Of a DNA stretch of 64,000 nucleotides, positions 1 to 64,000 are shown piece after piece (within the stretch, counting starts at the first letter, position 1; the number at the start of each line of letters is the position of its first letter). The position numbers were made by a program, and so were the translations under genes. The notes under the pieces were generated by a model that worked only from the letters and a program-made list of their open reading frames with translations, made no database searches and had not been told where the DNA came from. The DNA is taken from assembly GCF_002572525.1 (NCBI RefSeq), contig NZ_PDBS01000002.1, positions 124,001-188,000 of the forward strand, in the 5' to 3' direction. This stretch comes from Natrinema sp. CBA1119. GTDB taxonomy: Archaea > Halobacteriota > Halobacteria > Halobacteriales > Natrialbaceae.

Positions 1-1
1 T

Positions 2-208
2 CGCTCCGAGGACAACATCGAGAAAGCGGATACCGCACTTGGTGGCGTCGCAGCCCACCTCTTAGAGAGCGGGAAGGCCGCGTCTATCTGTGTTCTCACG
101 ACGGATGACGATGCAGGGAACGGCGTCGTCACTGCAATCGAAGCTCATGGATTCGACGGGCAAATCACATTCAAAGATGGCTTTGAGCTGATTGCAGAGA
201 TCACGTAA
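2..208 (+). CDS. C-terminal fragment of a PIN-like protein (partial)
   Basis: This reading frame is open from the left edge and stops with TAA at 206-208, so only the last 68 residues of the gene are visible. The visible part alternates hydrophobic strands with acidic loops. It contains a VLTTDDDAG stretch and ends GFELIAEIT, which resembles the C-terminal half of a PIN/VapC-type nuclease fold. The catalytic N-terminal half lies outside the window, so the family call is tentative. No partner antitoxin is visible downstream. Confidence 0.45.
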   Translation, partial: RSEDNIEKADTALGGVAAHLLESGKAASICVLTTDDDAGNGVVTAIEAHGFDGQITFKDGFELIAEIT

Positions 209-474
209 TATCGAGTCTCTTGACCGTCAGTGACGCCGTCTATTGAGTGAGGATGTATACATAGCTGAAGCACTAGATTAACCGACAAAAGGCATCATAT
301 AATCGGTTATGAGTTGGTCAAAATAAAGCCCATACTGCCTTAATCTACGCCAATTCAGATACATGTGCCCGGAAGCTCCGCCGGGAGTATATGCACGAGC
401 AACTGGCTGCCGCCTTCGAAACGAATGAGGGGTAACACCAGGGCATCTACCCACCTCTAGCCCCTACGGTCCCC
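209..474. other. Intergenic region, no gene supported
   Basis: The region lies between the PIN-like fragment and the DUF488 gene. It holds an imperfect inverted pair near 278-310 (TTAACCGAC and ATCGGTTAT). A short open stretch ending at about 432 would encode some 40 residues but has no usable start codon, so it may be a gene remnant. Nothing else is recognisable. Confidence 0.4.
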
Positions 475-1002
475 ATGGCCCGCGTGTACACGTTCGGACA
501 CTCCTCGCGTTCGATCGAAGAGTTCGTCTCAGTGCTCCACAGCTACGACGTCACCATCGTAGTCGACGTCCGCCGGTTTCCCGGCTCGCGGCGGAACCCC
601 CAGTTCGGTGCTGACGCGCTGGCCACGGCCCTCGACGAGCACGGGATCGGATACCGCCACTTCGAGGCGCTTGGGGGCCGGCGTTCGAGCCCCGAGGCGG
701 ACTCACCGAACGACGAGTGGGACAACGACTCGTTCCAGGCGTACGCCGACTACGCGCTCACCGACGAATTTCAAACTGCGCTCGACGAGCTGGTCGCGCT
801 CGCCGAGACCGACGTGCCGGCGATTGTCTGCGCCGAAGCCGTCTATTGGCGCTGTCATCGGCGGATCATCGCCGACTGGCTCCTCGCCCGCGGCTGCGAC
901 ATCGTCAATATCTATGACGTCGACCACGCTGACGAGCACGAATTGACTCGATTCGCGGAGGTGGCAAACGGGCGGGTTACCTATCCTGCGGGTGGAAAGT
1001 AG
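475..1002 (+). CDS. DUF488 family protein
   Basis: The 175-residue protein opens with VYTFGHSSRSIEEFVSVL and continues with VVDVRRFPGSRRNPQF. These are the signature blocks of the DUF488 family. It later carries VCAEAVYWRCHRRIIADWL, matching the conserved Cys and CHR motif of that family. Length fits the family. The ATG at 475 sits directly before the first conserved block, so the start is firm. The biochemical role of DUF488 is not established; a nucleic-acid or thiol-related function is often suggested. It appears monocistronic, with the next gene 84 bp downstream. Confidence 0.85.
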   Translation: MARVYTFGHSSRSIEEFVSVLHSYDVTIVVDVRRFPGSRRNPQFGADALATALDEHGIGYRHFEALGGRRSSPEADSPNDEWDNDSFQAYADYALTDEFQTALDELVALAETDVPAIVCAEAVYWRCHRRIIADWLLARGCDIVNIYDVDHADEHELTRFAEVANGRVTYPAGGK

Positions 1003-1064
1003 TGTCATCGAGCAATCCGACGCGCTGTCTCTCGCCAGTTCAGCGGAGTAATATTGATTATGTG

Positions 1065-1082
1065 AGGTAACCAGAGTTACCT
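1065..1082. promoter_or_regulatory. Palindromic operator candidate upstream of the HTH gene
   Basis: AGGTAAC and GTTACCT form a perfect 7-bp inverted repeat with a 4-bp spacer. It lies between a TATA-like AATATTG at about 1051 and the ATG at 1087. This position would let the downstream winged-helix protein repress its own promoter. Confidence 0.5.
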
Positions 1083-1086
1083 TAGC

Positions 1087-1509
1087 ATGGCAGACGAACG
1101 CCGACACGACCGGGACGAGAACGAAACCGACGAGCGGACGGCGTCGTCCGCCGGCGAGGCCCGGCTTCGGGACGACTTCTTTACGGGCCCGCGCATCGCC
1201 ACGTTCGAGGATTACCTCGAACAGCTCGACGCGATCGCCAATTCGACCCGTTTCGTGATTTGCTACCTCCTCTACGAAGACGGCGACACGACGTACAAAG
1301 AGCTGAGCAACGCGACTGACAAGGCTGGCAACGCGCTCAATCACCACCTCGATACGCTCCAGTCCGCGGGGCTCATCACGCAGTCGAAGCAACGAGTCGA
1401 CGGGCAAGAGCGGTCAGTCTATACACTCTCGATCCTCGGCCAGAAACTCATCGACCCCATGATCGATTTAATCGCCGAGGAAGGCGACCTCGCTGAACAG
1501 TACACGTAA
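1087..1509 (+). CDS. Winged-helix (ArsR/MarR-like) transcriptional regulator
   Basis: The protein is 140 residues. A charged N-terminal tail of about 45 residues is followed by a winged helix: helix 1 around SNATRFVICYLLYE-like sequence at residues 53-63, TTYKELSNATD as the second helix, NALNHHLDTLQSAGLI as the recognition helix, and a wing ending VDGQERSVYTL. It is a DNA-binding repressor type of fold with no visible metal site. A perfect palindrome between its TATA-like box and start suggests autoregulation (inference). The 194 bp downstream are intergenic up to the insertion sequence. Confidence 0.75.
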   Translation: MADERRHDRDENETDERTASSAGEARLRDDFFTGPRIATFEDYLEQLDAIANSTRFVICYLLYEDGDTTYKELSNATDKAGNALNHHLDTLQSAGLITQSKQRVDGQERSVYTLSILGQKLIDPMIDLIAEEGDLAEQYT

Positions 1510-1649
1510 CCGCTCGTCCGTTCTCCGACAGGGCTTCGAGTATCTCCCTCCTCCTGGTGGGCGTTTTCGATACACAAATAGCCACACCAAGCCTCTAATC
1601 CGCTCTTCGATGATGTTTCCGATGTAACATCGCAATCGAGTACGTCAGA

Positions 1650-1691
1650 TTAACCAACACATCCAGCACGATCGGCGTTGATGTTGGTTAA
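1650..1691. repeat. Inverted repeat element copy A (42 bp)
   Basis: TTAACCAAC at 1650-1658 faces GTTGGTTAA at 1683-1691 with 24 unconserved bases between. It is one of five copies in the window with identical 9-bp arms and a 23- or 24-bp interior. The IS1595 target duplication begins on its last base. Confidence 0.85.
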
Positions 1692-1698
1692 TATTGAA

Positions 1699-2744
1699 CG
1701 CTCTTATGTAGAATTGCGGAAGGCCCCGATAACGAGACAATCAATGGTTGACTCGACGGATTCGACAGCCAGAGAGAGTGGCCGAACGATGCCGAAGGTG
1801 TGAGCGGCCTGTTCCAAGCCCTGCTTGGACAGGCCGCGAAACTTCCGCAGCCACGGCTGGACAAGCGAAAACAGGCACTCAGCCTGGTTAATGTGGACAC
1901 CGTCGGGCGAGACGTATCTTTCCTTGTGCACGACCGTTCGATGGTCACGCTCCATCTCTCGGTAGGCTTGGAGGCCGTCGGTCCAGACCTCTCCCAGCGA
2001 CTGGAAGAGGTCTTCAGCCTCCTGTATCACTGGCTCAAGATCGCCGCTGTAGTCGATGCCGAGTTGGCCGCGGATCACGCGAAGCGAGTCGCGGCATGCC
2101 GCGACGAGCGTCAGTTGATCACCGTGACGCCCTCGCCAGCGTGAGCGTCCTCTCTGGGACGAGCCGCCGCGAGAACGACTGTTCCGCGGCGGCTCTTGCC
2201 CTTTGTAGCCCGAACAGACTTTGCCAGATTCGTCGACTTGCGTCGGGCCATCGATGGTCTGGTTGAGGAGGCTCCAGACGACGGGGAAGCCGCGATGGAT
2301 CGCGACTTCCACCTCCCGAATCGCCGTGTGAACGGTTTTGTAGGCTCGACCGAGCAACGGCGCGATCTGGTTGATACTGAACAACGTATCGGCGTAGAGC
2401 GTGAACGTGAGAAGTACCTCGCCACAGGTGAGGTGCTTCTCGTGAAAGGGTGTTCCGTAGGTGCAAACCGGCTTGAAGTTGCAGTCTCGGCACCACACGC
2501 GGTCGAGATGCGGCCACGTTTGAACGGCGTTGTGCCCGCAGCGAGGACAGGACGTGTTCTCCCAGAAGTCCTTGAGTCGCCGCTCGATGCGGGCATCGAG
2601 CGGCTCCGTGTCGATCTCGACGACGCCCAGCTCGATCAGCTCTTGAAACATCGCGCCGAACGCCGGCTGAGCAGACGACATACTCCCAAATTAGCACCGG
2701 CTCAGTGTAACAACAGGGCCTTTCCGTAGCTCTACACAAGAGCG
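1699..2744 (-). mobile_element. IS1595-family insertion sequence (ISH4-like), complete
   Basis: The element is 1046 bp. Its ends are imperfect inverted repeats: the left end begins CGCTCTTATGTAGA, and the complement of the right end begins CGCTCTTGTGTAGA. They stay similar for about 28 bp. An 8-bp direct repeat ATATTGAA flanks it at 1691-1698 and 2745-2752, the duplication length typical of IS1595. One full-length transposase gene fills it. Both ends, the target duplication and the open frame are intact, so the insertion looks recent and may be active. Confidence 0.93.
1704..2681 (-). CDS. IS1595-family transposase
   Basis: The protein is 325 residues. An N-terminal zinc ribbon (CPRCGHN, then CRDCN, residues about 40-62) recognises DNA. 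An ISXO2-like DDE catalytic domain follows, with QVDESG near 168 giving the first Asp, VWTDGLQAY near 236 the second, and the HINQAE block near 268 the third acidic position. A low-complexity basic stretch (RSRGGSSQRGRSRWRG) lies between the first two catalytic residues. The frame is complete with no stop. The gene lies between the terminal repeats of the element and uses the ATG at 2681. Confidence 0.93.
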   Translation of the reverse strand: MSSAQPAFGAMFQELIELGVVEIDTEPLDARIERRLKDFWENTSCPRCGHNAVQTWPHLDRVWCRDCNFKPVCTYGTPFHEKHLTCGEVLLTFTLYADTLFSINQIAPLLGRAYKTVHTAIREVEVAIHRGFPVVWSLLNQTIDGPTQVDESGKVCSGYKGQEPPRNSRSRGGSSQRGRSRWRGRHGDQLTLVAACRDSLRVIRGQLGIDYSGDLEPVIQEAEDLFQSLGEVWTDGLQAYREMERDHRTVVHKERYVSPDGVHINQAECLFSLVQPWLRKFRGLSKQGLEQAAHTFGIVRPLSLAVESVESTIDCLVIGAFRNST

Positions 2745-3100
2745 ATATTGAAGGAGATCTCCGCTCCCCAGATCAGCAACGTTGCCACCATTTCTAATAT
2801 TAGGAACGTGGATTATATCTCCACTGTTACTAACATCCCCAGCATAGAAAATATTTCTAATGGTGGAGATGCAAGTGATAGATGAAATTGAGTAAGCGTG
2901 TACTGTGTTTCTAATATTAGAATTATTATTTCTATAAGTACCATTAGAAACACCAGAAAGGATTTGCTTGTCAGTGCTAGAATTGCAGTATATGGGCAGT
3001 ATCATGCGACGGAGCCTCATTTCTAACGTTAGAAACGCTGCCAATCGTCTGACGTGGATTTTTAACGTTAGAAACAGCAGTACTGTTCGAGGCGTTAGTA
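2745..3100. repeat. Palindrome array upstream of parA (candidate centromere/operator)
   Basis: The 16-bp palindrome TTTCTAAYRTTAGAAA recurs at 2791-2806 (one mismatch), 2908-2923, 3020-3035 and 3059-3074. Further half-sites lie near 2854, 2929-2950 and 3090. The stretch is AT-rich compared with its surroundings and has no credible gene. The last copy is 27 bp before the parA start, so ParA or its partner may bind here both as a repressor and to mark a centromere (inference). The IS1595 element sits immediately to its left. Confidence 0.75.
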
Positions 3101-3970
3101 ATGGCGTATTCAATCCCAGAGGTGATCGCGGTGTCGTTTCAGAAAGGAGGGACCGGAAAGACGTTTACAGCGATGAATCTCGCAGGCGGTCTCGCTGCCA
3201 GAGGTTTTGAGGTTCTCCTGGTCGATATGGACCCCCAGGGAACGCTTACTGCAAACCTCGGACATCGTGAGCTGTTTGATGATCTCGACAAGCTCTCACT
3301 CGACGAAGTGCTGCTTGACGTTAACAAGTGGGACCAGATCACCGATCTCGTAATCGAACACGACGAGTTCGATGTGATCCCCGCGAACTCGACATATACA
3401 GGTAACAAGACCCCACTAGATTCTGCTGACGCTGGAGAAAAGCGACTCGGGAAGATACTCACGCGACTGGAAACTGACTATCACTACGTAGTATGTGACT
3501 GTCCACCCGATTTCTCCGCCTTTGCAAAGAATGCCGTCACTGCCGGTGAAAACGTGGTCGTCCCGATGGTGCCACGGTCGGAGATGGTTCACTCGACGAA
3601 CCTCCTGTTCGACATGTACGACACCCTCGGGATGATGCACGATCTCGACATCGAGTATCTCGCCTTCACGATGACGTACACCTCGACAAAGGAAACGAAG
3701 CAAATGCGCGAGGTACTGGACTGGTTCGACGATACCTTCGGTGAGAAAGGAGTGAAAATCGACGACCGCGCCGCGTTCGATCGCGCAAAATGGGAAGCTG
3801 GCTCCATCTATGTCCACGACGAATCACTCCAAAACGACCAGTTCCCACAGTTCGATACGGTGGTCAAGCGCGTGTTAGATCAAACGTCACCGCCTGATTT
3901 CAACGGCGACGTCGAGGCGATGCGTCAGAAATCCACCGATGAAATCCGATCACGAGAGATCGAAGCATGA
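3101..3970 (+). CDS. parA: ParA-family partition ATPase
   Basis: The protein is 289 residues. It carries the deviant Walker A motif QKGGTGKTF near residue 14, with the signature lysine, then VLLVDMDPQG (switch I) near 40 and VVCDCPPDF (Walker B) near 130. This is the ParA/Soj/MinD family that segregates plasmids by ATP-dependent nucleoid binding. The stop overlaps the start of the next gene by 4 bp (ATGA), so the two are translationally coupled. The AT-rich palindrome array upstream is the likely regulatory or centromere region. The start at 3101 directly precedes the conserved IAVSFQKGG block. Confidence 0.92.
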   Translation: MAYSIPEVIAVSFQKGGTGKTFTAMNLAGGLAARGFEVLLVDMDPQGTLTANLGHRELFDDLDKLSLDEVLLDVNKWDQITDLVIEHDEFDVIPANSTYTGNKTPLDSADAGEKRLGKILTRLETDYHYVVCDCPPDFSAFAKNAVTAGENVVVPMVPRSEMVHSTNLLFDMYDTLGMMHDLDIEYLAFTMTYTSTKETKQMREVLDWFDDTFGEKGVKIDDRAAFDRAKWEAGSIYVHDESLQNDQFPQFDTVVKRVLDQTSPPDFNGDVEAMRQKSTDEIRSREIEA

Positions 3971-4533
3971 GCGACCTCGAAGACGAAATGGAGCGAACAA
4001 AAGAGCGAGCAGCTGCGTTCGGCGTGGGTGGCGAGACGGACGACCAAGACGAGGAAGACGTTGATACCGAGGAAGACGCGAGCGAAAGCGTCGCCGAGCA
4101 ATCCACTACCGAAGAAGGGGATGAGAGATCAGAAGCAGATGAAGCATTAGAAACGTCAGAAACATCCCCAACAGTAGAAGGAGACCGTACGCCAGAAATA
4201 GAAGAGAGAGACGGGTCAGCGGAACCAGAGCAGACTGGCGAAGATGTACCGGCAGATACTGAAGGGGAGTCCGAGTCAACTGAGGACAACGCTACCACGA
4301 GTAGCGAGGATTCGTCTCGTGGGCGTCTCGTCGACGAATACGACAATGTGAATATCTACATCCCGCCTGAACTGAAGCGAGATCTCAACGATCTCTTCAA
4401 ACTCATGGACCTCGAGTACTCCCGATCGAAAAGCGATGATTTAGAGAAGCACTGGGATTTCTATCCGGCGGTCGTTCGAACAGTGCTTGAGAATGAAGAG
4501 GACCTCCGGGCTGAACTCGGAATTGACGAGTGA
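3967..4533 (+). CDS. ParB-like partition partner (acidic N-terminus, DNA-binding C-terminus)
   Basis: The protein is 188 residues. Residues 1-115 are a very acidic low-complexity tail rich in E, D, S and T. The conserved part starts near 118 (YDNVNIYIPPELKRDLNDL), which reads like a beta strand followed by helices of a ribbon-helix-helix or ParB-like DNA-binding domain. It overlaps parA by 4 bp. Position, coupling and architecture argue for the centromere-binding partner of ParA. No canonical ParB/Spo0J nuclease domain is present, so this assignment rests on context. Confidence 0.65.
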   Translation: MSDLEDEMERTKERAAAFGVGGETDDQDEEDVDTEEDASESVAEQSTTEEGDERSEADEALETSETSPTVEGDRTPEIEERDGSAEPEQTGEDVPADTEGESESTEDNATTSSEDSSRGRLVDEYDNVNIYIPPELKRDLNDLFKLMDLEYSRSKSDDLEKHWDFYPAVVRTVLENEEDLRAELGIDE

Positions 4534-4572
4534 GTTATATTCCGATGCCTGGCCTACTTCAACATCGAAGTC

Positions 4573-4899
4573 CTATTCGCTCGATTGGACTGGTCCTTTA
4601 TACTCCGATTTGATCGAATCTCCTTCACGCCACTGCCAGTAATAGTAGCGGTTGTCGTTGATCTCCTTCACTGTGATCGTGGCTTTAGAGGGGACATCGT
4701 CTGGGAGGTCCTCAAGTCGCTCCTCAACCTGGTCCTCCCCGTCCTCGTATTCAGCAAGGCGTGCTTCGCGCTCCCGATACTCGGCAAGTTCCTCGGCGTA
4801 ACGTCCGATGTGCCGGAGTAGGTCGGGTGAATACTCATCTAGCGCCTCGACGACGTCGACGGGGAGTTCCTCCGGCGGGGTCGGTGGAGAGTAGGACAT
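4573..4899 (-). CDS. Haloarchaeal small protein (DUF6788-like)
   Basis: The protein is 108 residues. A coiled-coil-like charged segment (YAEELAEYREREARLAEYEDG, in part) spans residues 33-55. A compact C-terminal block follows, with KATITVKEINDNRYYYWQW and YKGP, a pattern seen in haloarchaeal DUF6788-type plasmid proteins. The function is unknown. It lies convergent to the par operon and downstream of orc1/cdc6. An inverted repeat element (copy B) sits 14 bp upstream of its start and may contain its control site. Confidence 0.65.
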   Translation of the reverse strand: MSYSPPTPPEELPVDVVEALDEYSPDLLRHIGRYAEELAEYREREARLAEYEDGEDQVEERLEDLPDDVPSKATITVKEINDNRYYYWQWREGDSIKSEYKGPVQSSE

Positions 4900-4913
4900 G
4901 GAACACGACCGTA

Positions 4914-4955
4914 TTAACCAACACCGACGTTAATTACCATAGTGCTGTTGGTTAA
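4914..4955. repeat. Inverted repeat element copy B (42 bp)
   Basis: TTAACCAAC at 4914-4922 faces GTTGGTTAA at 4947-4955 with 24 bp between. It lies between orc1/cdc6 and the 4573-4899 gene. Confidence 0.85.
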
Positions 4956-5013
4956 GCCAGTAGAACGGAGCACACTCATAGGAAATCCTGCGGAAAACGG
5001 AGAATTCCTCGGC

Positions 5014-6252
5014 CTACATCGTGGCGAATTCTTCACCGGAATCGGGAAGATAGTCGACAATACTCCGGTGAGCACCGAATTCACTAATTGTAGTCTGGAG
5101 AGCGTCGACAACGGTCGCGATGTCGCGGTTGATCTCGTGTTCGCGGTACGTACCGCCGTCTTGGCCACGATGTTCCTTGTGGGAGAGTGTGAGATTGAGC
5201 ATCTCGAAGTCGGAAAGGAAGCTCCGCATCCGACGGGCTGTACGGGGATCCCGAGCCTGAAACTCGCAGAGTTCCTTGTATCGCTGGTAGACGACACGTG
5301 ACCGCGCCGGAGTTTCGTCCTCGGCGGCGAGCGTTGTGAGCGCGTACAGTGTAAGTTGTTCGTGTTCGGTGAGATCACGCATGATATCCATGCTTTGCTG
5401 GGCCTCAAGTTTCTCTTGGGCGCGTTCGACGAGATCAGTCGTGACTGTGGATGCGTTCTCTGTTCGGGCGAGATCGCCAGCTTTCCGGAGAAGCGTGATT
5501 GCCCGTCGAGCATCACCGCCATCCTGTCGGCCGAGTGCAGCACAGAGTGGAATTACATCTTCCTCAAGTGCGTTTTGGTGGAACGCGATTTCGGCCCGCT
5601 GTTCAAGCACCTTCTGGAGTTCTTCTGTTCCATATGGCGGGAACGAAATCTCGGTTTCACAGAGCGATGACTGAACCTTCGCATCGAGCTGCTCTCGGAA
5701 TGTCGAATCATTGCTAATGCCGATGAGACCAAGCTGGATGTTGTCGATGTATCCGTTGTTGTCGGCACGCGTGATCTGATAGAGAAACGTATCGTCAGAG
5801 ATGTGGTCGATCTCGTCGAGGACGATGATGACTGTCCCGGAGAGTTTGTTGAGTTCGTCCCAAAGAAGACGATAGACTTTGGACTGGGGATGCCCGGTCT
5901 CGGCGATGTGGTTTTCGGGGTCACGGAGATTGTTGACGAGATTGATTGCGGCCTGGTAACTCGTGCTGAGGCCGTCACAGTTGACGGTAACGAAGGCAGT
6001 GTCGACAGCGAAGTGTTCCGCGGAGTCCCGAAGTTCATTGAGAAGGAAGTTCGTGACGGCAGTTTTCCCGACACCAGTCTTCCCGTAGATGAAAATATTG
6101 TCGGGGTACTCCCCATTGATGATTGGCTGAAGGGCGGCTTCGTACTCTTCGATCTCGTTATCCCGGCCAACGATGTCATCCGGGATGTACTCTACCTTGA
6201 GCGTGTTGCGTCGTTTATAGAGCGTATCGTCGGGTTGGAACCGAGGACCCAT
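5014..6252 (-). CDS. orc1/cdc6: Orc1/Cdc6 family replication initiator
   Basis: The protein is 412 residues. An AAA+ ATPase domain carries Walker A IYGKTGVGKTAV near residue 55 and Walker B VIIVLDEIDHI near 140. Sensor 1 follows (LIGISNDSTF) and then a sensor-2 arginine block (GGDARRAITLLRKAG). A C-terminal winged helix that binds origin recognition boxes spans about 295-412. The gene is transcribed away from an ORB cluster directly upstream (6297-6820), the usual arrangement of haloarchaeal initiator genes and their own origins. It very likely initiates replication of this replicon. Confidence 0.95.
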   Translation of the reverse strand: MGPRFQPDDTLYKRRNTLKVEYIPDDIVGRDNEIEEYEAALQPIINGEYPDNIFIYGKTGVGKTAVTNFLLNELRDSAEHFAVDTAFVTVNCDGLSTSYQAAINLVNNLRDPENHIAETGHPQSKVYRLLWDELNKLSGTVIIVLDEIDHISDDTFLYQITRADNNGYIDNIQLGLIGISNDSTFREQLDAKVQSSLCETEISFPPYGTEELQKVLEQRAEIAFHQNALEEDVIPLCAALGRQDGGDARRAITLLRKAGDLARTENASTVTTDLVERAQEKLEAQQSMDIMRDLTEHEQLTLYALTTLAAEDETPARSRVVYQRYKELCEFQARDPRTARRMRSFLSDFEMLNLTLSHKEHRGQDGGTYREHEINRDIATVVDALQTTISEFGAHRSIVDYLPDSGEEFATM

Positions 6253-6445
6253 GATGTCCTCAATGATTCATTGTGGCATGATAATGGTTACGACCATCGT
6301 TTCCGCTATTTCCAGTATAACCACCATGGGGGACGCGTCCCGGTATCGGATCAAGGCCCCGCTGTTTCCGATAAAGGAGGGCTATCACTGGGTTTGGCAT
6401 TGAAGGGAAGGAGCGAAATGATCCAGATTCTGTTCTCGTGAAGAG

Positions 6446-6471
6446 ACACACCCCACCGTTTCCACTAAACG
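6446..6471 (-). repeat. Origin recognition box (ORB)
   Basis: On the minus strand this reads TTTAGTGGAAACGGTGGGG, with the core palindrome followed by a G string. Confidence 0.8.
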
Positions 6472-6526
6472 ACTAACAGAATAGAATCGGGGAAAGCGGA
6501 TAGCAATAATGAAGAAGAGTATCGGA

Positions 6527-6556
6527 ACACCCCCTCCCCACTATTTCCAGTAATAG
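6527..6556 (-). repeat. Origin recognition box (ORB)
   Basis: On the minus strand it reads TTACTGGAAATAGTGGGG and continues into a second G run, so the G string is longer than in the other copies. Confidence 0.75.
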
Positions 6557-6729
6557 GATGTAGAGGTATCCGACCAATTCAGAAAATAACACTAAACTAG
6601 TGGAAAAGTGGAAAGTTTTATCATCCTTATCTTCTAATTGGTCCGTAGCCTCGAAAACACAACAATTTACTAGAGGAGGAATCTAGTGAAATCAGCTTTA
6701 GCGGGTACCGCTTCCGCTCTAATTCTAGG

Positions 6730-6757
6730 TTTACTGGAAACGATGGGGGGAGAGTGT
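6730..6757 (+). repeat. Origin recognition box (ORB)
   Basis: TTTACTGGAAACGATGGGG on the plus strand, with a six-G string. It is the best match to the haloarchaeal ORB pattern here. Confidence 0.82.
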
Positions 6758-6790
6758 CGGGCCGTAACTCTTCATCCGAATCTTATCAGT

Positions 6791-6820
6791 GTATTAGTGG
6801 AAATGCTGGGGTCAGACGTG
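6791..6820 (+). repeat. Origin recognition box (ORB)
   Basis: TATTAGTGGAAATGCTGGGG on the plus strand, in the same orientation as the copy 61 bp to its left. Confidence 0.78.
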
Positions 6821-6852
6821 CGTCCGACCCAACTCTGTACTCCCAATGATGA

Positions 6853-6893
6853 TTAACCAACATCCCTCGGGTATAATCACTTTCGTTGGTTAA
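6853..6893. repeat. Inverted repeat element copy C (41 bp)
   Basis: TTAACCAAC at 6853-6861 faces GTTGGTTAA at 6885-6893 with 23 bp between. It marks the right border of the origin, between the last ORB and the SWIM gene. Confidence 0.85.
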
Positions 6894-6910
6894 CCGCGTT
6901 TCTCCGTTCC

Positions 6911-7441
6911 TTAGTTCGAATACTCTTCGAGAACCTGCATTGCTGTCTGGAGCTCTCGACGTTTCGCTTCCCGCTCTTCTATCTCTCGGTCAAGATCGTG
7001 AACTGCTTCTGCGAGTTGTTCCGCCACGCCTACTCTCGCCGGAAGCCTACCATCTGGCCGTGGGACGCTTCCTCTCCGAATCTCGATGTCGACCCGACGC
7101 AGATGTTTACAGCCACCGCTCGGCTGGCGCTTCGTGAAGTCTGGACACGTACACGTCTTGCTCGCGACGTCGACCTCGTAGGTGTTCCCCGACGCCGACT
7201 GCACCTCGTACACACCACCTTTCCTGAGCAATGAGACGTCCATCTCCTCAGTTCGAGCACGCTCGGTACGGGGATCGCTATCCTCCTGGTGGTCTTCATC
7301 GCCAACCGACGGCTGTTGGATATCTCCACGGGGAGTCGCGGTCGTGGAGGTGGCAGCGACAACGCCGCCATCGGCGGCGAATCCATCTCGTTCGTCTCGA
7401 TCCATCGCTTCAGTCTCGCTTGTCTCGTTTCGTCCGGACAT
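6911..7441 (-). CDS. SWIM zinc-finger protein
   Basis: The protein is 176 residues. A disordered acidic N-terminus of about 75 residues is followed by a SWIM domain with CTCPDF, CKHLRR and the usual CxC-xn-CxH spacing (residues about 100-125). The last 40 residues form a coiled coil (LDREIEEREAKRRELQ). SWIM fingers bind DNA or protein partners. A second, degraded copy of this gene lies at 36800-37100. A leader hairpin lies 40 bp upstream of the ATG. Confidence 0.85.
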   Translation of the reverse strand: MSGRNETSETEAMDRDERDGFAADGGVVAATSTTATPRGDIQQPSVGDEDHQEDSDPRTERARTEEMDVSLLRKGGVYEVQSASGNTYEVDVASKTCTCPDFTKRQPSGGCKHLRRVDIEIRRGSVPRPDGRLPARVGVAEQLAEAVHDLDREIEEREAKRRELQTAMQVLEEYSN

Positions 7442-7481
7442 GGATTATTCTGGGTCTATCCGACGTGACGAGTGCAGTCAC

Positions 7482-7509
7482 GCCGCCGCCATTCGCGGCG
7501 AGAAAAACA
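7482..7509 (-). promoter_or_regulatory. T-box/hairpin leader element 1
   Basis: On the minus strand a GTTTTTCTC box is followed by the stem CGCCGC/GCGGCG. It ends 40 bp before the SWIM gene at 7441. Confidence 0.65.
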
Positions 7510-7572
7510 ACTCCTGAAATGCACTACCGCAGAAACCTCCGCTACTTCGTCTGCCGGAGAGACACAGACTCG

Positions 7573-8508
7573 TTACCCATCGACGGTTTCGATGAGTTCC
7601 TTAGCAGTCGATCCGATTCGACCAAGCCGTTCTTGAACTGCGTCTGCGTCGTCGTTCTGCCACGCGGCCAGGTAGAACGCGGACCTGCTCGTATCTAGCT
7701 CGAAATACCGCCCGACGATGTAGGCGACTGCCTCGGCCTCAACCTCGCGTTTCGCCCGCTCGGTCTCGTCGGTGACGTCTGCGTGGAGGAGCGCGTGAGC
7801 GTACTCGTGGATGAGTGTCACGGCGAGATCAGCCTGATTCGTACGGGCTTTCGCCTCGACGACTGGTTGGAGATCACGCTTACTCCGGTATTTGCAGACG
7901 CCCTTGGCGTCGCCATGCTCCCAGTCGACAGCGTCGACGATGCGGACCGTCACACCGATATCAGCGGCTGCATCCTCGAGTGCGGGTACTAGGTCGTCGG
8001 CGTCGCCAGTCGCCTCAGTCTCCAACTCGGGGAGCGGCTCACCCTCAGTCTGAGACACGTCGAAGACAGCAGTTGGCTTGAAGCCGACAAGCCCTTTCGA
8101 CCACTCGTCGGGCGATGTCTCGTCGTACTCACAGTCGCTTTGTTCATGGTAGCTAGGCGAGTTCTCGCACTCGGGACACTGCTTGGTAATGATCGGGGCC
8201 CAAATCCAGATGGCTGACTCGCCTTCCTTGACGTGCCGGTCAAACTCATTCCGCCAGGTGTTGTAGCCGGCGACCTTCGTCGCCTCGGGACACTGGAGAT
8301 TGATGAGGAGCGTGTTTCGATGGGAATAGTCGTGGAAGCGACTCTGGACGTCGAGCCACTCCTGGAACTCCTCGCTCGCCTGCGCATCATCAACGTGGTC
8401 GACGAGCTCGTCGATCCAGTCTTCGATGGTACTGTGCATCTCGTCATGTCGGGTGTCGGTCTTCTCGAATGAGACCGACGGGTCACTGGTCGTAGCCATA
8501 GTGTTCAC
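7573..8508 (-). CDS. ArdC-like antirestriction/zincin metallopeptidase protein
   Basis: The protein is 311 residues. The N-terminal half (residues about 20-100, FHDYSHRNTLLINLQ and WAPIITKQCPECE) resembles the ssDNA-binding ArdC N-terminal domain. A zincin-like domain follows with the metal-binding helix LIHEYAHALLH near 232 and a downstream glutamate in REVEAEAVAYIVG. ArdC-type proteins protect entering plasmid DNA from restriction and are typical of mobile plasmids. Two in-frame ATGs (8508, 8499) are possible. Leader element 2 lies upstream. Confidence 0.85.
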   Translation of the reverse strand: MNTMATTSDPSVSFEKTDTRHDEMHSTIEDWIDELVDHVDDAQASEEFQEWLDVQSRFHDYSHRNTLLINLQCPEATKVAGYNTWRNEFDRHVKEGESAIWIWAPIITKQCPECENSPSYHEQSDCEYDETSPDEWSKGLVGFKPTAVFDVSQTEGEPLPELETEATGDADDLVPALEDAAADIGVTVRIVDAVDWEHGDAKGVCKYRSKRDLQPVVEAKARTNQADLAVTLIHEYAHALLHADVTDETERAKREVEAEAVAYIVGRYFELDTSRSAFYLAAWQNDDADAVQERLGRIGSTAKELIETVDG

Positions 8509-8550
8509 CGAATCGAATTCACGGCGATTGCGTCAGTTCAGGACGCGCCG

Positions 8551-8573
8551 CACCCCTTGGGGGCGCACAAAAA
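8551..8573 (-). promoter_or_regulatory. T-box/hairpin leader element 2
   Basis: Minus strand: GTTTTTGTG box, then stem CCCC/GGGG. It lies 42 bp upstream of the ArdC-like gene and starts 13 bp after the stop of the broken gene above it. Confidence 0.7.
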
Positions 8574-8586
8574 CTCGCGGCGGCGG

Positions 8587-8963
8587 TCACCGCAAGGCTG
8601 CTTTCTCGTCAGCGAAGCCGACCGCCACGAGGTACTCGAGGAACTCATCGAACTGTTCCACGTCGCTGGGGTGTCGGTCGCGAGGTGTCGCGCCCACTCG
8701 ATAGCCCATCGGAACGCAGGGTCGGTCCCGCCCTTCCCGTGGATGTACCACCACCGAGCCGCTTTTAGGACGACGAGCGGATTCGTCGGCGGCTGGTCGC
8801 CGGCGAGCCCACGAGTAATCGACCGGATTTCCTCGGGCACCTCGTCGGGGGTAACCTCACCGGATTGCGTATTCGCGATATCGACTGGAATCTCATCAAT
8901 CGAGACGTCGTTCGTACTCTGTTGTTGACTCACGAAGGTCACCTGTGTATGAAGGCTCTCCAT
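8587..8963 (-). pseudogene. Frameshifted haloarchaeal hypothetical protein
   Basis: From MESLHTQ at 8963 the frame is protein-like up to ARHLATDTP. It then turns into a serine-rich artefact. The sensible continuation, VEQFDEFLEYLVAVGF and so on to ADEKAALR, lies one frame over and stops at 8587. One G missing from the G4 run at 8668-8671 explains the break, so the intact product would be about 126 residues. The function is unknown. It sits in the leader-linked operon series between leader elements 2 and 3. Confidence 0.7.
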
Positions 8964-8971
8964 CGAGCCCT

Positions 8972-8997
8972 CGCCCACTCCGGGGGCACGAAAAACC
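8972..8997 (-). promoter_or_regulatory. T-box/hairpin leader element 3
   Basis: Minus strand: GTTTTTCGTG box followed by stem GCCCC/GGGGC-like pairing. It lies 8 bp before the start at 8963 and 10 bp after the stop of the gene above. Confidence 0.65.
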
Positions 8998-9007
8998 GTT
9001 CGTGGCG

Positions 9008-10009
9008 TCACGCGGGCGGGAGGTACACGCTCTGCTCGCCGGCGACCTCCTCAAGGTTGTTCCGGTGCCGGTGCGCGAAGTAGCAATCATAGCTGCAGTA
9101 GCCATAGATCTCGCCCGTATCGTACTCGACGATGTAGGGACCGCGCTCGGTTGTCCAGACGTTTTCCTCAGACTCAGTACACGCAGCACTCCCGAGATCG
9201 CCGAGTGACGGGCCGCGATATGTGAGTTCGGGCCCGTCCTCCTGGGGCGTCGACTCGGGCCAGACACCGTGTGCCTGCCAGAATTCACGAATCCGGGCAA
9301 GACCGTGGCGAACGGTCTTCCGAACTGTCATGTGCTCGGCGTCGCGACCGCTGTCGTCCCAGCCGTCCGGCGTCCAGAACTCGCCGAACTGCGCCCCACG
9401 ATGGACACCGTTCCAATCAACGCCGACGATATCCGCGGGTGGGTCACCCGTCAGCGTCGGGCGGGTGAGCTGGTCGATCACGTCGAGCTGCTTGGGTGGA
9501 CTACCGCCGAGAATGTGGACACGTCGCCCGCGCCAATCAGCAGGATCAGAGAACTCGTGCGCGAGTCGATCAGCGTAGCCGCGGGAGTACCCGACGACGA
9601 TGTCATCGGGGATAGCTTGGATTGCTGCACGGCACTTCGGGACGATCACGAGGTCCGCGTCCGGGTAACTCCCCTGAATCTCGCGCGCAGCGGCAACGTA
9701 CTCGTCGACCTCGTCGACGTCGTAGGCGTCACCGATCACGACGACCTGCGGTTTGTACTCGAAAAAGCGCTCGACATACCGATTCAGATCGGGATTACGA
9801 AAATCATTATCCAGCATTCCGACTGGTGACTCCAAGTCTGTGTACTGTTGCTGTTGGTATGTACAGTCCTCGCGAAAGCCCGTGAGAAAGCCGAGTCGGA
9901 ATGCGTCAAGCGCAAATGGAACGCGGTGGAGGAACGCAATCTGGTCGGCCTGCCGGGCGTCCGTAATCTCGCCGGCGATGCTGCTGGTTGGACGTGCTGA
10001 AAGCGCCAT
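9008..10009 (-). CDS. DUF6610-like haloarchaeal protein
   Basis: The protein is 333 residues. The central region (PQVVVIGDAYDVDEV, LVIVPKC, IVVGYSRGYADR, RVHILGGSPPKQLDVI) alternates strands and helices like a TIM-barrel or queuine-transferase-related fold. It resembles haloarchaeal DUF6610 plasmid and virus proteins. The C-terminus has YCSYDCYFAHRHR, a possible zinc-binding cluster. The function is unproven. It is preceded by leader element 4 and by inverted repeat copy D. Confidence 0.65.
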   Translation of the reverse strand: MALSARPTSSIAGEITDARQADQIAFLHRVPFALDAFRLGFLTGFREDCTYQQQQYTDLESPVGMLDNDFRNPDLNRYVERFFEYKPQVVVIGDAYDVDEVDEYVAAAREIQGSYPDADLVIVPKCRAAIQAIPDDIVVGYSRGYADRLAHEFSDPADWRGRRVHILGGSPPKQLDVIDQLTRPTLTGDPPADIVGVDWNGVHRGAQFGEFWTPDGWDDSGRDAEHMTVRKTVRHGLARIREFWQAHGVWPESTPQEDGPELTYRGPSLGDLGSAACTESEENVWTTERGPYIVEYDTGEIYGYCSYDCYFAHRHRNNLEEVAGEQSVYLPPA

Positions 10010-10039
10010 CTTGAATCACCCAGAAAACGCGGGAGTGAC

Positions 10040-10073
10040 CGCCCCGCGGCCGCTCTCGGGGCGAGAAAAAACC
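10040..10073 (-). promoter_or_regulatory. T-box/hairpin leader element 4
   Basis: Minus strand: GGTTTTTTCTC box followed by stem GCCCCG/CGGGGC. It lies 30 bp upstream of the gene starting at 10009. Confidence 0.68.
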
Positions 10074-10090
10074 AGCAGCGGACGCCAATC

Positions 10091-10131
10091 TTAACCAACA
10101 ACAGCACCTAGCCGCTCCTGATGTTGGTTAA
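10091..10131. repeat. Inverted repeat element copy D (41 bp)
   Basis: TTAACCAAC at 10091-10099 faces GTTGGTTAA at 10123-10131 with 23 bp between. It begins right after the stop of the 10133-10408 gene. Confidence 0.85.
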
Positions 10132-10132
10132 C

Positions 10133-10408
10133 TCACCGTTGATATCGTGCCTCGAGTGGTTCGATCTGACCTGCCCGGACGAGACTCGCTTGTGAGTCTG
10201 CCTCTTCGTGAAGGAGATCGACGAGTGCGAACTGCGCACAGGCTGTAAATGAACACTCCTCGTTTGAACACCAGACATCGGCGTAGGCGATATCGGTCTG
10301 CTCGCCTGCATAGACGGATTCCCCGATACCAAGCTGCGAGTCACAGTCGCCGCGAGGGCAGATCGGTTCGATACGCGTGAACGTGGGCGTGTCTTCCATT
10401 GAATTCAT
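10133..10408 (-). CDS. Small zinc-binding hypothetical protein
   Basis: The protein is 91 residues, starting MNSMEDTPT at 10408. The ATG overlaps the TGA of the upstream gene (TGATG), so the two are coupled. Cysteines in ICPRGDC and WCSNEEC suggest a zinc ribbon (residues 15-50). A longer upstream extension of this frame overlaps the preceding gene and is not used. The function is unknown; the cysteine pattern parallels its operon partner. Confidence 0.7.
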   Translation of the reverse strand: MNSMEDTPTFTRIEPICPRGDCDSQLGIGESVYAGEQTDIAYADVWCSNEECSFTACAQFALVDLLHEEADSQASLVRAGQIEPLEARYQR

Positions 10409-10836
10409 CAGTACGGGTCGTAACTCGGCGTGATATCGCCGGTCAGGACGCTGCTCTCGATGGCGTTGCTCTCGCCGCCTTCGAGATCGATGATGCGATA
10501 GACGGCGTCGCCGCTCCACTCGCAGTCCTCATCAGAACACCTCGCGCTCGCGTATGCACCGTTCTCGTTGTCCAGATGGACGCTCAGGAGGTCGAGTCGC
10601 TCGCCGCAGAGCGGACACTCCGCCGCGACCTGCACGTATCGGTAGCCCGTCGCGACGGTGACGTCGTCCTGGTCCACCTCGACACCGTGGTTCTTCACGA
10701 GCAGATCTCGGAACTCTGTGCGGAGATTCTCGAGGAGTACCTGGCGTACGTCCTCGTCGACGGGGAGGTCGACGCCGTCGACGGTGATTGTGAGCCGATG
10801 CGCTGCTGTTTCGTCTGTATTTTCCATCGTGGTCAC
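10408..10836 (-). CDS. Zinc-ribbon hypothetical protein
   Basis: The protein is 142 residues. The N-terminal 60 residues are acidic (VDGVDLPVDEDVRQVLLENL). A zinc ribbon follows with ECPLCGERLDLL and ARCSDEDCEW (residues about 73-108). ATGs at 10836 and 10827 are both possible. It overlaps the next gene by TGATG and is headed by leader element 5. It is probably a small nucleic-acid or protein-binding factor; nothing more specific is visible. Confidence 0.7.
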   Translation of the reverse strand: MTTMENTDETAAHRLTITVDGVDLPVDEDVRQVLLENLRTEFRDLLVKNHGVEVDQDDVTVATGYRYVQVAAECPLCGERLDLLSVHLDNENGAYASARCSDEDCEWSGDAVYRIIDLEGGESNAIESSVLTGDITPSYDPY

Positions 10837-10863
10837 CTCTAGGGGGCACGTTCGCTCGCGCCC

Positions 10864-10889
10864 GCGCCCCTCTCAGGGGCTCACAAAAC
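10864..10889 (-). promoter_or_regulatory. T-box/hairpin leader element 5
   Basis: Minus strand: GTTTTGTGA box, then stem GCCCC/GGGGC. It lies 27 bp upstream of the start at 10836. Confidence 0.7.
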
Positions 10890-10971
10890 GATCGTTGCTC
10901 GACGGCTCTCGAATCACGCTGTTACGCGTCACCCCAACGACTTATCTGGTGGCTCGGACCAGTATACAGAT

Positions 10972-11436
10972 GTGACTGACACGAACGCCGACGGCTTCGA
11001 CCATGACTCACATCTGCGCAAAACCTTCGACCTCGCTCGTGAGGCCGCCGATCGCGGCGACAAGCCGTTCGGCAGCGTGCTCGTCCGCGGCGATACGATC
11101 GTCATGACCGACTCGAACCGTGAGGTCACGGAGAACGACATCCGCCGGCATCCCGAACTGCATCTCGCCTACCGCGCGTGTCGCGAACTCGACCCGGACG
11201 AACGTTCCGAGACGGTGATGTACACGAGCACGGAGCCGTGCCCGATGTGTGCCGGGGGAATGGCCAAGGCCGGATTCGACCGCGTCGTCTACAGCGTCGG
11301 CAGCGACGAGATCGCGGAGTTCACGGGTGACGAGCCGTCGGTTCGGTCGGCAGAAATCCTCGACGGCGTCAGCGACGTCGTCGGGCCTGTTCTGAACGAC
11401 GAGGGACGGCAGATCCACGAGGAATTCGACTGGTGA
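10972..11436 (+). CDS. CMP/dCMP-type nucleoside deaminase
   Basis: The protein is 154 residues with a GTG start. The zinc-dependent deaminase motifs are complete: HPEL near residue 60 (zinc His and proton-shuttle Glu) and EPCPMCAGGM near 83 (zinc Cys pair). KPFGSVLVRGD before them matches the guanine/cytidine/tRNA-adenosine deaminase superfamily. The length suits a free nucleoside or guanine deaminase; the substrate cannot be fixed from sequence. It is the only plus-strand gene in this block and lacks the leader element, so it is probably independently inherited. Confidence 0.85.
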   Translation: MTDTNADGFDHDSHLRKTFDLAREAADRGDKPFGSVLVRGDTIVMTDSNREVTENDIRRHPELHLAYRACRELDPDERSETVMYTSTEPCPMCAGGMAKAGFDRVVYSVGSDEIAEFTGDEPSVRSAEILDGVSDVVGPVLNDEGRQIHEEFDW

Positions 11437-11503
11437 CCCAGCGACGACCTGAGCCGCGACGGGGAAACATCTCTAGTTCGTCACCAGTGCGGTCGAAGAC
11501 GAG

Positions 11504-11824
11504 TTAGCAGGTGTCGTTAGCCTCACCGTCCTCGAAGAGACATTGTCCGGCAGCCTGCTCGCCGGCGAGCGTCTGCAGATCCTTATCTGTATCGGCGAAG
11601 AGGGTCGACTGGTCGCCCTCGGCTGACCGTTCTACTTCGGGCCGGTCGTCGACGCCGAACTCACTTGCCGCTGGCCGATCGAGCCGTGAATCGCGGTCGC
11701 GGTGATCTACGTCCGCACCGAAGTCCTCGAGGGACGTTTCGACGCTCGCTTCGGTGACTTCGAGCTGGCCATCCTCGCCGAATGCAGTCTGCTGTTGAAT
11801 CTCGATGTCCGGTCGATCGCTCAT
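11504..11824 (-). CDS. Acidic hypothetical protein
   Basis: The protein is 106 residues, starting MSDRPDIEIQQ at 11824. A longer in-frame start at 11857 would read through the leader hairpin and is rejected. The protein is highly acidic with little predicted structure (VEVTEASVETSLED-like segments) and ends with two cysteines. The function is unknown. It belongs to the leader-linked series. Confidence 0.6.
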   Translation of the reverse strand: MSDRPDIEIQQQTAFGEDGQLEVTEASVETSLEDFGADVDHRDRDSRLDRPAASEFGVDDRPEVERSAEGDQSTLFADTDKDLQTLAGEQAAGQCLFEDGEANDTC

Positions 11825-11832
11825 GTGAATCG

Positions 11833-11862
11833 AGCCTCCACCCATTGGAGGCTCCAAAAAAC
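11833..11862 (-). promoter_or_regulatory. T-box/hairpin leader element 6
   Basis: Minus strand: GTTTTTTGGA box followed by stem GCCTCC/GGAGGC, a base-pair-preserving variant of the GCCCC/GGGGC stem. It lies 8 bp before the start. Confidence 0.7.
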
Positions 11863-11880
11863 TGCCCTACGAGCATCGTC

Positions 11881-12102
11881 TCAATCCTCCTCAGCGCGGA
11901 TTTCGTTGGCCCGGTGTTCGAGCCGCCGAAGGATCTGGACTCGCTTCAGATTCGCGTTCTCGTAGGCGACGCAGGCTCGCAACGTCTCCATATCGTTGAT
12001 CGTCACGATACCGGCGTTGAGAAGCCCCGTATTTGGTGGCTCAAGCCGCTGCTCTGGTGATAGGCCGCTCGATACCGTGGATTGCTCTGACGAGTTACTC
12101 AC
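11881..12102 (-). CDS. Small helical hypothetical protein
   Basis: The protein is 73 residues with a GTG start (GTGAGTAACTCG). The C-terminal half is helical (METLRACVAYENANLKRVQ) and resembles the C-terminal helix of the next upstream protein (METLRAYIHDLAED). The two may be related small partners. The function is unknown. Leader element 7 lies 7 bp upstream. Confidence 0.6.
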   Translation of the reverse strand: MSNSSEQSTVSSGLSPEQRLEPPNTGLLNAGIVTINDMETLRACVAYENANLKRVQILRRLEHRANEIRAEED

Positions 12103-12109
12103 TGAGTGT

Positions 12110-12143
12110 CGCCTCCGCTCCTGCTAAGGCGACGAAAAAACAG
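12110..12143 (-). promoter_or_regulatory. T-box/hairpin leader element 7
   Basis: Minus strand: GTTTTTTCGTC box with a weak stem GCCT/AGGC. The box starts 11 bp after the stop of the upstream gene. Confidence 0.55.
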
Positions 12144-12150
12144 CGCCGAG

Positions 12151-12429
12151 TTACTCGTCTTCTTCCTCGGGTTGAATTTGGCGGGCGTCCTCGGCGAGGT
12201 CGTGGATATATGCTCGAAGTGTTTCCATGTCCTCGCGGGCGTCCTCGAGGGTCTTGCCCTTCGACTTCGCGACGATCTTGTCTTGGTCACGGGTGCCGGT
12301 TCCGCGAGTGAGCGTCACGGTGAGCGAGACACCGACGTCGCTGCGCTCGACGTACTCGGTTTCTGAAGTGTGTTCCGTGTTTTCCGACGATTCACCTTCC
12401 GAATGCGATTTTTGGTTGTGTCCCGACAT
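12151..12429 (-). CDS. Small DUF-like hypothetical protein
   Basis: The protein is 92 residues. An acidic N-terminal tail is followed by VGVSLTVTLTRGTGTRDQDK (beta hairpin) and then a helix LEDAREDMETLRAYIHDL. This strand-strand-helix layout is common among small haloarchaeal plasmid proteins. The function is unknown. It is the rightmost gene of the first leader-linked block. Confidence 0.65.
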   Translation of the reverse strand: MSGHNQKSHSEGESSENTEHTSETEYVERSDVGVSLTVTLTRGTGTRDQDKIVAKSKGKTLEDAREDMETLRAYIHDLAEDARQIQPEEEDE

Positions 12430-12464
12430 ATGGTACTCACGAGGACCTTCTTGAACGCCCTCGA

Positions 12465-12490
12465 ACCCATCCCGAGGGTGGACAAAATCA
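12465..12490 (-). promoter_or_regulatory. T-box/hairpin leader element 8
   Basis: Minus strand: GATTTTGTC box followed by stem ACCC/GGGT. It lies 35 bp upstream of the start at 12429. Confidence 0.6.
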
Positions 12491-12638
12491 CCAACTCAGT
12501 AATGGTATTGAATGGGGTGGTCTAGCCTGCGAATTCATCCATGCGGATTATTCCAGAACTAGGGGAACAAGGCCAAATACACCAACTCATACAAACCCCT
12601 ACAAACTCACCCAAAGTTATTAGTAGACATATGATAAC

Positions 12639-13805
12639 GTGATGGGTACGAGGGAATCCAAGGTGAAAGTCGTCATCGAGGTGCCCGACTCGCTCGTGGA
12701 GCAGATCCGTCTCGCTGTTGAGAGCGGCGAGTACGACGATGCCCGCGAGTTCGTAACAACAGCCGTCGAGAACCAACTTGAGTCAGAAGAGGCCAGCCAA
12801 CAGGAGGCCCAAACGCTTGAGGAAGCTATCGCTACAGTAGCAGAGGACCAGAGTCGTGAGATAGCTGTCGAGAACAACATTGAGGATAGTTCCGATAACG
12901 ACTCCGGTCAAAAGCCACAGGTAGACGCCCAGAAGGAAGAACGAGAATCCAATCCAACAGATACCCCGATTGGACGCCGTCAGTACGACGAGATCGAGAC
13001 GGTCTCTCAACCGAATACGGCTCAACTCGACGAGGGGCCGCTTTGGGGACAGTACAACCGTCTATTCCCGGTAAAACTAGTCGTACGTTGCCTGGCCAAC
13101 GAACTCGAGCGTATCAAAGATGAGCGTGCGGAATCGTCCCAGTGGATCAATTTACCCCAGTTCGATAATCACACTGCGGACATCGCTCGAACTGTCGGCA
13201 AAAAGGTCGCATCTCACGATGAACGACAAGGCCGTAAACGGGGAGAGAAACTCGCGGCGGGGCTCCCTACCGGAGAAGATGCCGAGAAATCGATGGACCG
13301 GTTCCAGACGCATTTCGTTGGACGGGCAGAACACGGGGGCAACCTAACTGGGGCACCTCCTCATCTGCTGCTCGTCAATATGCAGCAAGAGGATGGTGGA
13401 ACGATCGGGCTTACTGAAGCCGGCCGTGAATTCGCCTCACTGGAAAATCCACTGCTCGACGGAGGGTTCGATGCAAGTAATTCACTCTCGCGTGCGGAAC
13501 GGCGTTTCTACGTCTCGCACGTCCGGGACGTTCGGCCCGAAGAGCACGAAGCGATGGAGAAGGTTGCTCAAGCCATCGAAGAGGGCGATGATCGTCCTAC
13601 TTCGTTGACGGAGCGCGTGGCGTATCTGAACCCGAACTGGTCGAACTCCCAGGCCAAGACCATTCGATCTGGGCTTACCAGCCGGATGTACGAACTCGGG
13701 CTGGTCGATCGGCGCCGTGTTGGTCAACGAGGTACCGCCTACGAACTAACAGCCGAAGGTGACGCGTTCCTCAATAAGGGGGCCGCGTTTGCGACCGACA
13801 ACTAG
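12639..13805 (+). CDS. RHH/winged-helix protein, first gene of the helicase operon
   Basis: The protein is 388 residues, with a GTG at 12639 or the ATG directly after it. Residues 7-55 (VKVVIEVPDSLVEQI, YDDAREFVTTAVEN) are a CopG-type ribbon-helix-helix. A charged linker follows to about 125, then an unrecognised central domain (PLWGQYNRLFPVKLVVRCL). The C-terminus carries a winged helix (SNSQAKTIRSGLTSRMYEL, then a wing with GTAYELTAEG). It heads a tight operon and may recognise target DNA or regulate the locus. No known named family was recognised. Confidence 0.75.
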   Translation: MMGTRESKVKVVIEVPDSLVEQIRLAVESGEYDDAREFVTTAVENQLESEEASQQEAQTLEEAIATVAEDQSREIAVENNIEDSSDNDSGQKPQVDAQKEERESNPTDTPIGRRQYDEIETVSQPNTAQLDEGPLWGQYNRLFPVKLVVRCLANELERIKDERAESSQWINLPQFDNHTADIARTVGKKVASHDERQGRKRGEKLAAGLPTGEDAEKSMDRFQTHFVGRAEHGGNLTGAPPHLLLVNMQQEDGGTIGLTEAGREFASLENPLLDGGFDASNSLSRAERRFYVSHVRDVRPEEHEAMEKVAQAIEEGDDRPTSLTERVAYLNPNWSNSQAKTIRSGLTSRMYELGLVDRRRVGQRGTAYELTAEGDAFLNKGAAFATDN

Positions 13806-13819
13806 TAACCCCAACACTA

Positions 13820-14707
13820 ATGTCAGGAAACGAGAATCTCACGAACGAATCGATGACAAGTAGTCTCTCTCCTGGAGACGAGTGGCCCTTCCACTACCGG
13901 GGCTATGGACTGAGTGCGAATCAAGACGGAGAGGTGTGGTGGCAGGTCTATAACGGCACTGATCGGCTGAAACTTGATCCCACTCCGACCGACTTCGTCG
14001 AGAATCTCCTCAGGGTCAAGCGCAATGGGGGTGCCGTGAGAGTCACGGAAGCTGGCACCGTCATTGCTCAACTCGAGATCGAGACGGATGGTCGTTCGAA
14101 CGACTACGAAACCGTCTACATCGGAGAGCTGGATCTCGACGGAGAACTCGTCCCCCCAGAGAAACCGGAGCGCTCCGTGCCGATCAGCCCGAATGGCCTG
14201 GACCCCGGCGATCTGTGGACGAGCATCTACGATGGTGCCAAATACTCGTTCAGCGGCGACCGGTTTTGGTGGCAAAATGGTGAGACCAAGCTTCGGCACT
14301 CGTTCGCCGACACCCTCCCCCGCGGGATTGTCAATGAGCTAAAGCAACTCCGTCCGGAAGGCGGGTCGTTTCAGATAACGCCGGTAGGGGATGTGCTCAC
14401 ACAACTTCCTACGGCAAAGTCACCGCCGGACGTACGAGAACAGTTCCGGGATCTCCCCCGTCCGGTGAAGCGGATTCTCCAGCTCCGCCGTGACCGTGGA
14501 AACGTCGATAAGCTACCGGTCTACGTCGGCCATCTCGAGCCAAACGACCGTCCGATAGAGGTCGAAGAGCCGACCCGACTCACGGATCCGCTTAATGAGC
14601 AGGAAGAAGCATCTCTCGAAGCTTGGGCCGCTCACATGGGGTCGTACGAGGAGAGCGACCTCTCGGAAGAGGACCACCAGCTCGATGATACCGAGGAGGG
14701 ACGCTAA
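13820..14707 (+). CDS. Repeat-domain protein A of the helicase operon
   Basis: The protein is 295 residues. It contains two copies of a module of about 100-120 residues (about 18-108 and 130-250). Each begins PGDxW, passes a YxG pair and Trp-rich strands (EVWWQVYNG; DRFWWQNGE), has an L-R-x-GG turn (RPEGGSFQITPVGDVL), and ends VYIGEL or LPVYVGHL. The same module occurs in the next protein and at the helicase C-terminus. The function is unknown; a shared oligomerisation or substrate-reading domain is an inference. Its TAA overlaps the next ATG by one base. Confidence 0.8.
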   Translation: MSGNENLTNESMTSSLSPGDEWPFHYRGYGLSANQDGEVWWQVYNGTDRLKLDPTPTDFVENLLRVKRNGGAVRVTEAGTVIAQLEIETDGRSNDYETVYIGELDLDGELVPPEKPERSVPISPNGLDPGDLWTSIYDGAKYSFSGDRFWWQNGETKLRHSFADTLPRGIVNELKQLRPEGGSFQITPVGDVLTQLPTAKSPPDVREQFRDLPRPVKRILQLRRDRGNVDKLPVYVGHLEPNDRPIEVEEPTRLTDPLNEQEEASLEAWAAHMGSYEESDLSEEDHQLDDTEEGR

Positions 14708-15597
14708 TGAGTACGCAAAGTACACAAGCGGCTCTCGAACGTGAGTCCACCGAAGTCCCCATGGACGGTGGCCGGCAGGTAACAGTCATGCCTGGGAACC
14801 CGTGGCCATCAGCGTATCGCGGCTCGGAGTACAGCATCGTCTCCTCGCGAAAGCACGGCGATGTCGCGCAGTGGAGCCATATGGGCGACATCCAGGCAAT
14901 GACGGGAGTGCCACGCGGACTCAAAGACGCTCTGCAGAACCTCGAGAAAGCCGATGGTCGGGGGAGCTTCCGGTTGACGGCCTCGGGCGAGGTTCTCACA
15001 AAAGTCCCCGCCGACAAGTACCGGAAGGTCAGTGAAGCACCTGTCAGCCGTGGCCACATCCCGGTCTACGTCGGAAAGATCGACGGGACGTTTGACTTCC
15101 AGGCCTTCTCGAATGATCCAACGCCTCCTAGCGGTATCGGTGAGGTAAGCGTCTGGACGGGTTTGCCGTTTAAACACGGCGAGACGTGGGCAGTGTGCTC
15201 TGACGACGTCCTCCGATGGAGCTGGCAGGACTACTACTTCGAGTCAGCGTTTGACCATCCGGAATTAGCTGAGACCTACAAGCGATTCCGACCAGCGGGC
15301 GGGCTGATCTACCTCAACGAGCATGGCCACGTGTGGGGGAACATCAACCGTGAAGACGTCCCGGCAAGCGAACGGGATCGGATTGGAAACGCCTACGGAG
15401 AGTGGCAACAGACTGCCTCAAATGCAGAGCAACGACTCGTCACTCGGCGTCTGAAACGGATGGAAAGCGAGTCTGCGCCCGACGGTCTGCTCCCCGTATA
15501 CTTCGGCCATCTCAGCCAGTATGATAGCGGTCTCGTGCCGAAGGCTGTCGTCAAAGACAAGACGTACTTTACTGACACTGCGATGGAGCTGGATTAA
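14707..15597 (+). CDS. Repeat-domain protein B of the helicase operon
   Basis: The protein is 296 residues and a paralogue of the preceding one. Module 1 spans about 30-120 (PGNPWPSAYRGSEYS to HIPVYVGKIDG). Module 2 spans about 147-285 (KHGETWAVCSDDVLRWSW, RFRPAGGLIYLNEHGHV, LLPVYFGHLSQYD). The first gene's stop overlaps its start (TAATG), so the pair is probably made in fixed proportion. There are no transmembrane or catalytic motifs. The N-terminal 30 residues are polar and unlike gene A. Confidence 0.8.
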   Translation: MSTQSTQAALERESTEVPMDGGRQVTVMPGNPWPSAYRGSEYSIVSSRKHGDVAQWSHMGDIQAMTGVPRGLKDALQNLEKADGRGSFRLTASGEVLTKVPADKYRKVSEAPVSRGHIPVYVGKIDGTFDFQAFSNDPTPPSGIGEVSVWTGLPFKHGETWAVCSDDVLRWSWQDYYFESAFDHPELAETYKRFRPAGGLIYLNEHGHVWGNINREDVPASERDRIGNAYGEWQQTASNAEQRLVTRRLKRMESESAPDGLLPVYFGHLSQYDSGLVPKAVVKDKTYFTDTAMELD

Positions 15598-15635
15598 CAC
15601 CCCTTCGAAATGATCAGCCATAACCAAATTCGCTA

Positions 15636-18524
15636 ATGGGACGACGCTTTACCACCCCGGTATTCGGCATTGAACGAGGCCCCGAATGGGTGCCAACACT
15701 CGTAGAGATAGCCAGACGACACGACGGAGAGCTAACACGCGACCAGTTTGAGGATCTCTGCCGCGAGGAGTGTCGGAAACCCGATGGAAGCCGCTACTCT
15801 TCAAGTTACATCGAACGGGCTCTCTCGACCTTCATCCAGCTTGGCGTCGTGCGTGAGAAGGACGGAACGATCACTGTGTGGGAGTTTGCCAAGGAATTTG
15901 ACGACGACGAAATCGAATATTCAGAATTTCTCTGGCGTGGGATCAAACAGAGTTGGGTTCTTGCAGGGAACTTCCCGGAGGGAATCGAGGGACTGCGACA
16001 AACACACTATGTCGTGACTCACGCTGAGGCTCCGCTTTCGAGTACAGAGATTCGCGAGCAATTGACCGAACAGTTCGATTACGAATACAATGACGCCGGT
16101 ATTCGGGGCTACCCGGAATTACTCACTCAACTCGAAGCCCTCCGTCAAACTGAGGATGGATACGTTCCCGGTCCTCGTTCGAGTACGTTCGAGGGTCGAT
16201 GGCGAGGGCGTGCCAATGTTTTCTTCAAGCTTGAACGGTGGCTCCACCATCGTGGACCGACTGTTGACGTTCCCCGAGATACGATCAAGAAAGCCTTGAT
16301 GAAGTACTACATGTATCGAGAGTCCGGTGGGTGGGGACGTCATCGGCGGCTCTATAACCGATTCCTCGAGGATTACATCCGGGAGACCTCTCGGAAGAGC
16401 GATGTTGCTAACCCCCAGATACATCTTTCGGAGGAATATCATAAGGACGAGGACCCCCGTGAAGACTTGAGAGACGATATTAAGGAGAAATTCCCTGGGA
16501 TTGATGGGCAAGAACTTGGGGGTCTGTATCCGGACACACTCGAAGACATTCTGGCAGCTGATACTGAGCAAGAAGCCCGCGAAATTCGTGCAACAGCGAG
16601 TCCGGGTATATCTAGACGCGACCTCCAAAGCCTTGTAGATGAAACTCGCGATCCCTATACGCCGCCAGCTGATTTTTCGCTGTTTGACTGGCAGCAAGAG
16701 GCTATCGACCAGTGGTTCAATGATGACGATTCTACGGCTGAAAGTGGAATCGCACAGGTAGTTACCGGAGCGGGGAAGACTGTTATGGCACTCGGTGCCA
16801 TCAATGAATGGCTCGAGAAGCATCCTGATGGGGCAGTTACCATCGTTGTTCCGACGAAGGTACTGATGCATCAGTGGCTTCGAGAATTTATTGAGAAGCT
16901 GAATGTTCCGCCCTCAGACATTGGGTGGGCAGGTAACGGGCATAAGGACTCTCACGGTGAATGTCGGATCATCGTCAGTATCGTTAACTCCGCCGTCAAA
17001 GACGACTATCTTAGGACATCACTCAGGGAAGCTAATACCGACGAACACCTCCTTGTCGCCGACGAGTGCCATCGCTACACCGGCGACGTACATTCTCAGG
17101 TGCTCAAGTATCCGAACTCGGCGACGATGGGACTGTCTGCAACCCCTCTCTCGACAATTAACCCTGAAGAGGACGAGCTCACAGAAGACGACGAACTACT
17201 ACTTGACAATCTGGGAGCGCTGTTCTATCACCTGAACTACGAGGAGGGTGTCGAACGAGGGCTTGTCTCCGAGTTCACCATTAATTACGTCGGGTTCGAA
17301 CTGACTCCAGCCGAACAACACACCTACGAACAGTTCTCGAAGAAGGTTTCCTCAGCCGTTCAGGACATCGAAGCCCGGTATAGCCACCGTTTAGGGGAAC
17401 TCCATGGAAGTTATCCGCAAAAACTCCAGACAATCCTGCAGACCTCTGACACGCCTACGCCTGCAATCTCGGACTTCTTCGAGTACACGCAGCGCCGCCG
17501 TGAGTTGATCGCCGAGGCCGTCTCTCGGCAGGCGATCACGCATCGCCTCCTCGAATCCGCCATTGAGCAGGACAAGAAGTCGATTGTCTTCCAGGAGCGC
17601 ATCAAGCAGCTTGAACAGATGGTCGCTCCGTACGATCACCGGGATGAAGAAACTCAAACTGGGAAGTACGGTTCTAAGGAAAGTGGACGCGCAGACCTCT
17701 ACCGACAGTACGAAAACGAACTTGATGAGGTAAACCGAGATCTTGAGGATCTCTTCTTCAAGGGAAGTTACGCGCCTGTGATGTACCATTCCGGCCATCA
17801 GAATGACGAATGGAACGACTGGGCCATTGAGTGGTTCCGAGACGACGGATTCGCGAACGTCATGTTGAGCGTGCAAGCACTGAAAGAGGGGGTTGACGTC
17901 CCCTCAGCAGATGTTGGAATCATCCGCGTCTCGTCAGGCAACGTTCGGGAGCGAATCCAGACACTCGGGCGTATCCTTCGGACGGGTAATGATCCCGATA
18001 TGCCCTCGACGCTCCATGTTCTCTATGCTCGGGATACAGTAGATGAACGAATCTTTGAAGAAGTTGACTGGGAAGCTGAAATCGGCGGCACTCACGAGTA
18101 CTACAAATGGGAAACCGGCGAGGAAGTGATTAAGGGTGAACTCGTTGGGCCAAGCCCTGAATTCGAACCTGACGTCTCGCCATATCAGCCCCCTGAAATC
18201 CCCGATGTCTCTGACCTTGAGCGAGGCGATCCATATGAGGGCCCCCGACGTGGCCAAACTATTAGTGTCAACGCCGAGGGACGGCCATTCCGAGATACGG
18301 AAGATGGACGCAAATTCATCACAACTCCAAAAATTGAATCAGTGGCCGAGTATGTGTACCGGCTCCGAGGCGGAGGTCGCATCATAATCAACGATGCCGA
18401 TCACATGATTACGGTCACCGAGGAGGGGCCTGTCTTCCTCGGGGTTCTGGAATCGAATTCATTCGAATATGAGGAACAGGAGGACGATGAAGTTCCAGAG
18501 AGCTTTGAGGATTTCGTGAGTTGA
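15636..18524 (+). CDS. SF2 DEAD/DEAH-type helicase with C-terminal shared module
   Basis: The protein is 962 residues. The first 340 residues include winged-helix-like segments and no known enzyme motif. The helicase core follows: Walker A VTGAGKTVMAL near 378, VADECHRY (motif II, DECH) near 474, GLSATPLS (motif III) near 497, LKEGVDVPSADV near 750 and RIQTLGRILRTG (motif VI) near 772. A C-terminal tail (about 870-960, YRLRGGGRIIIND, GPVFLGVLES) repeats the module of the two preceding proteins. It is an ATP-dependent DNA translocase, likely the motor of a four-protein system. Confidence 0.88.
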   Translation: MGRRFTTPVFGIERGPEWVPTLVEIARRHDGELTRDQFEDLCREECRKPDGSRYSSSYIERALSTFIQLGVVREKDGTITVWEFAKEFDDDEIEYSEFLWRGIKQSWVLAGNFPEGIEGLRQTHYVVTHAEAPLSSTEIREQLTEQFDYEYNDAGIRGYPELLTQLEALRQTEDGYVPGPRSSTFEGRWRGRANVFFKLERWLHHRGPTVDVPRDTIKKALMKYYMYRESGGWGRHRRLYNRFLEDYIRETSRKSDVANPQIHLSEEYHKDEDPREDLRDDIKEKFPGIDGQELGGLYPDTLEDILAADTEQEAREIRATASPGISRRDLQSLVDETRDPYTPPADFSLFDWQQEAIDQWFNDDDSTAESGIAQVVTGAGKTVMALGAINEWLEKHPDGAVTIVVPTKVLMHQWLREFIEKLNVPPSDIGWAGNGHKDSHGECRIIVSIVNSAVKDDYLRTSLREANTDEHLLVADECHRYTGDVHSQVLKYPNSATMGLSATPLSTINPEEDELTEDDELLLDNLGALFYHLNYEEGVERGLVSEFTINYVGFELTPAEQHTYEQFSKKVSSAVQDIEARYSHRLGELHGSYPQKLQTILQTSDTPTPAISDFFEYTQRRRELIAEAVSRQAITHRLLESAIEQDKKSIVFQERIKQLEQMVAPYDHRDEETQTGKYGSKESGRADLYRQYENELDEVNRDLEDLFFKGSYAPVMYHSGHQNDEWNDWAIEWFRDDGFANVMLSVQALKEGVDVPSADVGIIRVSSGNVRERIQTLGRILRTGNDPDMPSTLHVLYARDTVDERIFEEVDWEAEIGGTHEYYKWETGEEVIKGELVGPSPEFEPDVSPYQPPEIPDVSDLERGDPYEGPRRGQTISVNAEGRPFRDTEDGRKFITTPKIESVAEYVYRLRGGGRIIINDADHMITVTEEGPVFLGVLESNSFEYEEQEDDEVPESFEDFVS

Positions 18525-18558
18525 GTATCAATCCATTGATTAGGTCAAATGATCGACC

Positions 18559-18960
18559 TTAGGCAATAGCCACAACTTCCTCGTCGGTACTGGCGAGGAG
18601 AGTGGCTTCGATGTCGCTCCCGGAGAGTCGCCAGCACTCGTCGGAACTATCACAGTCCAGTTGGCTCACGACCTCGTTTTTGAACTCGGTGTAATGCGCC
18701 AGTGCGACCTCTTCATCATCCGTGTAGTCCAGTAGGAGCGCGAGTGCGAGCTGCGCTGGACCACTTCCACCGTATCCCCATTCGAAGCCCGAGGGACTGT
18801 GGTTCGCCAGTTCGAGACTCCGCTCTGGCGTGAGCTGTTCCTGGTCCGATTGTTTCTCGACGATGGCGCGGCCTCGACGACGGTAACCGACGTAGACGAC
18901 GTCGCCGTCACCCGAGGCCCGTGACTGTACGTGCGAGTGTGGGTCGCTGATTCCACTCAT
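18559..18960 (-). CDS. DUF6166 family protein
   Basis: The protein is 133 residues. VVYVGYRRRGRAIVEK, then the block GFEWGYGGSGPAQLALALLLDY and a C-terminal WRLSGSDIEATL match the DUF6166 pattern known from phages and plasmids. The central GYGGSGPAQLA segment is the family hallmark. The function is unknown. It is convergent with the helicase operon and opens the second leader-linked block. Confidence 0.85.
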   Translation of the reverse strand: MSGISDPHSHVQSRASGDGDVVYVGYRRRGRAIVEKQSDQEQLTPERSLELANHSPSGFEWGYGGSGPAQLALALLLDYTDDEEVALAHYTEFKNEVVSQLDCDSSDECWRLSGSDIEATLLASTDEEVVAIA

Positions 18961-18994
18961 AGGTCAGTTCGCGGGAGGCTTGTTCGATCACCCC

Positions 18995-19019
18995 CGCACC
19001 CCTCAGGGGGCGACAAACA
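18995..19019 (-). promoter_or_regulatory. T-box/hairpin leader element 9
   Basis: Minus strand: TGTTTGTCG box followed by stem CCCC/GGGG. It lies 34 bp before the DUF6166 start. Confidence 0.72.
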
Positions 19020-19121
19020 GCTACCAGGACTCACTTACTACGAGGATGTCGTCGAACTGTCCCCGGGCTGGATTATCGTCGAAACTCGATGCATTATCAG
19101 CCGCCAAGGGGGCAGCAGGCC

Positions 19122-19757
19122 CTAGTAATCGACCCTTTGAGCTGGCGTAAGCGAAATAGACTCGATTGCCTCACGACGGACGTCTTTCTCAAGCCCGTTC
19201 TCACTCAATAGCCGTAATACCCCTTCAGGCCCACCACGAATCGCCTGGGCACTCGCCGCGAAGCACTTCGAGCGACCATCGTCACCCCATACTTCGACGC
19301 GCAACTCTGCGCCCTCAACGTCACTGTCCCACTGCCTTTTAACGTATGTCTCCCAGCACTCGCTACAGACTGCTTCGACCTGATCCTCTAGATTCCCGGT
19401 GAATGAGTCCGGTTCGAACGATAAAGAATGATGGAGTGCATCGCTGCAAACGCGCTCAGCCCACGTGATCTCTCCTCCCTCATCCCGTTCAACTCGAACC
19501 AGACAGCCGTTCACGCCAGCGATAGAATCGTCGTTGAGATCCACGTATGGCCGATCGAGTCGATCCCGACAGTGTCGACACGTAATGTCCTCTGCTGTCA
19601 CGTCTTCATCTAGTTCGAAGTGCTCTCCCTCGATCGGTAAGCGCACGTCATCACAGAGACTCGACCATCCGAATCCGGTACTCGGGGGCATATGATTATT
19701 GTAGAAGACGTGTGTGAGCCCATCGTCAGTCGTCCAGCGGTAGGGCGTCGGGTACAT
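19122..19757 (-). CDS. Cysteine-rich hypothetical protein
   Basis: The protein is 211 residues. It has ITCRHCRDRLD near residue 60 and AVCSECWETYVKRQW near 130, two CxxC pairs that could bind zinc. The middle region (VNGCLVRVERDEGGEITW) is strand-rich and the C-terminal 50 residues are helical. The family was not recognised. It is preceded by leader element 10, whose outer arms form an unusually long inverted repeat. Confidence 0.6.
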   Translation of the reverse strand: MYPTPYRWTTDDGLTHVFYNNHMPPSTGFGWSSLCDDVRLPIEGEHFELDEDVTAEDITCRHCRDRLDRPYVDLNDDSIAGVNGCLVRVERDEGGEITWAERVCSDALHHSLSFEPDSFTGNLEDQVEAVCSECWETYVKRQWDSDVEGAELRVEVWGDDGRSKCFAASAQAIRGGPEGVLRLLSENGLEKDVRREAIESISLTPAQRVDY

Positions 19758-19763
19758 AGAGTG

Positions 19764-19808
19764 AACCTCCTACCACAGAGACAATAAAACCGACTCTAAA
19801 GGAGGTTC
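19764..19808 (-). promoter_or_regulatory. T-box/hairpin leader element 10
   Basis: GAACCTCC and GGAGGTTC at the two ends can pair, enclosing a minus-strand GGTTTTATTGTC box. It lies 6 bp upstream of the start at 19757. The stem is longer than in other copies and encloses the T-rich box. Confidence 0.5.
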
Positions 19809-19839
19809 GACAGCGCCACGATAGTGACAATCGGTTTCC

Positions 19840-20235
19840 CTACGCGAGGTGGGAGACGTCTGCAGGCTCGTCGACGTCGTCGAACTCGTCTCGCTCAACC
19901 GGCTCCCAATCGTCGCCAGGTTCCGGACTCCACCAATCGACGTCGAAGGCACCCGGCGCCCCGAGGATTTTCACCCGTGCCGAGCCATCGGGGAGGTCAC
20001 GACGTAGCTTTGCGTCGACGTGAAGGTTCCAGGCCGTGTCCGTGTCGAAGCAGGCGAGCACAGCCTCCTCATGGCCTCGCTTCTCACGCGATTCCTGTAG
20101 TTCGACCTGCGTATTGCAGTGCTTGCAGAATACTCCCTCGAAGGGAATGTGGCTGAATACCTCGTGCCCGCAGACCGGACACCAGAGGAACTCGAACAAC
20201 GCCTCGCTATGTCGGTCGATGACGTCAAGACTCAT
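19840..20235 (-). CDS. Zinc-ribbon protein (DUF7567-like)
   Basis: The protein is 131 residues. WCPVCGHEVFSHIPFEGVFCKHCNTQ (residues 18-44, in parts) is a clear CxxC-x15-CxxC zinc ribbon. It is followed by a mixed domain with VLACFDTDTAWNLHVDAK and VKILGAPGAFDVDWWSPEP. This layout resembles a haloarchaeal DUF7567-type family found on plasmids, although the family name is from memory. The function is unknown. Confidence 0.7.
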   Translation of the reverse strand: MSLDVIDRHSEALFEFLWCPVCGHEVFSHIPFEGVFCKHCNTQVELQESREKRGHEEAVLACFDTDTAWNLHVDAKLRRDLPDGSARVKILGAPGAFDVDWWSPEPGDDWEPVERDEFDDVDEPADVSHLA

Positions 20236-20246
20236 TGTCGAATCAC

Positions 20247-20290
20247 GCCCGGTTGGACCGGGTCACTCTCTCCGGCCCAGAATAGACACC
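20247..20290 (-). promoter_or_regulatory. T-box/hairpin leader element 11 (weak)
   Basis: A minus-strand GTGTCTATTCT box is followed by GC-rich pairing segments (CCCGG/CCGGG at 20248-20262). It lies 11 bp before the start at 20235 and is the least convincing copy. Confidence 0.35.
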
Positions 20291-20310
20291 AGTACTAGCG
20301 CGCTCACCGG

Positions 20311-20676
20311 TCAGCGCTCGGCGCCGTAGACGATTTTCGACCGCCCTTCGTAGCCACAGTCAGGACAGTCGAACCATCGCTGTACCTTCGCACCATCAGC
20401 AGTTTTCTGGCCGACGAGGACGTCGTCGTTCGGACACTCGGGACAGGTGAGGTCGGGCACTGGCCTGTCTCGGAGTACGTCCCGAAACGCGGTCACATCC
20501 TTCGTCTCGAAGCCCCGCGACCACACGGGATACCCATCGACGAGAATTACCGCCCGCCATGTATGGCGGTACGAATCGAGCGCTCGATGCAGGACTGCTC
20601 TGGCTCCGGTTTCCGTATTCCGATACGCCAGTCTCGGTGTCCGGCTCTCTCGCGTCCAGTTCGGGATGGGTGGCAT
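20311..20676 (-). CDS. Zinc-ribbon hypothetical protein
   Basis: The protein is 121 residues, starting MPPIPNWTRE at 20676. Longer starts overlap the upstream gene and are not used. The N-terminal part (YRNTETGARAVLHRALDSY, VILVDGYPVWSRGFETKD) precedes a zinc ribbon with LTCPECPNDDV and FDCPDCGYEGRS. It begins 10 bp after the upstream gene stops, so the two form an operon. The function is unknown. Confidence 0.7.
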   Translation of the reverse strand: MPPIPNWTRESRTPRLAYRNTETGARAVLHRALDSYRHTWRAVILVDGYPVWSRGFETKDVTAFRDVLRDRPVPDLTCPECPNDDVLVGQKTADGAKVQRWFDCPDCGYEGRSKIVYGAER

Positions 20677-20686
20677 CGTGGCTACT

Positions 20687-21178
20687 CTAGTAGTGAACGT
20701 CCGCTGGCACAATCCAGAGGTCCTCGCTCTCGTCGAGAATCCGATTGAGCTGGCCGCGATGCCGAATGCCGCTGCCATGTTCATCGTACAGGCAAACCGA
20801 TGGCCCGTCGTACGCGCCGACTTGATGGAAAGCGTGTCGGGCGAGGTCCTCGTCGCGCATGATTTCCTCGTCGCTGCGTTCGTCGAGCGCCTCCTTCACG
20901 CGGTCGAGATTCCGCTGGAACTCCTCCTTCGTGGCGTCCCATCCGCGTTCGAGCAGCTCTGTACCCTCCTCGGATTCCACAGCGGCTGCAACTGGCAGGT
21001 CACCCCAGCGCGCCGTACCAGCGACTGTCGTCTCGTCGTCGTCAAATGTGACGTAGTAGTCGAAGACAGCGCCGGCGTGTGGCACGGCGCCGACGAGTCG
21101 ATCGAACACCGTCTTTCCGGTGGCGAGTGCTTCGTCTCGGGTCGATGCTTCTACCAGGGTGTAAATGACCATGTGCAT
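20687..21178 (-). CDS. Haloarchaeal hypothetical protein with GSGI motif
   Basis: The protein is 163 residues, with ATGs at 21178 and 21172. It starts with a ferredoxin-like strand-helix pattern (VIYTLVEASTRDEALATGK). It has an amphipathic middle (EEFQRNLDRVKEALDER) and ends YDEHGSGIRHRGQLNRILDE and LWIVPADVHY. The same ending occurs inside the 27107-28000 protein (YDETGSGIHDEERLETLLE, IWLVPA). The function is unknown. Confidence 0.65.
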   Translation of the reverse strand: MHMVIYTLVEASTRDEALATGKTVFDRLVGAVPHAGAVFDYYVTFDDDETTVAGTARWGDLPVAAAVESEEGTELLERGWDATKEEFQRNLDRVKEALDERSDEEIMRDEDLARHAFHQVGAYDGPSVCLYDEHGSGIRHRGQLNRILDESEDLWIVPADVHY

Positions 21179-21234
21179 CGGTTTTCACCTTAATCTGCCG
21201 ACGCACGCGACTGCACTCCGCGTCACTGCTTGGT

Positions 21235-21270
21235 GCGCCGGCACCCATCGCCGGCGCACAATAAACACTG
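21235..21270 (-). promoter_or_regulatory. T-box/hairpin leader element 12
   Basis: Minus strand: GTGTTTATTGT box followed by stem GCGCCGGC/GCCGGCGC, an 8-bp perfect stem. It lies 56 bp before the start at 21178. Confidence 0.72.
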
Positions 21271-21286
21271 CCGGAATATGCGTTTA

Positions 21287-21724
21287 CTAGGCTTCGTCTC
21301 TTTCCGACCCAGTGACCTCCTCGACGGTGATCGTCAGGTCACCGGATTCGTAGTCGGCCTGGAAATCGACCGCAAACGTCTCTGACTCGTAGGCGGCATG
21401 GTAGGCGCGATGCCGTTTGAGTGTCCCAGTCGCTTTGAAGTGGAAGAACGCCGCTGCGGTGTACGGTTTGCTGGCGGTTTCGACCTGTGCTTCGATCGAC
21501 GCTTGCAGCGCGATCTGCGGGGTGTCGCTGTCGATTCCGGCGGCGAAGGCTCTGGCTTCGTCGACATTCGTCTTCGAATGCTCGGGCGTCTCGCCGGTCA
21601 AAATGTTCACCGGGGTTTCCGTCTCCTCGGTGAACAGAACGTCTTCGAACGTCTGCGTGCCGAGAATCGTCTCGGGGCCTAGCTCACAGTCCTCGAACGG
21701 GTCGTCGGGTGGTTGTTCGGACAT
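21287..21724 (-). CDS. Haloarchaeal hypothetical protein
   Basis: The protein is 145 residues, starting MSEQPPDDPF at 21724. A longer frame from 21805 reads through the leader and is rejected. The C-terminal half is strand-rich (AAFFHFKATGTLKRHRAY, DYESGDLTITVEEV) and the N-terminal half is acidic. The family was not recognised. It is one of the leader-linked genes. Confidence 0.62.
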   Translation of the reverse strand: MSEQPPDDPFEDCELGPETILGTQTFEDVLFTEETETPVNILTGETPEHSKTNVDEARAFAAGIDSDTPQIALQASIEAQVETASKPYTAAAFFHFKATGTLKRHRAYHAAYESETFAVDFQADYESGDLTITVEEVTGSERDEA

Positions 21725-21732
21725 GGAATCAC

Positions 21733-21772
21733 GGAGCCCCACGAGGGGCTCAGTCCTACAGCCCCCGATAAA
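21733..21772 (-). promoter_or_regulatory. T-box/hairpin leader element 13
   Basis: Minus strand: CGTTTATCGG box followed by stem GAGCCCC/GGGGCTC, 7 bp and perfect. It lies 8 bp before the start. Confidence 0.68.
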
Positions 21773-21808
21773 CGACTCCTCTGCACCCGCCAAGGGGTTG
21801 GTCACCAG

Positions 21809-22189
21809 TCACTCGTCGATCGGGTCGAGTCCGCTGAGATCGGCGTGTAGGACTTCGCCGTCGCGAACGACGTATCGTGTGGCGAGGACCGGGAAGCGAC
21901 ACTTCGTGTACCCGGCCGTCTGGATATCGAGTTCCTCATCGCCATCGATGTACTCGGCGAGCTGCCGGAGGAACTCGTGGGTCACGATCCCACCCTCGTA
22001 GTCGGGGAGACCGTTTTCACGCGCTTCGTATACCTCGAAATCGTCGTAGCCCCAGATGATGAGTTCGCCTTCCTCGTCTACCTCCCAGTTGAGGGTCTCG
22101 AAGCAATAGCTCTCACAGAGCTGACGGACTGCTTGTGCGTCCGATACGATCGCGCCGGTCGACGTCGTCGCTGCTTGGAGTGTTGCCAT
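21809..22189 (-). CDS. Haloarchaeal hypothetical protein
   Basis: The protein is 126 residues. It has LCESYCFETLNWEVDEEGE followed by LIIWGYDDFEVYEARENG, a helix FLRQLAEYIDGDEELD and a strand pair RYVVRDGEVLHADL. It is acidic with two cysteines close together. It is a small mixed fold, and no family was recognised. Headed by leader element 14. Confidence 0.65.
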   Translation of the reverse strand: MATLQAATTSTGAIVSDAQAVRQLCESYCFETLNWEVDEEGELIIWGYDDFEVYEARENGLPDYEGGIVTHEFLRQLAEYIDGDEELDIQTAGYTKCRFPVLATRYVVRDGEVLHADLSGLDPIDE

Positions 22190-22214
22190 CGGTTGTACTC
22201 GGGGGCGTTTTCCT

Positions 22215-22244
22215 GCCCCTCACCCTTCAGGGGATTACAAACTC
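22215..22244 (-). promoter_or_regulatory. T-box/hairpin leader element 14
   Basis: Minus strand: GTTTGTAAT box followed by stem CCCC/GGGG with a GGGTGA loop. It lies 25 bp before the start at 22189. Confidence 0.72.
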
Positions 22245-22292
22245 TCCCTCTACGGTGAATCTGGAAGAAGCGCCGCTCGACGGTTTGTATAG

Positions 22293-22442
22293 TCAGGACT
22301 CTATCTGGATGTTGGCCTCTTCCGTGGCAGCTGGTCGAGTAAGGAGACTCACCTGCTCCAGGAGCGTCATCGCTGCGTCGATACTGCTGAGATTGCTGAG
22401 AGCGCGGTGCATCTGGTAGCCGGGTGTATTTCGTGGGTCCAT
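22293..22442 (-). CDS. Small 49-residue hypothetical protein
   Basis: The ORF runs from ATG at 22442 (MDPRNTPGYQMHRALSNL) to TGA at 22293. It is a single helical segment (SSIDAAMTLLEQVSLLTR) with an acidic tail. Support comes from leader element 15 seven bases upstream, exactly as for the larger neighbours, and from lack of overlap with other genes. The function is unknown. Confidence 0.55.
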   Translation of the reverse strand: MDPRNTPGYQMHRALSNLSSIDAAMTLLEQVSLLTRPAATEEANIQIES

Positions 22443-22449
22443 GTGTACG

Positions 22450-22476
22450 CCTCCGCCGATTTGCGGCATAGAACAA
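22450..22476 (-). promoter_or_regulatory. T-box/hairpin leader element 15
   Basis: Minus strand: GTTGTTCTATG box followed by stem GCCGC/GCGGC-like pairing. It lies 7 bp before the small ORF at 22442. Confidence 0.55.
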
Positions 22477-22624
22477 CTTATTGTACGTGCGCAGGCCGTC
22501 GTAGCTTGGGTGACCAGAGATAACCCGGCTGTACCTGAACCGATTTACGGTCTGGAGACACTAGGACGACTCCAGGCTGATACAGAGCGAAAGAAGCAAC
22601 GGTACCGTTCTGGCTCTATTGTGA

Positions 22625-25215
22625 CTATTTCCAGCGAAGGAATCGTTCTCGAACCACGAGGAGCGACGGTAACACGGTGACACAGCTCACGAACGCGAAG
22701 ATGATACTCAACCCAGTCACGAGGCCGAAACGGTGGAGCGGCGGGGAGAGTGCGAGTGCGAGGACGCCAAAGCCCGCTGCCGTCGTCGCTGCACTCCCCA
22801 GCAGCGCACCGCCAGTCCCAGTGACTGCAGCTACCAGCGATTCGTTGAGCGACGTTCGGCGCTCACGCTCGTCGACGAATCGCTCACCGAGGTGGATGCT
22901 GTAGTCGACGCCGAGCCCGATGGCCAAACTCGTGATGACGACTGTCTCGCTGTTGAACGGGATGTTGAGCAGTGCCATTGTGCCGAGCAACCACGCGAGC
23001 GCGAGGAGGACGGGGACGAGCACCACGACCGCGAGCCCTGGTGCGCGGTACCGCCACCAGTACAGGCCAATAAGGAACGTCAGGATGACCCCCAGCGTCA
23101 CGGCGAATCCCTCGACGAGCGTCTCGAACAGGGCGCTCTGGACGACAGCGGTGATGACCGGCCCACCTGTTGCAACGGCTGTTACCGGTGCATTCGATTC
23201 GATACCCGCCGCGACTTGTCGCACGTCGCTGGCGATCGATTGGGCTGCCGCGTCGGTCTGCACACCGACGAGCAACCTGGCTGTCGCATACGACCCGTTC
23301 TCGGTACGATAGAGGACTGTCGACGACCGGTCGGGGCGGCGTCGTACACGAGGTCGTAGACAGACGCGACATCCTCGTCCGGGAGGCCATCACTATCCGA
23401 GTCGCGCGCATCGATTGCGCTGGCGACGGTCTGATTCTCGGCCGCGACCGAACGGAGAACAGACGCCGGACTCTCGACCGCGGCCGTGCCGTCCGACTGC
23501 ATGGCGATCGTTCCATCTCGACTCGTATACGAGGACGTATTGTCGGTTGCAGTGAGCACTGCCGGCGCGGTCACGTTCCCGCGTATCAGTATCTGGGCCT
23601 CCGATCCCTGTCCGCGTTGACGGAAGTTGTCGCTCAGATACTCGAGATTCTCTCGGACGTCGTACTCGGCTGGGGCGAACGGTTCCGGAAGCGACTCCAT
23701 CCACCCTGGGGCATCCTCCGGCAGGAAGTCCGCCTGGTTGAACTCCGTATCGAGGCCAGTCGCACCGTAGGCACCTGCCGAAGCCAACAACAGTGAGACG
23801 ACGAGAACGGCGATCGGTGCGCGTCGTGAGAGAGTCGCAGTACCCGAGAGCACACGTCGAATTGGCCCTGAGCCGACTCCAAACGCTGTCTGCTGGCGGT
23901 CACGGCCGAGTCGAGCGAGGAGTTGTTCGACTTCGAGTTTGACGGCCGGGACGAGTGCCGCGAAGACAACGAACATCGCGATGATACCGGTCGCGCTCAG
24001 GAGCGCGAAGTCCTGAATTGACCCGAGCGGGCTGACGTAGTTCGATAAGAAGCCAATCCCGGTCGTGAACGCAGCGGCGGCCAGCGCAACGACAACACCG
24101 GCGATCCCCGCCCGCATTGCAGTGGTCGGATTCCGTCGGCTATCGGAATCAGTATCGGTGCCGTGATCCCCCGTTCGCGCCTCGCGATAGCGCATAACGA
24201 CGTGGAGCGAGTAGTCGATACTCAGTCCAATGAGCAGGAACGGGACGGCGATGAGTATCGAACTGGACGGGATTCCGAGCCAGCCCTGGATACCCTGGAG
24301 CCACACCATCACCGCGCCGATCCCGAACAGGCTGACGAGCACGTCGACCACGTCGCGGTAGGCGATACCGAGGACGACGAGCAGGAGGACGAGAGCGACG
24401 GGGGTGATGATGAGGAAGCTGTCGCCGATGGCCTGCGAGGACGCCTCGTCGATGATGCCCTGTCCGAAGACGAACGCGTCGGCATCGTCGAAGCGCTCGT
24501 CGACCAGGGAGGCGATAGCCACTTGCGCATCGTACGCCTCCTGGGGCGTTTCGCTAGCGCCGCCACTGTTGTCGGATTGGAAGACGAGTGTCAGTCTCGC
24601 GTCGGCGCTCGTTGCGCCGGGTTCGTAGTCCGACGGCAGGAATGTGGTCGGGTCACGGTCAGGGGCGGTCGAATCCGAATTGAGTAGTCGAGTGAGTAGT
24701 GCATCAACCTCCTCGTCTGAGCGTGATTCGAGCGCCTCGATCTGTTGGTCGAGTGTCGGCGCTGGTGGCTGCCCGTTCCGACCGGCGGAGGTTGTGTCGT
24801 TTGTCCCGTTCCCAGCCGTTCGGGCTTCGAAGTAGGCCGCAGTCGCCACGATGTTCTCGAGACCGCGGAGCCCCGACTCCGCTCGGAGCGTCGTATTGAT
24901 GGCTTCGTTCTCACGCATCTCCTGCTGGAGTCGGAGGCTCTGCAGTAACGACTCGCGGGTGAGCACGTCTCCACCCTTGTCTCTGACGACGATCTGTGTG
25001 ACCACCGCATCGTCCGTTCCGTACGTCGATTCGATCTCCTCAAGCGCTGCCTGTTCCTCGGAGTCGATGCCCGCCCGTCCGATACTGCCGTCTTCACTGG
25101 TGCCGACCACCGCGCCAGCGCCGACGATCGCCGTGAGGACGAGCAACAGGACGATGATGAGTTTGCTCCGCGAGACGAGCGCGTCCGCGTATCGAGACGG
25201 CAAATTCCGTTTCAT
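22625..25215 (-). pseudogene. MMPL/RND-type exporter, single frameshift
   Basis: The first frame (25215 down to about 23337) has a signal-anchor helix, an extracytoplasmic domain and helices with GLSIDYSLHVVMRYREA near 335. Downstream, from about 23332 to 22625, the second frame supplies the matching second half: LLVGVQTDA, six helices with GLGVDYSIHLGERFVDE. Two six-helix halves with a GxxxDY motif each are the RND/MMPL pattern. The frames meet at the G4 run 23333-23336, where one more G restores a protein of about 860 residues. It exports lipids or hydrophobic compounds in known relatives. Confidence 0.88.
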
Positions 25216-25491
25216 TGGTCACCGACACCGCTTCGTATTCGCGTGGGCTGTGGCGTTGAGGTTGGCTGACGGACTGGTGTATTCGACTCGTTCATTGTCA
25301 CACTCTCCGTGTGTGCCTCATATGGAACGATGGAGGTCTCCCACAACGTGGGACAACCGCGAAGTTCGGTTACTCTCTGGAAACGATTTCGTAACTAGAC
25401 AACTGAACAGGCCACTCTGAATGAAACAGACGGCGTGGGTGGGCTGGATGGAATAGTCTCTGAGTGGTTCCAACCGATCGAGTAGCCGCGG
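25216..25491. other. Intergenic region
   Basis: The gap separates the MMPL gene start from the stop of the small membrane protein gene at 25492. Direct inspection shows no start codon with coding-like sequence and no clear hairpin. Confidence 0.4.
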
Positions 25492-25770
25492 CTACTGACC
25501 GTAGAGTCCGTATATCATGACGAGGAAACCGCCACAAGCGATGAGGCTCTCAAAGAGCATTCCCTGGACGCTCGGAATGCCGAAGATGTGGTGGAGGATC
25601 CCGACCAGAAACGTCCCGATGGTGATGACCATGAGACCCACTGCGAAGTACTGGAGTCCCTCGATCTGCGTTCGTTGATAGGCTCGATACGCTAACAGGG
25701 AGACGATACCCCCGAGGACTAATGCAGCGATTTTGACGATGCCGAGCAGGATGATAATACTGTCCGTCAT
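25492..25770 (-). CDS. Small three-helix membrane protein (DUF7521-like)
   Basis: The protein is 92 residues with three predicted transmembrane helices (about 5-27, 38-60, 68-90). The sequence is otherwise short polar loops including YRAYQRTQIEGLQYF. The layout resembles haloarchaeal DUF7521-type proteins that pair with a winged-helix gene. Its start overlaps the stop of the regulator gene by 4 bp (ATGA), so the two are coupled. Confidence 0.72.
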   Translation of the reverse strand: MTDSIIILLGIVKIAALVLGGIVSLLAYRAYQRTQIEGLQYFAVGLMVITIGTFLVGILHHIFGIPSVQGMLFESLIACGGFLVMIYGLYGQ

Positions 25771-26219
25771 GATTCTTTCTTCATCTCGGACCAGAACGTC
25801 GCCATACGGTCCTCGGCATCCTCGTCTGGTCGTTCGACGGAGACGGTGAATTCGTCGTCGTCGATGCTGATCGAGATATCCGCGAAATCCCGTTCGTACA
25901 ACGTGGCGTTCGGTCCGTCACGGCGGACTTCAGTGTACTCTTTGACGAGAGCGGCCTCACGGAGTCGCTCAAGTTTGCGATACACTGTCGAACTCGGCAA
26001 CTCGCATTCGTTGCAGAGTGTGGTTGCGGATTTCGGCTCGGTCAATGTCGTGAGTATCGCTCTGCATTTACTGTCTTCGAGCGATTGAAGGACTGCTGAA
26101 ACGGGCGGATCGTCGTCATCCGTCGAGGGATCCTGCACCATATTGGTGGCTGTCTGAGTCGCGTTCGACCGTGATGGGATGAGCGAGAGCCGGTTTGGGT
26201 CGATGAATTCCTCAGTCAT
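25767..26219 (-). CDS. Winged-helix regulator paired with membrane protein
   Basis: The protein is 150 residues. The winged helix spans residues about 42-110: ILTTLTEPKSATTLCNECELPSSTVYRKLERL (helices 1-3, in parts) followed by a wing LVKEYTEVRRDGPNATLYER. The C-terminal 30 residues are acidic. Operon coupling with the downstream small membrane protein suggests that the pair senses or regulates a membrane process. The ATG at 26219 gives a 40-residue polar lead; a later start is possible. Confidence 0.75.
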   Translation of the reverse strand: MTEEFIDPNRLSLIPSRSNATQTATNMVQDPSTDDDDPPVSAVLQSLEDSKCRAILTTLTEPKSATTLCNECELPSSTVYRKLERLREAALVKEYTEVRRDGPNATLYERDFADISISIDDDEFTVSVERPDEDAEDRMATFWSEMKKES

Positions 26220-26591
26220 TCGAATATCGCATTCTCCAGGTCGTCTCGACTCCGAGACGAGTACGCTGTCAGTTAGCTCTGTCTTACGACTATGGGTGTA
26301 TAGGGGTATCGGGTGTTCCCAGATCCTTGGACTAGCAGAACGTCCGATACGTAGTTGGGTAGAGTCGATGCCAAATACTGGTCTGATCTCCGCCGCTCGG
26401 TCTCCAATCCCACATTCTGGGACACTTCCATCGTTGTTTATCTACTGCTGTCACAGATTTGGGTGAATGATGACTAGATACCGTTACTGGCCGAAAGAAC
26501 GAACCGAACTCATGATCCTCGAAGCTGGCGAATCTGTTGATGACAACGCGGCTACTGGACAAGGATCGTGCCTGAGTATGGAGGGTCAGTA
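26220..26591. other. Intergenic region between divergent genes
   Basis: The 372 bp separate the winged-helix gene from the CopD-like gene. No coding-like frame or long repeat is evident. Promoters for both genes must lie here. Confidence 0.4.
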
Positions 26592-27032
26592 ATGGCGACG
26601 ATGCTTGACGTTGTTATGACTATCCACACTATTTTTGCTGCATTGTGGACCGGTGGTACACTCTTGGTTGCAGGCACTGTGCTCCCTGCAGCTCGTAGAG
26701 ACTTGCTCGGAGGGGAGGCGTTGGCTCTTATCGGCCGTCGATTCTCGTATCTCACGATCGTTTCGGTGCTGCTACTGCTGTTCACTGGTGGGCATCTTGC
26801 AGGAACGCTCTACACCGCCGAATCCCTCCAATCGACCGGGCGGGGGCATCTCGTCCTGACGATGGTCGGCCTGTGGCTCGTCCTTCCAATAGTGCTCTAC
26901 GGTGGCTTCCGTCAGCTAACCGGTCTTCCACCGGAACAATCGGCGGCAACTGCAGCGACGGAGGCGCGACCGTGGTTTCTGACTGCGAGTGTTGTTTCGA
27001 TAGCACTCCTCATCGTCGCTGGGCTTCTATGA
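26592..27032 (+). CDS. CopD-like four-helix membrane protein
   Basis: The protein is 146 residues with four transmembrane helices. IHTIFAALWTGGTLLVAGTV in helix 1, FSYLTIVSVLLLLFTGGHLAG in helix 2, and a histidine in each match the CopD/YcnJ-like or DUF2269-type membrane family, which carries heme or copper-transport-related domains. ATG at 26592 is preferred over the GTG 24 bp upstream because the hydrophobic helix starts directly after it. Substrate unknown. Confidence 0.72.
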   Translation: MATMLDVVMTIHTIFAALWTGGTLLVAGTVLPAARRDLLGGEALALIGRRFSYLTIVSVLLLLFTGGHLAGTLYTAESLQSTGRGHLVLTMVGLWLVLPIVLYGGFRQLTGLPPEQSAATAATEARPWFLTASVVSIALLIVAGLL

Positions 27033-27106
27033 ACTGATTTCACCGTTTGCTATCGAGAGTCCATCTGAACGGGCAGACCTGGACGTATCTGGCATCACTA
27101 GCCCGA

Positions 27107-28000
27107 TTAAGTCTTCTCGGCAGAGTGTGGACCGTATCGAGGCGTTCCGCATACCTGGCACTCCCACATCGGCTGCCTAGCCCACTCGTCGTCAGGCACA
27201 TCTTCACACTTGAGAAATCGATGCTCGGTCTCTCGAGTACACTCCCGACACTCGAGGGACTCTCTATTCGGGCTCTCGTGTCGCGGGTTCCCGGTACTGG
27301 CGTCGGTGACGGATCGCTGAAGTGCAATCGCCGGCACCAGCCAGATGTCGTCATCTGCGTCCTCGAGAAGGGTCTCAAGACGTTCCTCGTCGTGAATCCC
27401 ACTCCCGGTTTCGTCGTAGAGGAACGTCGCGTGCTCGCCGTCGTGACGCGACTGCGTCGTGTCTGTCCACGTCGTCCGCTCACGCGCCGCCGTGAGCAAC
27501 TGTGCACCGCTCTCGGACGTGATTCGCGCCGCCGAGGGGAGTGAGGGCCATCGGCCGGCAAGTTGCGTTGCAGGCTCCTCGTCGAGGTCGTAGATGAGCT
27601 GGCAGTCGTCGGCCGCGGGGTTAGAACCCGATTTTGCGAGGAGAGAGGCCGCAGCAGAGCCCTTTGCCACGGCGCCGTAGAACGTCCGCGACTCGACGAG
27701 CGCGTGGATGACATGGAGGATATCACACTCCGAATCAGGGGTGTCCTGGTCATCGGTGGGTGCATCGAGATGATTCGTGAGACAGAACCGGCACTTCGTC
27801 TGGCCAGCGGGAATCGACGTCCCACAGGAAGTACACTCGGCCGTCGTTGCTGTCGTGTCGTCTGGATAGCCTGTGTGGGCTTCGCCTGTTCGTTGACGTC
27901 GGGGCTCCCTGTCGGTACTGCCGGAAAGTTTGTCGTCGGGAATATGCGTCGCTTCGCCAAGCGGCCGGAGCTCTTCGTGATCAGCATTCTGTCTGGTCAT
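27107..28000 (-). CDS. Zinc-ribbon hypothetical protein with GSGI motif
   Basis: The protein is 297 residues, starting MTRQNADHEE at 28000. A first zinc ribbon is ECTSCGTSIPAGQTKCRFC (residues about 55-73). The middle domain has YDLDEEPATQLAGRWPSLP and YDETGSGIHDEERLETLLE followed by DIWLVPA. A second zinc ribbon at the C-terminus has LECRECTRETEH and WECQVCGTPRYG. The YDExGSGI element is shared with the protein at 20687-21178. The function is unknown. Confidence 0.7.
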   Translation of the reverse strand: MTRQNADHEELRPLGEATHIPDDKLSGSTDREPRRQRTGEAHTGYPDDTTATTAECTSCGTSIPAGQTKCRFCLTNHLDAPTDDQDTPDSECDILHVIHALVESRTFYGAVAKGSAAASLLAKSGSNPAADDCQLIYDLDEEPATQLAGRWPSLPSAARITSESGAQLLTAARERTTWTDTTQSRHDGEHATFLYDETGSGIHDEERLETLLEDADDDIWLVPAIALQRSVTDASTGNPRHESPNRESLECRECTRETEHRFLKCEDVPDDEWARQPMWECQVCGTPRYGPHSAEKT

Positions 28001-28058
28001 CTGTGGTCGTGAACTGCGTTGCTTCGGTTTCGCATGTAAATATTCGCTGCACATCATC

Positions 28059-28153
28059 ATTCCGGTTGTGTATATAAGCACCAAGAATTACCGGATGTTC
28101 CGGTAACGCCAGAGCTTATAAGTGCTGCCGGATTCCGGTTAGGTATATAAGCA
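28059..28153. promoter_or_regulatory. AbiE-locus control region: repeated promoter and palindrome
   Basis: A 22-bp segment (ATTCCGGTT, two or three bases, then TATATAAGCA) occurs at 28059-28080 and 28132-28153 with about 20 matching bases. Between them TTACCGGATGTTCCGGTAA at 28088-28106 is a perfect palindrome. The second TATATAAG is about 6 bp before the ATG at 28153, so the start site must be driven by the first copy or the CTTATAAG at about 28115. The CCGGT half-sites suggest binding by the first gene's winged helix. Confidence 0.65.
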
Positions 28154-28776
28154 TGGCGAGCTACCTAGGTAGTATGCTCCTCGAACCGCCCGCTCGCGAA
28201 CGCGGATTCAAGAAGGAGCGACTGCATCGAGTTCTCCTCAATCACCCGACGGACGATTTGAGTACTTACGAAGTAGCCAAGCGCGCAGACGTCTCCCAGT
28301 CGTGGGGCTACGACTATATCGATCAGCTCGAAGCGGCTGGTCTCGTCGACGATACGAGGGTTGTCGATCCCACGGGCCTCTACGAGCACTGGCGCGAGAC
28401 ACGGATTCACCCGAACGAACTCAGCGTGTCGCTCCAGCAGCCACGCGACCGAATTCAAGAAACCGAGTGTGAGTACGCCCTCACGACGTACGAGGCCGAG
28501 AACATCCACCAGGGATTTCTCTTCGTTTCCGAGACGGCCCTGTACGTAGATCCCGACGACATCGAACACTGGCTTGAGTTCATCGAAGAGCGAGGACTCA
28601 TCGGTGGCGGGAACACGGAGTTCCGGGTAACCGACGAGCACGTCTTCTACAACGCCCAGACTATCGACGGCGTCCGGACGGTATCGATTCCACAATTGAT
28701 CGTCGACCTCCTCGACGAGGATGGCCCTGCAGTCGAGGCTGCTCATCGCCTGATCGAGATGTATCACAATGAGTAG
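28153..28776 (+). CDS. AbiEi-type winged-helix antitoxin
   Basis: The protein is 207 residues. A winged helix at residues about 22-60 ([30 protein letters not shown], in parts) is followed by a mixed domain ending [25 protein letters not shown]. The gene precedes and overlaps a nucleotidyltransferase by 8 bp, as AbiEi does with AbiEii. In known pairs AbiEi represses its own promoter. The inverted CCGGT sites upstream fit that. The bacterial antitoxin is usually longer at its C-terminus. Confidence 0.75.
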
Positions 28777-29596
28777 CGGCGACCGAAGTCAGTACGTCGA
28801 CGCGGTGACCACGCTCTCCGAGCGGGAACTACAGGATATCATGGCGGCTGCGAGCCCACCAGTATGCTTACTCGGGGGCTGGGCCGTTCACCTGCACGTC
28901 ACCGAGGGCTTTCGGGCCGCGTATGACCGGCCCTACATCGGGTCACGTGACATCGACCTCGGCATCCATATCGAGACGGACTGGACGACCGAGGAGATGC
29001 CCACGACATCGGTCGCGATGACGCTCCAGGAGATCGAGGAGGAACTCGGCTATACCCGGGGTCGGTTCGGCTTCTATCAGCAGTTCCATCGGGACACCGG
29101 GGAGCGACTGAGTGACGATGAGGCGACAGACCACCCGCCGCATAACATCTTTCGCGTCGATATCGACATTATCCCCGACACCACCGCACTTGATGCGTTT
29201 CACGAGGCTTTCGGATTCCGCCCACCCGCAGAACCACTGCTCGAACCCGCATTTACGGCCGGACGTGCTGAGGCGCTCGACGACTACGTTTCGTGGGACG
29301 CGCCTGCGGAGGTTCTTATTGCAGCACCGGAGCTGCTCGCGGCGATGAAGGTCCGTGCTCTCCCCCAGCGAGATAAGAGCCACAAGCGCCTGAAAGACCT
29401 CGCTGATCTGCACGCACTCCTCTGGTACGTCACCGAGTATGACGAGATAACGGAGGCCGTCCACACGCATCTGAATGACGACGATATCACGACCTTTCGG
29501 GACGCGACGACTGATGTGGTATACGACCGCGCAGCGCGGCTCATCGGCGTCGATGCATCCCTTCTCAGTCAGTCGATTGAACGCCTATTCGTGTAG
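28769..29596 (+). CDS. AbiEii-type nucleotidyltransferase toxin
   Basis: The protein is 275 residues. [10 protein letters not shown] near residue 35 and [10 protein letters not shown] near 63 give the GG and DxD motifs of the nucleotidyltransferase fold; IDIIPD near 135 gives the third acidic position. [24 protein letters not shown] near 195-218 matches the AbiEii C-terminal conserved block. Known relatives modify tRNA or other RNA ends and block growth or phage spread. It overlaps the antitoxin gene by 8 bp and the convergent TFB gene by 32 bp. Confidence 0.82.
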
Positions 29597-30572
29597 GTAG
29601 CGGGTTGTTACCACTGGCTGCAGGCGGAGTACTGCTTTGATCTGTTTGTTCGAGTAGCTCGTTGAGTGTGTTCCAGTGGGTCCGCAGCGTCACCGGCGAC
29701 GTGTTCGCGACGTCGGCGATTGTCGACTGGGTGAGCACCAGCCCGTGTTCTTGGCCAGCTTTGTAGAAACACGCCCCGGCGAACCCCGATGGTTGTACGC
29801 CGGTGGTGACGCCAGCCTCCTCCGCGTGGTCTGCGAGTTCACGTGCCCGTTGCCGAATCTGATCGGGAACATCGAGTTCCGAGGCCAACCGCGGGACGAA
29901 CGCACTGGGCGTCACGGGCTGGGCCGGGAGGCCGAGTTCCGTGTTCAGCGTCTTGTACGCGTTCGTCACGCGCGACTGCTCGACGCGTGCCGGGTCGGTG
30001 ACGTCGTCGAGGGTTCGCGAGAGCCCGTTGCACCGACAGGCGCCGTAGACGCTTGCCGCGGCCATCGCTTCGATCGACCGGCCCGGCAGGAGACCCTCGT
30101 TCTGGGCGCTCCGAAAGAGCTGGCACGCCTGGTCACGAATCGTCTCGGCCAGCTCGAGCGCGCTCACGATCCGGCGGACCTCACCCAGACCGTGTGCGAG
30201 GTTGCGCTCGGCTTTCGACTGAAACCGCCCACGAGTCTGCTCCCGGCGCATCCGGGCGACCCGACGACGCTTCCGCCCGGAGAGCGTGTTCCCGTTCGCA
30301 TCGGTCCCACGGCCGATCTCGGTCGATAGGCCCCGGTCGTGCCGCGCTGCCGTGAGCGGCGCACCTGTCCGTTCGCGCTCGTCCTCGTCGAATGCTCGCC
30401 ATTCGGGCCCGTGGTCGATCTGGTGCTCGTCGACGACGAGGCCACAGTCCTCACAGACGGTTTCGACCGCATTGGTGGTGACCCGACCGTCACATTCGGG
30501 GCACTGCTTTGCACTTGAGTCAGTCTGGACATCTTCGTCGAACGTCGTCTCGTAGATCTCTTTGGTTGCCAT
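29565..30572 (-). CDS. tfb: Transcription initiation factor TFB
   Basis: The protein is 335 residues, starting MATKEIYETT. The zinc ribbon is CPECDGRVTT and CEDCGLVVDEHQ (residues about 20-42). The B-finger/linker follows (EWRAFDEDERERTGAPLT). Two cyclin folds follow (about 130-215 and 225-310: AAASVYGACRCNGLSRTLDDV; GFAGACFYKAGQEHGLVLT). It recruits RNA polymerase at TBP-bound promoters. A plasmid TFB can retarget transcription. It carries leader element 16, the only large conserved gene to do so, and ends inside the AbiEii gene. Confidence 0.92.
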   Translation of the reverse strand: MATKEIYETTFDEDVQTDSSAKQCPECDGRVTTNAVETVCEDCGLVVDEHQIDHGPEWRAFDEDERERTGAPLTAARHDRGLSTEIGRGTDANGNTLSGRKRRRVARMRREQTRGRFQSKAERNLAHGLGEVRRIVSALELAETIRDQACQLFRSAQNEGLLPGRSIEAMAAASVYGACRCNGLSRTLDDVTDPARVEQSRVTNAYKTLNTELGLPAQPVTPSAFVPRLASELDVPDQIRQRARELADHAEEAGVTTGVQPSGFAGACFYKAGQEHGLVLTQSTIADVANTSPVTLRTHWNTLNELLEQTDQSSTPPAASGNNPLPTRIGVQSTD

Positions 30573-30613
30573 GATTCTCACGAGGGACATTACAATGAAT
30601 CGCACCTCTTAGA

Positions 30614-30646
30614 GCGCCCCTCACCCGTTAGGGGCAGATAAACACC
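30614..30646 (-). promoter_or_regulatory. T-box/hairpin leader element 16
   Basis: Minus strand: GTGTTTATCTG box followed by stem GCCCC/GGGGC with a GGGTGA loop. It lies 41 bp upstream of the TFB start. Confidence 0.72.
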
Positions 30647-30784
30647 TAGCGGTACGGAGCCGGCGCAGTGCGATGCTGTGGCGAAAGCCCGGCGGCTCTG
30701 TGACCGCCCGGAACGTGGAGGTTGGGTGGGGCGGCGGGAAGCGGGTGAACGGGCATTAGCAAAAAAGAGAGCCGCGTTAGCCGA

Positions 30785-31681
30785 CTACTCCCACCACTGA
30801 CCGCGCTCGGGGAACAGCACGGTGCTCCACCCGGTCAGGGCCACTGAGACGCGCCCCTGATACCAGTTCCGCGCCGCCCCGTGAATCCGCACACGTTCTC
30901 CTTCTTCCATCCACGGTGCGTCCGACGCTTTCCAACTCGTGAATTTCGTGCGTCCGCTCTCATCCTCGATGAGTCCCACTTGGGCAATGGCTGGACTCGA
31001 CGGCTCCCACAGTTGTGTAATCGTTCCTTCGATGCTCACCTCCTTTCGGTTCACGTCCTCGACCGTCCCTATCGGGATCACCTGGCCCGGCGCCGTCTGT
31101 AGCTCCTCGAACACGCCGACGACCGCACTCATCATGTCTTTCCCCGTGACGACCGCCTCGGCCAGCCGCCGACTGATCGCCGCCCGCGACCACCCATCCA
31201 GCTTCTCGGCCAACCGCATCGACTGTTCGTTCACAGCCGCCAACTGCTCCTGCTCGAGCTCTGCACGGGGATCTTGACGCTCCGGGTCCGCCATCGGATC
31301 CACGCTCGCTCTCCGCTTCTGGAACTCCGTCCGCCGCTTCGCACTTCGTTTCGCCGCGATATCTCGCGTCCGCGCCTCCCGACCCTCCTGCGTCCCGAGT
31401 TCGGCTTGGGCACTGATGCGCTCCAGCTCAGCTTCCCGCGCCTTGATGCGCTCTTCTTGTTTGAGGGTCTTCCCGAACATGTGATCCGGTCCTTCCTCGA
31501 CGCGCGCGTCCGGATGGTTTGAATCGACTTTCGCCTGCACTTCCATATCGACCGTCGCCTGGAACTCCGGGGTCTCATCGACGACCTCGAAGCCATCCTC
31601 ATCGACCGCCGCTTCATCGTGTTTCTCGAATGCCTGTTCATCGACCGAAACTACTTCACTGGAGACGTTCTTACTCGACAT
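30785..31681 (-). CDS. OB-fold single-stranded DNA-binding protein (RPA-like)
   Basis: The protein is 298 residues. The N-terminal 170 residues are charged and helical with a long basic coiled stretch (REARTRDIAAKRSAKRRTEF). The C-terminus carries an OB fold of the RPA type (GTVEDVNRKEVSIEGTITQL, GLIEDESGRTKFTSW, ERVRIHGAARNWYQGRVSVAL). Haloarchaeal plasmids often carry such proteins. It probably protects ssDNA during replication or transfer. It opens directly beside the hairpin-rich region at 31682-32363. Confidence 0.8.
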   Translation of the reverse strand: MSSKNVSSEVVSVDEQAFEKHDEAAVDEDGFEVVDETPEFQATVDMEVQAKVDSNHPDARVEEGPDHMFGKTLKQEERIKAREAELERISAQAELGTQEGREARTRDIAAKRSAKRRTEFQKRRASVDPMADPERQDPRAELEQEQLAAVNEQSMRLAEKLDGWSRAAISRRLAEAVVTGKDMMSAVVGVFEELQTAPGQVIPIGTVEDVNRKEVSIEGTITQLWEPSSPAIAQVGLIEDESGRTKFTSWKASDAPWMEEGERVRIHGAARNWYQGRVSVALTGWSTVLFPERGQWWE

Positions 31682-32363
31682 TGCAGTTAATCCTGAAGGC
31701 GCTCACTCGGCGTCTTCTTCCGACACCACGACTCTCCAGCCGTGGCTGTCCACAACGACCAACTCATCCATCGCGCGCTCTCGCTCGCGCCTTCGCGAGC
31801 GCCCCTGGGCGCGAGCGAGAGCGCGCCCGAGGAGGCCACCCATCCAGAACCGCGCGCCGATCCGCCCGGAGCGAGCGTCCAGCGGGATATGCCCGCTCGT
31901 GTCCGGCCCGATGCGCAGGATCGTGTCCAGGGCGATTGTCGGGAGCATGGCGAGCCCGCGGGGTGGCTCGCCGCGCGCAGCGGCACCAAGCCCTGGAACG
32001 CGAAAGCCCGCGAGGGGCGCAACCGACGGGGATACCCGCTGGCGTCGAGGGCACATGCATTTTAGCCCGGAACGGGCGCTCGTGGTGTGGGGAGCGCCCG
32101 CACGCCCGGAATGGTCGGTCGCGAGCGACGCGGAGGGCGGAACGCGGCGAGCGGGGCGTGCCGTTACGAACCACCCGTCCAACTGAAGTCGACGCTCGGT
32201 GACCCATCCAGCCGACGTCCTGGTGGACTTAGAAAGGGCGAGGCCGTCTCGGTTGTCCCCCGACCCCGCTAGCACCGCAGGCACGAGGAGCGCAGCGGTT
32301 GTCGTGGGATGCCGAGCGGCCGCGGGCTTTCAGCGCTGGTCCCGGTCGACAAACGTGATTCCG
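31682..32363. other. GC-rich non-coding region with dense hairpins (structured RNA or transfer site candidate)
   Basis: No frame here has the acidic composition of the neighbouring proteins; all long frames are Arg/Ala/Gly/Ser-rich artefacts of high GC. The region holds a perfect 19-bp inverted repeat (31773-31791 with 31808-31826), a 9-bp pair (32073-32081 with 32092-32100), a 7-bp pair (31950-31956 with 31965-31971) and further imperfect ones. It lies between the OB-fold gene and HalOD1. A structured RNA, a transfer origin or a repeat island are all possible. Confidence 0.5.
31773..31826. repeat. Perfect 19-bp inverted repeat
   Basis: GCGCGCTCTCGCTCGCGCC at 31773-31791 is exactly complementary to 31808-31826, with a 16-base loop that itself can pair weakly. 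It is the longest perfect hairpin found in the window. Confidence 0.85.
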
Positions 32364-32624
32364 CTACTGATCCGTAGAATTGGCTTCGTCGTCGATCAGG
32401 ACGTCGACGCTGTCTGGCGTCACCACAAGGCGAATTCCTTCTACGGTGAACTGTACTTCTACGTCCCTACTCGACGAGTGTAGGATCTGCTCGAGCGCCT
32501 CGACGTCGACAGCATCGTACAGTTGATACTCGTCCCGGTCCAACCCACACGCTTCGAGCGTCTCGATGATGTCGACGACGAGGTCAGGCGAGGCTCCAGG
32601 CCCAGTCCTTGATGAGTAATTCAT
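32364..32624 (-). CDS. HalOD1 output-domain protein
   Basis: The protein is 86 residues. SPDLVVDIIETLEACG, LYDAVDVEALEQIL and VEVQFTVEGIRLVVT give the helix-strand pattern of the HalOD1 domain, which in haloarchaea acts alone or behind response-regulator and sensor modules. It covers nearly the whole protein. The role is presumed to be regulatory. A TTTAAA element about 30 bp upstream of the start may be its TATA box. Confidence 0.85.
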   Translation of the reverse strand: MNYSSRTGPGASPDLVVDIIETLEACGLDRDEYQLYDAVDVEALEQILHSSSRDVEVQFTVEGIRLVVTPDSVDVLIDDEANSTDQ

Positions 32625-32745
32625 CTTAACACTCGGCGCTTAGGATGGCTGGCGTTTAAAGGATTGGGAGTCAACCACAGTTGCTTGAAGCTTCTACAAT
32701 TGACTTAGCGCGTGTGGAATAGTGTCGGCGCAACCACGGATGATT

Positions 32746-33005
32746 ATGCGCTTTGACGCCGACTGGATGTCTCGCGCTGATGATCGGATTCTGGAGCATC
32801 TCTCTGAAGCCGGCCCTGATACCCCAAGGAAATGGCTGACAGCGACCGCGTCCGGTTCTCACGACAACACATCAACGCCCGCTGCAAGACGCTCGTTAAG
32901 TACGGCCTCGTCATCCACCTCGGAAACGGCGTCTACGACATCACCCGTGAGGGGGAGCAGTATCTTACCGGTGAACTCGACGCTCGCGATCTCGAGGGCG
33001 AATAA
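32746..33005 (+). pseudogene. PhiH1-repressor-like winged-helix protein, frameshifted
   Basis: The first frame gives MRFDADWMSRADDRILEHLSEAGPDTP. The continuation in the next frame, KEMADSDRVRFSRQHI followed by LVKYGLVIHLGNGVYDITREG, completes a winged helix typical of PhiH1-repressor-like haloarchaeal regulators and stops at 33005. The two meet at the C4 run 32822-32825, where one more C would restore an 86-residue protein. The upstream in-frame ATG at 32740 is an alternative start. Confidence 0.8.
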
Positions 33006-33091
33006 ACTCAGCTGGTGGCAAATCCAGGGCATCGAATGACCAGTAGTCAGTCACGAACGATTCCGTACACGGGAACTGAAAGGAGGAGTTC

Positions 33092-33262
33092 TTACTCGTT
33101 CTCGAGTGCTGCGTAAATCTCCGCGTGGCGGCGTCCGTCGAGCGTCCCCATCTCGAGGGCGATCGCGCGGCGTTCGGCGTCGCTCTCGGCCGCCTGATAC
33201 CGCTCATACAGCTGGCGGACCTCGTCGTCGACCGCCGTCGAGGAATCGGTGCTGGACGCCAT
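33092..33262 (-). CDS. Putative antitoxin of the Doc pair
   Basis: The protein is 56 residues, starting MASSTDSSTAVDD at 33262. It is a single acidic helical protein (EVRQLYERYQAAESDAERRAI, in parts; GRRHAEIYAALENE). It follows the Doc gene with a 33-bp gap on the same strand. The order toxin-first is less usual for Phd/Doc, and no Phd-type DNA-binding fold is visible, so the antitoxin role is inferred from location. Confidence 0.5.
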   Translation of the reverse strand: MASSTDSSTAVDDEVRQLYERYQAAESDAERRAIALEMGTLDGRRHAEIYAALENE

Positions 33263-33295
33263 CGTTCTGTTGAACATACTCAGTGTGTCCCTTTA

Positions 33296-33694
33296 TCAGT
33301 TGCGACGAGCGCACGCCCGGAAGTAGATGGCCGCAGTATCTGTGTCGACCGCGGCTTCGTCGGTTGCGAAGCGGTGCAAGAGGGCGCGAATTTCATCACC
33401 GTAGTCGAACGTGTACCCATTCAGCATATAGAAGACGACCACCGTTCGGAGTGCTGTTCGCTTGTTCCCGTCGACGAACGGATGCTCCGCCACGAGTAAC
33501 CGCATCAGATGGACTGCTTTGTGATGGATCGTCTTGGGCACCTCTCCGAAGAACCCCTCCGAGATATACTGCAATGCGGAGGCAATCGCGTCCTCTGACC
33601 GAACGCCTGACTCCGTGGTATCGCCTTCTGCCACGATCTGTTGGTGGAGATCGAGGATAAGTTCGACAGAGGGATACGCGAGATCGTCAGTCAC
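33296..33694 (-). CDS. doc: Fic/Doc-family toxin
   Basis: The protein is 132 residues. The Fic motif HPFVDGNKRTALR (near residue 72) is complete, with the helix FYMLNGYTF after it. This length suits Doc, which phosphorylates and inactivates translation elongation factor in bacterial systems. The N-terminal part (YPSVELILDLHQQIVAEGD) matches Doc proteins. A small acidic protein gene follows. Confidence 0.87.
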   Translation of the reverse strand: MTDDLAYPSVELILDLHQQIVAEGDTTESGVRSEDAIASALQYISEGFFGEVPKTIHHKAVHLMRLLVAEHPFVDGNKRTALRTVVVFYMLNGYTFDYGDEIRALLHRFATDEAAVDTDTAAIYFRACARRN

Positions 33695-33781
33695 GTATCC
33701 GACTTTCTCACGCCGCCCGTTAACCGTTTCTCAACCGTCGAAATCAGGTCTCCCCCGTCGTCGACAGCGTAGGGTGCCCAA

Positions 33782-34069
33782 TCACCGATCGTCGTCTGTG
33801 GTGTCTACCGTCGTCGCGTCGCCGTCGTAGACGTCGATGTTGTCGGGCGCGTCGAGATCGAGTGGCTCGTCTCCTTTCGTCGTCTCGATCGACTCGACAC
33901 GTAGCTGGCGTTCCTCGTGCCACCCGCAGTCCCAACAATCTCGTGTAATCCCGATGCGATCGGCTTCACCAGCTGCCAGGAGGGCATCGGTGAGAGATGT
34001 CGATATCGGGTTTTCTGGACCGATTTCGAGAGTAACAGGCCCGCTGTACATCGGGCAGTCCATATCCAT
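33782..34069 (-). CDS. Small acidic hypothetical protein with CxxC
   Basis: The protein is 95 residues. MDMDCPMYSGPVTLEIG, a helix SLTDALLAAGEADRIG, and ITRDCWDCGWHEERQLRV give two separated cysteine sites (one CP and one CxxC) that may bind zinc. The C-terminal 30 residues are acidic. The family is unknown. It stands alone between the Doc pair and the TrkA-C gene. Confidence 0.6.
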   Translation of the reverse strand: MDMDCPMYSGPVTLEIGPENPISTSLTDALLAAGEADRIGITRDCWDCGWHEERQLRVESIETTKGDEPLDLDAPDNIDVYDGDATTVDTTDDDR

Positions 34070-34170
34070 CTGAAGGGATGTTCTCGTGTTGAATATATTG
34101 GTTCGAGGTATTGTTGAAACCCTATTAGTTCGCCACTCTCATCGCTGGAACAGCCGTCAAGTAGGTGTGC

Positions 34171-34929
34171 TCATTGATCGATAAGCTCGGCCTGTTCGTC
34201 AAGCACATCTTTGTGTTCTTCAATCGCGTCTTCGTGAGCATCCACATCGCCTTCGACACGGTCAGAGAGTTCCTGCAACCGACCTTCCTTTCCGTACAGG
34301 ACGACAGTGTCGCCAGGATGTATCTCCGTATCTGATCCTGGGGCACCGATGTAGTCGCCATTTCGCCGAATGCCGAGCAAGAGCACACCCTCTTCAGCGA
34401 GGTTCATCGCGTCCGCGCTATTGTTCGAAAGCCAGTCGTCCTGGTTCACGTCTACTTCAGCGACCCGATACTCACGTTGGAGTCCGAGCATCCGGGTATA
34501 GTCTTGGATCGCCAGGTCTGTCGTCTGTTCGAGAGCCCGTTCAATGAGTGGTGTAACAGCTTCATTCAGCAACTGACTCTTCGCGGATGCAATAATTAGA
34601 AGCACGCCACCAAGAACGTAGAGGAGCGTAAGCGAATTTTCGCCACCAGAGTTGATGAACGACAGGAGAAGTGACGCGAGTGCACCCACGACACCGATAC
34701 TCCCGATGCGAATTAACCATAAGACCGTGGATCGTCTGCTGGGCTCGGAAACCGCAAATTCGGCCTCTTCAGTCGTAAACCCGGCCCCAGAGAACGCCGA
34801 TGCGGCCTGAAATGTGGAGATCTCGGGCGACAGTCCGGTCATCCGAAGCGCGATTGAGCCAATCCGAATGACAAGTAGAGAGAGTGCGAAGATGATGAAG
34901 ACCGAGAAAATTTGGGTTGTTGCAACCAT
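34171..34929 (-). CDS. Membrane protein with TrkA-C domain
   Basis: The protein is 252 residues, starting MVATTQIFSVF at 34929. Three to four transmembrane helices lie in residues 5-120 with an RIGSIALR motif. The C-terminal RCK_C/TrkA-C domain (about 150-225) contains LLGIRRNGDYIGAPGSDTEIHPGDTVVLYG (in parts). The layout matches haloarchaeal potassium or cation transport regulators that bind nucleotides. A coiled acidic tail follows. A longer start at 34968 is not used. Confidence 0.82.
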   Translation of the reverse strand: MVATTQIFSVFIIFALSLLVIRIGSIALRMTGLSPEISTFQAASAFSGAGFTTEEAEFAVSEPSRRSTVLWLIRIGSIGVVGALASLLLSFINSGGENSLTLLYVLGGVLLIIASAKSQLLNEAVTPLIERALEQTTDLAIQDYTRMLGLQREYRVAEVDVNQDDWLSNNSADAMNLAEEGVLLLGIRRNGDYIGAPGSDTEIHPGDTVVLYGKEGRLQELSDRVEGDVDAHEDAIEEHKDVLDEQAELIDQ

Positions 34930-35109
34930 GTGCGTGTCTACCACGGAGCTGTAAAAGAGTCCTCGCACGTTACACAGTGCAAAGTTAGTACCCTGTATCT
35001 ACCAGTTAGAGTGATCGGTCGAGGTTGTGAGTGAGGCGGGTGATGGTAAGTTCTCGAAACTGTTTCCACCAGTGCTGTGAGCCAATGAAACGGTAACGAA
35101 TGTTTGAGC

Positions 35110-35448
35110 TCACTCCGCCGGCGTCGCGACAAGGTGTTCCTCGAGGTCGCGCGTCCAGTATGTGGCTGGCCCACCGGGGCTACAGCGGGCACAGATCTGG
35201 AGGGGTCCTTCGAGGTGACCGAGTTCCACCCGGAACCGCGTGAGCGCTGCGAGTGCGTCGACGACGAGTCCGCAGCCGTCGCAGGTGTGATGATCGCGTT
35301 CGTCGGGATCCGGCCGCGTCTGGATGGCACAGTCGACACAGATCGGGTGGGTGATTCGCTCTTCTTTCCCCCAGGTATGGGCTTCACCGGCCTCGGTGCC
35401 GGGCGGGGCGTCGCAGAAGGCACAGCCGACGAGTGTCTGCTGCATCAC
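35110..35448 (-). CDS. Multi-Cys zinc-binding protein (DUF7558-like)
   Basis: The protein is 112 residues. Cysteine pairs are GCAFCDA, ICVDCAI, TCDGCGLV and ICARCSPGG, enough for two zinc sites, and an aromatic patch TYWTRDLEEHLV follows. It is about 70% identical to the protein at 43948-44280, which has lost one cysteine of the third pair. ATGs at 35448 and 35445 are both possible. The 4-bp overlap with the gene above makes an operon. The function is unknown. Confidence 0.68.
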   Translation of the reverse strand: MMQQTLVGCAFCDAPPGTEAGEAHTWGKEERITHPICVDCAIQTRPDPDERDHHTCDGCGLVVDALAALTRFRVELGHLEGPLQICARCSPGGPATYWTRDLEEHLVATPAE

Positions 35449-35732
35449 TCCTCCTCGTCGGCGTCGCGGGCAGCCGTCCAGCCACGATGGAAGACGGCCA
35501 ACTGCGTGATTGAGTCGAACGCCTCGCCACTTGGTTCGTGAACGAGAACTCGTTGTTCGGCGACCGGGATGACCACATCGTCCTCGAGAAGATCGCCAAC
35601 GAGGTGTCTGGCAGATGTTTCGTCAACATCCGCCGTTGTGACGCGGGCCGCATCCCGGTCCTGTGCGACTAAATCTGCTTCAAGCCGTTTGTGATCGTCA
35701 GCCGTATCATTGAATGCATTTGGGCCTGTCAT
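35445..35732 (-). CDS. Hypothetical protein, operon partner of the Cys-rich gene
   Basis: The protein is 95 residues. It has ARVTTADVDETSARHLVGDL, then VLVHEPSGEAFDSITQLAVFHRGW. The last block is repeated almost exactly in the broken copy at 44277-44460, so this is the intact partner. It resembles a small wHTH-like or strand-rich domain; the family is unknown. Leader element 17 is upstream. Confidence 0.65.
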   Translation of the reverse strand: MTGPNAFNDTADDHKRLEADLVAQDRDAARVTTADVDETSARHLVGDLLEDDVVIPVAEQRVLVHEPSGEAFDSITQLAVFHRGWTAARDADEEE

Positions 35733-35770
35733 GGGAAATCATGCTGGGAACGCTCTCAAACGCGCCTCGG

Positions 35771-35800
35771 GCCTCCTGGCGCCGACAGACCCATACGTCG
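35771..35800 (-). promoter_or_regulatory. T-box/hairpin leader element 17 (divergent)
   Basis: Minus strand: GGTCTGTCG box followed by stem GCGCC/GGCGC. The T-rich box is weaker than in other copies. It lies 38 bp before the start at 35732. Confidence 0.5.
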
Positions 35801-35843
35801 GTAGCAGGTGGGGTAGTGAAGCAGGGCCCAGGCAATGGGAGTA

Positions 35844-35884
35844 TTAACCAACGGTTTGGGATCACTCTCGGAATTGTTGGTTAA
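35844..35884. repeat. Inverted repeat element copy E (41 bp)
   Basis: TTAACCAAC at 35844-35852 faces GTTGGTTAA at 35876-35884 with 23 bp between. It lies between leader element 17 and the end of the tiny-gene operon at 35984. Confidence 0.85.
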
Positions 35885-35983
35885 AGTCAGTCACTCTTCC
35901 GCAGAACTGCAGAAGAGGACACAGACCCCCGAGGGAGAGACAGGGATCTACCTCCAACGAGCGGCTGCGCTACGTACAATAAC

Positions 35984-36289
35984 TTAGTCTCCACCGTTGC
36001 GGTGCTCAGGATCGAGCCGAGCATACGCGTCTGCAGTAGTGCGTAGTTCAGTGAGTGACCTGTTGAGCGTCAGTGGCTCGGGAAGTTGTTCGTCTATCTT
36101 TCTTAGAGTCTGTTCGACCTCGAGGAGTGCCTCATGCAGATCGTCGACGGGAATCTGCCCGCTATCCACGGCGCCACGTTCTGGGTGATACACCTGATCA
36201 CCGTACTCCGAGTCGGGAACCGGATCGTCGACACCGAGAGCGTGGTCGAACTCAGGGACGTCCTGTGGATCGGGCTCGTCTGGCGTCAT
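35984..36289 (-). CDS. Hypothetical protein of the tiny-gene operon
   Basis: The protein is 101 residues. The first 40 are acidic with no pattern. The rest is helical (DDLHEALLEVEQTLRKIDEQL and TLNRSLTELRTTADAYARL, in parts) and could form a coiled coil. Its ATG overlaps the stop of the preceding gene. The function is unknown. Last gene of a three-gene operon headed by leader element 18. Confidence 0.62.
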   Translation of the reverse strand: MTPDEPDPQDVPEFDHALGVDDPVPDSEYGDQVYHPERGAVDSGQIPVDDLHEALLEVEQTLRKIDEQLPEPLTLNRSLTELRTTADAYARLDPEHRNGGD

Positions 36290-36486
36290 CGGTCGAGCAC
36301 CTCGACGTCGGGATTCGCACCGGCTGGACCAGCGACCGCTTTCGCACGCTCGAGTTCACGGCGCTTTCTCTGGGCCTGCTGTTCGAGGGCGTCTGCTCGA
36401 CGACAGCGGTCGATTCTCCCATCGTCGACGACATCGTCGTCATCGATCGTGAAGCGCTTGCCACGGTGGTCGATCTGCTCGAGCAT
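36286..36486 (-). CDS. Small 66-residue protein
   Basis: The protein starts MLEQIDHRGKRFTIDDDD, where a short beta hairpin with a run of Asp is followed by a basic helix DALEQQAQRKRRELERAK. The ATG overlaps the TGA of the preceding 51-residue gene and its stop overlaps the next start. The function is unknown, but the tight overlaps on both sides support coding. Confidence 0.55.
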   Translation of the reverse strand: MLEQIDHRGKRFTIDDDDVVDDGRIDRCRRADALEQQAQRKRRELERAKAVAGPAGANPDVEVLDR

Positions 36487-36641
36487 CAGGGTACAGCCTC
36501 CTGAACCGCGTCTCGAGCGTCCGCCTGCAGGTGGCCGTATCGGACCTCACAGCTGTCCGAACAGAACCGTCTGACGTACCCTGCTCGATCGCGGGCAAGT
36601 CTCGTACAGGTCGGCAGTCGGCACTCGTTGTGGTCGGTCAT
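36486..36641 (-). CDS. Small Cys-rich 51-residue protein
   Basis: ATG at 36641 gives MTDHNECRLPTCTRLARDRAGYV, then VRRFCSDSCEVRYGHLQ, and stops at 36486. Four cysteines in CxxxxC and CxxxC spacing and the CSDSCEVRYGH block resemble small zinc-finger proteins (MYND-like or TRASH-like). It heads a three-gene operon and lies 105 bp downstream of leader element 18. Confidence 0.62.
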   Translation of the reverse strand: MTDHNECRLPTCTRLARDRAGYVRRFCSDSCEVRYGHLQADARDAVQEAVP

Positions 36642-36746
36642 CTGTCGATACCTCGCTTTAGAAAACGAGTCGCCTCAGCGTCTGACGACGATATTGCTAT
36701 GTCGTTTACTCTCATAAATCTCTACAGGGAGTTTCATTCGAGCCCT

Positions 36747-36773
36747 GTACCCCTTCTGGGGCGATAAACTACC
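36747..36773 (-). promoter_or_regulatory. T-box/hairpin leader element 18
   Basis: Minus strand: AGTTTATCG box followed by stem CCCC/GGGG. It lies 105 bp before the start at 36641, a longer gap than in the other copies. Confidence 0.65.
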
Positions 36774-36799
36774 TCGAGAGGCGACTCGGTCACCCGAAG

Positions 36800-37100
36800 T
36801 TAATGATCGAATGTTCCGTCCGGGGCAGGGACCAGCCCCGTGCGGATCTTGAGGTCGACATGCCGAAGATGCTTACAACCGTCGTCGGGCTGGCACTGCT
36901 GGAAATCTGGACAGCTACCCGTCTCTCCCTCGATATTGACCTCGTATGTATTTCCGCTCTCGCTGACAACCTCGTAGAGAGTGTCCACTGTGGCGAAGCG
37001 GACGTCCATGTCCTCGCTCGGTACACAGCGTGCTCGCGAGTCGTCGATCGAGTAGCCACTGGCCTCGAGTGGAGTCGGTGGTGCTGTATCTCGCGCTCAT
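36800..37100 (-). pseudogene. Degraded SWIM-domain paralogue
   Basis: From MDVRFATVDTLYEV (37009) the frame gives SGNTYEVNIEGE, then GSCPDFQQCQPDDGCKHLRH. It is clearly related to the 6911-7441 protein, but the first SWIM cysteine is replaced by Gly. A sensible N-terminal lead (ARDTAPPTPLEASGYSIDD) continues to about 37090. The ATG at 37100, 5 bp from leader element 19, is in another frame. A frameshift near 37090 therefore breaks the intact gene. Translation could still start at 37009 and give 69 residues. Confidence 0.65.
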
Positions 37101-37105
37101 CGTCG

Positions 37106-37135
37106 CGCCTCACCCGTCAGATGCGAAAAAACAGC
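37106..37135 (-). promoter_or_regulatory. T-box/hairpin leader element 19
   Basis: Minus strand: GTTTTTTCG box followed by an imperfect GCATC/GAGGC stem and a GGGTGA loop. It lies 5 bp before the ATG at 37100 of the degraded SWIM gene. Confidence 0.6.
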
Positions 37136-37300
37136 TTTCAGATGGTCGGTGGTGGAGATATTTTCTGTATAAGGATCACAGTTTCAGTTTGTTCGAAGTA
37201 ACACCCGAGCTCGTTCAGTCCCTCACGAAGTCGGTTCCGTATCTCACTGAGGGATATTCTTAAGCAGGACGTTAGCAAAGATTGGGAGTACGAAGTCGAG

Positions 37301-37564
37301 ATGAACGATCTCTCTGATCCACGGCCACCGCTTCCGGAGTGGATAGTGGACGCGTACGATGTCCTTTGCACTCATAGTCTCAACTCGGCTGAGCATGAAG
37401 ACGTCCAGTCGATCCCTCGAGAGCAAGCGCTCGAGGTCCTTTGCAGTACCGATGAACTGGCCCTCGAACCCGAGGACGCAAACCATGCACTCACTCGGTT
37501 GCTCGAACGAGGATACTTCTACGAGGTTGGCGGTGAGCTTCGTGTGACAATACCAGATGAGTAA
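37301..37564 (+). CDS. Small winged-helix-like hypothetical protein
   Basis: The protein is 87 residues. It is acidic, with helices (PEWIVDAYDVL; REQALEVLCST; ANHALTRLLERGYFY) and a terminal strand pair VGGELRVTIPD, consistent with a small winged helix. No family was recognised. It begins about 170 bp from the degraded SWIM gene on the opposite strand. Confidence 0.6.
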   Translation: MNDLSDPRPPLPEWIVDAYDVLCTHSLNSAEHEDVQSIPREQALEVLCSTDELALEPEDANHALTRLLERGYFYEVGGELRVTIPDE

Positions 37565-37748
37565 TTCGCGGGTACGGTTCAAGACTCGACTGTACACTAC
37601 AGATGCTTACTTTCAGCGTAAGTGTGTCACCTCTAGTTGGTTTAATCTCGTCATCATTCCCTCGTTCTGAGTCTCCGTGTATACTTCTCCAATGGAAATG
37701 TATACATGATAATTGGGTTTCATATCCTGGCGTGACGTGTGTTCCCAT

Positions 37749-38927
37749 ATGGATCAAACCCAGATCCTCACTGTAGGACTTGTCGTGTTGGTCGCTGTCT
37801 CGTTTTCAGTCACCCCTGCCCTTGCACAAGAGGAGGACGAAGAAGCAGAAGGAGAGGGAGGGATCGAGGGCCTCATCGAGGGATTCGTTGAAGGACAGGG
37901 GTTGATCGGTGCGGTACTCGTCCTTATTGGCGGCGGTATTTTGTTAACATTCTGTGTTGAGAAATTAATCAGCTATCTCACAAGAACGGCGTTCGGCTTG
38001 AAAATTTCGCTGTTCGCACTCGCGATTGTTTTCACGGGATTCGAATTCGACGATACGATCCTCGCGCTCGCGCTATCTGCTGGCGGCCTTGAGGGAGCCG
38101 CACTTGGGACGGCACTTGGAACTGGCTTGGCGATTATCGGCGTGACGCTCGCGCTCGCGGCAATTATCAAGCCGTTTCCGGTCGATATCCCGTCTGATTA
38201 TGTTGTCCTATTCGCGCTAGCACCGCTGCTGTTGATCCCATTCGTTCTCGCCAGGACGCTGACGTTCGTTCACGGGATCTTGCTGCTCGGCGCGTTCGTC
38301 GTGATGTTCGGCTACATTATTGTGCGTGAGTACCAGCGAGACACACCTGTTTTCCGGAATACCGAACTTGGCAAGGAGATACAGGCCGACGGCGGTGTCA
38401 CCCTCCCGTCATCAGTCACGCAGATCCCTGAGGACCGCCTCGTCGGCAGGCGTCCTGCCGCCGGATGGATCTGGCTGTTCCTTTCGGTCCTTGCGTTGGT
38501 GGGTATCGTCTTCGCATCAATGCTTCTGGAGGCAGGGTCAGAAGTCATCATCGACGGTTTCGGCATTGACGAGACCGTCTTCGGCGCGACTGTGCTGACG
38601 GTGATCCTCACCTTCGAGGATCTCATGTTGACGATCGAACCGGTTCGGCGTGGCGTTCCCGAAATTGGTGTTGGAAACGTCATCGGAAGTGTCCTGTTCT
38701 CGGTCACCGGCAACGTCGGCGTGATCATGCTGCTGAGCGATCTCGAAATCTCTCAGTCTGTGCTGACGTTTCATCTCCCATCGGTGATCGTCGTGACGGC
38801 TCTCGCCGCGTACTTCCTCTACGAGGGTGAACTGAAGCGGTGGCAAGGAGTGTTGCTCGGCGGGCTGTATATTGCCTACTGGCTGATCGCTATCCTCGTG
38901 TTCGGTGGGGTGCCGATTGGCGGATAG
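37749..38927 (+). CDS. Sodium/calcium exchanger-family membrane protein
   Basis: The protein is 392 residues, starting MDQTQILTVGL at 37749. It has an N-terminal signal-like helix ending ALAQEEDEE. Two repeated blocks of five helices follow, with FEFDDTILALALSAGG near 95 and FGATVLTVILTFEDLM near 285. These are the acidic alpha-repeats of the NCX/CaCA family. The two repeats are inverted topologically, as is typical. The ion is not determined. The N-terminal acidic stretch (QEEDEEAEGEGG) is extracellular in the likely topology. Confidence 0.82.
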   Translation: MDQTQILTVGLVVLVAVSFSVTPALAQEEDEEAEGEGGIEGLIEGFVEGQGLIGAVLVLIGGGILLTFCVEKLISYLTRTAFGLKISLFALAIVFTGFEFDDTILALALSAGGLEGAALGTALGTGLAIIGVTLALAAIIKPFPVDIPSDYVVLFALAPLLLIPFVLARTLTFVHGILLLGAFVVMFGYIIVREYQRDTPVFRNTELGKEIQADGGVTLPSSVTQIPEDRLVGRRPAAGWIWLFLSVLALVGIVFASMLLEAGSEVIIDGFGIDETVFGATVLTVILTFEDLMLTIEPVRRGVPEIGVGNVIGSVLFSVTGNVGVIMLLSDLEISQSVLTFHLPSVIVVTALAAYFLYEGELKRWQGVLLGGLYIAYWLIAILVFGGVPIGG

Positions 38928-39195
38928 TACACAGTCAGCGGTGGCAGCCAACTCGAGTTCTCCCGCCACTATCGTTTCTCGCTCTTGGTCAACGTGAATA
39001 CGTCTCTACCCTGTGCTTACCGCTAAGTCAAATTCGACTGATCCGATTCTCATCGAACTCTTGGACACAATGCTAGCGGTAACTACAGATGCGAACTGAT
39101 CACTGAGATTTCGGAGAAGGCGCTATTTCGTTGATATCGGATATGCCCCTCACTCGAATTAGGGAGGCAAGACTGAGGGACGCGATTTAAGGCGT
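38928..39195. other. Intergenic region
   Basis: The 268 bp between the exchanger and the Rrf2 gene have no supported gene. The Rrf2 promoter must lie here. There is no clear palindrome matching the site at 39701. Confidence 0.4.
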
Positions 39196-39681
39196 ATGAC
39201 CTCATCTATGTCTATCATGAATGCCCAGTTCGTAATCGCCAGCCATACATTAGTCCACTTGGATCTAACGGAAAATACTCGTTTGAGTTCTGAAGAGATC
39301 GCTACGAGCGTAGATACAAATGCTGCATTCATTAGACAGATCATCGGGAAGCTTCGGGATGAAGGGCTTGTTACCGCCAAGCGTGGCCCTAATGGCGGAT
39401 TTTCGCTATCAAAGGAGTCGGCAGATATCTCGCTGCTTGATGTCCATCAGGCCCTTGATGCCGATCGTATCATCCAGATACCAGAATATGATCCGCACCC
39501 CCAATGTCCGATTGGAAATAACCACCGGTCGGTCATGTACGATGCGTTGTCATCGGTTGAGAAGGCCCTTGCCGAGGAACTCGCGGATGTTACTATTAAG
39601 CAACTCTCTTTAGAGATTCGGAGTCGTGAAATGAACCGTGCACTGAATAGCGTCGCCTCGTCCGAGGATACTAACGAGTGA
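39196..39681 (+). CDS. Rrf2-family transcriptional regulator
   Basis: The protein is 161 residues. The winged helix spans residues 10-85: FVIASHTLVHLDLTE, LSSEEIATSVDTNAAFIRQIIGKLRDEGLV (in parts), KRGPNGGFSLSK. These are the hallmark Rrf2 blocks. CPIGNNH near 110 has only one cysteine, so no iron-sulfur ligand triad is evident; it may sense another signal. A perfect inverted repeat 20 bp downstream of its stop is the likely binding site controlling the next three genes. Confidence 0.85.
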   Translation: MTSSMSIMNAQFVIASHTLVHLDLTENTRLSSEEIATSVDTNAAFIRQIIGKLRDEGLVTAKRGPNGGFSLSKESADISLLDVHQALDADRIIQIPEYDPHPQCPIGNNHRSVMYDALSSVEKALAEELADVTIKQLSLEIRSREMNRALNSVASSEDTNE

Positions 39682-39700
39682 GTAGGAACGGGCACAACCA

Positions 39701-39723
39701 TTTGTAATTATGTAAATTACAAA
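39701..39723. promoter_or_regulatory. Palindromic operator candidate of the Rrf2 regulator
   Basis: TTTGTAATT and AATTACAAA form a perfect 9-bp inverted repeat with a 5-bp spacer. It sits just upstream of a TATA-like TTTAATAC at 39733-39740. The next ATG at 39765 is 25-32 bp after that, so the transcript would be nearly leaderless. A related GTAATTAC half occurs at 39846-39853. Confidence 0.65.
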
Positions 39724-39764
39724 TCCTGGGGATTTAATACGGACTCTCGACTCTCATAGAGTAC

Positions 39765-39935
39765 ATGAAAGATGTTGGAACAGGCCTGAATAAGGCCTAT
39801 ATCGACAGAGAATGGGGCGGAACTATATTTGTCCAGCCTATAGATTGTAATTACTTGAATAACGAATCAATTGTAGGCTTGATGACGACCTTCGAAGTGA
39901 TTGAGCACCGACCTCCCGAATTCAAGAGGCAGTAG
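39765..39935 (+). CDS. Small 56-residue hypothetical protein
   Basis: ATG at 39765 gives MKDVGTGLNKAYIDREW, then GGTIFVQPIDCNYLNN, and stops at 39935. It lies 8 bp before the dehydratase gene and 25-32 bp after a TATA-like box behind the Rrf2 palindrome, so it is probably the first gene of that operon. The composition is less acidic than the neighbours and no family was recognised. Confidence 0.5.
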   Translation: MKDVGTGLNKAYIDREWGGTIFVQPIDCNYLNNESIVGLMTTFEVIEHRPPEFKRQ

Positions 39936-39943
39936 CAACGACA

Positions 39944-40402
39944 ATGAATTACTTTGAGGACTATGAGATCGGAGATTCAAAGACCGTTGGTTCATTCAGC
40001 CTCACGAAGTCGGAGATCATTGACTTCGCTGAGCAATTTGATCCACTTTGGCTTCACACTGACGAGGAACGAGTCAAACAAGAGTCGCCATTCGGTGAGA
40101 TAATCGCAAGCGGATGGCATACACTCTGTTCATGTCACGGTCTAGTTGTTCAAGACACTGGGGATAACTCGGCAGCAATCGGATCCCCCGGTGTTGAGGG
40201 TGTTTCGTGGGAGCGGCCGGTATATCCTGATGATACGATCACAGTTACTCGCACAGTAGCTGAAAAACGGCCCTCTAAGAAGGATCTCAGTCGCGGACTG
40301 TTGACTGTCGAGATCTTGGGATCTAACCAACGAGATGAAGAGGTCATCACCTATCGGCCTAGGATGTATTATTTGAAACGAGAAGCAAGCGCGGATTCAT
40401 AG
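39944..40402 (+). CDS. MaoC-family dehydratase
   Basis: The protein is 152 residues. MNYFEDYEIGDSKTVGS, FAEQFDPLWLHTDEE and FGEIIASGWHTLC are the hot-dog fold signature. The catalytic Asp-His pair lies in FDPLWLHTD near residue 31-37, and the SGWHT loop follows at about 53-58. MaoC-like enzymes hydrate or dehydrate acyl-CoA enoyl groups. It lies in the Rrf2-linked unit with a small protein and an MFS transporter. Confidence 0.88.
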   Translation: MNYFEDYEIGDSKTVGSFSLTKSEIIDFAEQFDPLWLHTDEERVKQESPFGEIIASGWHTLCSCHGLVVQDTGDNSAAIGSPGVEGVSWERPVYPDDTITVTRTVAEKRPSKKDLSRGLLTVEILGSNQRDEEVITYRPRMYYLKREASADS

Positions 40403-40462
40403 ATCCCCTCAAAGGATCCAACATTTCCAATAATGGATGTAGTGTGCCAATAGGTATACAAT

Positions 40463-41791
40463 ATGAAAATATGGACTATCACGCACAGACGACGGTGGAT
40501 CGGCTGGGGACTACTTGCGGCGTCGTTCCTCCTCGTTAGCTTCCACCGTAACGCAACGGCCGTACTTTCCGAAGAATTGGTCGATACATTCACGACCACA
40601 GGCGCCCAACTGGGCCTACTTCACGCCTCTTTCTTTTATATATACGCCGCTCTGCAACTTCCGTCCGGATTTATCGTCGACTGGCTGGGCACGCGTAAGG
40701 TCGGAGCGCTCGGGACAGCAGTCATGGGGATTGGCGCGATTGGGTTTGGTTTGAGTGAAACCTACTTGCTAGCGGTCGTCAGTCGCGCACTCATGGGGTT
40801 CGGTGGGAGCGTCATGTATATCGCCGCCCTCCGATTCGCTGTGAGTTGGTATCGACCGGACGAGTTCGCTACGATGAGCGGCATGACCCTTGCAGTGTTG
40901 AGCCTCGGCGCCTTGCTGGCGACGACCCCGCTAGCAGTAGCTGTCACGACCGTTGGATGGCGGCCGACTCACATTGTCATCGGTCTATTCAGCTTCACTT
41001 TGGCGGCCGGCATCTATCTGGCCTCGCATTCTACCCCAACCAAGGCTGGACTTTCCCCCGTTGAGGGCGCTATCGAGTCACGACCGCAGACGCTACGAGC
41101 GCTCCGTGAGGATACGAAGAAAATCTTTAGAGACGCCGATATCTGGCTAATCGGGATCTATCTCTTCTTCATATTGGGTGTGAGTATCACTCTGTTCGGA
41201 CTTTGGGCAATCCCCTATTTAACACAGGTATACACGCTGTCGGTGACAAGTGCGTCACTCTATCTCTTGGTGCCGAGTTTCGGCGCACTGTTCGGGGGCC
41301 CAGTTCTGGGCTGGCTGTCTGATAGGCTCGGCAGACGAAGCGAGATATTGGTCGTCGGGAGCCTTCTCCTGACCCTCGCTTTCGGGGTGATTGCCGCGAT
41401 TGGATCACCGCCACTGTTAGTCGTCGGAGCGCTCTTCTTGTTCATCCGAGTTATTTCCGGGATCATCGCGCTTACCTATACTATCGTTAAGGAGCGTCAC
41501 CCCGAATCAAGCGGAATTGCCATCGGAGCGGTCAATAGTCTCGGATTCATCGGCGCGGCGATTTTTCCGGGACTCATAGGTGCTGTTCTGGATGCGTTCT
41601 CGACAGGAGAGGCGGTTGACGGCACGCGGATCTACACGACCCTCGGTTACCGGATCGCATTTGCTATTGCAGCTATGAGTATGCTGATCGGAACCTGTTG
41701 TGTTATCATGGTTTATATTCGTGAACGACGCACTGAGTCACAATCCGCGGACGACGATTTGTCCGTCGCTAGTTCTGCACCACAGGAATAG
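40463..41791 (+). CDS. MFS transporter
   Basis: The protein is 442 residues with twelve transmembrane helices. FIVDWLGTRKVG (residues about 72-83) is the loop 2-3 motif A, and GWLSDRLGRRSE near 277 is its second-half copy. The family is a proton-driven drug/metabolite or carboxylate porter; the substrate is not known. A tail of about 20 acidic residues ends it. The next upstream gene is a MaoC dehydratase 60 bp away, so the transporter may move an organic acid or acyl compound. Confidence 0.85.
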   Translation: MKIWTITHRRRWIGWGLLAASFLLVSFHRNATAVLSEELVDTFTTTGAQLGLLHASFFYIYAALQLPSGFIVDWLGTRKVGALGTAVMGIGAIGFGLSETYLLAVVSRALMGFGGSVMYIAALRFAVSWYRPDEFATMSGMTLAVLSLGALLATTPLAVAVTTVGWRPTHIVIGLFSFTLAAGIYLASHSTPTKAGLSPVEGAIESRPQTLRALREDTKKIFRDADIWLIGIYLFFILGVSITLFGLWAIPYLTQVYTLSVTSASLYLLVPSFGALFGGPVLGWLSDRLGRRSEILVVGSLLLTLAFGVIAAIGSPPLLVVGALFLFIRVISGIIALTYTIVKERHPESSGIAIGAVNSLGFIGAAIFPGLIGAVLDAFSTGEAVDGTRIYTTLGYRIAFAIAAMSMLIGTCCVIMVYIRERRTESQSADDDLSVASSAPQE

Positions 41792-42097
41792 ACATTCATT
41801 GTTAGTAGCGCTGCTACGAACTTTTCCGCTTCGGGGTTCACCGGTGGCGAACCTCTCGCCGCAAAACTTCGATGAAAGAAGCCAATGGCCTGGCATTCAG
41901 CCTTACCGTCGGAGAACTGCTCGCTTCGTTCGCTGATGTTGGTCGCAGTAACTCTTTGGCCTATACTTACCGAGAGAATCAATCTGAGATCAGCTGCAAC
42001 GAAGAGTGGCAATTTGCTAAGTACGTGTGCATCTATTGGAGGTTCAAATGATTGTTTCACCAAAAGCCGTTAGTATAGATGCGATGTGAGATTTAAT
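41792..42097. other. Intergenic region with possible mobile-element remnant
   Basis: The 306 bp have no complete gene. A minus-strand frame of 116 residues (41713-42063) shows some internal structure (HVLSKLPLFVAADLRL; NPEAEKFVAALL) but overlaps the MFS gene end and has no family match. It could be the relic of an insertion-sequence flank. Confidence 0.35.
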
Positions 42098-42652
42098 ATG
42101 AGACGTCGAGGTTATGTTGCCACGCTCGGAGCGGGTATGACCTTGCTCATCGGCTTCGTAGCAGTTGGAAAGCCTAACTGGCTTCTGGAGTTGGGGAAAG
42201 GGAAGAGTGGAAAAGGAGAGCAAGTGTCGGTGGAAAAAACAATCACTGACGACGCAATAACATACCTTGAAAAGTCGGATGAAGTACGGTATCCTATCGT
42301 ATATGCTGAGGGAGAACCACAGGAGTACACTACAAATAAATTCAGACACTGGGCAAAACGTAAATCTGCATTTGTTAGTTCAACAGCAGTGCTATCGGCT
42401 ATTGAAGAACGTTTGACTATCCCTGTCGACGGAATAGGGAAAAGTGTTGGAAGCCGATTATTTAACACAGTGATTTTTGCCGAGTACATAACCCCACGTG
42501 AGGCAAACAATTATCCGCCAGAATTGACTTTTCAGAAGGTTATTGACGTAACTCCACGGTCGGTAGAGGCAACAGTAGTCCTGGAAGGGGAAAAATATAC
42601 GAGGTCTGTTCCAGTAATTGTTCGAAAGAGTAACGACGGACAGCCCGATTGA
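42098..42652 (+). CDS. Exported or anchored hypothetical protein, AT-rich gene
   Basis: The protein is 184 residues, starting MRRRGYVATLGAG at 42098. The start has two or three arginines followed by a hydrophobic helix (LGAGMTLLIGFVAVG). This fits a Tat-like or signal-anchor N-terminus, although the canonical double Arg plus hydrophobic pattern is weak. The remainder is a mixed soluble domain. Its base composition is lower in GC than the flanks, which suggests recent transfer. Confidence 0.62.
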   Translation: MRRRGYVATLGAGMTLLIGFVAVGKPNWLLELGKGKSGKGEQVSVEKTITDDAITYLEKSDEVRYPIVYAEGEPQEYTTNKFRHWAKRKSAFVSSTAVLSAIEERLTIPVDGIGKSVGSRLFNTVIFAEYITPREANNYPPELTFQKVIDVTPRSVEATVVLEGEKYTRSVPVIVRKSNDGQPD

Positions 42653-42751
42653 TAGAGCATATCAGATACGGCCTTCTCTACCGATAGTTCCCTTCCCTAT
42701 ACTTCCGATTCAGGAGAGCAAAGCAGTGATCCAGATCGCTTCCGATCTCGA

Positions 42752-43024
42752 TTAGTCGATGTACTGTGATTCCCACTCATAACGATCCTCAATTGCTTGT
42801 TCTCCCTCGTCTGTAACTACATAATAGTTCGTTCGTCTGTCGAGTTGCCCTTTCTCGACAAGGTCCTTATTCACAATTGTATCAAGATTCGGATACAGCC
42901 GGCCATGATTAATATCTGAACTGTAGTACTGTTCGATCTCGTCTTTGACGTCCTGTCCAGATGGCTGGTCAGCGCCCGCGATCACGTACAGCAGGTCTCG
43001 TTGGAATCCTGTGAGGTCGTCCAT
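42752..43024 (-). CDS. PadR-family regulator
   Basis: The protein is 90 residues. LTGFQRDLLYVIAGAD and YYSSDINHGRLYPNLDTIVNKDLVEKG (in parts) give the PadR winged helix with its LYPNLD motif (residues about 38-48), followed by the wing RRTNYYVVTDEGEQAIEDR. The C-terminal dimer helix is short. PadR proteins repress stress and transport genes. A TACGTACGTA palindrome at 43063-43072 is 38 bp upstream of the start and may be its operator. A truncated copy lies at 43210-43386. Confidence 0.88.
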   Translation of the reverse strand: MDDLTGFQRDLLYVIAGADQPSGQDVKDEIEQYYSSDINHGRLYPNLDTIVNKDLVEKGQLDRRTNYYVVTDEGEQAIEDRYEWESQYID

Positions 43025-43062
43025 GGATCAGTCATTCAGGCGAGAGGATATTTACTATTCCA

Positions 43063-43072
43063 TACGTACGTA
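43063..43072. promoter_or_regulatory. Palindrome upstream of the PadR gene
   Basis: TACGTACGTA is a perfect 10-bp palindrome 38 bp before the PadR start. Binding by PadR is an inference from position. Confidence 0.35.
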
Positions 43073-43209
43073 GATGTAAGCTGATCCAACTAGTCGGTTC
43101 TTTATACCGCTAGCTGACTCTCTTATCATTCACGACATTCTGAGACTGTGGTCGTGATGGAACGCTTGAGGGTCTACCCCGGCGCGCACGCTCAGTGGTC
43201 ATAATCGTC

Positions 43210-43386
43210 TCACTCCGAACTCGAGAGGACGTCTCCGACGTACTGATATTCCCACTCCCGACGGGCCTCGAGTTCGCGTTGACTACGCGCTGTGATCGTG
43301 TAGTAGTTGGTCCGACGATCGGCCTGGCCTTTCTCGACGAGCCCTTTGCTATTGAGACGATCAGCAGGGAAGGTCTCGTCTGTCAT
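43210..43386 (-). pseudogene. Truncated PadR-family regulator
   Basis: ATG at 43386 gives MTDETFPADRLNSKGLVEKG followed by QADRRTNYYTITARSQRELEARREWEYQY, and it stops at 43210. It matches the C-terminal half of the 42752-43024 PadR (LVEKGQLDRRTNYYVVT and so on) but lacks the N-terminal recognition helix and LYPNLD motif. The first codon overlaps the stop of the MNT gene. Confidence 0.7.
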
Positions 43387-43855
43387 CGATCACGGGTCTC
43401 GCCATCAGTTGCTGTCACAGCAGACCCATTAAGATGTCTATCAATTCTGGCTACAGCCGCATCAAATCGTTCTCGCGGTGACTGAGTCTGCTTCTCAGTT
43501 GCGGAGAGTTGGCTTTGGATATCAGCCACATGCTCTGGATCACCGATGAGAAGGATGCCGTGATCGAAGGTCGTCTCCGCTAGCTCCGGTGACGTTGTCC
43601 GGAGATCAACATTATCAGTCTCGAGCGCTTCGCTGAGATCAGCACTCAACCCAAGAAGGCTTCGTTGTAGGCCGGATCACTCGGGCGGACAGTGTCGAAT
43701 TCAACTGCGATATCGATGTCGCTTCGAGAGTGAGACTCCCCAGTCGCGTGAGAACCGAAGAGAATGGCCAGCTGTACCGGATGCTCTTGCAATACCTGTT
43801 GAAGAACCTCGAGAGAGGGGGATCCATCGATAGCAGCGTTCACACTGGTTCTCAT
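43383..43855 (-). pseudogene. MNT-type nucleotidyltransferase, frameshifted
   Basis: From MRTSVNAAIDGSPS at 43855 the first frame reads LAILFGSHATGESHSRSDIDIAVEF, which is the minimal nucleotidyltransferase motif GSxAxG-(x)-SDID. The matching C-terminal half, GLSADLSEALETDNVDL to TFDHGILLIGDPEHV, continues one frame over and stops at 43383. One base missing from the CCC at 43650-43652 explains the break. MNT proteins usually pair with a HEPN toxin, which is absent here; a PadR fragment follows instead. Confidence 0.78.
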
Positions 43856-43947
43856 CGAGCAAAAATCCGGTCTCATGGCACATAAACACTCAGGAGCCCA
43901 CTGTATGCGCGCACTCGTTCTGTCTCAGAGCCTCGTATAGCTGTACT

Positions 43948-44280
43948 CTACTCGACTGCCACAACGTGCTCCTCGAGATTGCGCGTCCAGTACATGGCTG
44001 GCCCACCCGGACTACATCGCGCACACAGTTGTATCGTCCCTTCGAGATGGCCGAGTTGGACGCGAAACCGCGTGAGTGCTGCGAGCGTGTTAACGATGAG
44101 TCCGCAGCCGTCGTAAGCGGAGTGATCGTGCTTATCGGGATCTGGCCGTGACTGGATTGCACAGTCGACGCAGATCAGGTGACTGACCCGCTCGTCTTTC
44201 ACCCAAGTGTATGCAGTGCCAGTTTCCGTTCCGGGTGACGCCTCACAGAACGAACATCCCGCGAGTGTCTGCTGTGTCAC
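43948..44280 (-). CDS. Multi-Cys zinc-binding protein, second copy
   Basis: The protein is 110 residues with a GTG start. It is about 70% identical to the 35110-35448 protein over its length (ICVDCAI, ALTRFRVQLGHLEG, ARCSPGGPA). One change matters: HHTCDGCG has become HSAYDGCG, so a cysteine of the third CxxC pair is lost and one zinc site may be gone. The start overlaps the remnant partner gene above. Confidence 0.65.
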   Translation of the reverse strand: MTQQTLAGCSFCEASPGTETGTAYTWVKDERVSHLICVDCAIQSRPDPDKHDHSAYDGCGLIVNTLAALTRFRVQLGHLEGTIQLCARCSPGGPAMYWTRNLEEHVVAVE

Positions 44281-44577
44281 GACTCCTCCCCCGTGACATC
44301 ATCTTGGGCAGCCGTCCAGCCTTGATGGAAGACGGCAAGCTGGGCACTCGAGTCAAAGGCAATCCCACTTGGCTCGTGGATGAACACCCGCTTGCCAGGA
44401 ACCGGCGTCACCACTCCCTTATCGATAAGTTCAGTAACGAGCTGGAGTACCGACGGCTGATGATCACCTCTTGCCGATCCGTGGACCTGTTCGCAGTTGC
44501 CACGTTGGCTTCACCCGGAACGTGTCTCGTTTCCCAACAGGGTGAGTATGGCTCCGATTCGTCGCCAGTGATGCGGG
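44277..44577 (-). pseudogene. Broken partner gene of the Cys-rich copy
   Basis: The minus strand encodes VVTPVPGKRVFIHEPSG followed by IAFDSSAQLAVFHQGW, near-identical to the C-terminal half of the 35445-35732 protein, and stops at 44277. Its N-terminal half (ARITGDESEPYS and after) is in a different frame and there is no start codon in the first. A stop lies a few codons upstream of the readable part (about 44514). The gene has been degraded or recombined with the 44464-44928 gene. Confidence 0.65.
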
Positions 44578-44928
44578 CCGTGCGAGTCGGTTGATCAGTT
44601 CAGTGCGCACGTCCTGTCGGGGTATCGTCTGTTCGTGCCAGCCGAGCCGTTCGTCGTAATAGCGCTTCCTGAATAGCTGGCCGGTCGTCTCGGCTGCGAT
44701 GTACTGCGTCAGTTTAACTCCCCAAACGTTCGACGATCGATACTCGGCACCGACGTCTGCATGCGTGAGTTCCACGAGGACACACTCGACGAACGCGACG
44801 ATGGACGCACTGCTCCGGTTGTTCGGGACTGGGAGATGGAGGTCAGACCACGGCGATACTGAAGCGTTCGGATCGGCTAATGCTCGGTTGATACGACGGT
44901 CTCGCTGGTGCTGTCGCTCAGAATGCAT
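44464..44928 (-). CDS. Hypothetical protein, possibly fused at its C-terminus
   Basis: The protein is 154 residues, starting MHSERQHQRDRR at 44928. A longer start at 44961 overlaps leader element 20 and is rejected. The central part is well formed (FVECVLVELTHADVGAEYRSSN, in parts; VKLTQYIAAETTGQLFRKR). After residue 118 the sequence becomes basic and unstructured and overlaps the broken gene, so the original end may have been lost by recombination. The family is unknown. Confidence 0.55.
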   Translation of the reverse strand: MHSERQHQRDRRINRALADPNASVSPWSDLHLPVPNNRSSASIVAFVECVLVELTHADVGAEYRSSNVWGVKLTQYIAAETTGQLFRKRYYDERLGWHEQTIPRQDVRTELINRLARPASLATNRSHTHPVGKRDTFRVKPTWQLRTGPRIGKR

Positions 44929-44952
44929 ACGTTGCTCCGGGGCAGTTCGAAA

Positions 44953-44982
44953 CCCCGTCACCCCTATCGGGATGATAAACGC
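44953..44982 (-). promoter_or_regulatory. T-box/hairpin leader element 20
   Basis: Minus strand: CGTTTATCATC box followed by stem CCCG/CGGG with a GGGGTGA loop. It lies 24 bp before the start at 44928. Confidence 0.65.
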
Positions 44983-45000
44983 TACGTCGTGGTCTCGCGG

Positions 45001-46278
45001 TTACTCGGAGCCACTCCCGAACAACCGTTTCGTCCGGCCCCACACGGACGATGTCTCGGACTCGTCATCGTCCGCACCAGCATCCACGGCGCTCGCTTCG
45101 TGAATCCGGTCTGTCTCTCGGTCATGATCTGCAAGTTCGGCCGTGAGACGCTCGATCTCTGCTTCGAGTGTGTCGATACGCTCGTCCTTTTGTTCAAGCG
45201 TCGCCTTGAGTTCGTCGACACGATCGGTTAACAGCCGATTCTTCTCGGTCAGATATGCGCGACTGCGGTTCGAGTCGTCACGTCCGGCATCGGTAGTCGA
45301 CGTACCCGAGCTGGCGTGGGATTGCGTGGACTCGTCTCTGGAGTCTGGATCATAGAATTCCGAGGTGTTCGCAATCGCCCGGTCGATGGTTTTCTCCCCG
45401 TACGTCGACCCATCGGCGTAGTGAACCTCGTCCCACTTCTCCCGGAGAAGGCCTGATTGGCGGAAGAGCTGATCTACGCGCGTGTGGTCGCCGCCGGTCC
45501 AGAACGCCAGCAAATAGCACAGGGCCATGTCAGCCTCCGACTGGCTATCGTATCCGACTGTATTCCCGTTCCAGAGCCGCTCGAACTTCGTCCCATTCGA
45601 CGCGTTCGTTGCCTTCTCGAGGAGCTCCTCGTCCTCGAGGTCAACGTCAACCCTGCCTCCACCGTTCGTCTCTGACTGGTCGTCAGTAGCGCCACGTTGC
45701 CCGGACTCGGCCTTCACATCGCTATCAGTGTCTTGGACGTACTCGCGGTGGATCGCCACGAGCGCGTCCTGTCGGCGCGCAACGTGGGTTGGTGTCTCCT
45801 CGACGTGGCCGCCAGTGACGGTGAAAAAGCGTGCAGTATCGTACAGTTCGATGCTTCCGCGGCGGTTTCGTCCCTCCGGTAGTTCTCCGGTGATGAGCAC
45901 GTGGTAGCCGGTTCTGGATGGTGAAATTTCCGTATAGGAGTCGAGTCGCTCGATGATGTCCAGCGCTGCGTCGTCGACCTCCCCGGTCTCGGGATCACGG
46001 CAGTCATCGAGATCCACGCCGACAATTGGATCATCGTCGGTAAAGACGAAGCCAACGCCAGCAGCGTTCCCTGTTTCGACGTACTCGAGTGCCGTCTCAA
46101 AGCTGTCCCACGTATTTGGATCCGTCGACGACGCGAACGCTCCCGTCTCTGGTGACACCGGTATCTTCGTCGGTTTGCCATCGCGCTTTTCCTCTCGCCA
46201 GCACACCCACTGCTCACGCTCTCGCAGGTCGTCTGGAAGTTCCGATGCATCAATTGGCGGTTCAGAATCCATCATCAT
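45001..46278 (-). CDS. Primase-polymerase (NrS-1-type/AEP-like)
   Basis: The protein is 425 residues, starting MMMDSEPPID. Residues 10-160 carry the primase-polymerase core: GVGFVFTDDDPIVGVDLDDC (metal-binding DxD, about 75-95), then SPSRTGYHVLI (sxH motif, about 118-128), then GSIELYDTARFFTVTGG (about 140-155). A second domain is helical, followed by a long coiled coil (VDELKATLEQKDERIDTLE) and an acidic tail. Such enzymes prime and copy plasmid DNA. An iteron-like repeat array lies upstream of its start. Confidence 0.85.
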   Translation of the reverse strand: MMMDSEPPIDASELPDDLREREQWVCWREEKRDGKPTKIPVSPETGAFASSTDPNTWDSFETALEYVETGNAAGVGFVFTDDDPIVGVDLDDCRDPETGEVDDAALDIIERLDSYTEISPSRTGYHVLITGELPEGRNRRGSIELYDTARFFTVTGGHVEETPTHVARRQDALVAIHREYVQDTDSDVKAESGQRGATDDQSETNGGGRVDVDLEDEELLEKATNASNGTKFERLWNGNTVGYDSQSEADMALCYLLAFWTGGDHTRVDQLFRQSGLLREKWDEVHYADGSTYGEKTIDRAIANTSEFYDPDSRDESTQSHASSGTSTTDAGRDDSNRSRAYLTEKNRLLTDRVDELKATLEQKDERIDTLEAEIERLTAELADHDRETDRIHEASAVDAGADDDESETSSVWGRTKRLFGSGSE

Positions 46279-46372
46279 ACCTCGTGGTGAGAGTCCGTCT
46301 GGACATCGCACATCCTCCATCACGATGTTGATAGAAGTCCCAGTGACCGATGGGCTGTTCGCTACCCTGTCC

Positions 46373-46389
46373 AACGGGTGCAACCCGTT
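46373..46389. repeat. Inverted repeat near the iteron array
   Basis: AACGGGT and ACCCGTT form a perfect 7-bp pair with a 3-bp spacer. It is 95 bp from the primase start and left of the iteron-like repeats. Confidence 0.6.
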
Positions 46390-46416
46390 CTATATTAGTT
46401 GGTTTTTGGCCGGGAT

Positions 46417-46502
46417 TTACCCTGGACAGTGCTTCCGTCCGGTGGTTTTTACTCCGGACACTCGTGGATGAGCTTACCCCGGACATCCAGTTACCCCGGA
46501 CG
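46417..46502 (+). repeat. Iteron-like direct repeats upstream of the primase gene
   Basis: Four copies of a 12-bp unit (consensus TTACCCCGGACA) start at 46417, 46449, 46474 and 46491, one to two mismatches each, spaced 32, 25 and 17 bp. They lie in the gap between the primase-polymerase gene and the coupling ATPase gene. Such arrays bind initiators at plasmid origins or the product's own operator. Confidence 0.65.
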
Positions 46503-46626
46503 GATGAGTCAGATACCGTGCGTTCGTGGTAGAACGAGCAGCATACGGTAGAATTCCTACTCGGAGTCCAAGCGGAATGGAACCGTGAGGAACGCCAGCC
46601 AGTATACCCAATATTCCTGATATCAC

Positions 46627-49600
46627 TCATTGGTCAAGTAGCTGGTATCCCTCTGTCGTCAGATCGATACCAGTGTAGACATTCACTTTCTCGTCGCCCT
46701 CTCTGACGCGGTCACTATCATAGTCGACGGCATTCGCCAACTTCCGACCGAACCAAACGTCGTTCGTTCCGTCAATGTCATGCGTCTCGACCCAGTTGGT
46801 GTACGCCTGAAATAAATCGTTCTTCGGCACCTGCGCTCCATCGGTCTCCTTCACGTACATCGCCGTGAACGCTTCAACACCGTCGCCATCTGGATCGACG
46901 TCAACCGACTCGTCTCTCCGCGGCGAATCAGATACTGACGCATCTAACGGAGCATCCTCACCAAGGTCGGTCGGCGAAACTTCGACTTGGGATGAGCTAT
47001 CGATGGAACCGCCCGGCCATAGCTCCTCGTGGTCGGGGTTATCGGACAGCGCATATGTCTCGCCATGCTGGAAAATAATGGGACTGCCGTCGGCTGGGAG
47101 AATCAATACGATGTAGCTTTCGCGCGAAACGTCTGCCTTTGGAAGGTCGACGTCGGGGATGAACGGCCGTTTGATCGGGGTCCAGTCTCTCTCGAAGTCG
47201 TCTTTCGAGTCATAGACGCAGGTATCTCCGGGTTCGTGGACGGTGTACTGACCGGTTTCTCGGTCGTGGCTGTAGTAGGCCGGAACGCCGTCTTTGGAAA
47301 GTGTTCCCTCGTCTGGAACACGGGAAAACTCCGTCTCGCCGTCTGAAAGTACGCGCTCGCCGTCATCGCGTGTCCAGACAGTTCGATTTGTGTCTGCGGT
47401 GTGTGGCCGAACTGCGGTTACTCCACCGTGAGCGGTCGCGCCACCGCCGAACATCACGATCTCGTCACGATTATAGAACTGTTCGGTGCCGTCGGCCCGC
47501 TCTTGCAGCGGCGGCGAGAGGATATTCTCGATTCGCTTGGCCCACTTCGTGTCGGAGTCACCAGGACGGACGACGAAGAGCGGTATCCGGTCGGCCTCAT
47601 GTGCTCGTTTGAGGTTCTGCAAAACTTTCGCGGGCCGGTCAGGTGTCGTCGTCTCGGCCTCAATGTTGAAGACGTCGTCGTGGTTTGGGTGGGTCGCGGT
47701 GGCGTCAGGTTGCTCGCTCCCATCCTGTTCGAGGATATCGACACTGAATCCGCGTTCGGTGAGCGCTGTCTCGGTATCAATAAGTACTGCATCGTGGCTC
47801 GTCCCGCCTGCCGACCCGACAGTCCCAGTCTCAGGCTGTACCGTCGTTTCCCCCTCGTCGGAAAGACGGACGACAATATCGTCGTTCTTCAGTTCGACTT
47901 CGAGTAACCGTGACGCTTCACGCACGTCCGGCAAGTCTTCGTACTCATAGTCAATGTCGGGATGGCTGTTCTCAAGGCGTACCGAGAGTTCCTCGTCGAG
48001 GGTGGTGACATCCACCCAGCCGTTTTCCGTCCGTACGTCCTCACGTATTTGCACTGCACGAATTGCCTCCGCCATCGTTTCATCCAGTATCTTCGTCGGA
48101 TTCGCTGCCTCGTTGGCATCGCTGTAGATGAGGTTTTGCATAATCTCAGCGTCGGTCAGCGGGTCGGTCCCGTAACAGTCTAAACTCTGCTCGATGATAT
48201 CGTCGACCGCGTCAGCCGACCGAAGCGGTGGATATGGCGGGAACGAGCGAAGGAGGACGGGCTCGGAGTACCGACCGCCGTCAAGAGGTAGTTTCGTCCA
48301 GGCCTGATACTGGTCGGTCGAGATGAGGTCCTCTGCCGTATAGTCTCGGAACCGCTTCATCAAGAGCTGGGCGTCGTCGACGTCGTTCACCGAGAAGGCG
48401 ATGAGGCTGTCGCAGTTGTTCTGCATCGCCTTGAGCGTCTCCTCATCGAACTGTGATGGGTACTGGGAGGAAAGCGTCACAGAGAGTCGCATCGACCGGG
48501 CACGGGCGAGCATTGACTCGATATCGAGGTTGTCGCTCGCGATGTCGTCAAACTCGTCACAGAGGACAAAGTAGGGGTCCGGGTCGGTATCGCGTTCGTA
48601 CGACCGTTGTTGAATTGCGCTCCAGAGGTTCCGCATCACGCCGAGCGTGACCATCTTCTTGATGTCCGTGTTCTCGACGGGCGTACGGACGATGACGATT
48701 CGGTCGTTGTCGATGATGTCACGGAAGTCGATCGTACTCTCGCGGTGGGAGATGATTCGCCGGATGACCGAGTTTTCGACCCACGATTTGATTCGCTTGA
48801 GCAGCGGTCGGACTGTCTCGTCGTCCATCCGTGCAATTTCGAGGCAGAATTCACGCACATAGGGGTCGTCGACATCGAGGGCAAACTCTTCGCGTCGCTC
48901 GGCGTTCAAGAGGGTGAAGTACATATCGATCACCGAGAACGGTTCCTCGGACTGCATCATCGCTCGCCCCATCGACTCGGTGATCGACTCCATGTTGATC
49001 CCCCAGTACTCGTCCGTATCGAAGATTGCTTTGAGGTTCTCGATGCGATTCTCGATTTCATTTTCGCGTTCCTCCTCGGTGTTGCAATCGGGAACCTCGA
49101 GGAAGTTCAGTCCGACCGTCTTGTCGTGCTCTGACGATCCAGGCTCGATCCAGACGACATCGTCCAGACGGTCTTCGGGGAGTTTCCGCAGGAGTTCGCG
49201 GGAGTCGCGACCTTTCGGGTCGAAGTATACGAAGCCATACTCTGAATATGACCACTGGATCATCATATTCAGCAACTCCGTGGTTTTCCCGTAGCCGGTG
49301 GTGCCCGTGATCCAGATATGCCGGAACAGCGACTCGAAACGGAGCGGTGCTTCACGGAATCCACGTTGGGCGTCCTCGTCGTAGCCGATCCAGAGCGGGG
49401 CGGGCGAGGTGTCAACACCTGATTCGAACATCTCACGGACGTGCGAGCCCGCAACGGTGCCTTCACTGGCTGTCTCGGTGATGACGGACTTCCCACCAAC
49501 GTAGGCCGTGTCTCGCTCACTGATATCGTACGTTTCGCCGAGTCGGGTCTGGGAAGCCGATCGTGAATCGGACGTTGACCGCTCGTCTCCGTTGGTCTGC

Positions 49601-49695
49601 GAATTGGAATCTACTTCCTCATCTTCTGTGGGCTTCTCGGACGAGGGAGGCGACTCCTCGGAGTCGCCACGATCGAAAAATCGGTCAAACACCAT
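46627..49695 (-). CDS. VirD4/TraD/HerA-like coupling ATPase
   Basis: The protein is 1022 residues from the ATG at 49695; an earlier ATG at 49716 is possible. Walker A ITGTTGYGKTTELLN near residue 130 and Walker B YFVLCDEFDDIASD near 378 place it with the VirD4/TraD/HerA superfamily. A sensor-like SSQYPSQF follows near 410. The acidic C-terminal 350 residues are variable. The gene overlaps the preceding one by 11 bp. It is probably the substrate-coupling motor of the transfer apparatus. Confidence 0.85.
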   Translation of the reverse strand: MVFDRFFDRGDSEESPPSSEKPTEDEEVDSNSQTNGDERSTSDSRSASQTRLGETYDISERDTAYVGGKSVITETASEGTVAGSHVREMFESGVDTSPAPLWIGYDEDAQRGFREAPLRFESLFRHIWITGTTGYGKTTELLNMMIQWSYSEYGFVYFDPKGRDSRELLRKLPEDRLDDVVWIEPGSSEHDKTVGLNFLEVPDCNTEEERENEIENRIENLKAIFDTDEYWGINMESITESMGRAMMQSEEPFSVIDMYFTLLNAERREEFALDVDDPYVREFCLEIARMDDETVRPLLKRIKSWVENSVIRRIISHRESTIDFRDIIDNDRIVIVRTPVENTDIKKMVTLGVMRNLWSAIQQRSYERDTDPDPYFVLCDEFDDIASDNLDIESMLARARSMRLSVTLSSQYPSQFDEETLKAMQNNCDSLIAFSVNDVDDAQLLMKRFRDYTAEDLISTDQYQAWTKLPLDGGRYSEPVLLRSFPPYPPLRSADAVDDIIEQSLDCYGTDPLTDAEIMQNLIYSDANEAANPTKILDETMAEAIRAVQIREDVRTENGWVDVTTLDEELSVRLENSHPDIDYEYEDLPDVREASRLLEVELKNDDIVVRLSDEGETTVQPETGTVGSAGGTSHDAVLIDTETALTERGFSVDILEQDGSEQPDATATHPNHDDVFNIEAETTTPDRPAKVLQNLKRAHEADRIPLFVVRPGDSDTKWAKRIENILSPPLQERADGTEQFYNRDEIVMFGGGATAHGGVTAVRPHTADTNRTVWTRDDGERVLSDGETEFSRVPDEGTLSKDGVPAYYSHDRETGQYTVHEPGDTCVYDSKDDFERDWTPIKRPFIPDVDLPKADVSRESYIVLILPADGSPIIFQHGETYALSDNPDHEELWPGGSIDSSSQVEVSPTDLGEDAPLDASVSDSPRRDESVDVDPDGDGVEAFTAMYVKETDGAQVPKNDLFQAYTNWVETHDIDGTNDVWFGRKLANAVDYDSDRVREGDEKVNVYTGIDLTTEGYQLLDQ

Positions 49696-50812
49696 TGTGT
49701 CCTCTGTTGTCAGCATTGCGTTCGTTTGCATCTCCGCTGTCGGTGGCCGGTTCGTATTGGCCTGCGTCGGCGGGGACACGGTCACCGCGTTGCGTGTATC
49801 GCCAGTCGATGTTCGGCGTCTCGATCTCGTTGTTCGGGATGTGGGCGACGCCGGCGAGTTCGTCGACGGTCATGATCATGCGCCGGTCGGTCCACTCGCG
49901 GTCGGCCATCCGGGTGACATGCTGGCGGAGTACCTGCGCACGCTTGGCTTCCTTCCGATGCCATACCGGTGTATCGTCGAGACCCTGCTCGGTGATCGCG
50001 TTGTAGTACTTTCTGAACATTCCGGCCACCCCACGGGCACGGGCCTCGGCCTCGTCCTTATCTACTGAAATTGCGACCACACGGATGTTGACGTGGAACG
50101 CCTGCTGGCCGCGCTGCTGCTCGATAGTTTTGGCGGCCTGCTTGTCCTTCTCGCTTGCTGGCCGCGTGCGAGGATTGAGCCATCCCACCGACGTTCCCTG
50201 GCGGAGTGCGTGGGCGAGGTCGTCGACACTGTTGTGCTTGAACCGGTCGCCACCGGTCCAAGACTGCTTGGCCGGTCGAAAGACGACCTGCGTGACGACT
50301 TTGCTATCGTCGAGCGAGAGCATCTCGCTCGTGATCTCGCCATATGGATCCGTCTCCCACTCCTCGCTGTTGTGGTGGCGAATCGGGTAATAGGGGAGCT
50401 TCTCCATCTCTAGCCACGCACCGGCGACGTACTCGTCGGGCTCGATGACGGGGAAGGCAGATCCTCCTTCGACGGGGAACACCTCGCTGTTGGCGTAGTT
50501 GTTGCCGACGCGACGGCGGAACTTGTCGGCGGCCGCCTCAGTTGCAGCGTGCATGAAGAATTTGACCTTCCCCTCGTCGAACCAGACTTCGAAGGAGTGG
50601 TGGTCGCTCGTGTTCTTCCCCCGGAAGTTCGTCGTCACGTCGTGAACTGACTGGAGCAGTCCGGCGCCGTCGACGACTCCCTGATTCTCTTTGAACGGAC
50701 GAATCCTGAGCAGGATACCCGGCGCACTCTCTGGGTGCTGGACGAACGGCTCTTCGAACTCCAGCTGTGTTGCGTCGTACTGCAGGTTGCCACCCAGGAG
50801 TTGACTAAACAT
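49685..50812 (-). CDS. Conserved transfer-cluster protein (VirB4-N-like)
   Basis: The protein is 375 residues, starting MFSQLLGGNLQYD at 50812; a longer frame overlaps the VirB4 gene and is rejected. It contains LEFEEPFVQHPESAPGILLRIRPFKE and AFHVNIRVVAISVDKDEAEARARGV (in parts), a strand-rich pattern reminiscent of the N-terminal domain of VirB4/CagE proteins. It overlaps both neighbours, so it is a fixed component. No ATPase motif is present. Confidence 0.65.
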   Translation of the reverse strand: MFSQLLGGNLQYDATQLEFEEPFVQHPESAPGILLRIRPFKENQGVVDGAGLLQSVHDVTTNFRGKNTSDHHSFEVWFDEGKVKFFMHAATEAAADKFRRRVGNNYANSEVFPVEGGSAFPVIEPDEYVAGAWLEMEKLPYYPIRHHNSEEWETDPYGEITSEMLSLDDSKVVTQVVFRPAKQSWTGGDRFKHNSVDDLAHALRQGTSVGWLNPRTRPASEKDKQAAKTIEQQRGQQAFHVNIRVVAISVDKDEAEARARGVAGMFRKYYNAITEQGLDDTPVWHRKEAKRAQVLRQHVTRMADREWTDRRMIMTVDELAGVAHIPNNEIETPNIDWRYTQRGDRVPADAGQYEPATDSGDANERNADNRGHNGV

Positions 50813-53800
50813 CGTCAGCACCCTCCTCATCGGACTGGACAGCGTCGTCTCCGCCGTCAGCGAGCGCGGACGTCTCCACCGTACCGTTCCGCCGTGCGTT
50901 CGCGACGACCGCTTCGATGATCTCGTCCTCGGTGAACCCATCATCGAGAATGCGAGTCGCCTCGTCCTCGCAGAGGTCGTAGCGGTTAGTGAGCGCGTTC
51001 ATCTGCGCCTGATCCTCCACGAAGCCCTCGAAGTCGACGAGGTTCTCGGGCTCGGCACTAATCGTCTGCTGGATGAACTCGCGGTCGTCGGGCTCGTAGT
51101 CGATGACGCGCTTCTCGAACTCGTCAGCGACGACGTGCAGCGGGTATGTCCCGTGTTCTTCGACGCGGACGAGCGCCTGACTGTATCCGAGATCCTCCTT
51201 TCCGGCGTCGGCCCCACGGACGTACTGGCGCTGCTCACGCGTGAGCCCGATTTTGTCGGCCGTCTCGTCATCCAAGTCAGGCAGTTTGTGGAAGACTTTG
51301 ATGGGGCACATGCCAAGGATTTTCTCGGCCTGGTCGGTCTCGTAGAACTCCTGGGCAGTCTGGGAGAGTAGGACCATCCGCAGGCCGGCGTGGCGCTGGT
51401 GCCGGAACGCCGTTTCGAGGAAATCGAGATTCGCCTGATCCTCGAAGAGGTAGTGCGCCTCATCGATGGCGAGTTCGACGTTTCGATCGGTCTTTTTCGC
51501 CTGCTGGTAGACCGTCGACAAGAGCAACTGCATCAGGAACGTCTGCCGGTCGATTCCTGACGCACTCCCTTCGATTTGGCCGAGGTCGATGTAGACTACC
51601 TTGTTGTCGCCTTCGAGGATGTCGATCTCCGACCGCTCTGAGAGATTCGCGTACGCGCCACCCTCACGGAACGGCTGGAATGCAATGGCGAGTTCGTCGG
51701 CGTACTGTGCGGCGCGCTCGCGAGCAGATTCGGACGCTGCGATGTTGTGTTCCTCGGGATGGTCGGCGATATCCGCGAGGATACGATGGACATCCGTCAT
51801 CGTCGGCGAGTTCTCCGGGGTGTGCGTCGACACGTCGTCCTCGACGACACCTGCTTGCCGGTACGCTTCGTCGATGACGTACGAGAGCACCCCCGTTTCG
51901 GTTCCGAGGTTGATATCGCGAGCGGTCAGGAAGTTCTCGAGCACGGCGTACACCTCGTCTCTCTTCGCGGACAATGGTGAGATACCGTCCTCGGAATCGA
52001 GCACCTCCTGGGGCGTCTCACGGATCTCCAGGGGATTCAGCTGTGTGTCGCCCCCGACAGAGATCGTCTTCGCGTTCAGCGCGTCGGCGATGCCGTTGAA
52101 CCCGCCGACCGGGTCGATCATCACGAGCATCGTCTCCTGCTGGCGCTTCATCATCCGCAAGTGGCGCATGATGTCGCCGAATGTCTTCCCGGCGCCGGGC
52201 ATTCCGACGACGAGTTCGCTGTGGCCGGTTTCCAGCTCCCACGGGTTAATCTGGACAGGCGAACCGTTGTGACCGTGGTAGCCGTACTCGACGCCCTCGT
52301 CCATCATCATGTAGTTCGACGAGAACGGGAACATCGCGCCGACCGCCTGGTTCGTCAGCGTCGACATCCGGTCGCGACCAAGCTCATTCCGACCGAGGGG
52401 TGAGACTGTCGCAAGGCCCTTTTCTTGCCAGCGGTTCGCTACTTTGAGCGTACAGTTCGCGGGCGCGTCTTTGACAATCGAGCGCAGGCGCGTCGATTGG
52501 TTGTCTAGTTCCTGCTTGCTCTCGGCGGAGAGTCGGATGAAGACGCCACCACGGTAGAACGACGCCTTGTTCGCCCGCACGAGCGACCGCATGAACTTCC
52601 CACGGTCGATGTCCTCCTGGAGATCTTCGGCTTTAAGGCTGTTTGAGTCGTGCTGGTTGACCTTCAAATCCGAAATCCAGTCGGCCATCATATCCTCGGC
52701 CGACTGGTTGCCGAACGGATCGAGATGGATGCTGATGTCCGTCTGTAGTTCGGTCTCCAGCAGTAATCGCTCGAGCATCCCGTCGGCAGGTTCCTCCGGG
52801 AACTGCTCGATCCAGAACGTCCGGACGTACGTATCGTCGTTGATGACGGCGTAGGTCGTCTCCCAGTCGACCGTCGATGGCGCAATAACCGACTGATGTA
52901 GCGTCGACGTGTCATCGAGGTGATTCTCATAGTCGACGTCTGTCTTGTCGTCCGTTTCTGCGACTTCACTGTCAAGGTCATCGACGGAGATGTCCCACTC
53001 GTTGTTCTCTTGGTCGTGATCGTTGGTCGAAGTGCCACGACTGCTATACTGGCCATCGTCCATCGCGTCGACGACATCGTCTGGGTCTGGTGTCGACGGC
53101 ACGTCGTCGCTGATGCCGTGTGCGACGACTGGGAACGTGCCGATTGCGTCAGTGATATCGCCGTACTCCTCAGTGCGCCCTGTCCAGTATTCTTTGGTCA
53201 CACGAGTGAGATCGTAGGCGTCAACCGGACTGACCGAACAGCGGTAGAGCGACGACCCGCCCCGGCGGATCTGCCCAAGCCGAGATTCCAACTTGTCCTC
53301 TTTGAGGCGGTCGCGTTCGGCCTCGGAGAGACCGTCGGACTGGAATCGACCAAACACGCGCCCCAGGACAGGGATGTCGGCAAGGTAGGCGAGGACGCTA
53401 TCACCGGTTTCGTCGAGCTGTTCGACGTCGGCGTCGCGAACGGCGGTGATGATGTAGTATTCGCGGATGGTCGTGCTTTCGGAGTCGATATCGCCATCCT
53501 GGTTGGTGTTGGTGGTGATGTACTCTTCGAGCAGCCGCTTGAGGATGGGGCGCGAGCGGACGTCGGCGTCACCGAGGCGACGCTGGTGGCCACGGACGAC
53601 GTCGTCCTGGTCGACTTCCCGGCTGGTGAGATAGAACTTCACGTGGAAGTCGATGGTCGCATTGACAAACTCGGAGAGCGATTGGACGGCTTTCGCCCAC
53701 GCCTCGTCGTCTTCGAGCGCCATGTTCGCCGGTTCGACTTTCATTGCGCCGACGAGTGCGCCGTCTGACCGCTCAATGGCGTGCGGGAAGACCTGACCAA

Positions 53801-54143
53801 CGCGGGTCAGGTAGCGGACTTCGCTATTGTCCTCACCGTGAGTGTACTCCTTGTTCTTGACCGCCCAGCCGAGGCGGGCGGCCAGCCACTCGGTTAGCCA
53901 CAGGTAGGAGGGCTTCACCTTGTGGAGTAATCCCAGAAGGAGTCCGAGCATGATGCCGATCCCGAGGATTGGGATCGTAAAGGTGGCCGGGACGAGTGCT
54001 GCGCCGATGAGCGTGACGAACGCCACGCCGACGAACAGCATGATCTCGCCGATGGTATACCCCTGGAAGAACGCAGTCGTCCCGCCGAGGGATTGATGAA
54101 TTCGTCGCGCGCTGTACTCGTGGTCGTCAGTGTTTGTACTCAT
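50805..54143 (-). CDS. VirB4-like conjugative ATPase
   Basis: The protein is 1112 residues. N-terminal helices (about 30-75) resemble a fused VirB3-like membrane segment. An extended N-terminal domain follows with YIITAVRDADVEQL and the CagE/VirB4-type VYIDLGQIEG. Walker A VVGMPGAGKTFGD near 649 and Walker B LAIDEAHYLFED near 891 are intact, and VLLSQTAQEF follows. It powers assembly of type IV secretion channels. It lies in the operon between the VirB6-like protein and the VirB4-N-like protein. Confidence 0.9.
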   Translation of the reverse strand: MSTNTDDHEYSARRIHQSLGGTTAFFQGYTIGEIMLFVGVAFVTLIGAALVPATFTIPILGIGIMLGLLLGLLHKVKPSYLWLTEWLAARLGWAVKNKEYTHGEDNSEVRYLTRVGQVFPHAIERSDGALVGAMKVEPANMALEDDEAWAKAVQSLSEFVNATIDFHVKFYLTSREVDQDDVVRGHQRRLGDADVRSRPILKRLLEEYITTNTNQDGDIDSESTTIREYYIITAVRDADVEQLDETGDSVLAYLADIPVLGRVFGRFQSDGLSEAERDRLKEDKLESRLGQIRRGGSSLYRCSVSPVDAYDLTRVTKEYWTGRTEEYGDITDAIGTFPVVAHGISDDVPSTPDPDDVVDAMDDGQYSSRGTSTNDHDQENNEWDISVDDLDSEVAETDDKTDVDYENHLDDTSTLHQSVIAPSTVDWETTYAVINDDTYVRTFWIEQFPEEPADGMLERLLLETELQTDISIHLDPFGNQSAEDMMADWISDLKVNQHDSNSLKAEDLQEDIDRGKFMRSLVRANKASFYRGGVFIRLSAESKQELDNQSTRLRSIVKDAPANCTLKVANRWQEKGLATVSPLGRNELGRDRMSTLTNQAVGAMFPFSSNYMMMDEGVEYGYHGHNGSPVQINPWELETGHSELVVGMPGAGKTFGDIMRHLRMMKRQQETMLVMIDPVGGFNGIADALNAKTISVGGDTQLNPLEIRETPQEVLDSEDGISPLSAKRDEVYAVLENFLTARDINLGTETGVLSYVIDEAYRQAGVVEDDVSTHTPENSPTMTDVHRILADIADHPEEHNIAASESARERAAQYADELAIAFQPFREGGAYANLSERSEIDILEGDNKVVYIDLGQIEGSASGIDRQTFLMQLLLSTVYQQAKKTDRNVELAIDEAHYLFEDQANLDFLETAFRHQRHAGLRMVLLSQTAQEFYETDQAEKILGMCPIKVFHKLPDLDDETADKIGLTREQRQYVRGADAGKEDLGYSQALVRVEEHGTYPLHVVADEFEKRVIDYEPDDREFIQQTISAEPENLVDFEGFVEDQAQMNALTNRYDLCEDEATRILDDGFTEDEIIEAVVANARRNGTVETSALADGGDDAVQSDEEGADDV

Positions 54144-54149
54144 GGATCG

Positions 54150-55346
54150 TCACCACCGCGAAACCTTGTTTTTCGTGTTCCTGAACGCCTGCTTCGACCG
54201 GGCCTTCGCCGCCTGTGTGGCCTGACTCACGTCTTCTTTCGTCTTATCGCGCATCCGTCCCGTCTTCGACTGCCGCAGGTTATTGTAGCGACCTGCGTGG
54301 CCCTTCGCCGATTGAGCAGACGATCCAAGCGTGTAGGCTTTCGAATCACCGCTACCGAGCTGTGTTTGTCCGCTCTTCGTTACCGGGCCGTGGCCGTTCT
54401 CGGCGTATCCTCGATGCACGTTCCGGGCACCGCGAACAGATTTTCCAGTGCCTGTTTTCGCGGCTGAGGCGGCAGCCGCCGGATTCGTCTTTCCCGCTCC
54501 CTGTCGGGCGATCGTCTGGACCGCAGGGGCAGACCAGTAGACGGTCATAATCGAGGCGATACAGGCCGCCGGTATGAGCACGAGCCCAAGGAATAGCGAG
54601 AAGATTCCGTCTGCGCTCGTAGTGAGATTCATCTGCCAGCCGATTCGAAAGAGGACGGCAGCAGGAAGTCCCGCGAGAACGAGACCAGGATAGACGCCAG
54701 CAGCACGGCGAGCGATCTCCGATGCCGGGCTGAGTGGCCACACGTCAAGTGCCCAGAAGACACCGAGTAACGGCATCAATGGCGTCAGTACGAGGATTCC
54801 AAGCCACCGAAGACCGTAGACGATGGCGGCAACAATGAGCAAAAAGTTCGAAATCATCACCATGGCGAGAACGACGAAAAGACCACCGACTGCCGATTCG
54901 ATGAGACTCCCAAACCCGGCCGACATACTGTCAATTGGGGCGAGCGTGAGGCCCAGTGCATCGGCGAACTGGAGCGGAAGCGAGACAAGCGGGAACCAGA
55001 CAAACGTCCCCATGAACACGAGCCCGATCCGTCGGAGGAGTCGTTTACGACGGTAGTTACTGATTGATCCCGATCGGAGACCGATGTACGCGAGTCCAAT
55101 AACTAGTAACATGATCGTCAACGGCAGAATGTACTGGAGATAGAAACCCGCATACAGACTCTGCCATGGCGCATTATCGGGCGTGCCGACGACGATGTAC
55201 CGGGAGCTGGATTCCGGCGCGGGGACACCGACAATTGGGTTGAGAAGCGCCTCGAAAATGTCATTTGCAAACCCGAGGAATGCCTCTTTAATGCTCGTGA
55301 GGACGTTCTCGATGGCGTCCTCAACCTGCTCTTCCATCCATCCCAT
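54150..55346 (-). CDS. VirB6/TrbL-like polytopic membrane protein
   Basis: The protein is 398 residues with six to seven transmembrane helices in residues 60-280. An amphipathic N-terminus (MGWMEEQVEDAIENVLTSI) is followed by a helix pair separated by an extracellular loop. The C-terminal 120 residues are basic and low-complexity (AAAASAAKTGTGKSVRGA, in parts). This pattern fits VirB6/TrbL channel proteins. The start directly follows the stop of the lipoprotein gene, and its stop is 6 bp before the VirB4-like gene. Confidence 0.75.
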   Translation of the reverse strand: MGWMEEQVEDAIENVLTSIKEAFLGFANDIFEALLNPIVGVPAPESSSRYIVVGTPDNAPWQSLYAGFYLQYILPLTIMLLVIGLAYIGLRSGSISNYRRKRLLRRIGLVFMGTFVWFPLVSLPLQFADALGLTLAPIDSMSAGFGSLIESAVGGLFVVLAMVMISNFLLIVAAIVYGLRWLGILVLTPLMPLLGVFWALDVWPLSPASEIARRAAGVYPGLVLAGLPAAVLFRIGWQMNLTTSADGIFSLFLGLVLIPAACIASIMTVYWSAPAVQTIARQGAGKTNPAAAASAAKTGTGKSVRGARNVHRGYAENGHGPVTKSGQTQLGSGDSKAYTLGSSAQSAKGHAGRYNNLRQSKTGRMRDKTKEDVSQATQAAKARSKQAFRNTKNKVSRW

Positions 55347-56234
55347 TCAGGTATCACTCCCGTTCGACGTCGTTTGGGTCGAATCAGTCGGGTCGCCGTC
55401 CACGATGGTTAGTTCACACGAGTATTTCTCCCCACCATACTCGATTGTCTGTGAGTAGGACGGATTCGTCCCAGCCTGGACGGCTCCTGTGACGGTGAGC
55501 GTATCCGTCTCCAAGTTGCCACAATCGATAGCCCCGTAAACACCAGTCGGATCTTCCGTCTGATATATCGGAGCAGTAGAGTAGATAGTTGTCTCACCTG
55601 GCGGCAAGAGGGTGTTAGGATTGTGCGTCAACGTCCCCGATGGAGATACCTTGGTATGTGGTGAATCTGTCCACTGAAACGCCGTGAGATACGTCGGCGC
55701 GTTCCCTGTATTTTCGACAGTAAGAACGGCGAATTGCTGCCACATTGATCTGTCCTTGTCCCAATCCATGTCCGGATGGTTCTTCGCCCACTTGACGTCT
55801 GTAATCGTGACCTCGGGCTCGAGGGAGATCGTCGTCTCGCCGACCGTCTCGTCACCAGCGACAGCGACGACGCGGTAGTCACCGGGCGTGTACCCGTCTT
55901 CGGCTTCACCGAGGAGCTGGAATGTAACCTGTGTCGCCCCCTCTTCGACTCGCTGAAGCGCGTTCATCTCACCATTCGGATTGAGAAGATTCACCGAATT
56001 AGCCTCAGTGTCGCTGGCGAGTTCGACAACGAGGGCGGTCTCGTTCATCGCGACGCTCGCAAAGATATCGCTCTCGCTTCCAAGAGGTGGTGATGTCCCA
56101 GAGTCAGTACTATTGTTATCGGATGGCGATGAGGTACAGCCAGCGAGCGCGACGAGGGCTCCGCTGAGCCCACTGAGGACTGTTCGGCGGTCGATACACC
56201 TGCTGTGACTGGGTGAGTTGGTGTTGTCGTTCAT
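55347..56234 (-). CDS. Tat-type lipoprotein of the transfer cluster
   Basis: The protein is 295 residues. The N-terminus CIDRRTVLSGLSGALVALAGC has a twin-arginine motif (RR) followed by a hydrophobic stretch and a lipobox LAGC near residue 33, so it is exported folded and lipid-anchored. The mature part is beta-rich (VTITDVKWAKN, VLTVENTGNAPTYLT). No family was recognised. Its start overlaps the upstream stop by 4 bp. Confidence 0.78.
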   Translation of the reverse strand: MNDNTNSPSHSRCIDRRTVLSGLSGALVALAGCTSSPSDNNSTDSGTSPPLGSESDIFASVAMNETALVVELASDTEANSVNLLNPNGEMNALQRVEEGATQVTFQLLGEAEDGYTPGDYRVVAVAGDETVGETTISLEPEVTITDVKWAKNHPDMDWDKDRSMWQQFAVLTVENTGNAPTYLTAFQWTDSPHTKVSPSGTLTHNPNTLLPPGETTIYSTAPIYQTEDPTGVYGAIDCGNLETDTLTVTGAVQAGTNPSYSQTIEYGGEKYSCELTIVDGDPTDSTQTTSNGSDT

Positions 56235-57991
56235 GTTCGGTTTGAGAGTCCAAGCAGCGCGCCATCGGACATGTAGTCGAAGCCGAAGACTAGGACAGCG
56301 ACGGGGATGAACCAGAGTATCGTCACGACGACGAGCTGGATGAGCGTCTGGAAGTCGGGGAAGTTCGCAGGTGTCTTCGCGACGTCATCCGACGCTTCGT
56401 ATGGTTGATCAGTGCGCCACCATGGAGCCGACTGGTACTGGCCGTGAACGAGCAGAGAGGGATTCGAAATGGTAATGACAGCCATTCCACTGTTGTTGAG
56501 CGTCGTGGTCTGATTCCCGACCGCCACGCGGCCGGTCGTGACAATATCATCAGTCGCATTCTCCGTGACTTTTGCACGGACGACCGCGTGGGTAGCGTTG
56601 GCTTCGGTGACGGTCACGGTGAGATTCGTCTCGCGGACGGTTTGCTGCTCTGAGAGGGAGACCGTTCGCGATTGCCCTCTGACGATGCCATGTACCGTGA
56701 CCTCACGGAAGGCGCTCTTGTCGAGGGTTGTGGAACTTACAGCAATCGAGTCTGCGTTCACGTACGGATCGGCAGACCCGAGGTCGATGTTTGGCGGTAG
56801 CGACGGCCCTGATTGTTCTGTCCCCCACGTTTCCTCGATGACGAGTGGACGCTTCCCATCGCCGGTTGGTTCGGTCAGCACGTATGACGCTTGCTGACTC
56901 GGGAACGCGTGGACTTGGACGGGACGCACCGACGACTCACTACGTGACGTGTTGGCCGCGGTGGTCGTGACCATCGTCTGCCAGCCAGATTTCCCGGCTG
57001 TGTAGAACCACCAGTTGCTCCGGGCCCGAACGTCACCGTCGACCGCAATCGTCGACCACTCCGTGTTCGGATGGACGACCGCGCCGATTTGGTCCTCGTT
57101 TGCTTCGAACTGGACACGATTCCCAGAAATGCCGGAAAGTTGGTTGACAACGACGGTCTGTGACGTCGACACCGTTTTCGATGCTTCAGGGGTTTCGACG
57201 TCGCGATTCCAATCTCCGTCACAACTGGAGATCGAGGAGTTCCAGTCTGGACAATCCAGTGTGACGTGACGGAGTTGTACCGTAATATTGGCCTCGACGG
57301 TCAGCTGCGGTGATTCCGAGAGGTCAGTGTACTGGAGCGTGGCCTGATGGCCGCTTCCAGTGTTGATGGTTCGCCCATCAGCGGAGAGCTCAACAGACTC
57401 GATACTCGTTTGGTCGATCGACCAGTGATCACGCTGCGACCCGTTCTGATCCCCTTGGGGAACAGCAACGCGGTAGTCACTGAGTGCGCGGACCTGGCCG
57501 TCTGGGGCAACGTATTGCGTCGTCTCGTTCCCTTGGTGGAGGATCGTCGACGGTTGGGTGGCGAAGATGCTGACATACGCATCCTTTATGTACACACCGT
57601 CTTCGAGGGATGCACTTTCAGGATGGATAGACGTATCTCGGCCACCAGGACTGAAATCACCGGAATCTCCATTGTTCCAGTCCCCAGTAGCCTGTGGTGG
57701 CTGCTCGAACGGGATGTCCGTCGACCGAGCAAGTCGGTGTGCGAACTCGGCACGCGATGAAACGTTTGCATCGTCGAAATCGTCTGCTGAGAGATTGCCG
57801 TTGTCGGCGTCCTCGGACCAGAGATGCTGAAACGTACTGTTATTCACGCCGTAGTCCGGTCCGTCGTCAGGAACAGCAGATCCTGAATCGGATGTTGTGG
57901 CGGGAGCTATGCCTCCCGCGACGACAACTACAGCGCTGCTGCTCACGAGAAAGAGGGCAAGCACGGCAGCCATCGTACGGAGGGTGTACAT
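56231..57991 (-). CDS. Large surface-exposed protein of the transfer cluster
   Basis: The protein is 586 residues, starting MYTLRTMAAVLALFLVSSSAV, a signal peptide. The mature domain is long, acidic and rich in N-x-S/T sequons and beta-strand patterns. One transmembrane helix closes it (LIQLVVVTILWFIPVAVLVFG near the end). It is likely displayed on the cell surface, for cell contact or adhesion. It overlaps the lipoprotein gene (ATGA). Family unknown. Confidence 0.75.
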   Translation of the reverse strand: MYTLRTMAAVLALFLVSSSAVVVVAGGIAPATTSDSGSAVPDDGPDYGVNNSTFQHLWSEDADNGNLSADDFDDANVSSRAEFAHRLARSTDIPFEQPPQATGDWNNGDSGDFSPGGRDTSIHPESASLEDGVYIKDAYVSIFATQPSTILHQGNETTQYVAPDGQVRALSDYRVAVPQGDQNGSQRDHWSIDQTSIESVELSADGRTINTGSGHQATLQYTDLSESPQLTVEANITVQLRHVTLDCPDWNSSISSCDGDWNRDVETPEASKTVSTSQTVVVNQLSGISGNRVQFEANEDQIGAVVHPNTEWSTIAVDGDVRARSNWWFYTAGKSGWQTMVTTTAANTSRSESSVRPVQVHAFPSQQASYVLTEPTGDGKRPLVIEETWGTEQSGPSLPPNIDLGSADPYVNADSIAVSSTTLDKSAFREVTVHGIVRGQSRTVSLSEQQTVRETNLTVTVTEANATHAVVRAKVTENATDDIVTTGRVAVGNQTTTLNNSGMAVITISNPSLLVHGQYQSAPWWRTDQPYEASDDVAKTPANFPDFQTLIQLVVVTILWFIPVAVLVFGFDYMSDGALLGLSNRT

Positions 57992-58042
57992 GATTATGAG
58001 GTGAGGGGAGCGGAGACAGTTCGCTAGCCACTCCAAATGGGA

Positions 58043-58528
58043 TTAGAAGGGCTTCACGCAGTCTGAGAAGCCGAATCCCATTTGACTACCGACTTTGTCG
58101 ATGAGTTCGGGCGAGACGAGTGCGAGGGTGACGATGCCGAAGCCGATGCCGGACATGACGAGTTTTTCCTTGGCATCGTTCTTCTTCTCGGGGTTACCGC
58201 CAGCGCGCATGTACGAGAGGCCAGCCTTCCCGATGTAGAAACCGGTTGCGGGGAGGCCGAGGCCTGCGACCGCGCCGAACACGAGGTCAATCCCTGTCGC
58301 GACGCCAGTGTCACAGTATACATCGCCGACCTGACTCTGTGCGGCGGCCGGGCCAACAGCGACGATGAGGAACGCGAGCCCCATCGAGAGGGAGACAAAC
58401 CGCGGAGGCGCTCGAGCGAGGACTGCTTTGAGACGGTGGCTGATCGTCGACTCGGCGTTCTGGTCGTCAGTAGGGGATGTTTCAGTTGACAGTGCATCGC
58501 TCGCGGGGTCAGAGGGTGCTTGGCTCAT
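58043..58528 (-). CDS. VirB2-like small membrane subunit
   Basis: The protein is 161 residues. An N-terminal tail of about 45 residues is followed by a helix FVSLSMGLAFLIVAVGPAAAQ. Two further helices follow in the mature part (GIDLVFGAVAGLGLPATGFYIG, LVMSGIGFGIVTLAL) around a short basic loop. This is a pilin/VirB2-type layout with a signal-like first helix ending AAAQ. A CysxxCys-like pair is not evident; the two cysteines flank the helices. Confidence 0.72.
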   Translation of the reverse strand: MSQAPSDPASDALSTETSPTDDQNAESTISHRLKAVLARAPPRFVSLSMGLAFLIVAVGPAAAQSQVGDVYCDTGVATGIDLVFGAVAGLGLPATGFYIGKAGLSYMRAGGNPEKKNDAKEKLVMSGIGFGIVTLALVSPELIDKVGSQMGFGFSDCVKPF

Positions 58529-58540
58529 AGACTGGGGGAG

Positions 58541-58810
58541 CTAGTCGGTGGAAGGGTTTGCTTCGAGCAGGGCGTTCATATCCTCGATGCTGGAGGTTTG
58601 TTCGAGGAGGCCGTCGAGATCTCGGTCGCTGTCAGTAAGCGCGTCGTCGACGAGGTTCGAGAGTTCGTCGCGGTCGATATCTCGATAGGCCGTCTGCTCG
58701 GCCAATGCCTCACGGAAGAGCCCGGATGCGTTGATTCCGGTCGCCCAGCTGAGGAATAACGCATCGGCGGGCATGATCGACACAGTGGTGTTGACGGTGT
58801 TCCGTGACAT
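58541..58810 (-). CDS. Small acidic protein, first gene of the transfer cluster
   Basis: The protein is 89 residues. It has no transmembrane helix; the N-terminus (SRNTVNTTVSIMPADALFLSW, in parts) is hydrophobic-mixed and the rest is acidic with helices. No family was recognised. It is 12 bp from the VirB2-like gene and is the first gene of the minus-strand transfer operon, followed upstream by an AT-rich region. Confidence 0.6.
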   Translation of the reverse strand: MSRNTVNTTVSIMPADALFLSWATGINASGLFREALAEQTAYRDIDRDELSNLVDDALTDSDRDLDGLLEQTSSIEDMNALLEANPSTD

Positions 58811-59060
58811 TCGTCAGTTGATTATGTGCGATTGAACGATAGCTGGCAATGTTGATTACATTCATATATAATTTTTGGAAATCACCGATAACGATGGATA
58901 ACCGATATTGAAGATTATATAATTATGGTCTATCGTGTTATCACTCGAATAGTGGAATTGCAATACGGGAATATGAAGTACAGTGCACTGACTCTTGTAG
59001 CAGGGTTATTCTACACCGGAGGTTAAGACACTAGAGGAAACCCCGTCACCTGATGGAAAG
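58811..59060. promoter_or_regulatory. AT-rich upstream region of the transfer operon
   Basis: No gene is supported here. The sequence is strongly AT-rich (ATTCATATATAATTTTTGG, GATTATATAATTATGG) against a GC-rich window. It divides the minus-strand transfer operon from the plus-strand zinc-ribbon gene. It should contain the operon promoter. No palindrome stands out. Confidence 0.5.
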
Positions 59061-59225
59061 ATGCGACGATGTGGCGGTGGAATATTCGACGGCTATCGCT
59101 GCGATAATTGCGGAGACTACACCTGTGAGGGCTGTTTCGAATATCTTCCCTCGAAGGGTCTAGTCGTAACCAAACATAAATGCCCTCACTGTGACGAATG
59201 GGCTGTCCTCGATCGGTACGCCTGA
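59061..59225 (+). CDS. Small zinc-ribbon protein (54 residues)
   Basis: ATG at 59061 gives MRRCGGGIFDGYRCDNCGDY, then CEGCFEYLPSKGLVVTKHKCPHCDEW, and stops at 59225. Cysteine spacing CxxC appears three times (CDNC, CEGC, CPHC), enough for two zinc knuckles. It is short and alone, so the function is unknown. Confidence 0.6.
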   Translation: MRRCGGGIFDGYRCDNCGDYTCEGCFEYLPSKGLVVTKHKCPHCDEWAVLDRYA

Positions 59226-59545
59226 TGCTACTTCAAGCAACAAATAAAGTTAACACTAAGTTAGTGTCCAAAAATCCAGCTACAGAACTGGAGTTGCTCA
59301 AGTTCGTCGTCGACGGGCTAGGTACGGAGGGCGTGGATTACAGGCGGTTTGCTACCAATCGCTCCATCCCTATATTTCCAGTATTTCGATGGAATCAGTC
59401 AGGCAGAAGTGGCTCGCTGGGAAAGATTCACCAATATACCGGTACGGCGACAACCAAGAAACGAGGATGTCCGTGAGCGTTCACGGCGTCTCGGTTCCAG
59501 ACGTCCGCTGTCTATACTCTTTCTTGTTGTACCGCTCTCACATAG
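59226..59545. other. Region without a supported gene
   Basis: The stretch has overlapping frames in both strands but none has the composition or patterns of a haloarchaeal protein. It leads into the decayed membrane protein. It may be remnant DNA. Confidence 0.35.
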
Positions 59546-59815
59546 ATTTCCGTGGTGTCCACACATGATGCGACGGCGACCGGAGGACTCTCTCAGTAGC
59601 ACGGAATCTTTCTCGGTCTCGGTGGAGTCGTTTTCCTTGGTGGCACCGTCCTTTTCAAGAGAACGAATCGCATCTAGCCCACAGTCGCGCTCTATGGCGT
59701 TTTCTTTGGGATGGTAGCAGCTGCGGCCGGAGCTATCTTCTTTGAAGGGCTGTCGCCGGACCCCGCCTATTCCGCGGCCTCCATGCTCTTCCCATGTTCG
59801 TGGTACTAACCATTG
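59546..59815 (+). pseudogene. Decayed membrane protein
   Basis: One plus frame reads HGIFLGLGGVVFLGGTVLFKR, then a stop, then ALYGVFFGMVAAAAGAIFFEGLSPD and another stop. The pattern is that of hydrophobic helices with two internal stops, so this is a broken membrane gene. The family is unknown. Confidence 0.5.
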
Positions 59816-59938
59816 GCGTTGTCGGTTGGCCTTCTGTTCCCTATCTTGCTCAGTAAGCATCCTATAGTAACCGCAGAAGTAGGCCGAGATCGAGTTGAAT
59901 AAAAACGGACTGTCATGCCCGTATAGAGTCCGCTTATT

Positions 59939-60097
59939 CTATCCCCGACGTTGTGATTTTGCCTCCCGAATAGTTGCACCATCTCGAAGTTTATCAGGGC
60001 ATTGGGGGCAGACCCGTGGTTCATCAACGCCATCTGGAGTGAACACACGAGCATACCGTTCAGTGACATGAGTGCCACAATTTTGGCATTCAGGCAT
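59939..60097 (-). CDS. DUF7563-like zinc-ribbon protein
   Basis: The 52-residue protein starts MPECQNCGTHVTERYARVF at 60097. The motifs are CQNCGTHVTERY and RVCPQCPDKLRDGATIREAK, a compact CxxC-x22-CxxC ribbon known from many haloarchaea (DUF7563-type). It is too short for most gene callers but the pattern is very specific. The function is unknown; it lies beside the TBP gene. Confidence 0.78.
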   Translation of the reverse strand: MPECQNCGTHVTERYARVFTPDGVDEPRVCPQCPDKLRDGATIREAKSQRRG

Positions 60098-60150
60098 CTT
60101 CTTTCATGGCCCTATTTAGTAGTCTTTGGGATATATTGACCAGTTCCATT

Positions 60151-60708
60151 TTACAGCAGACCTAAGTCTTGAAGCTTTGAAGCAATATTTTGAATAACGT
60201 CTCTTGCTTCATCGATTTCCGTGCCTCCAGTGATTATGATTTTTCCGCTCCCAAAGAGGAGAGCTACCGCATCTAAATCCTCGCCGCGGTAAACCAATCC
60301 AGGGAATTGCTCTGGTTCATACTCAATGCGTTCTAACCCCAGCCCGATAGCAGCCCCGTTCAAGTTCAGTGTCTTCCCTAAATCACCGCTGGTCACAATA
60401 TTCTGTATGATAATCTCTGGGTCATCTGGTATCTCGATCCCTAGCTCTTGAAGTTGATCGAAGGTTATGGAAATAGCGGAGTTCACATCATCGACTGAGG
60501 ACGCTCCGGTGCAGACCATTTTCCCAGATCGGAAAATCAGGGTTGCGGCTTTCGGGTTATTTGTTCTGTAGACTAATCCTGGGAATTGTTCTGGATTATA
60601 GTCTACTCCGTTAAGATCGTTTGATAGTGCTTCTAAGTTGAGTTCTTGGTCGATACTGGTAGAGGCGACAACATTCTCTGTAGAGAGAGTATCTGTTAGA
60701 TCTGTCAT
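60151..60708 (-). CDS. tbp: TATA-box-binding protein TBP
   Basis: The protein is 185 residues with the two-fold repeat of TBP. Repeat 1: NPEQFPGLVYRTNNPKAATLIFRSGKMVCTGA (in parts). Repeat 2: EPEQFPGLVYRGEDLDAVALLFGSGKIIITGG (in parts). Each repeat holds the PGLVYR and FxSGK blocks. It binds TATA boxes at haloarchaeal promoters. The repeat halves differ from each other only moderately. A plasmid TBP together with the TFB at 29565 suggests a self-supplied basal factor set. The start at 60708 is the natural ATG. Confidence 0.93.
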   Translation of the reverse strand: MTDLTDTLSTENVVASTSIDQELNLEALSNDLNGVDYNPEQFPGLVYRTNNPKAATLIFRSGKMVCTGASSVDDVNSAISITFDQLQELGIEIPDDPEIIIQNIVTSGDLGKTLNLNGAAIGLGLERIEYEPEQFPGLVYRGEDLDAVALLFGSGKIIITGGTEIDEARDVIQNIASKLQDLGLL

Positions 60709-60779
60709 CGTTAGCTAGACTAGAGGTTGTAGATGGGTTATAAATTCCGGAGGCGGTTACGAAACTACCGTATAAATTA

Positions 60780-61070
60780 TAGAAGCAGCTTGTAGGACGT
60801 ATAGAGAGTGGTTTGTAGGATAGATGTGGCGAGTTGCGATTAGCTGCTTGATCGATGGGAGTTCGGTGAGATTGATAGCGTTTCGAGTACGAGGCATCTT
60901 GATAAGTTCGTCAAGAAGCGTTCGGTAGGTCATATCCTTCCGGACTTTGAGACACAGGAGAACGATGTGTTGATGGAGCGTATAGCGTTGTTTCGAGAAC
61001 TTCGATGAGTATCGAACTCTTCGTCAACAGCAACGCCGAATTTTTCCTTTGCCATGTATGTGACTCGCTA
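60780..61070 (-). pseudogene. Remnant of an IS5/ISH-type transposase
   Basis: A minus frame reads SKFSKQRYTLHQHIVLLCLK, then VRKDMTYRTLLDELIKMPRTRNAINLTELPSIKQLIATRH (in parts). This is the conserved N-terminal block of haloarchaeal IS5-type transposases. No catalytic part follows and the rest of the frame is broken, so this is a decayed copy. Confidence 0.6.
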
Positions 61071-61222
61071 AGAACGGCGTGAACCAAGTATACGGCGTTT
61101 TCAAGGTGTTAACGATAACTCATAGAACCATGTGAATCATTCTATGACACCCTCTAGCAACGAACAATACAGCGAATAGTCCAAACGGCCGGTTTCGAGC
61201 GAGGGAAAGCGAAACGTCCACG

Positions 61223-63691
61223 CTACATTAGGTAGAACAGCGGGAAGAGAATCACCCAGACGATGTCGACGAAGTGCCAGTAGAGCCCGAAGAACTCCAC
61301 CGGACGGTTGTCCTCGAGGTAGGCATCGACGCTCACGATTCGGTAGATCATGAACGTCGCGATGAGCAGGCCGAAGATGACGTGCAGCGCGTGTAATCCG
61401 GTCGTCACGAAATACATCGAGTACTGGAGTTCGGTGAACCAGTAGATGCCGTGAGCGAACTCCTGGCTCCACTCATAGCCTTTGATGGCGAGGAACGTGA
61501 GTCCGAGCAGCAGCGTGACCCCCATCGACGCCAGCAGCCCGCGCTTGTTCCCGCGTTCGGCCATCACCAGCGCGAGAATGACCGTGAAACTCGAGGTGAT
61601 CAGGACGTAGGTGTTGATCAGGCCGATCGTCGCCGACGGTGGCACAGTCTCGAAGTTACCCCAGCCGGCGTGGATCCGCATAAAGACGTACGCTCCGATG
61701 ACGGCACCGAAGACGACGACGTCTGAGGCCAGGAAGAACCAGATACCGGTCTTCGTCGTGCCGACCCCCTCGAACGGCCAGCGCTCGGCGATGGCCATCT
61801 CGGGTGCGTTGAATTCCTCGCGCCCGTACTGGAACAGCGCGATTCCCAGGATGCCGACGCCGACGAGCGAGAGCGCGGGATAGAGTACGTTCTCCGATCC
61901 GGCGACCGTGCCAGGGAATTCAGCGCCGCGTGCGGTCGCGAAGTCGGCGACGTAGGGTGTCAGCCCCGACAGCCCGAGGAACATGACGAACATGCCGAGC
62001 CCGATTCCGAACGGCCAGATGCTCGCGTGATCCTCGTGGTCGGCCTCGAGCGACTCCACCTCCCCAGTGCGCTCGTGGGCGACCGCACCGCCGTCGGTCG
62101 CCGTCGCGTCGTCGACGAACTCGAGGCGACCGTTCGCGTAGCTGGGCCGGTTCGGCCAGTTCTCGAGCGGCGGCGGCGACGTGGTCGCCCACTCGGCAGT
62201 TCGCGAGTATGCCCACGGGTTATCGGGCGCGTCGGGTCCCGAAACGAAACTCTTCGCGAGTGTAACGAAAACGAGGAGAACCCCTGTACCGATGACGAAT
62301 GCCCCGACGGTCGCAATCTGGTGGAGGAGTTCGGTCCCCTCAGGGTAGTGGAAGACGCGTCGCGGCGTCTCCCACGCGAGGAACATCGGGAAGTACAGCA
62401 GATTGAAACCGACAAAGTAAACGGCGAAGCTGAGTTTCCCGAGCCGTTCGTCGTACATCTTGCCGGAGATCTTCGGCCACCAGTAGTAGAGGCCGCCGAT
62501 CAGCGCGGTGACGCCCGCCACCATCACGTAGTGGAAGTGCGCGACGACCCAATAGGTACCCCTGAACTCGTAGTCGAGGACGACTGCACCGAGGAAGACG
62601 CCCGTAATGCCACCGATGATAAACAGGACGAGCGCGCCGAGGGTGAACAGAAACGGTGTCGTGAATCGGACGCGACCCTTGACCATCGTGTAGATCAACG
62701 CGAAGACCATCAGATCGAAGGGAAGCGAAATCCCGATTGTCGTCGCCATGAACAGCGTCTTGATTGGGAGGTTGATCGTCGTCAGAAACATGTGGTGCAT
62801 CCAGACCAGGAAGGACTGTACCGCGACGAGCACCATCGCGATGATGACCCACTTCCGGCCGACGATTCGTCGGCCAGTGAACGTCTGGAATGTTTCGAAC
62901 ATGATCCCCAGCGCAGGGAAAAAGACGATATACACCTCCGGATGGCCGAAGAACCAGAAGAGGTGAGCCCACAGCAGGCTCGAGCCCTGGGCGGTCGCGA
63001 AGTATTGCGTGAGCAGGAGGCGATCGGTCAACATGAGGATCAGTGCGGCCAGCAGCGCCGCGAACGCGAACAGCATCATCCAGACAGTCAGGAGGATCCC
63101 CCACGTGACCAGCGGCATGTTCCACAGGCCGAGGCCCTCGGCGCGACAGCGGTGGATCGTCGTCAGGAAATTCACCGTACTGAGGGTGGTCGACAGGACA
63201 AACAGGGTCACCGCGAGGATCGTCGCATTGCCGCCCATCGTCAGCGTGTAACCGGGATTGTAGATCGGCACGTTCAGCGGCGCGTACATGTACCAGCCGT
63301 TGGCCCACGTCGTCCCCTGGAAGAACGAGAAGAGGATGAGAAGGCCTGAGAACAGGTAGAACCAGTAACTCAGCGCATTCAGACGCGGAAATGCCATGTC
63401 CTTCGCCCCGATCTGGAGCGGAACGATATAGTTCCCAAAGCCAAACCCGAGCGGTGAAATAAACCAGAACACCATCAACAGCCCGTGAATCGAGACCGAC
63501 TGATTATACTCGGTGTTCGTGAGGAGTCCGGTGCCGCCGAACTCCCAGAGGTGAGCGCGGAACAGCAATGCGAGGACGCCGCCGGCGATGAGGAAGAACA
63601 GCGCCGTCGCGATGTACAGAATTCCAACGTCCTTGTGGTTAGTCGTCACCAGCCACCGCTTGATGGTCGTCTGCGGTGGGAGTTCACTCAT
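61223..63691 (-). CDS. coxA: Cytochrome c oxidase subunit I+III fusion
   Basis: The protein is 822 residues. The first 560 residues are subunit I of a heme-copper oxidase with twelve helices: SIHGLLMVFWF carries the low-spin heme His (near 69). WFFGHPEVYIVFFPALG near 240 carries the copper and cross-linked His-Tyr pair. HHMFLTTINL near 297 and HFHYVMVAG near 385 give the copper and heme ligands. From about 590 a subunit III domain follows (GVGTTKTGIWFFLASDVVVFG, HALHVIFG, YWHFVDIVWVILFPLFYLM). The enzyme reduces oxygen and pumps protons. Confidence 0.95.
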   Translation of the reverse strand: MSELPPQTTIKRWLVTTNHKDVGILYIATALFFLIAGGVLALLFRAHLWEFGGTGLLTNTEYNQSVSIHGLLMVFWFISPLGFGFGNYIVPLQIGAKDMAFPRLNALSYWFYLFSGLLILFSFFQGTTWANGWYMYAPLNVPIYNPGYTLTMGGNATILAVTLFVLSTTLSTVNFLTTIHRCRAEGLGLWNMPLVTWGILLTVWMMLFAFAALLAALILMLTDRLLLTQYFATAQGSSLLWAHLFWFFGHPEVYIVFFPALGIMFETFQTFTGRRIVGRKWVIIAMVLVAVQSFLVWMHHMFLTTINLPIKTLFMATTIGISLPFDLMVFALIYTMVKGRVRFTTPFLFTLGALVLFIIGGITGVFLGAVVLDYEFRGTYWVVAHFHYVMVAGVTALIGGLYYWWPKISGKMYDERLGKLSFAVYFVGFNLLYFPMFLAWETPRRVFHYPEGTELLHQIATVGAFVIGTGVLLVFVTLAKSFVSGPDAPDNPWAYSRTAEWATTSPPPLENWPNRPSYANGRLEFVDDATATDGGAVAHERTGEVESLEADHEDHASIWPFGIGLGMFVMFLGLSGLTPYVADFATARGAEFPGTVAGSENVLYPALSLVGVGILGIALFQYGREEFNAPEMAIAERWPFEGVGTTKTGIWFFLASDVVVFGAVIGAYVFMRIHAGWGNFETVPPSATIGLINTYVLITSSFTVILALVMAERGNKRGLLASMGVTLLLGLTFLAIKGYEWSQEFAHGIYWFTELQYSMYFVTTGLHALHVIFGLLIATFMIYRIVSVDAYLEDNRPVEFFGLYWHFVDIVWVILFPLFYLM

Positions 63692-63806
63692 GGAGCTCCA
63701 CCTCCTGTTGGTGTTCCGAGTCGAACACTATCTCGGACACGCTAGGACCGGTTTCACCTGTAAACCAATAGTCGAGACAGTTCCTCGATCGCAGAACAAG
63801 ATGCAT
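63684..63806 (-). CDS. Possible small 40-residue protein upstream of coxA
   Basis: ATG at 63806 gives MHLVLRSRNCLDYWFTGE followed by TGPSVSEIVFDSEHQQEVEL. It overlaps the coxA start by ATGA. A longer frame reaches 63914 but its upstream part is unlike a protein. It could be a small leader-type or subunit-related gene; evidence is limited to the coupled overlap. Confidence 0.35.
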   Translation of the reverse strand: MHLVLRSRNCLDYWFTGETGPSVSEIVFDSEHQQEVELHE

Positions 63807-64000
63807 GGTTAGTATTTCCTTGCTACGATTGATCATATTATGGTGTCCGGCGCATTTGCAAGTGGTACTTCCGTGTTCTGATCCCGCCACGATCGGATTC
63901 ACGGTTATGCCCACTAACAGACCTCAAATAGCACGATACTAGTCAACAATGGGCTATACAACACTCCCTAGCCCTCAACTTTAATCTCATTCAACCTCAG
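63807..64000. other. Right edge, AT-rich, no supported gene
   Basis: The last 194 bp contain no convincing start or coding pattern. They probably include the coxA promoter. Confidence 0.35.

Follow-up and report, generated by a model that had tools for sequence, protein, structure and literature searches.

A three-gene set of haloarchaeal plasmids that joins an SF2 motor to a five-copy shared module: a candidate undescribed DNA-surveillance system

Does a compact group of genes in Natrinema sp. CBA1119, in which an SF2 helicase stands beside two repeat proteins, form a defence system, and has that system already been described? In the window, the whole 64,000-nucleotide stretch of DNA that was analysed, the original prediction had placed a compact four-gene operon on the plus strand at 12639-18524, and all four open reading frames were confirmed in place, in the order P1-P2-P3-HEL:

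12639..13805, plus strand: P1, 388 aa, from the ORF call
13820..14707, plus strand: P2, 295 aa, with two copies of the shared module
14707..15597, plus strand: P3, 296 aa, with two copies of the shared module
15636..18524, plus strand: HEL, 962 aa, an SF2 helicase/translocase

The start codon of P3 overlaps the stop codon of P2, and relatives suggested that the true start of P1 is the GTG at 12663. The surroundings had been described as minus-strand, which was correct for most genes but not for 10972-11436, a plus-strand gene nearby. The neighbours of the set include type I R-M, AbiEi and pAgo genes. Where dS was measurable, dN/dS was ∼0.04-0.2 for P1, P2, P3 and HEL, and there all four are under purifying selection.

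The two repeat proteins and the C-terminus of HEL had been said to share a module of ∼100 residues, and profile-profile comparison upheld all five copies, which span ∼90-130 residues each:

13862..14155, plus strand: module P2a, P2 residues 15-112, from profile-profile comparison
14195..14554, plus strand: module P2b, P2 residues 126-245, with a two-helix insertion
14779..15099, plus strand: module P3a, P3 residues 25-131, from profile-profile comparison
15142..15531, plus strand: module P3b, P3 residues 146-275, the most divergent copy
18210..18473, plus strand: module HELc, HEL residues 859-946, from profile-profile comparison and the structure model

Probabilities across all 10 module pairs were 37.6-98.6%, against at most 6.2% in the control comparisons (n = 120). 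P3b matched P3a directly at 39.5% over 16 columns only, and was tied to the family through P2b (90.8%, 74 columns) and HELc (70.9%). Judged by these profiles, the five modules are homologous. A common fold is predicted for P2a, P2b and HELc, which in the models of P2 and HEL have the same strand order (three strands, helix, three strands), while the P3 copies rest on profiles. Elsewhere the module was seen only in relic or broken HEL C-termini besides P2, P3 and HEL themselves. The P2/P3 pair and the module domain had no counterpart in the libraries searched: the PADLOC 2023 models gave no match to P2 or P3 at E 1 or better, a PDB sequence search with P2, P3 and the module gave no credible match, and a viral structure library gave no significant one. 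Profile matches of the module to designed beta-propellers and to calmodulin looked like composition and repeat noise and were rejected. A viral origin of the set was also rejected, as IMG/VR contigs held no relatives of P2 or P3 and phage records held none of P3.

The assignment of HEL to the SF2 helicases was confirmed, with motifs I-VI all intact and near-invariant across 26 relatives. The Pfam scan of HEL returned SF2 families only, and neither a nuclease nor a PLD/HKD family. Two regions precede the C-terminal module:

15636..16274, plus strand: HEL N-terminal domain, residues 1-213, predicted to be tandem winged-helix-like
16650..18137, plus strand: HEL SF2 motor core, residues 339-834

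The structure model of HEL had a mean pLDDT of 62, with blocks of ∼56-89 over residues 11-190 of the N-terminal domain and values near 40 thereafter, so that residues 190-213 were modelled with low confidence. In this model residues 1-213 resemble the recognition domains of the type IIS enzymes BpuJI (Z 9.7, 185 aligned, rmsd 4.6) and Nt.BspD6I (Z 9.1-9.3), with which they would share the tandem winged-helix arrangement, although HEL has a motor where these enzymes have a nuclease and no sequence similarity was detected. Common winged-helix arrangements can give Z scores of 9-10 as well. The predicted type IIS-like fold makes it probable that this domain reads a sequence or a mark.

A four-gene system had been proposed, but the conserved core comprises P2, P3 and HEL, and P1 is not always present. 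Two segments were recognised in P1:

∼12663-12788, plus strand: RHH-like segment of P1, N-terminal and single
∼13488-13763, plus strand: winged-helix-like segment of P1, C-terminal and conserved

Its description as an RHH protein found weak matches to Pfam RHH_8 (E 0.017-0.025), but a relative with 50% identity is annotated as a ribbon-helix-helix protein. P1 is absent from Natrinema pellirubrum, where a gene considered as a P1 variant encodes an unrelated protein. Relatives of P1 elsewhere head an unrelated DUF6339 operon that adjoins a DISARM-like cluster. Among the contexts of the set, which fall into three types, P1 is an accessory confined to type A.

P2, P3 and HEL are strictly co-inherited. 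The HEL N-terminal profile matched in 12 of 243 haloarchaeal genomes, and these were the same 12 that carried the full module set. P3 relatives, a few of them fragments, occurred in 22 of 392 genomes and 17 genera, and none of 393 genomes sampled across the phylum contained relatives outside the order. Nearly all copies were located on plasmids or plasmid-sized contigs. The set moves between species as a cassette: the type A cassette (NERD nuclease, P1, P2, P3, HEL) is ∼95% identical in Halobaculum, Halalkaliarchaeum and Halorussus litoreus, the identity ends 10 bp past the HEL stop, and the flanks are unlike between hosts.

The partners of the core differ between the three types, which mostly lack each other's partners. 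Type A combines the core with P1, and four relatives also have a NERD-type nuclease upstream; most type A relatives have a nuclease gene, whereas none adjoins the window operon and none is evident within it. In type B, found as a unit at at least 12 loci, the core is accompanied by an SNF2 ATPase, whose best scores were to DrmD and BrxHI, a giant protein with zinc knuckles and a protein of Mrr fold that lacks the catalytic motif. In type C, represented by three species, the core directly adjoins dndCDEA or pbeACD. The order is pbeA-pbeC-pbeD-P2-P3-HEL in two genera, on one strand and with ∼200 bp between pbeD and P2, and P2-P3-HEL-dndC-dndD-dndE-dndA in the third. Since defence islands gather unrelated genes, the dnd/pbe adjacency in these three loci could be passive.

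Taken with its placement beside varied defence sets, Dnd included, the transfer of the cassette between species suggests that P2-P3-HEL is probably an undescribed antiviral module, defence being read from gene context. Our main reading, to which we give a probability of about 0.6, is that the three genes form the core of a modular DNA-surveillance system of haloarchaeal plasmids that is ATP-driven, restriction-like and as yet undescribed.

Three other explanations were weighed. The nearest fold to the modelled HEL motor core was archaeal XPB, including XPB-Bax1 repair complexes, and an XPB-like motor with its partners could serve plasmid replication, repair or segregation instead of defence, as the location of nearly all copies would also allow. 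The top Foldseek/VIA fold matches of the P2 model point the same way, being sliding clamps (PCNA, DnaN), but although they recurred they were weak and not significant (Z up to 3.0, E 0.05), and a clamp identity gained no support from sequence, as profile comparison with haloarchaeal PCNA gave 0.1-0.6% probability, the control level. HEL differs from XPB in its N- and C-terminal domains and has a higher profile score with PbeA, and the Pfam scan found no Bax1 (DUF790) among the four proteins. Patchy occurrence, the coupling of the set to dnd/pbe and to SNF2/Mrr-like genes, and the unlike flanks of the cassette further argue against a maintenance or repair machine, which we consider unlikely.

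Somewhat less likely again is that the set belongs to the PbeABCD/Dnd restriction family as a divergent, solitary member, with HEL as a PbeA paralogue minus the HKD nuclease and P1 in the place of PbeD. PbeABCD is a CxC ABC-ATPase/DndE system that was reported not to cleave viral DNA (PMC6459918; PMC10853773), a point of likeness to the window operon with no evident nuclease. The best PADLOC model for HEL was PbeA (E 8e-47, residues 333-784) and the best NCBIfam model dnd_restrict_1 (E 2e-33). The suggested kinship with PbeABCD thus stood as a tie to Dnd/Pbe, through the motor and the three type C loci, but PbeC, PbeD and the HKD domain are absent. The PbeA match covered only the motor, and the Pfam scan showed no HKD (PLD) family; the PADLOC scan found no PbeC CxC ABC ATPase among the four genes, and in the window genome PbeC yielded only background Rad50/SMC-like matches (E 9e-12; genomes with PbeC reach 1e-213 or better). 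P1 has its single RHH-like segment instead of the double RHH of PbeD and matched no DndE/PbeD model in the PADLOC and NCBIfam scans. For the small disordered PbeB no model match came up, and the operon contains no gene of small size. P2, P3 and the five-copy module lack a Pbe counterpart. The window genome carries no phosphorothioation genes, DndC being absent there and from the four other type A genomes searched. Because the window genome has neither DndC nor a true PbeC, the operon is not PbeABCD, and the defining features that were examined spoke against membership. At two of the type C loci HEL has a separate PbeA motor gene beside it; HEL is therefore an addition and not a replacement.

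That the genes are passengers riding in plasmid defence islands without a joint function, as relic HEL ends, decayed copies and partly discordant P2 and HEL trees might suggest, is improbable given the strict co-occurrence of three genes and five modules, the purifying selection and the conserved motor motifs.

No described system matched all four genes as a whole in the profile search. DISARM, BREX and BREX-related systems are likewise multi-gene and carry SNF2/SF2 motors, but PglZ, BrxC and a methyltransferase are absent from the core genes, the PADLOC scan found no DrmA, DrmB or DrmC among the four proteins, and in that scan HEL matched DrmD at E 8e-4 over motor residues only. A literature search outside the subscription journals found no paper describing the set.

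For the proposed surveillance system we infer the following course. HEL would use the tandem winged-helix domain at its N-terminus to dock on DNA, probably reading a sequence or mark, and its SF2 motor would then travel along or remodel the DNA. HELc may bind its four counterparts in P2 and P3, by which the three proteins would form one complex on DNA. The self/non-self choice and the harmful step would be supplied by exchangeable partners: phosphorothioation genes and Pbe in type C, the SNF2 ATPase with its zinc-knuckle array and a pseudo-nuclease in type B, and P1 with the NERD nuclease in most type A loci. Since P1 is retained in the window copy while no nuclease gene adjoins it, this copy may act without cutting, by a block of replication or transcription such as has been reported for PbeABCD, or may draw on a nuclease whose gene lies elsewhere. 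There is an outside chance that the core is a plug-in immune unit common to phosphorothioation-dependent and phosphorothioation-free systems, in which HEL would read DNA in a type IIS-like manner, the five-copy fold, possibly clamp-like, would assemble P2, P3 and HEL around or along DNA, and the processive complex would stop invaders uncut, with interchangeable effectors.

The set thus presents a defence-like core recombined with varied partners, Dnd/Pbe among them. If real, it would show how some haloarchaeal Dnd/Pbe loci acquire a second motor, and it would offer a tractable haloarchaeal system for asking how ATP-driven systems halt viruses without an obvious nuclease.

The four plus-strand open reading frames of the original prediction (window 12639-18524; P1, P2, P3 and the SF2 helicase HEL) were all recovered at their predicted places. 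P1 and P2 are separated by 14 bp, P2 and P3 share one base and 38 bp lie between P3 and HEL; the genes were therefore read as one operon. No family of Pfam, NCBIfam or PADLOC reached E 1 for P2 or P3; the sole exception, a P3 line in Pfam (Auxin_inducible, E 0.02), was judged spurious. P2 gave a single weak line in PHROGs. Within the libraries searched, P2 and P3 are without known relatives. HEL is an SF2 protein in which Pfam recognized ResIII and Helicase_C domains; its top PADLOC model was PbeA (E 8e-47, residues 333-784) and its top NCBIfam model was dnd_restrict_1, with a score far under the family cut-off. ParA-like and Orc1/Cdc6-like genes, recognized by eye at window 3101-6252, give the surroundings of the operon a plasmid-like character, and several small backbone genes of the window are common to other haloarchaeal plasmids.

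The five copies of the shared module (P2a, P2b, P3a, P3b and HELc, the last at the HEL C-terminus) were compared pairwise as profiles built from 24 P2, 26 P3 and 26 HEL relatives. All ten pairs scored at 38-99% probability, and 120 control comparisons with pieces of neighboring families reached a maximum of 6.2%; the high score of HELc against a HEL piece reflects overlap and was left out of the controls. The lowest-scoring pairs were P2b-HELc (37.6%) and P3a-P3b (39.5% over 16 columns). P3b, joined to the other modules mainly via P2b (90.8%), is the least certain copy. The AlphaFold model of P2 was good (pLDDT 82), and in it the order three strands, helix, three strands appears twice; the same order occurred at residues 873-937 of the HEL model, which was modest overall (pLDDT 62). 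As the pairwise profiles and the models of P2 and HEL agree, the predicted common fold of the modules stands. The top fold matches of P2 were mostly sliding clamps of several families, at non-significant levels (E 0.05; Z up to 3.0); the result was not clearly repeated in a viral structure comparison, comparison of profiles with haloarchaeal PCNA gave no more than control scores, and a possible clamp likeness is kept as a tentative lead only.

A combined module model matched only P2, P3 and HEL in all loci. Across 243 genomes, every intact system yielded five module-profile matches (one genome, which has an orphan P3, yielded seven). Weak or relic matches turned up in three genomes, and the two stronger of these are broken HEL C-termini. 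Such remnants, in two other haloarchaeal genomes (L141:9266-9709 and L142:8829-9287), are read as signs of loss. The HEL N-terminal domain profile picked 12 of the 243 genomes, exactly the 12 holding the full module set, and the conserved unit is therefore P2-P3-HEL: the predicted four-gene system exists as an operon in the window, but the part that is conserved comprises three genes. P3 relatives, a few of them fragments, occurred in 22 of 392 haloarchaeal genomes from 17 genera, and a named scan extended the hosts to Halorubrum, Haloquadratum, Haloarcula, Halobellus and others. No relatives were found outside the order in a sample of the phylum, and no virus carried the set among the viral sets searched.

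The unit occurs in three gene contexts, types A, B and C. Features near it or near P1 relatives in other haloarchaeal genomes (L, locus) were as follows.
L036:3873-10902, Natrinema pellirubrum pNATPE02: AAA ATPase, MBL-fold protein and Piwi-domain protein upstream of a type A copy (genes for AAA, MBL and VWA proteins are found again close to several P2-P3-HEL loci)
L037:9994-11784, plus, Halalkaliarchaeum plasmid pAArc-CO: 597 aa NERD-type nuclease-like protein heading the type A cassette, with GapS1- and CARF-nuclease-like profile matches
L139:10019-14677 and L140:9878-14683, Halobaculum and Haloplanus plasmids: a different operon headed by P1 relatives (~50% identity), with DUF6339 at its end, adjoining the PLD, Zn-binding and cytosine methyltransferase genes of a DISARM-like cluster
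L040:6198-7217, minus: Mrr-like protein of type B (F02), with relatives elsewhere
L040:7217-10501, minus, Halorhabdus tiamatea pHTIA: giant zinc-knuckle protein of type B (F03), with relatives in ~15 loci
L039:25565-32613, L058:12972-19788 and L063:2641-9761: UvrD-helicase and large PD-(D/E)XK protein, an AddAB-like pair recurrent beside type B loci
L073:3659-5166, Halalkalirubrum salinum: 344 aa and 157 aa genes divergent to a P2-P3-HEL unit that stands alone; the smaller is CARF-like by eye, and both families recur together near a type B locus (L051:12882-14386)

Type A has the order of the window, P1-P2-P3-HEL. Upstream of P1, Halobaculum, Halalkaliarchaeum and two Halorussus species encode a ~597 aa protein whose NERD-type nuclease motif (EGDILILHDDEPIIIECKGK) looks intact. 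A ~8 kb block common to Halobaculum, Halalkaliarchaeum and Halorussus litoreus begins with this gene or a little ahead of it and ends 10 bp past HEL; because it is 95-96% identical with unlike flanks, it is interpreted as a transferred cassette. The nuclease gene is absent from the window and was not found in its genome, in a search run without a positive control genome, and the N. pellirubrum copy is without both nuclease and P1.

In type B, present at no fewer than 12 loci in many genera (type counts derive from homology maps, not from full annotation), HEL-P2 faces SNF2-F03-F02-P3. The SNF2 protein scored highest with DrmD and BrxHI. F02 matched Mrr_cat (E 3e-6) and is probably a pseudo-nuclease, since A/G-x-K/R replaces the catalytic E/Q-x-K in the alignment. 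F03 (~1100 aa) is rich in cysteines (110-150) and has 34-48 CxxC motifs arrayed at regular spacing in a zinc-knuckle-like manner, and no family was found in Pfam, PADLOC or NCBIfam; its relatives are often just 32-35% identical, with neighbors far better conserved. In type C, two genera have P2-P3-HEL ~200 bp beyond the pbeD of a same-strand pbeA-pbeC-pbeD set, and in a third genus the unit stands ahead of dndC-dndD-dndE-dndA. On one Haloquadratum contig (L072) a type B set and a P2-P3-HEL unit are joined, and types B and C are neighbors in one genome (L047/L048). The HEL and P2 trees were concordant on the type A clade and discordant for Halorubrum salsamenti and one Haloquadratum contig, as would be expected if parts are exchanged.

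Among known systems, DISARM is ruled out on the genes tested, and no BREX core model of PADLOC matched any of the four proteins. The predicted possible relation to PbeABCD held in part: the HEL motor is like PbeA, and the unit adjoins Pbe or Dnd in three hosts. Membership fails, however, as the operon is without the HKD domain, PbeB, PbeC and PbeD, and neither DndC nor a true PbeC was found in the genome; two type C loci carry both HEL and a PbeA motor. PbeABCD was reported to block without cutting (PMC6459918), a claim disputed by later authors (PMC10853773).

All 26 HEL relatives keep intact SF2 motifs, which makes HEL a probable active motor. In a VIA structure comparison its core matched XPB, as it also did with Foldseek (E 9e-11), and residues 1-213 matched the recognition domains of BpuJI (Z 9.7) and Nt.BspD6I (Z 9.1-9.3), which are restriction-related enzymes. 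As a search for sequence support found none and tandem winged helices are common, the N-terminal match is a moderate lead. Together, motor motifs and N-terminal fold would make HEL a sequence-reading translocase, and the module shared by its C-terminus, P2 and P3 suggests assembly into a single complex. A defensive role is deduced from gene context, although the adjacency to defense genes could be passive clustering. The operon is filed as a new variant among multi-gene ATP-driven DNA-defense systems. The exchange of neighbors suggests that partner genes provide both discrimination and harm; because no nuclease is adjacent in the window, its copy would either block without cutting, in the way reported for PbeABCD, or need an effector in trans.
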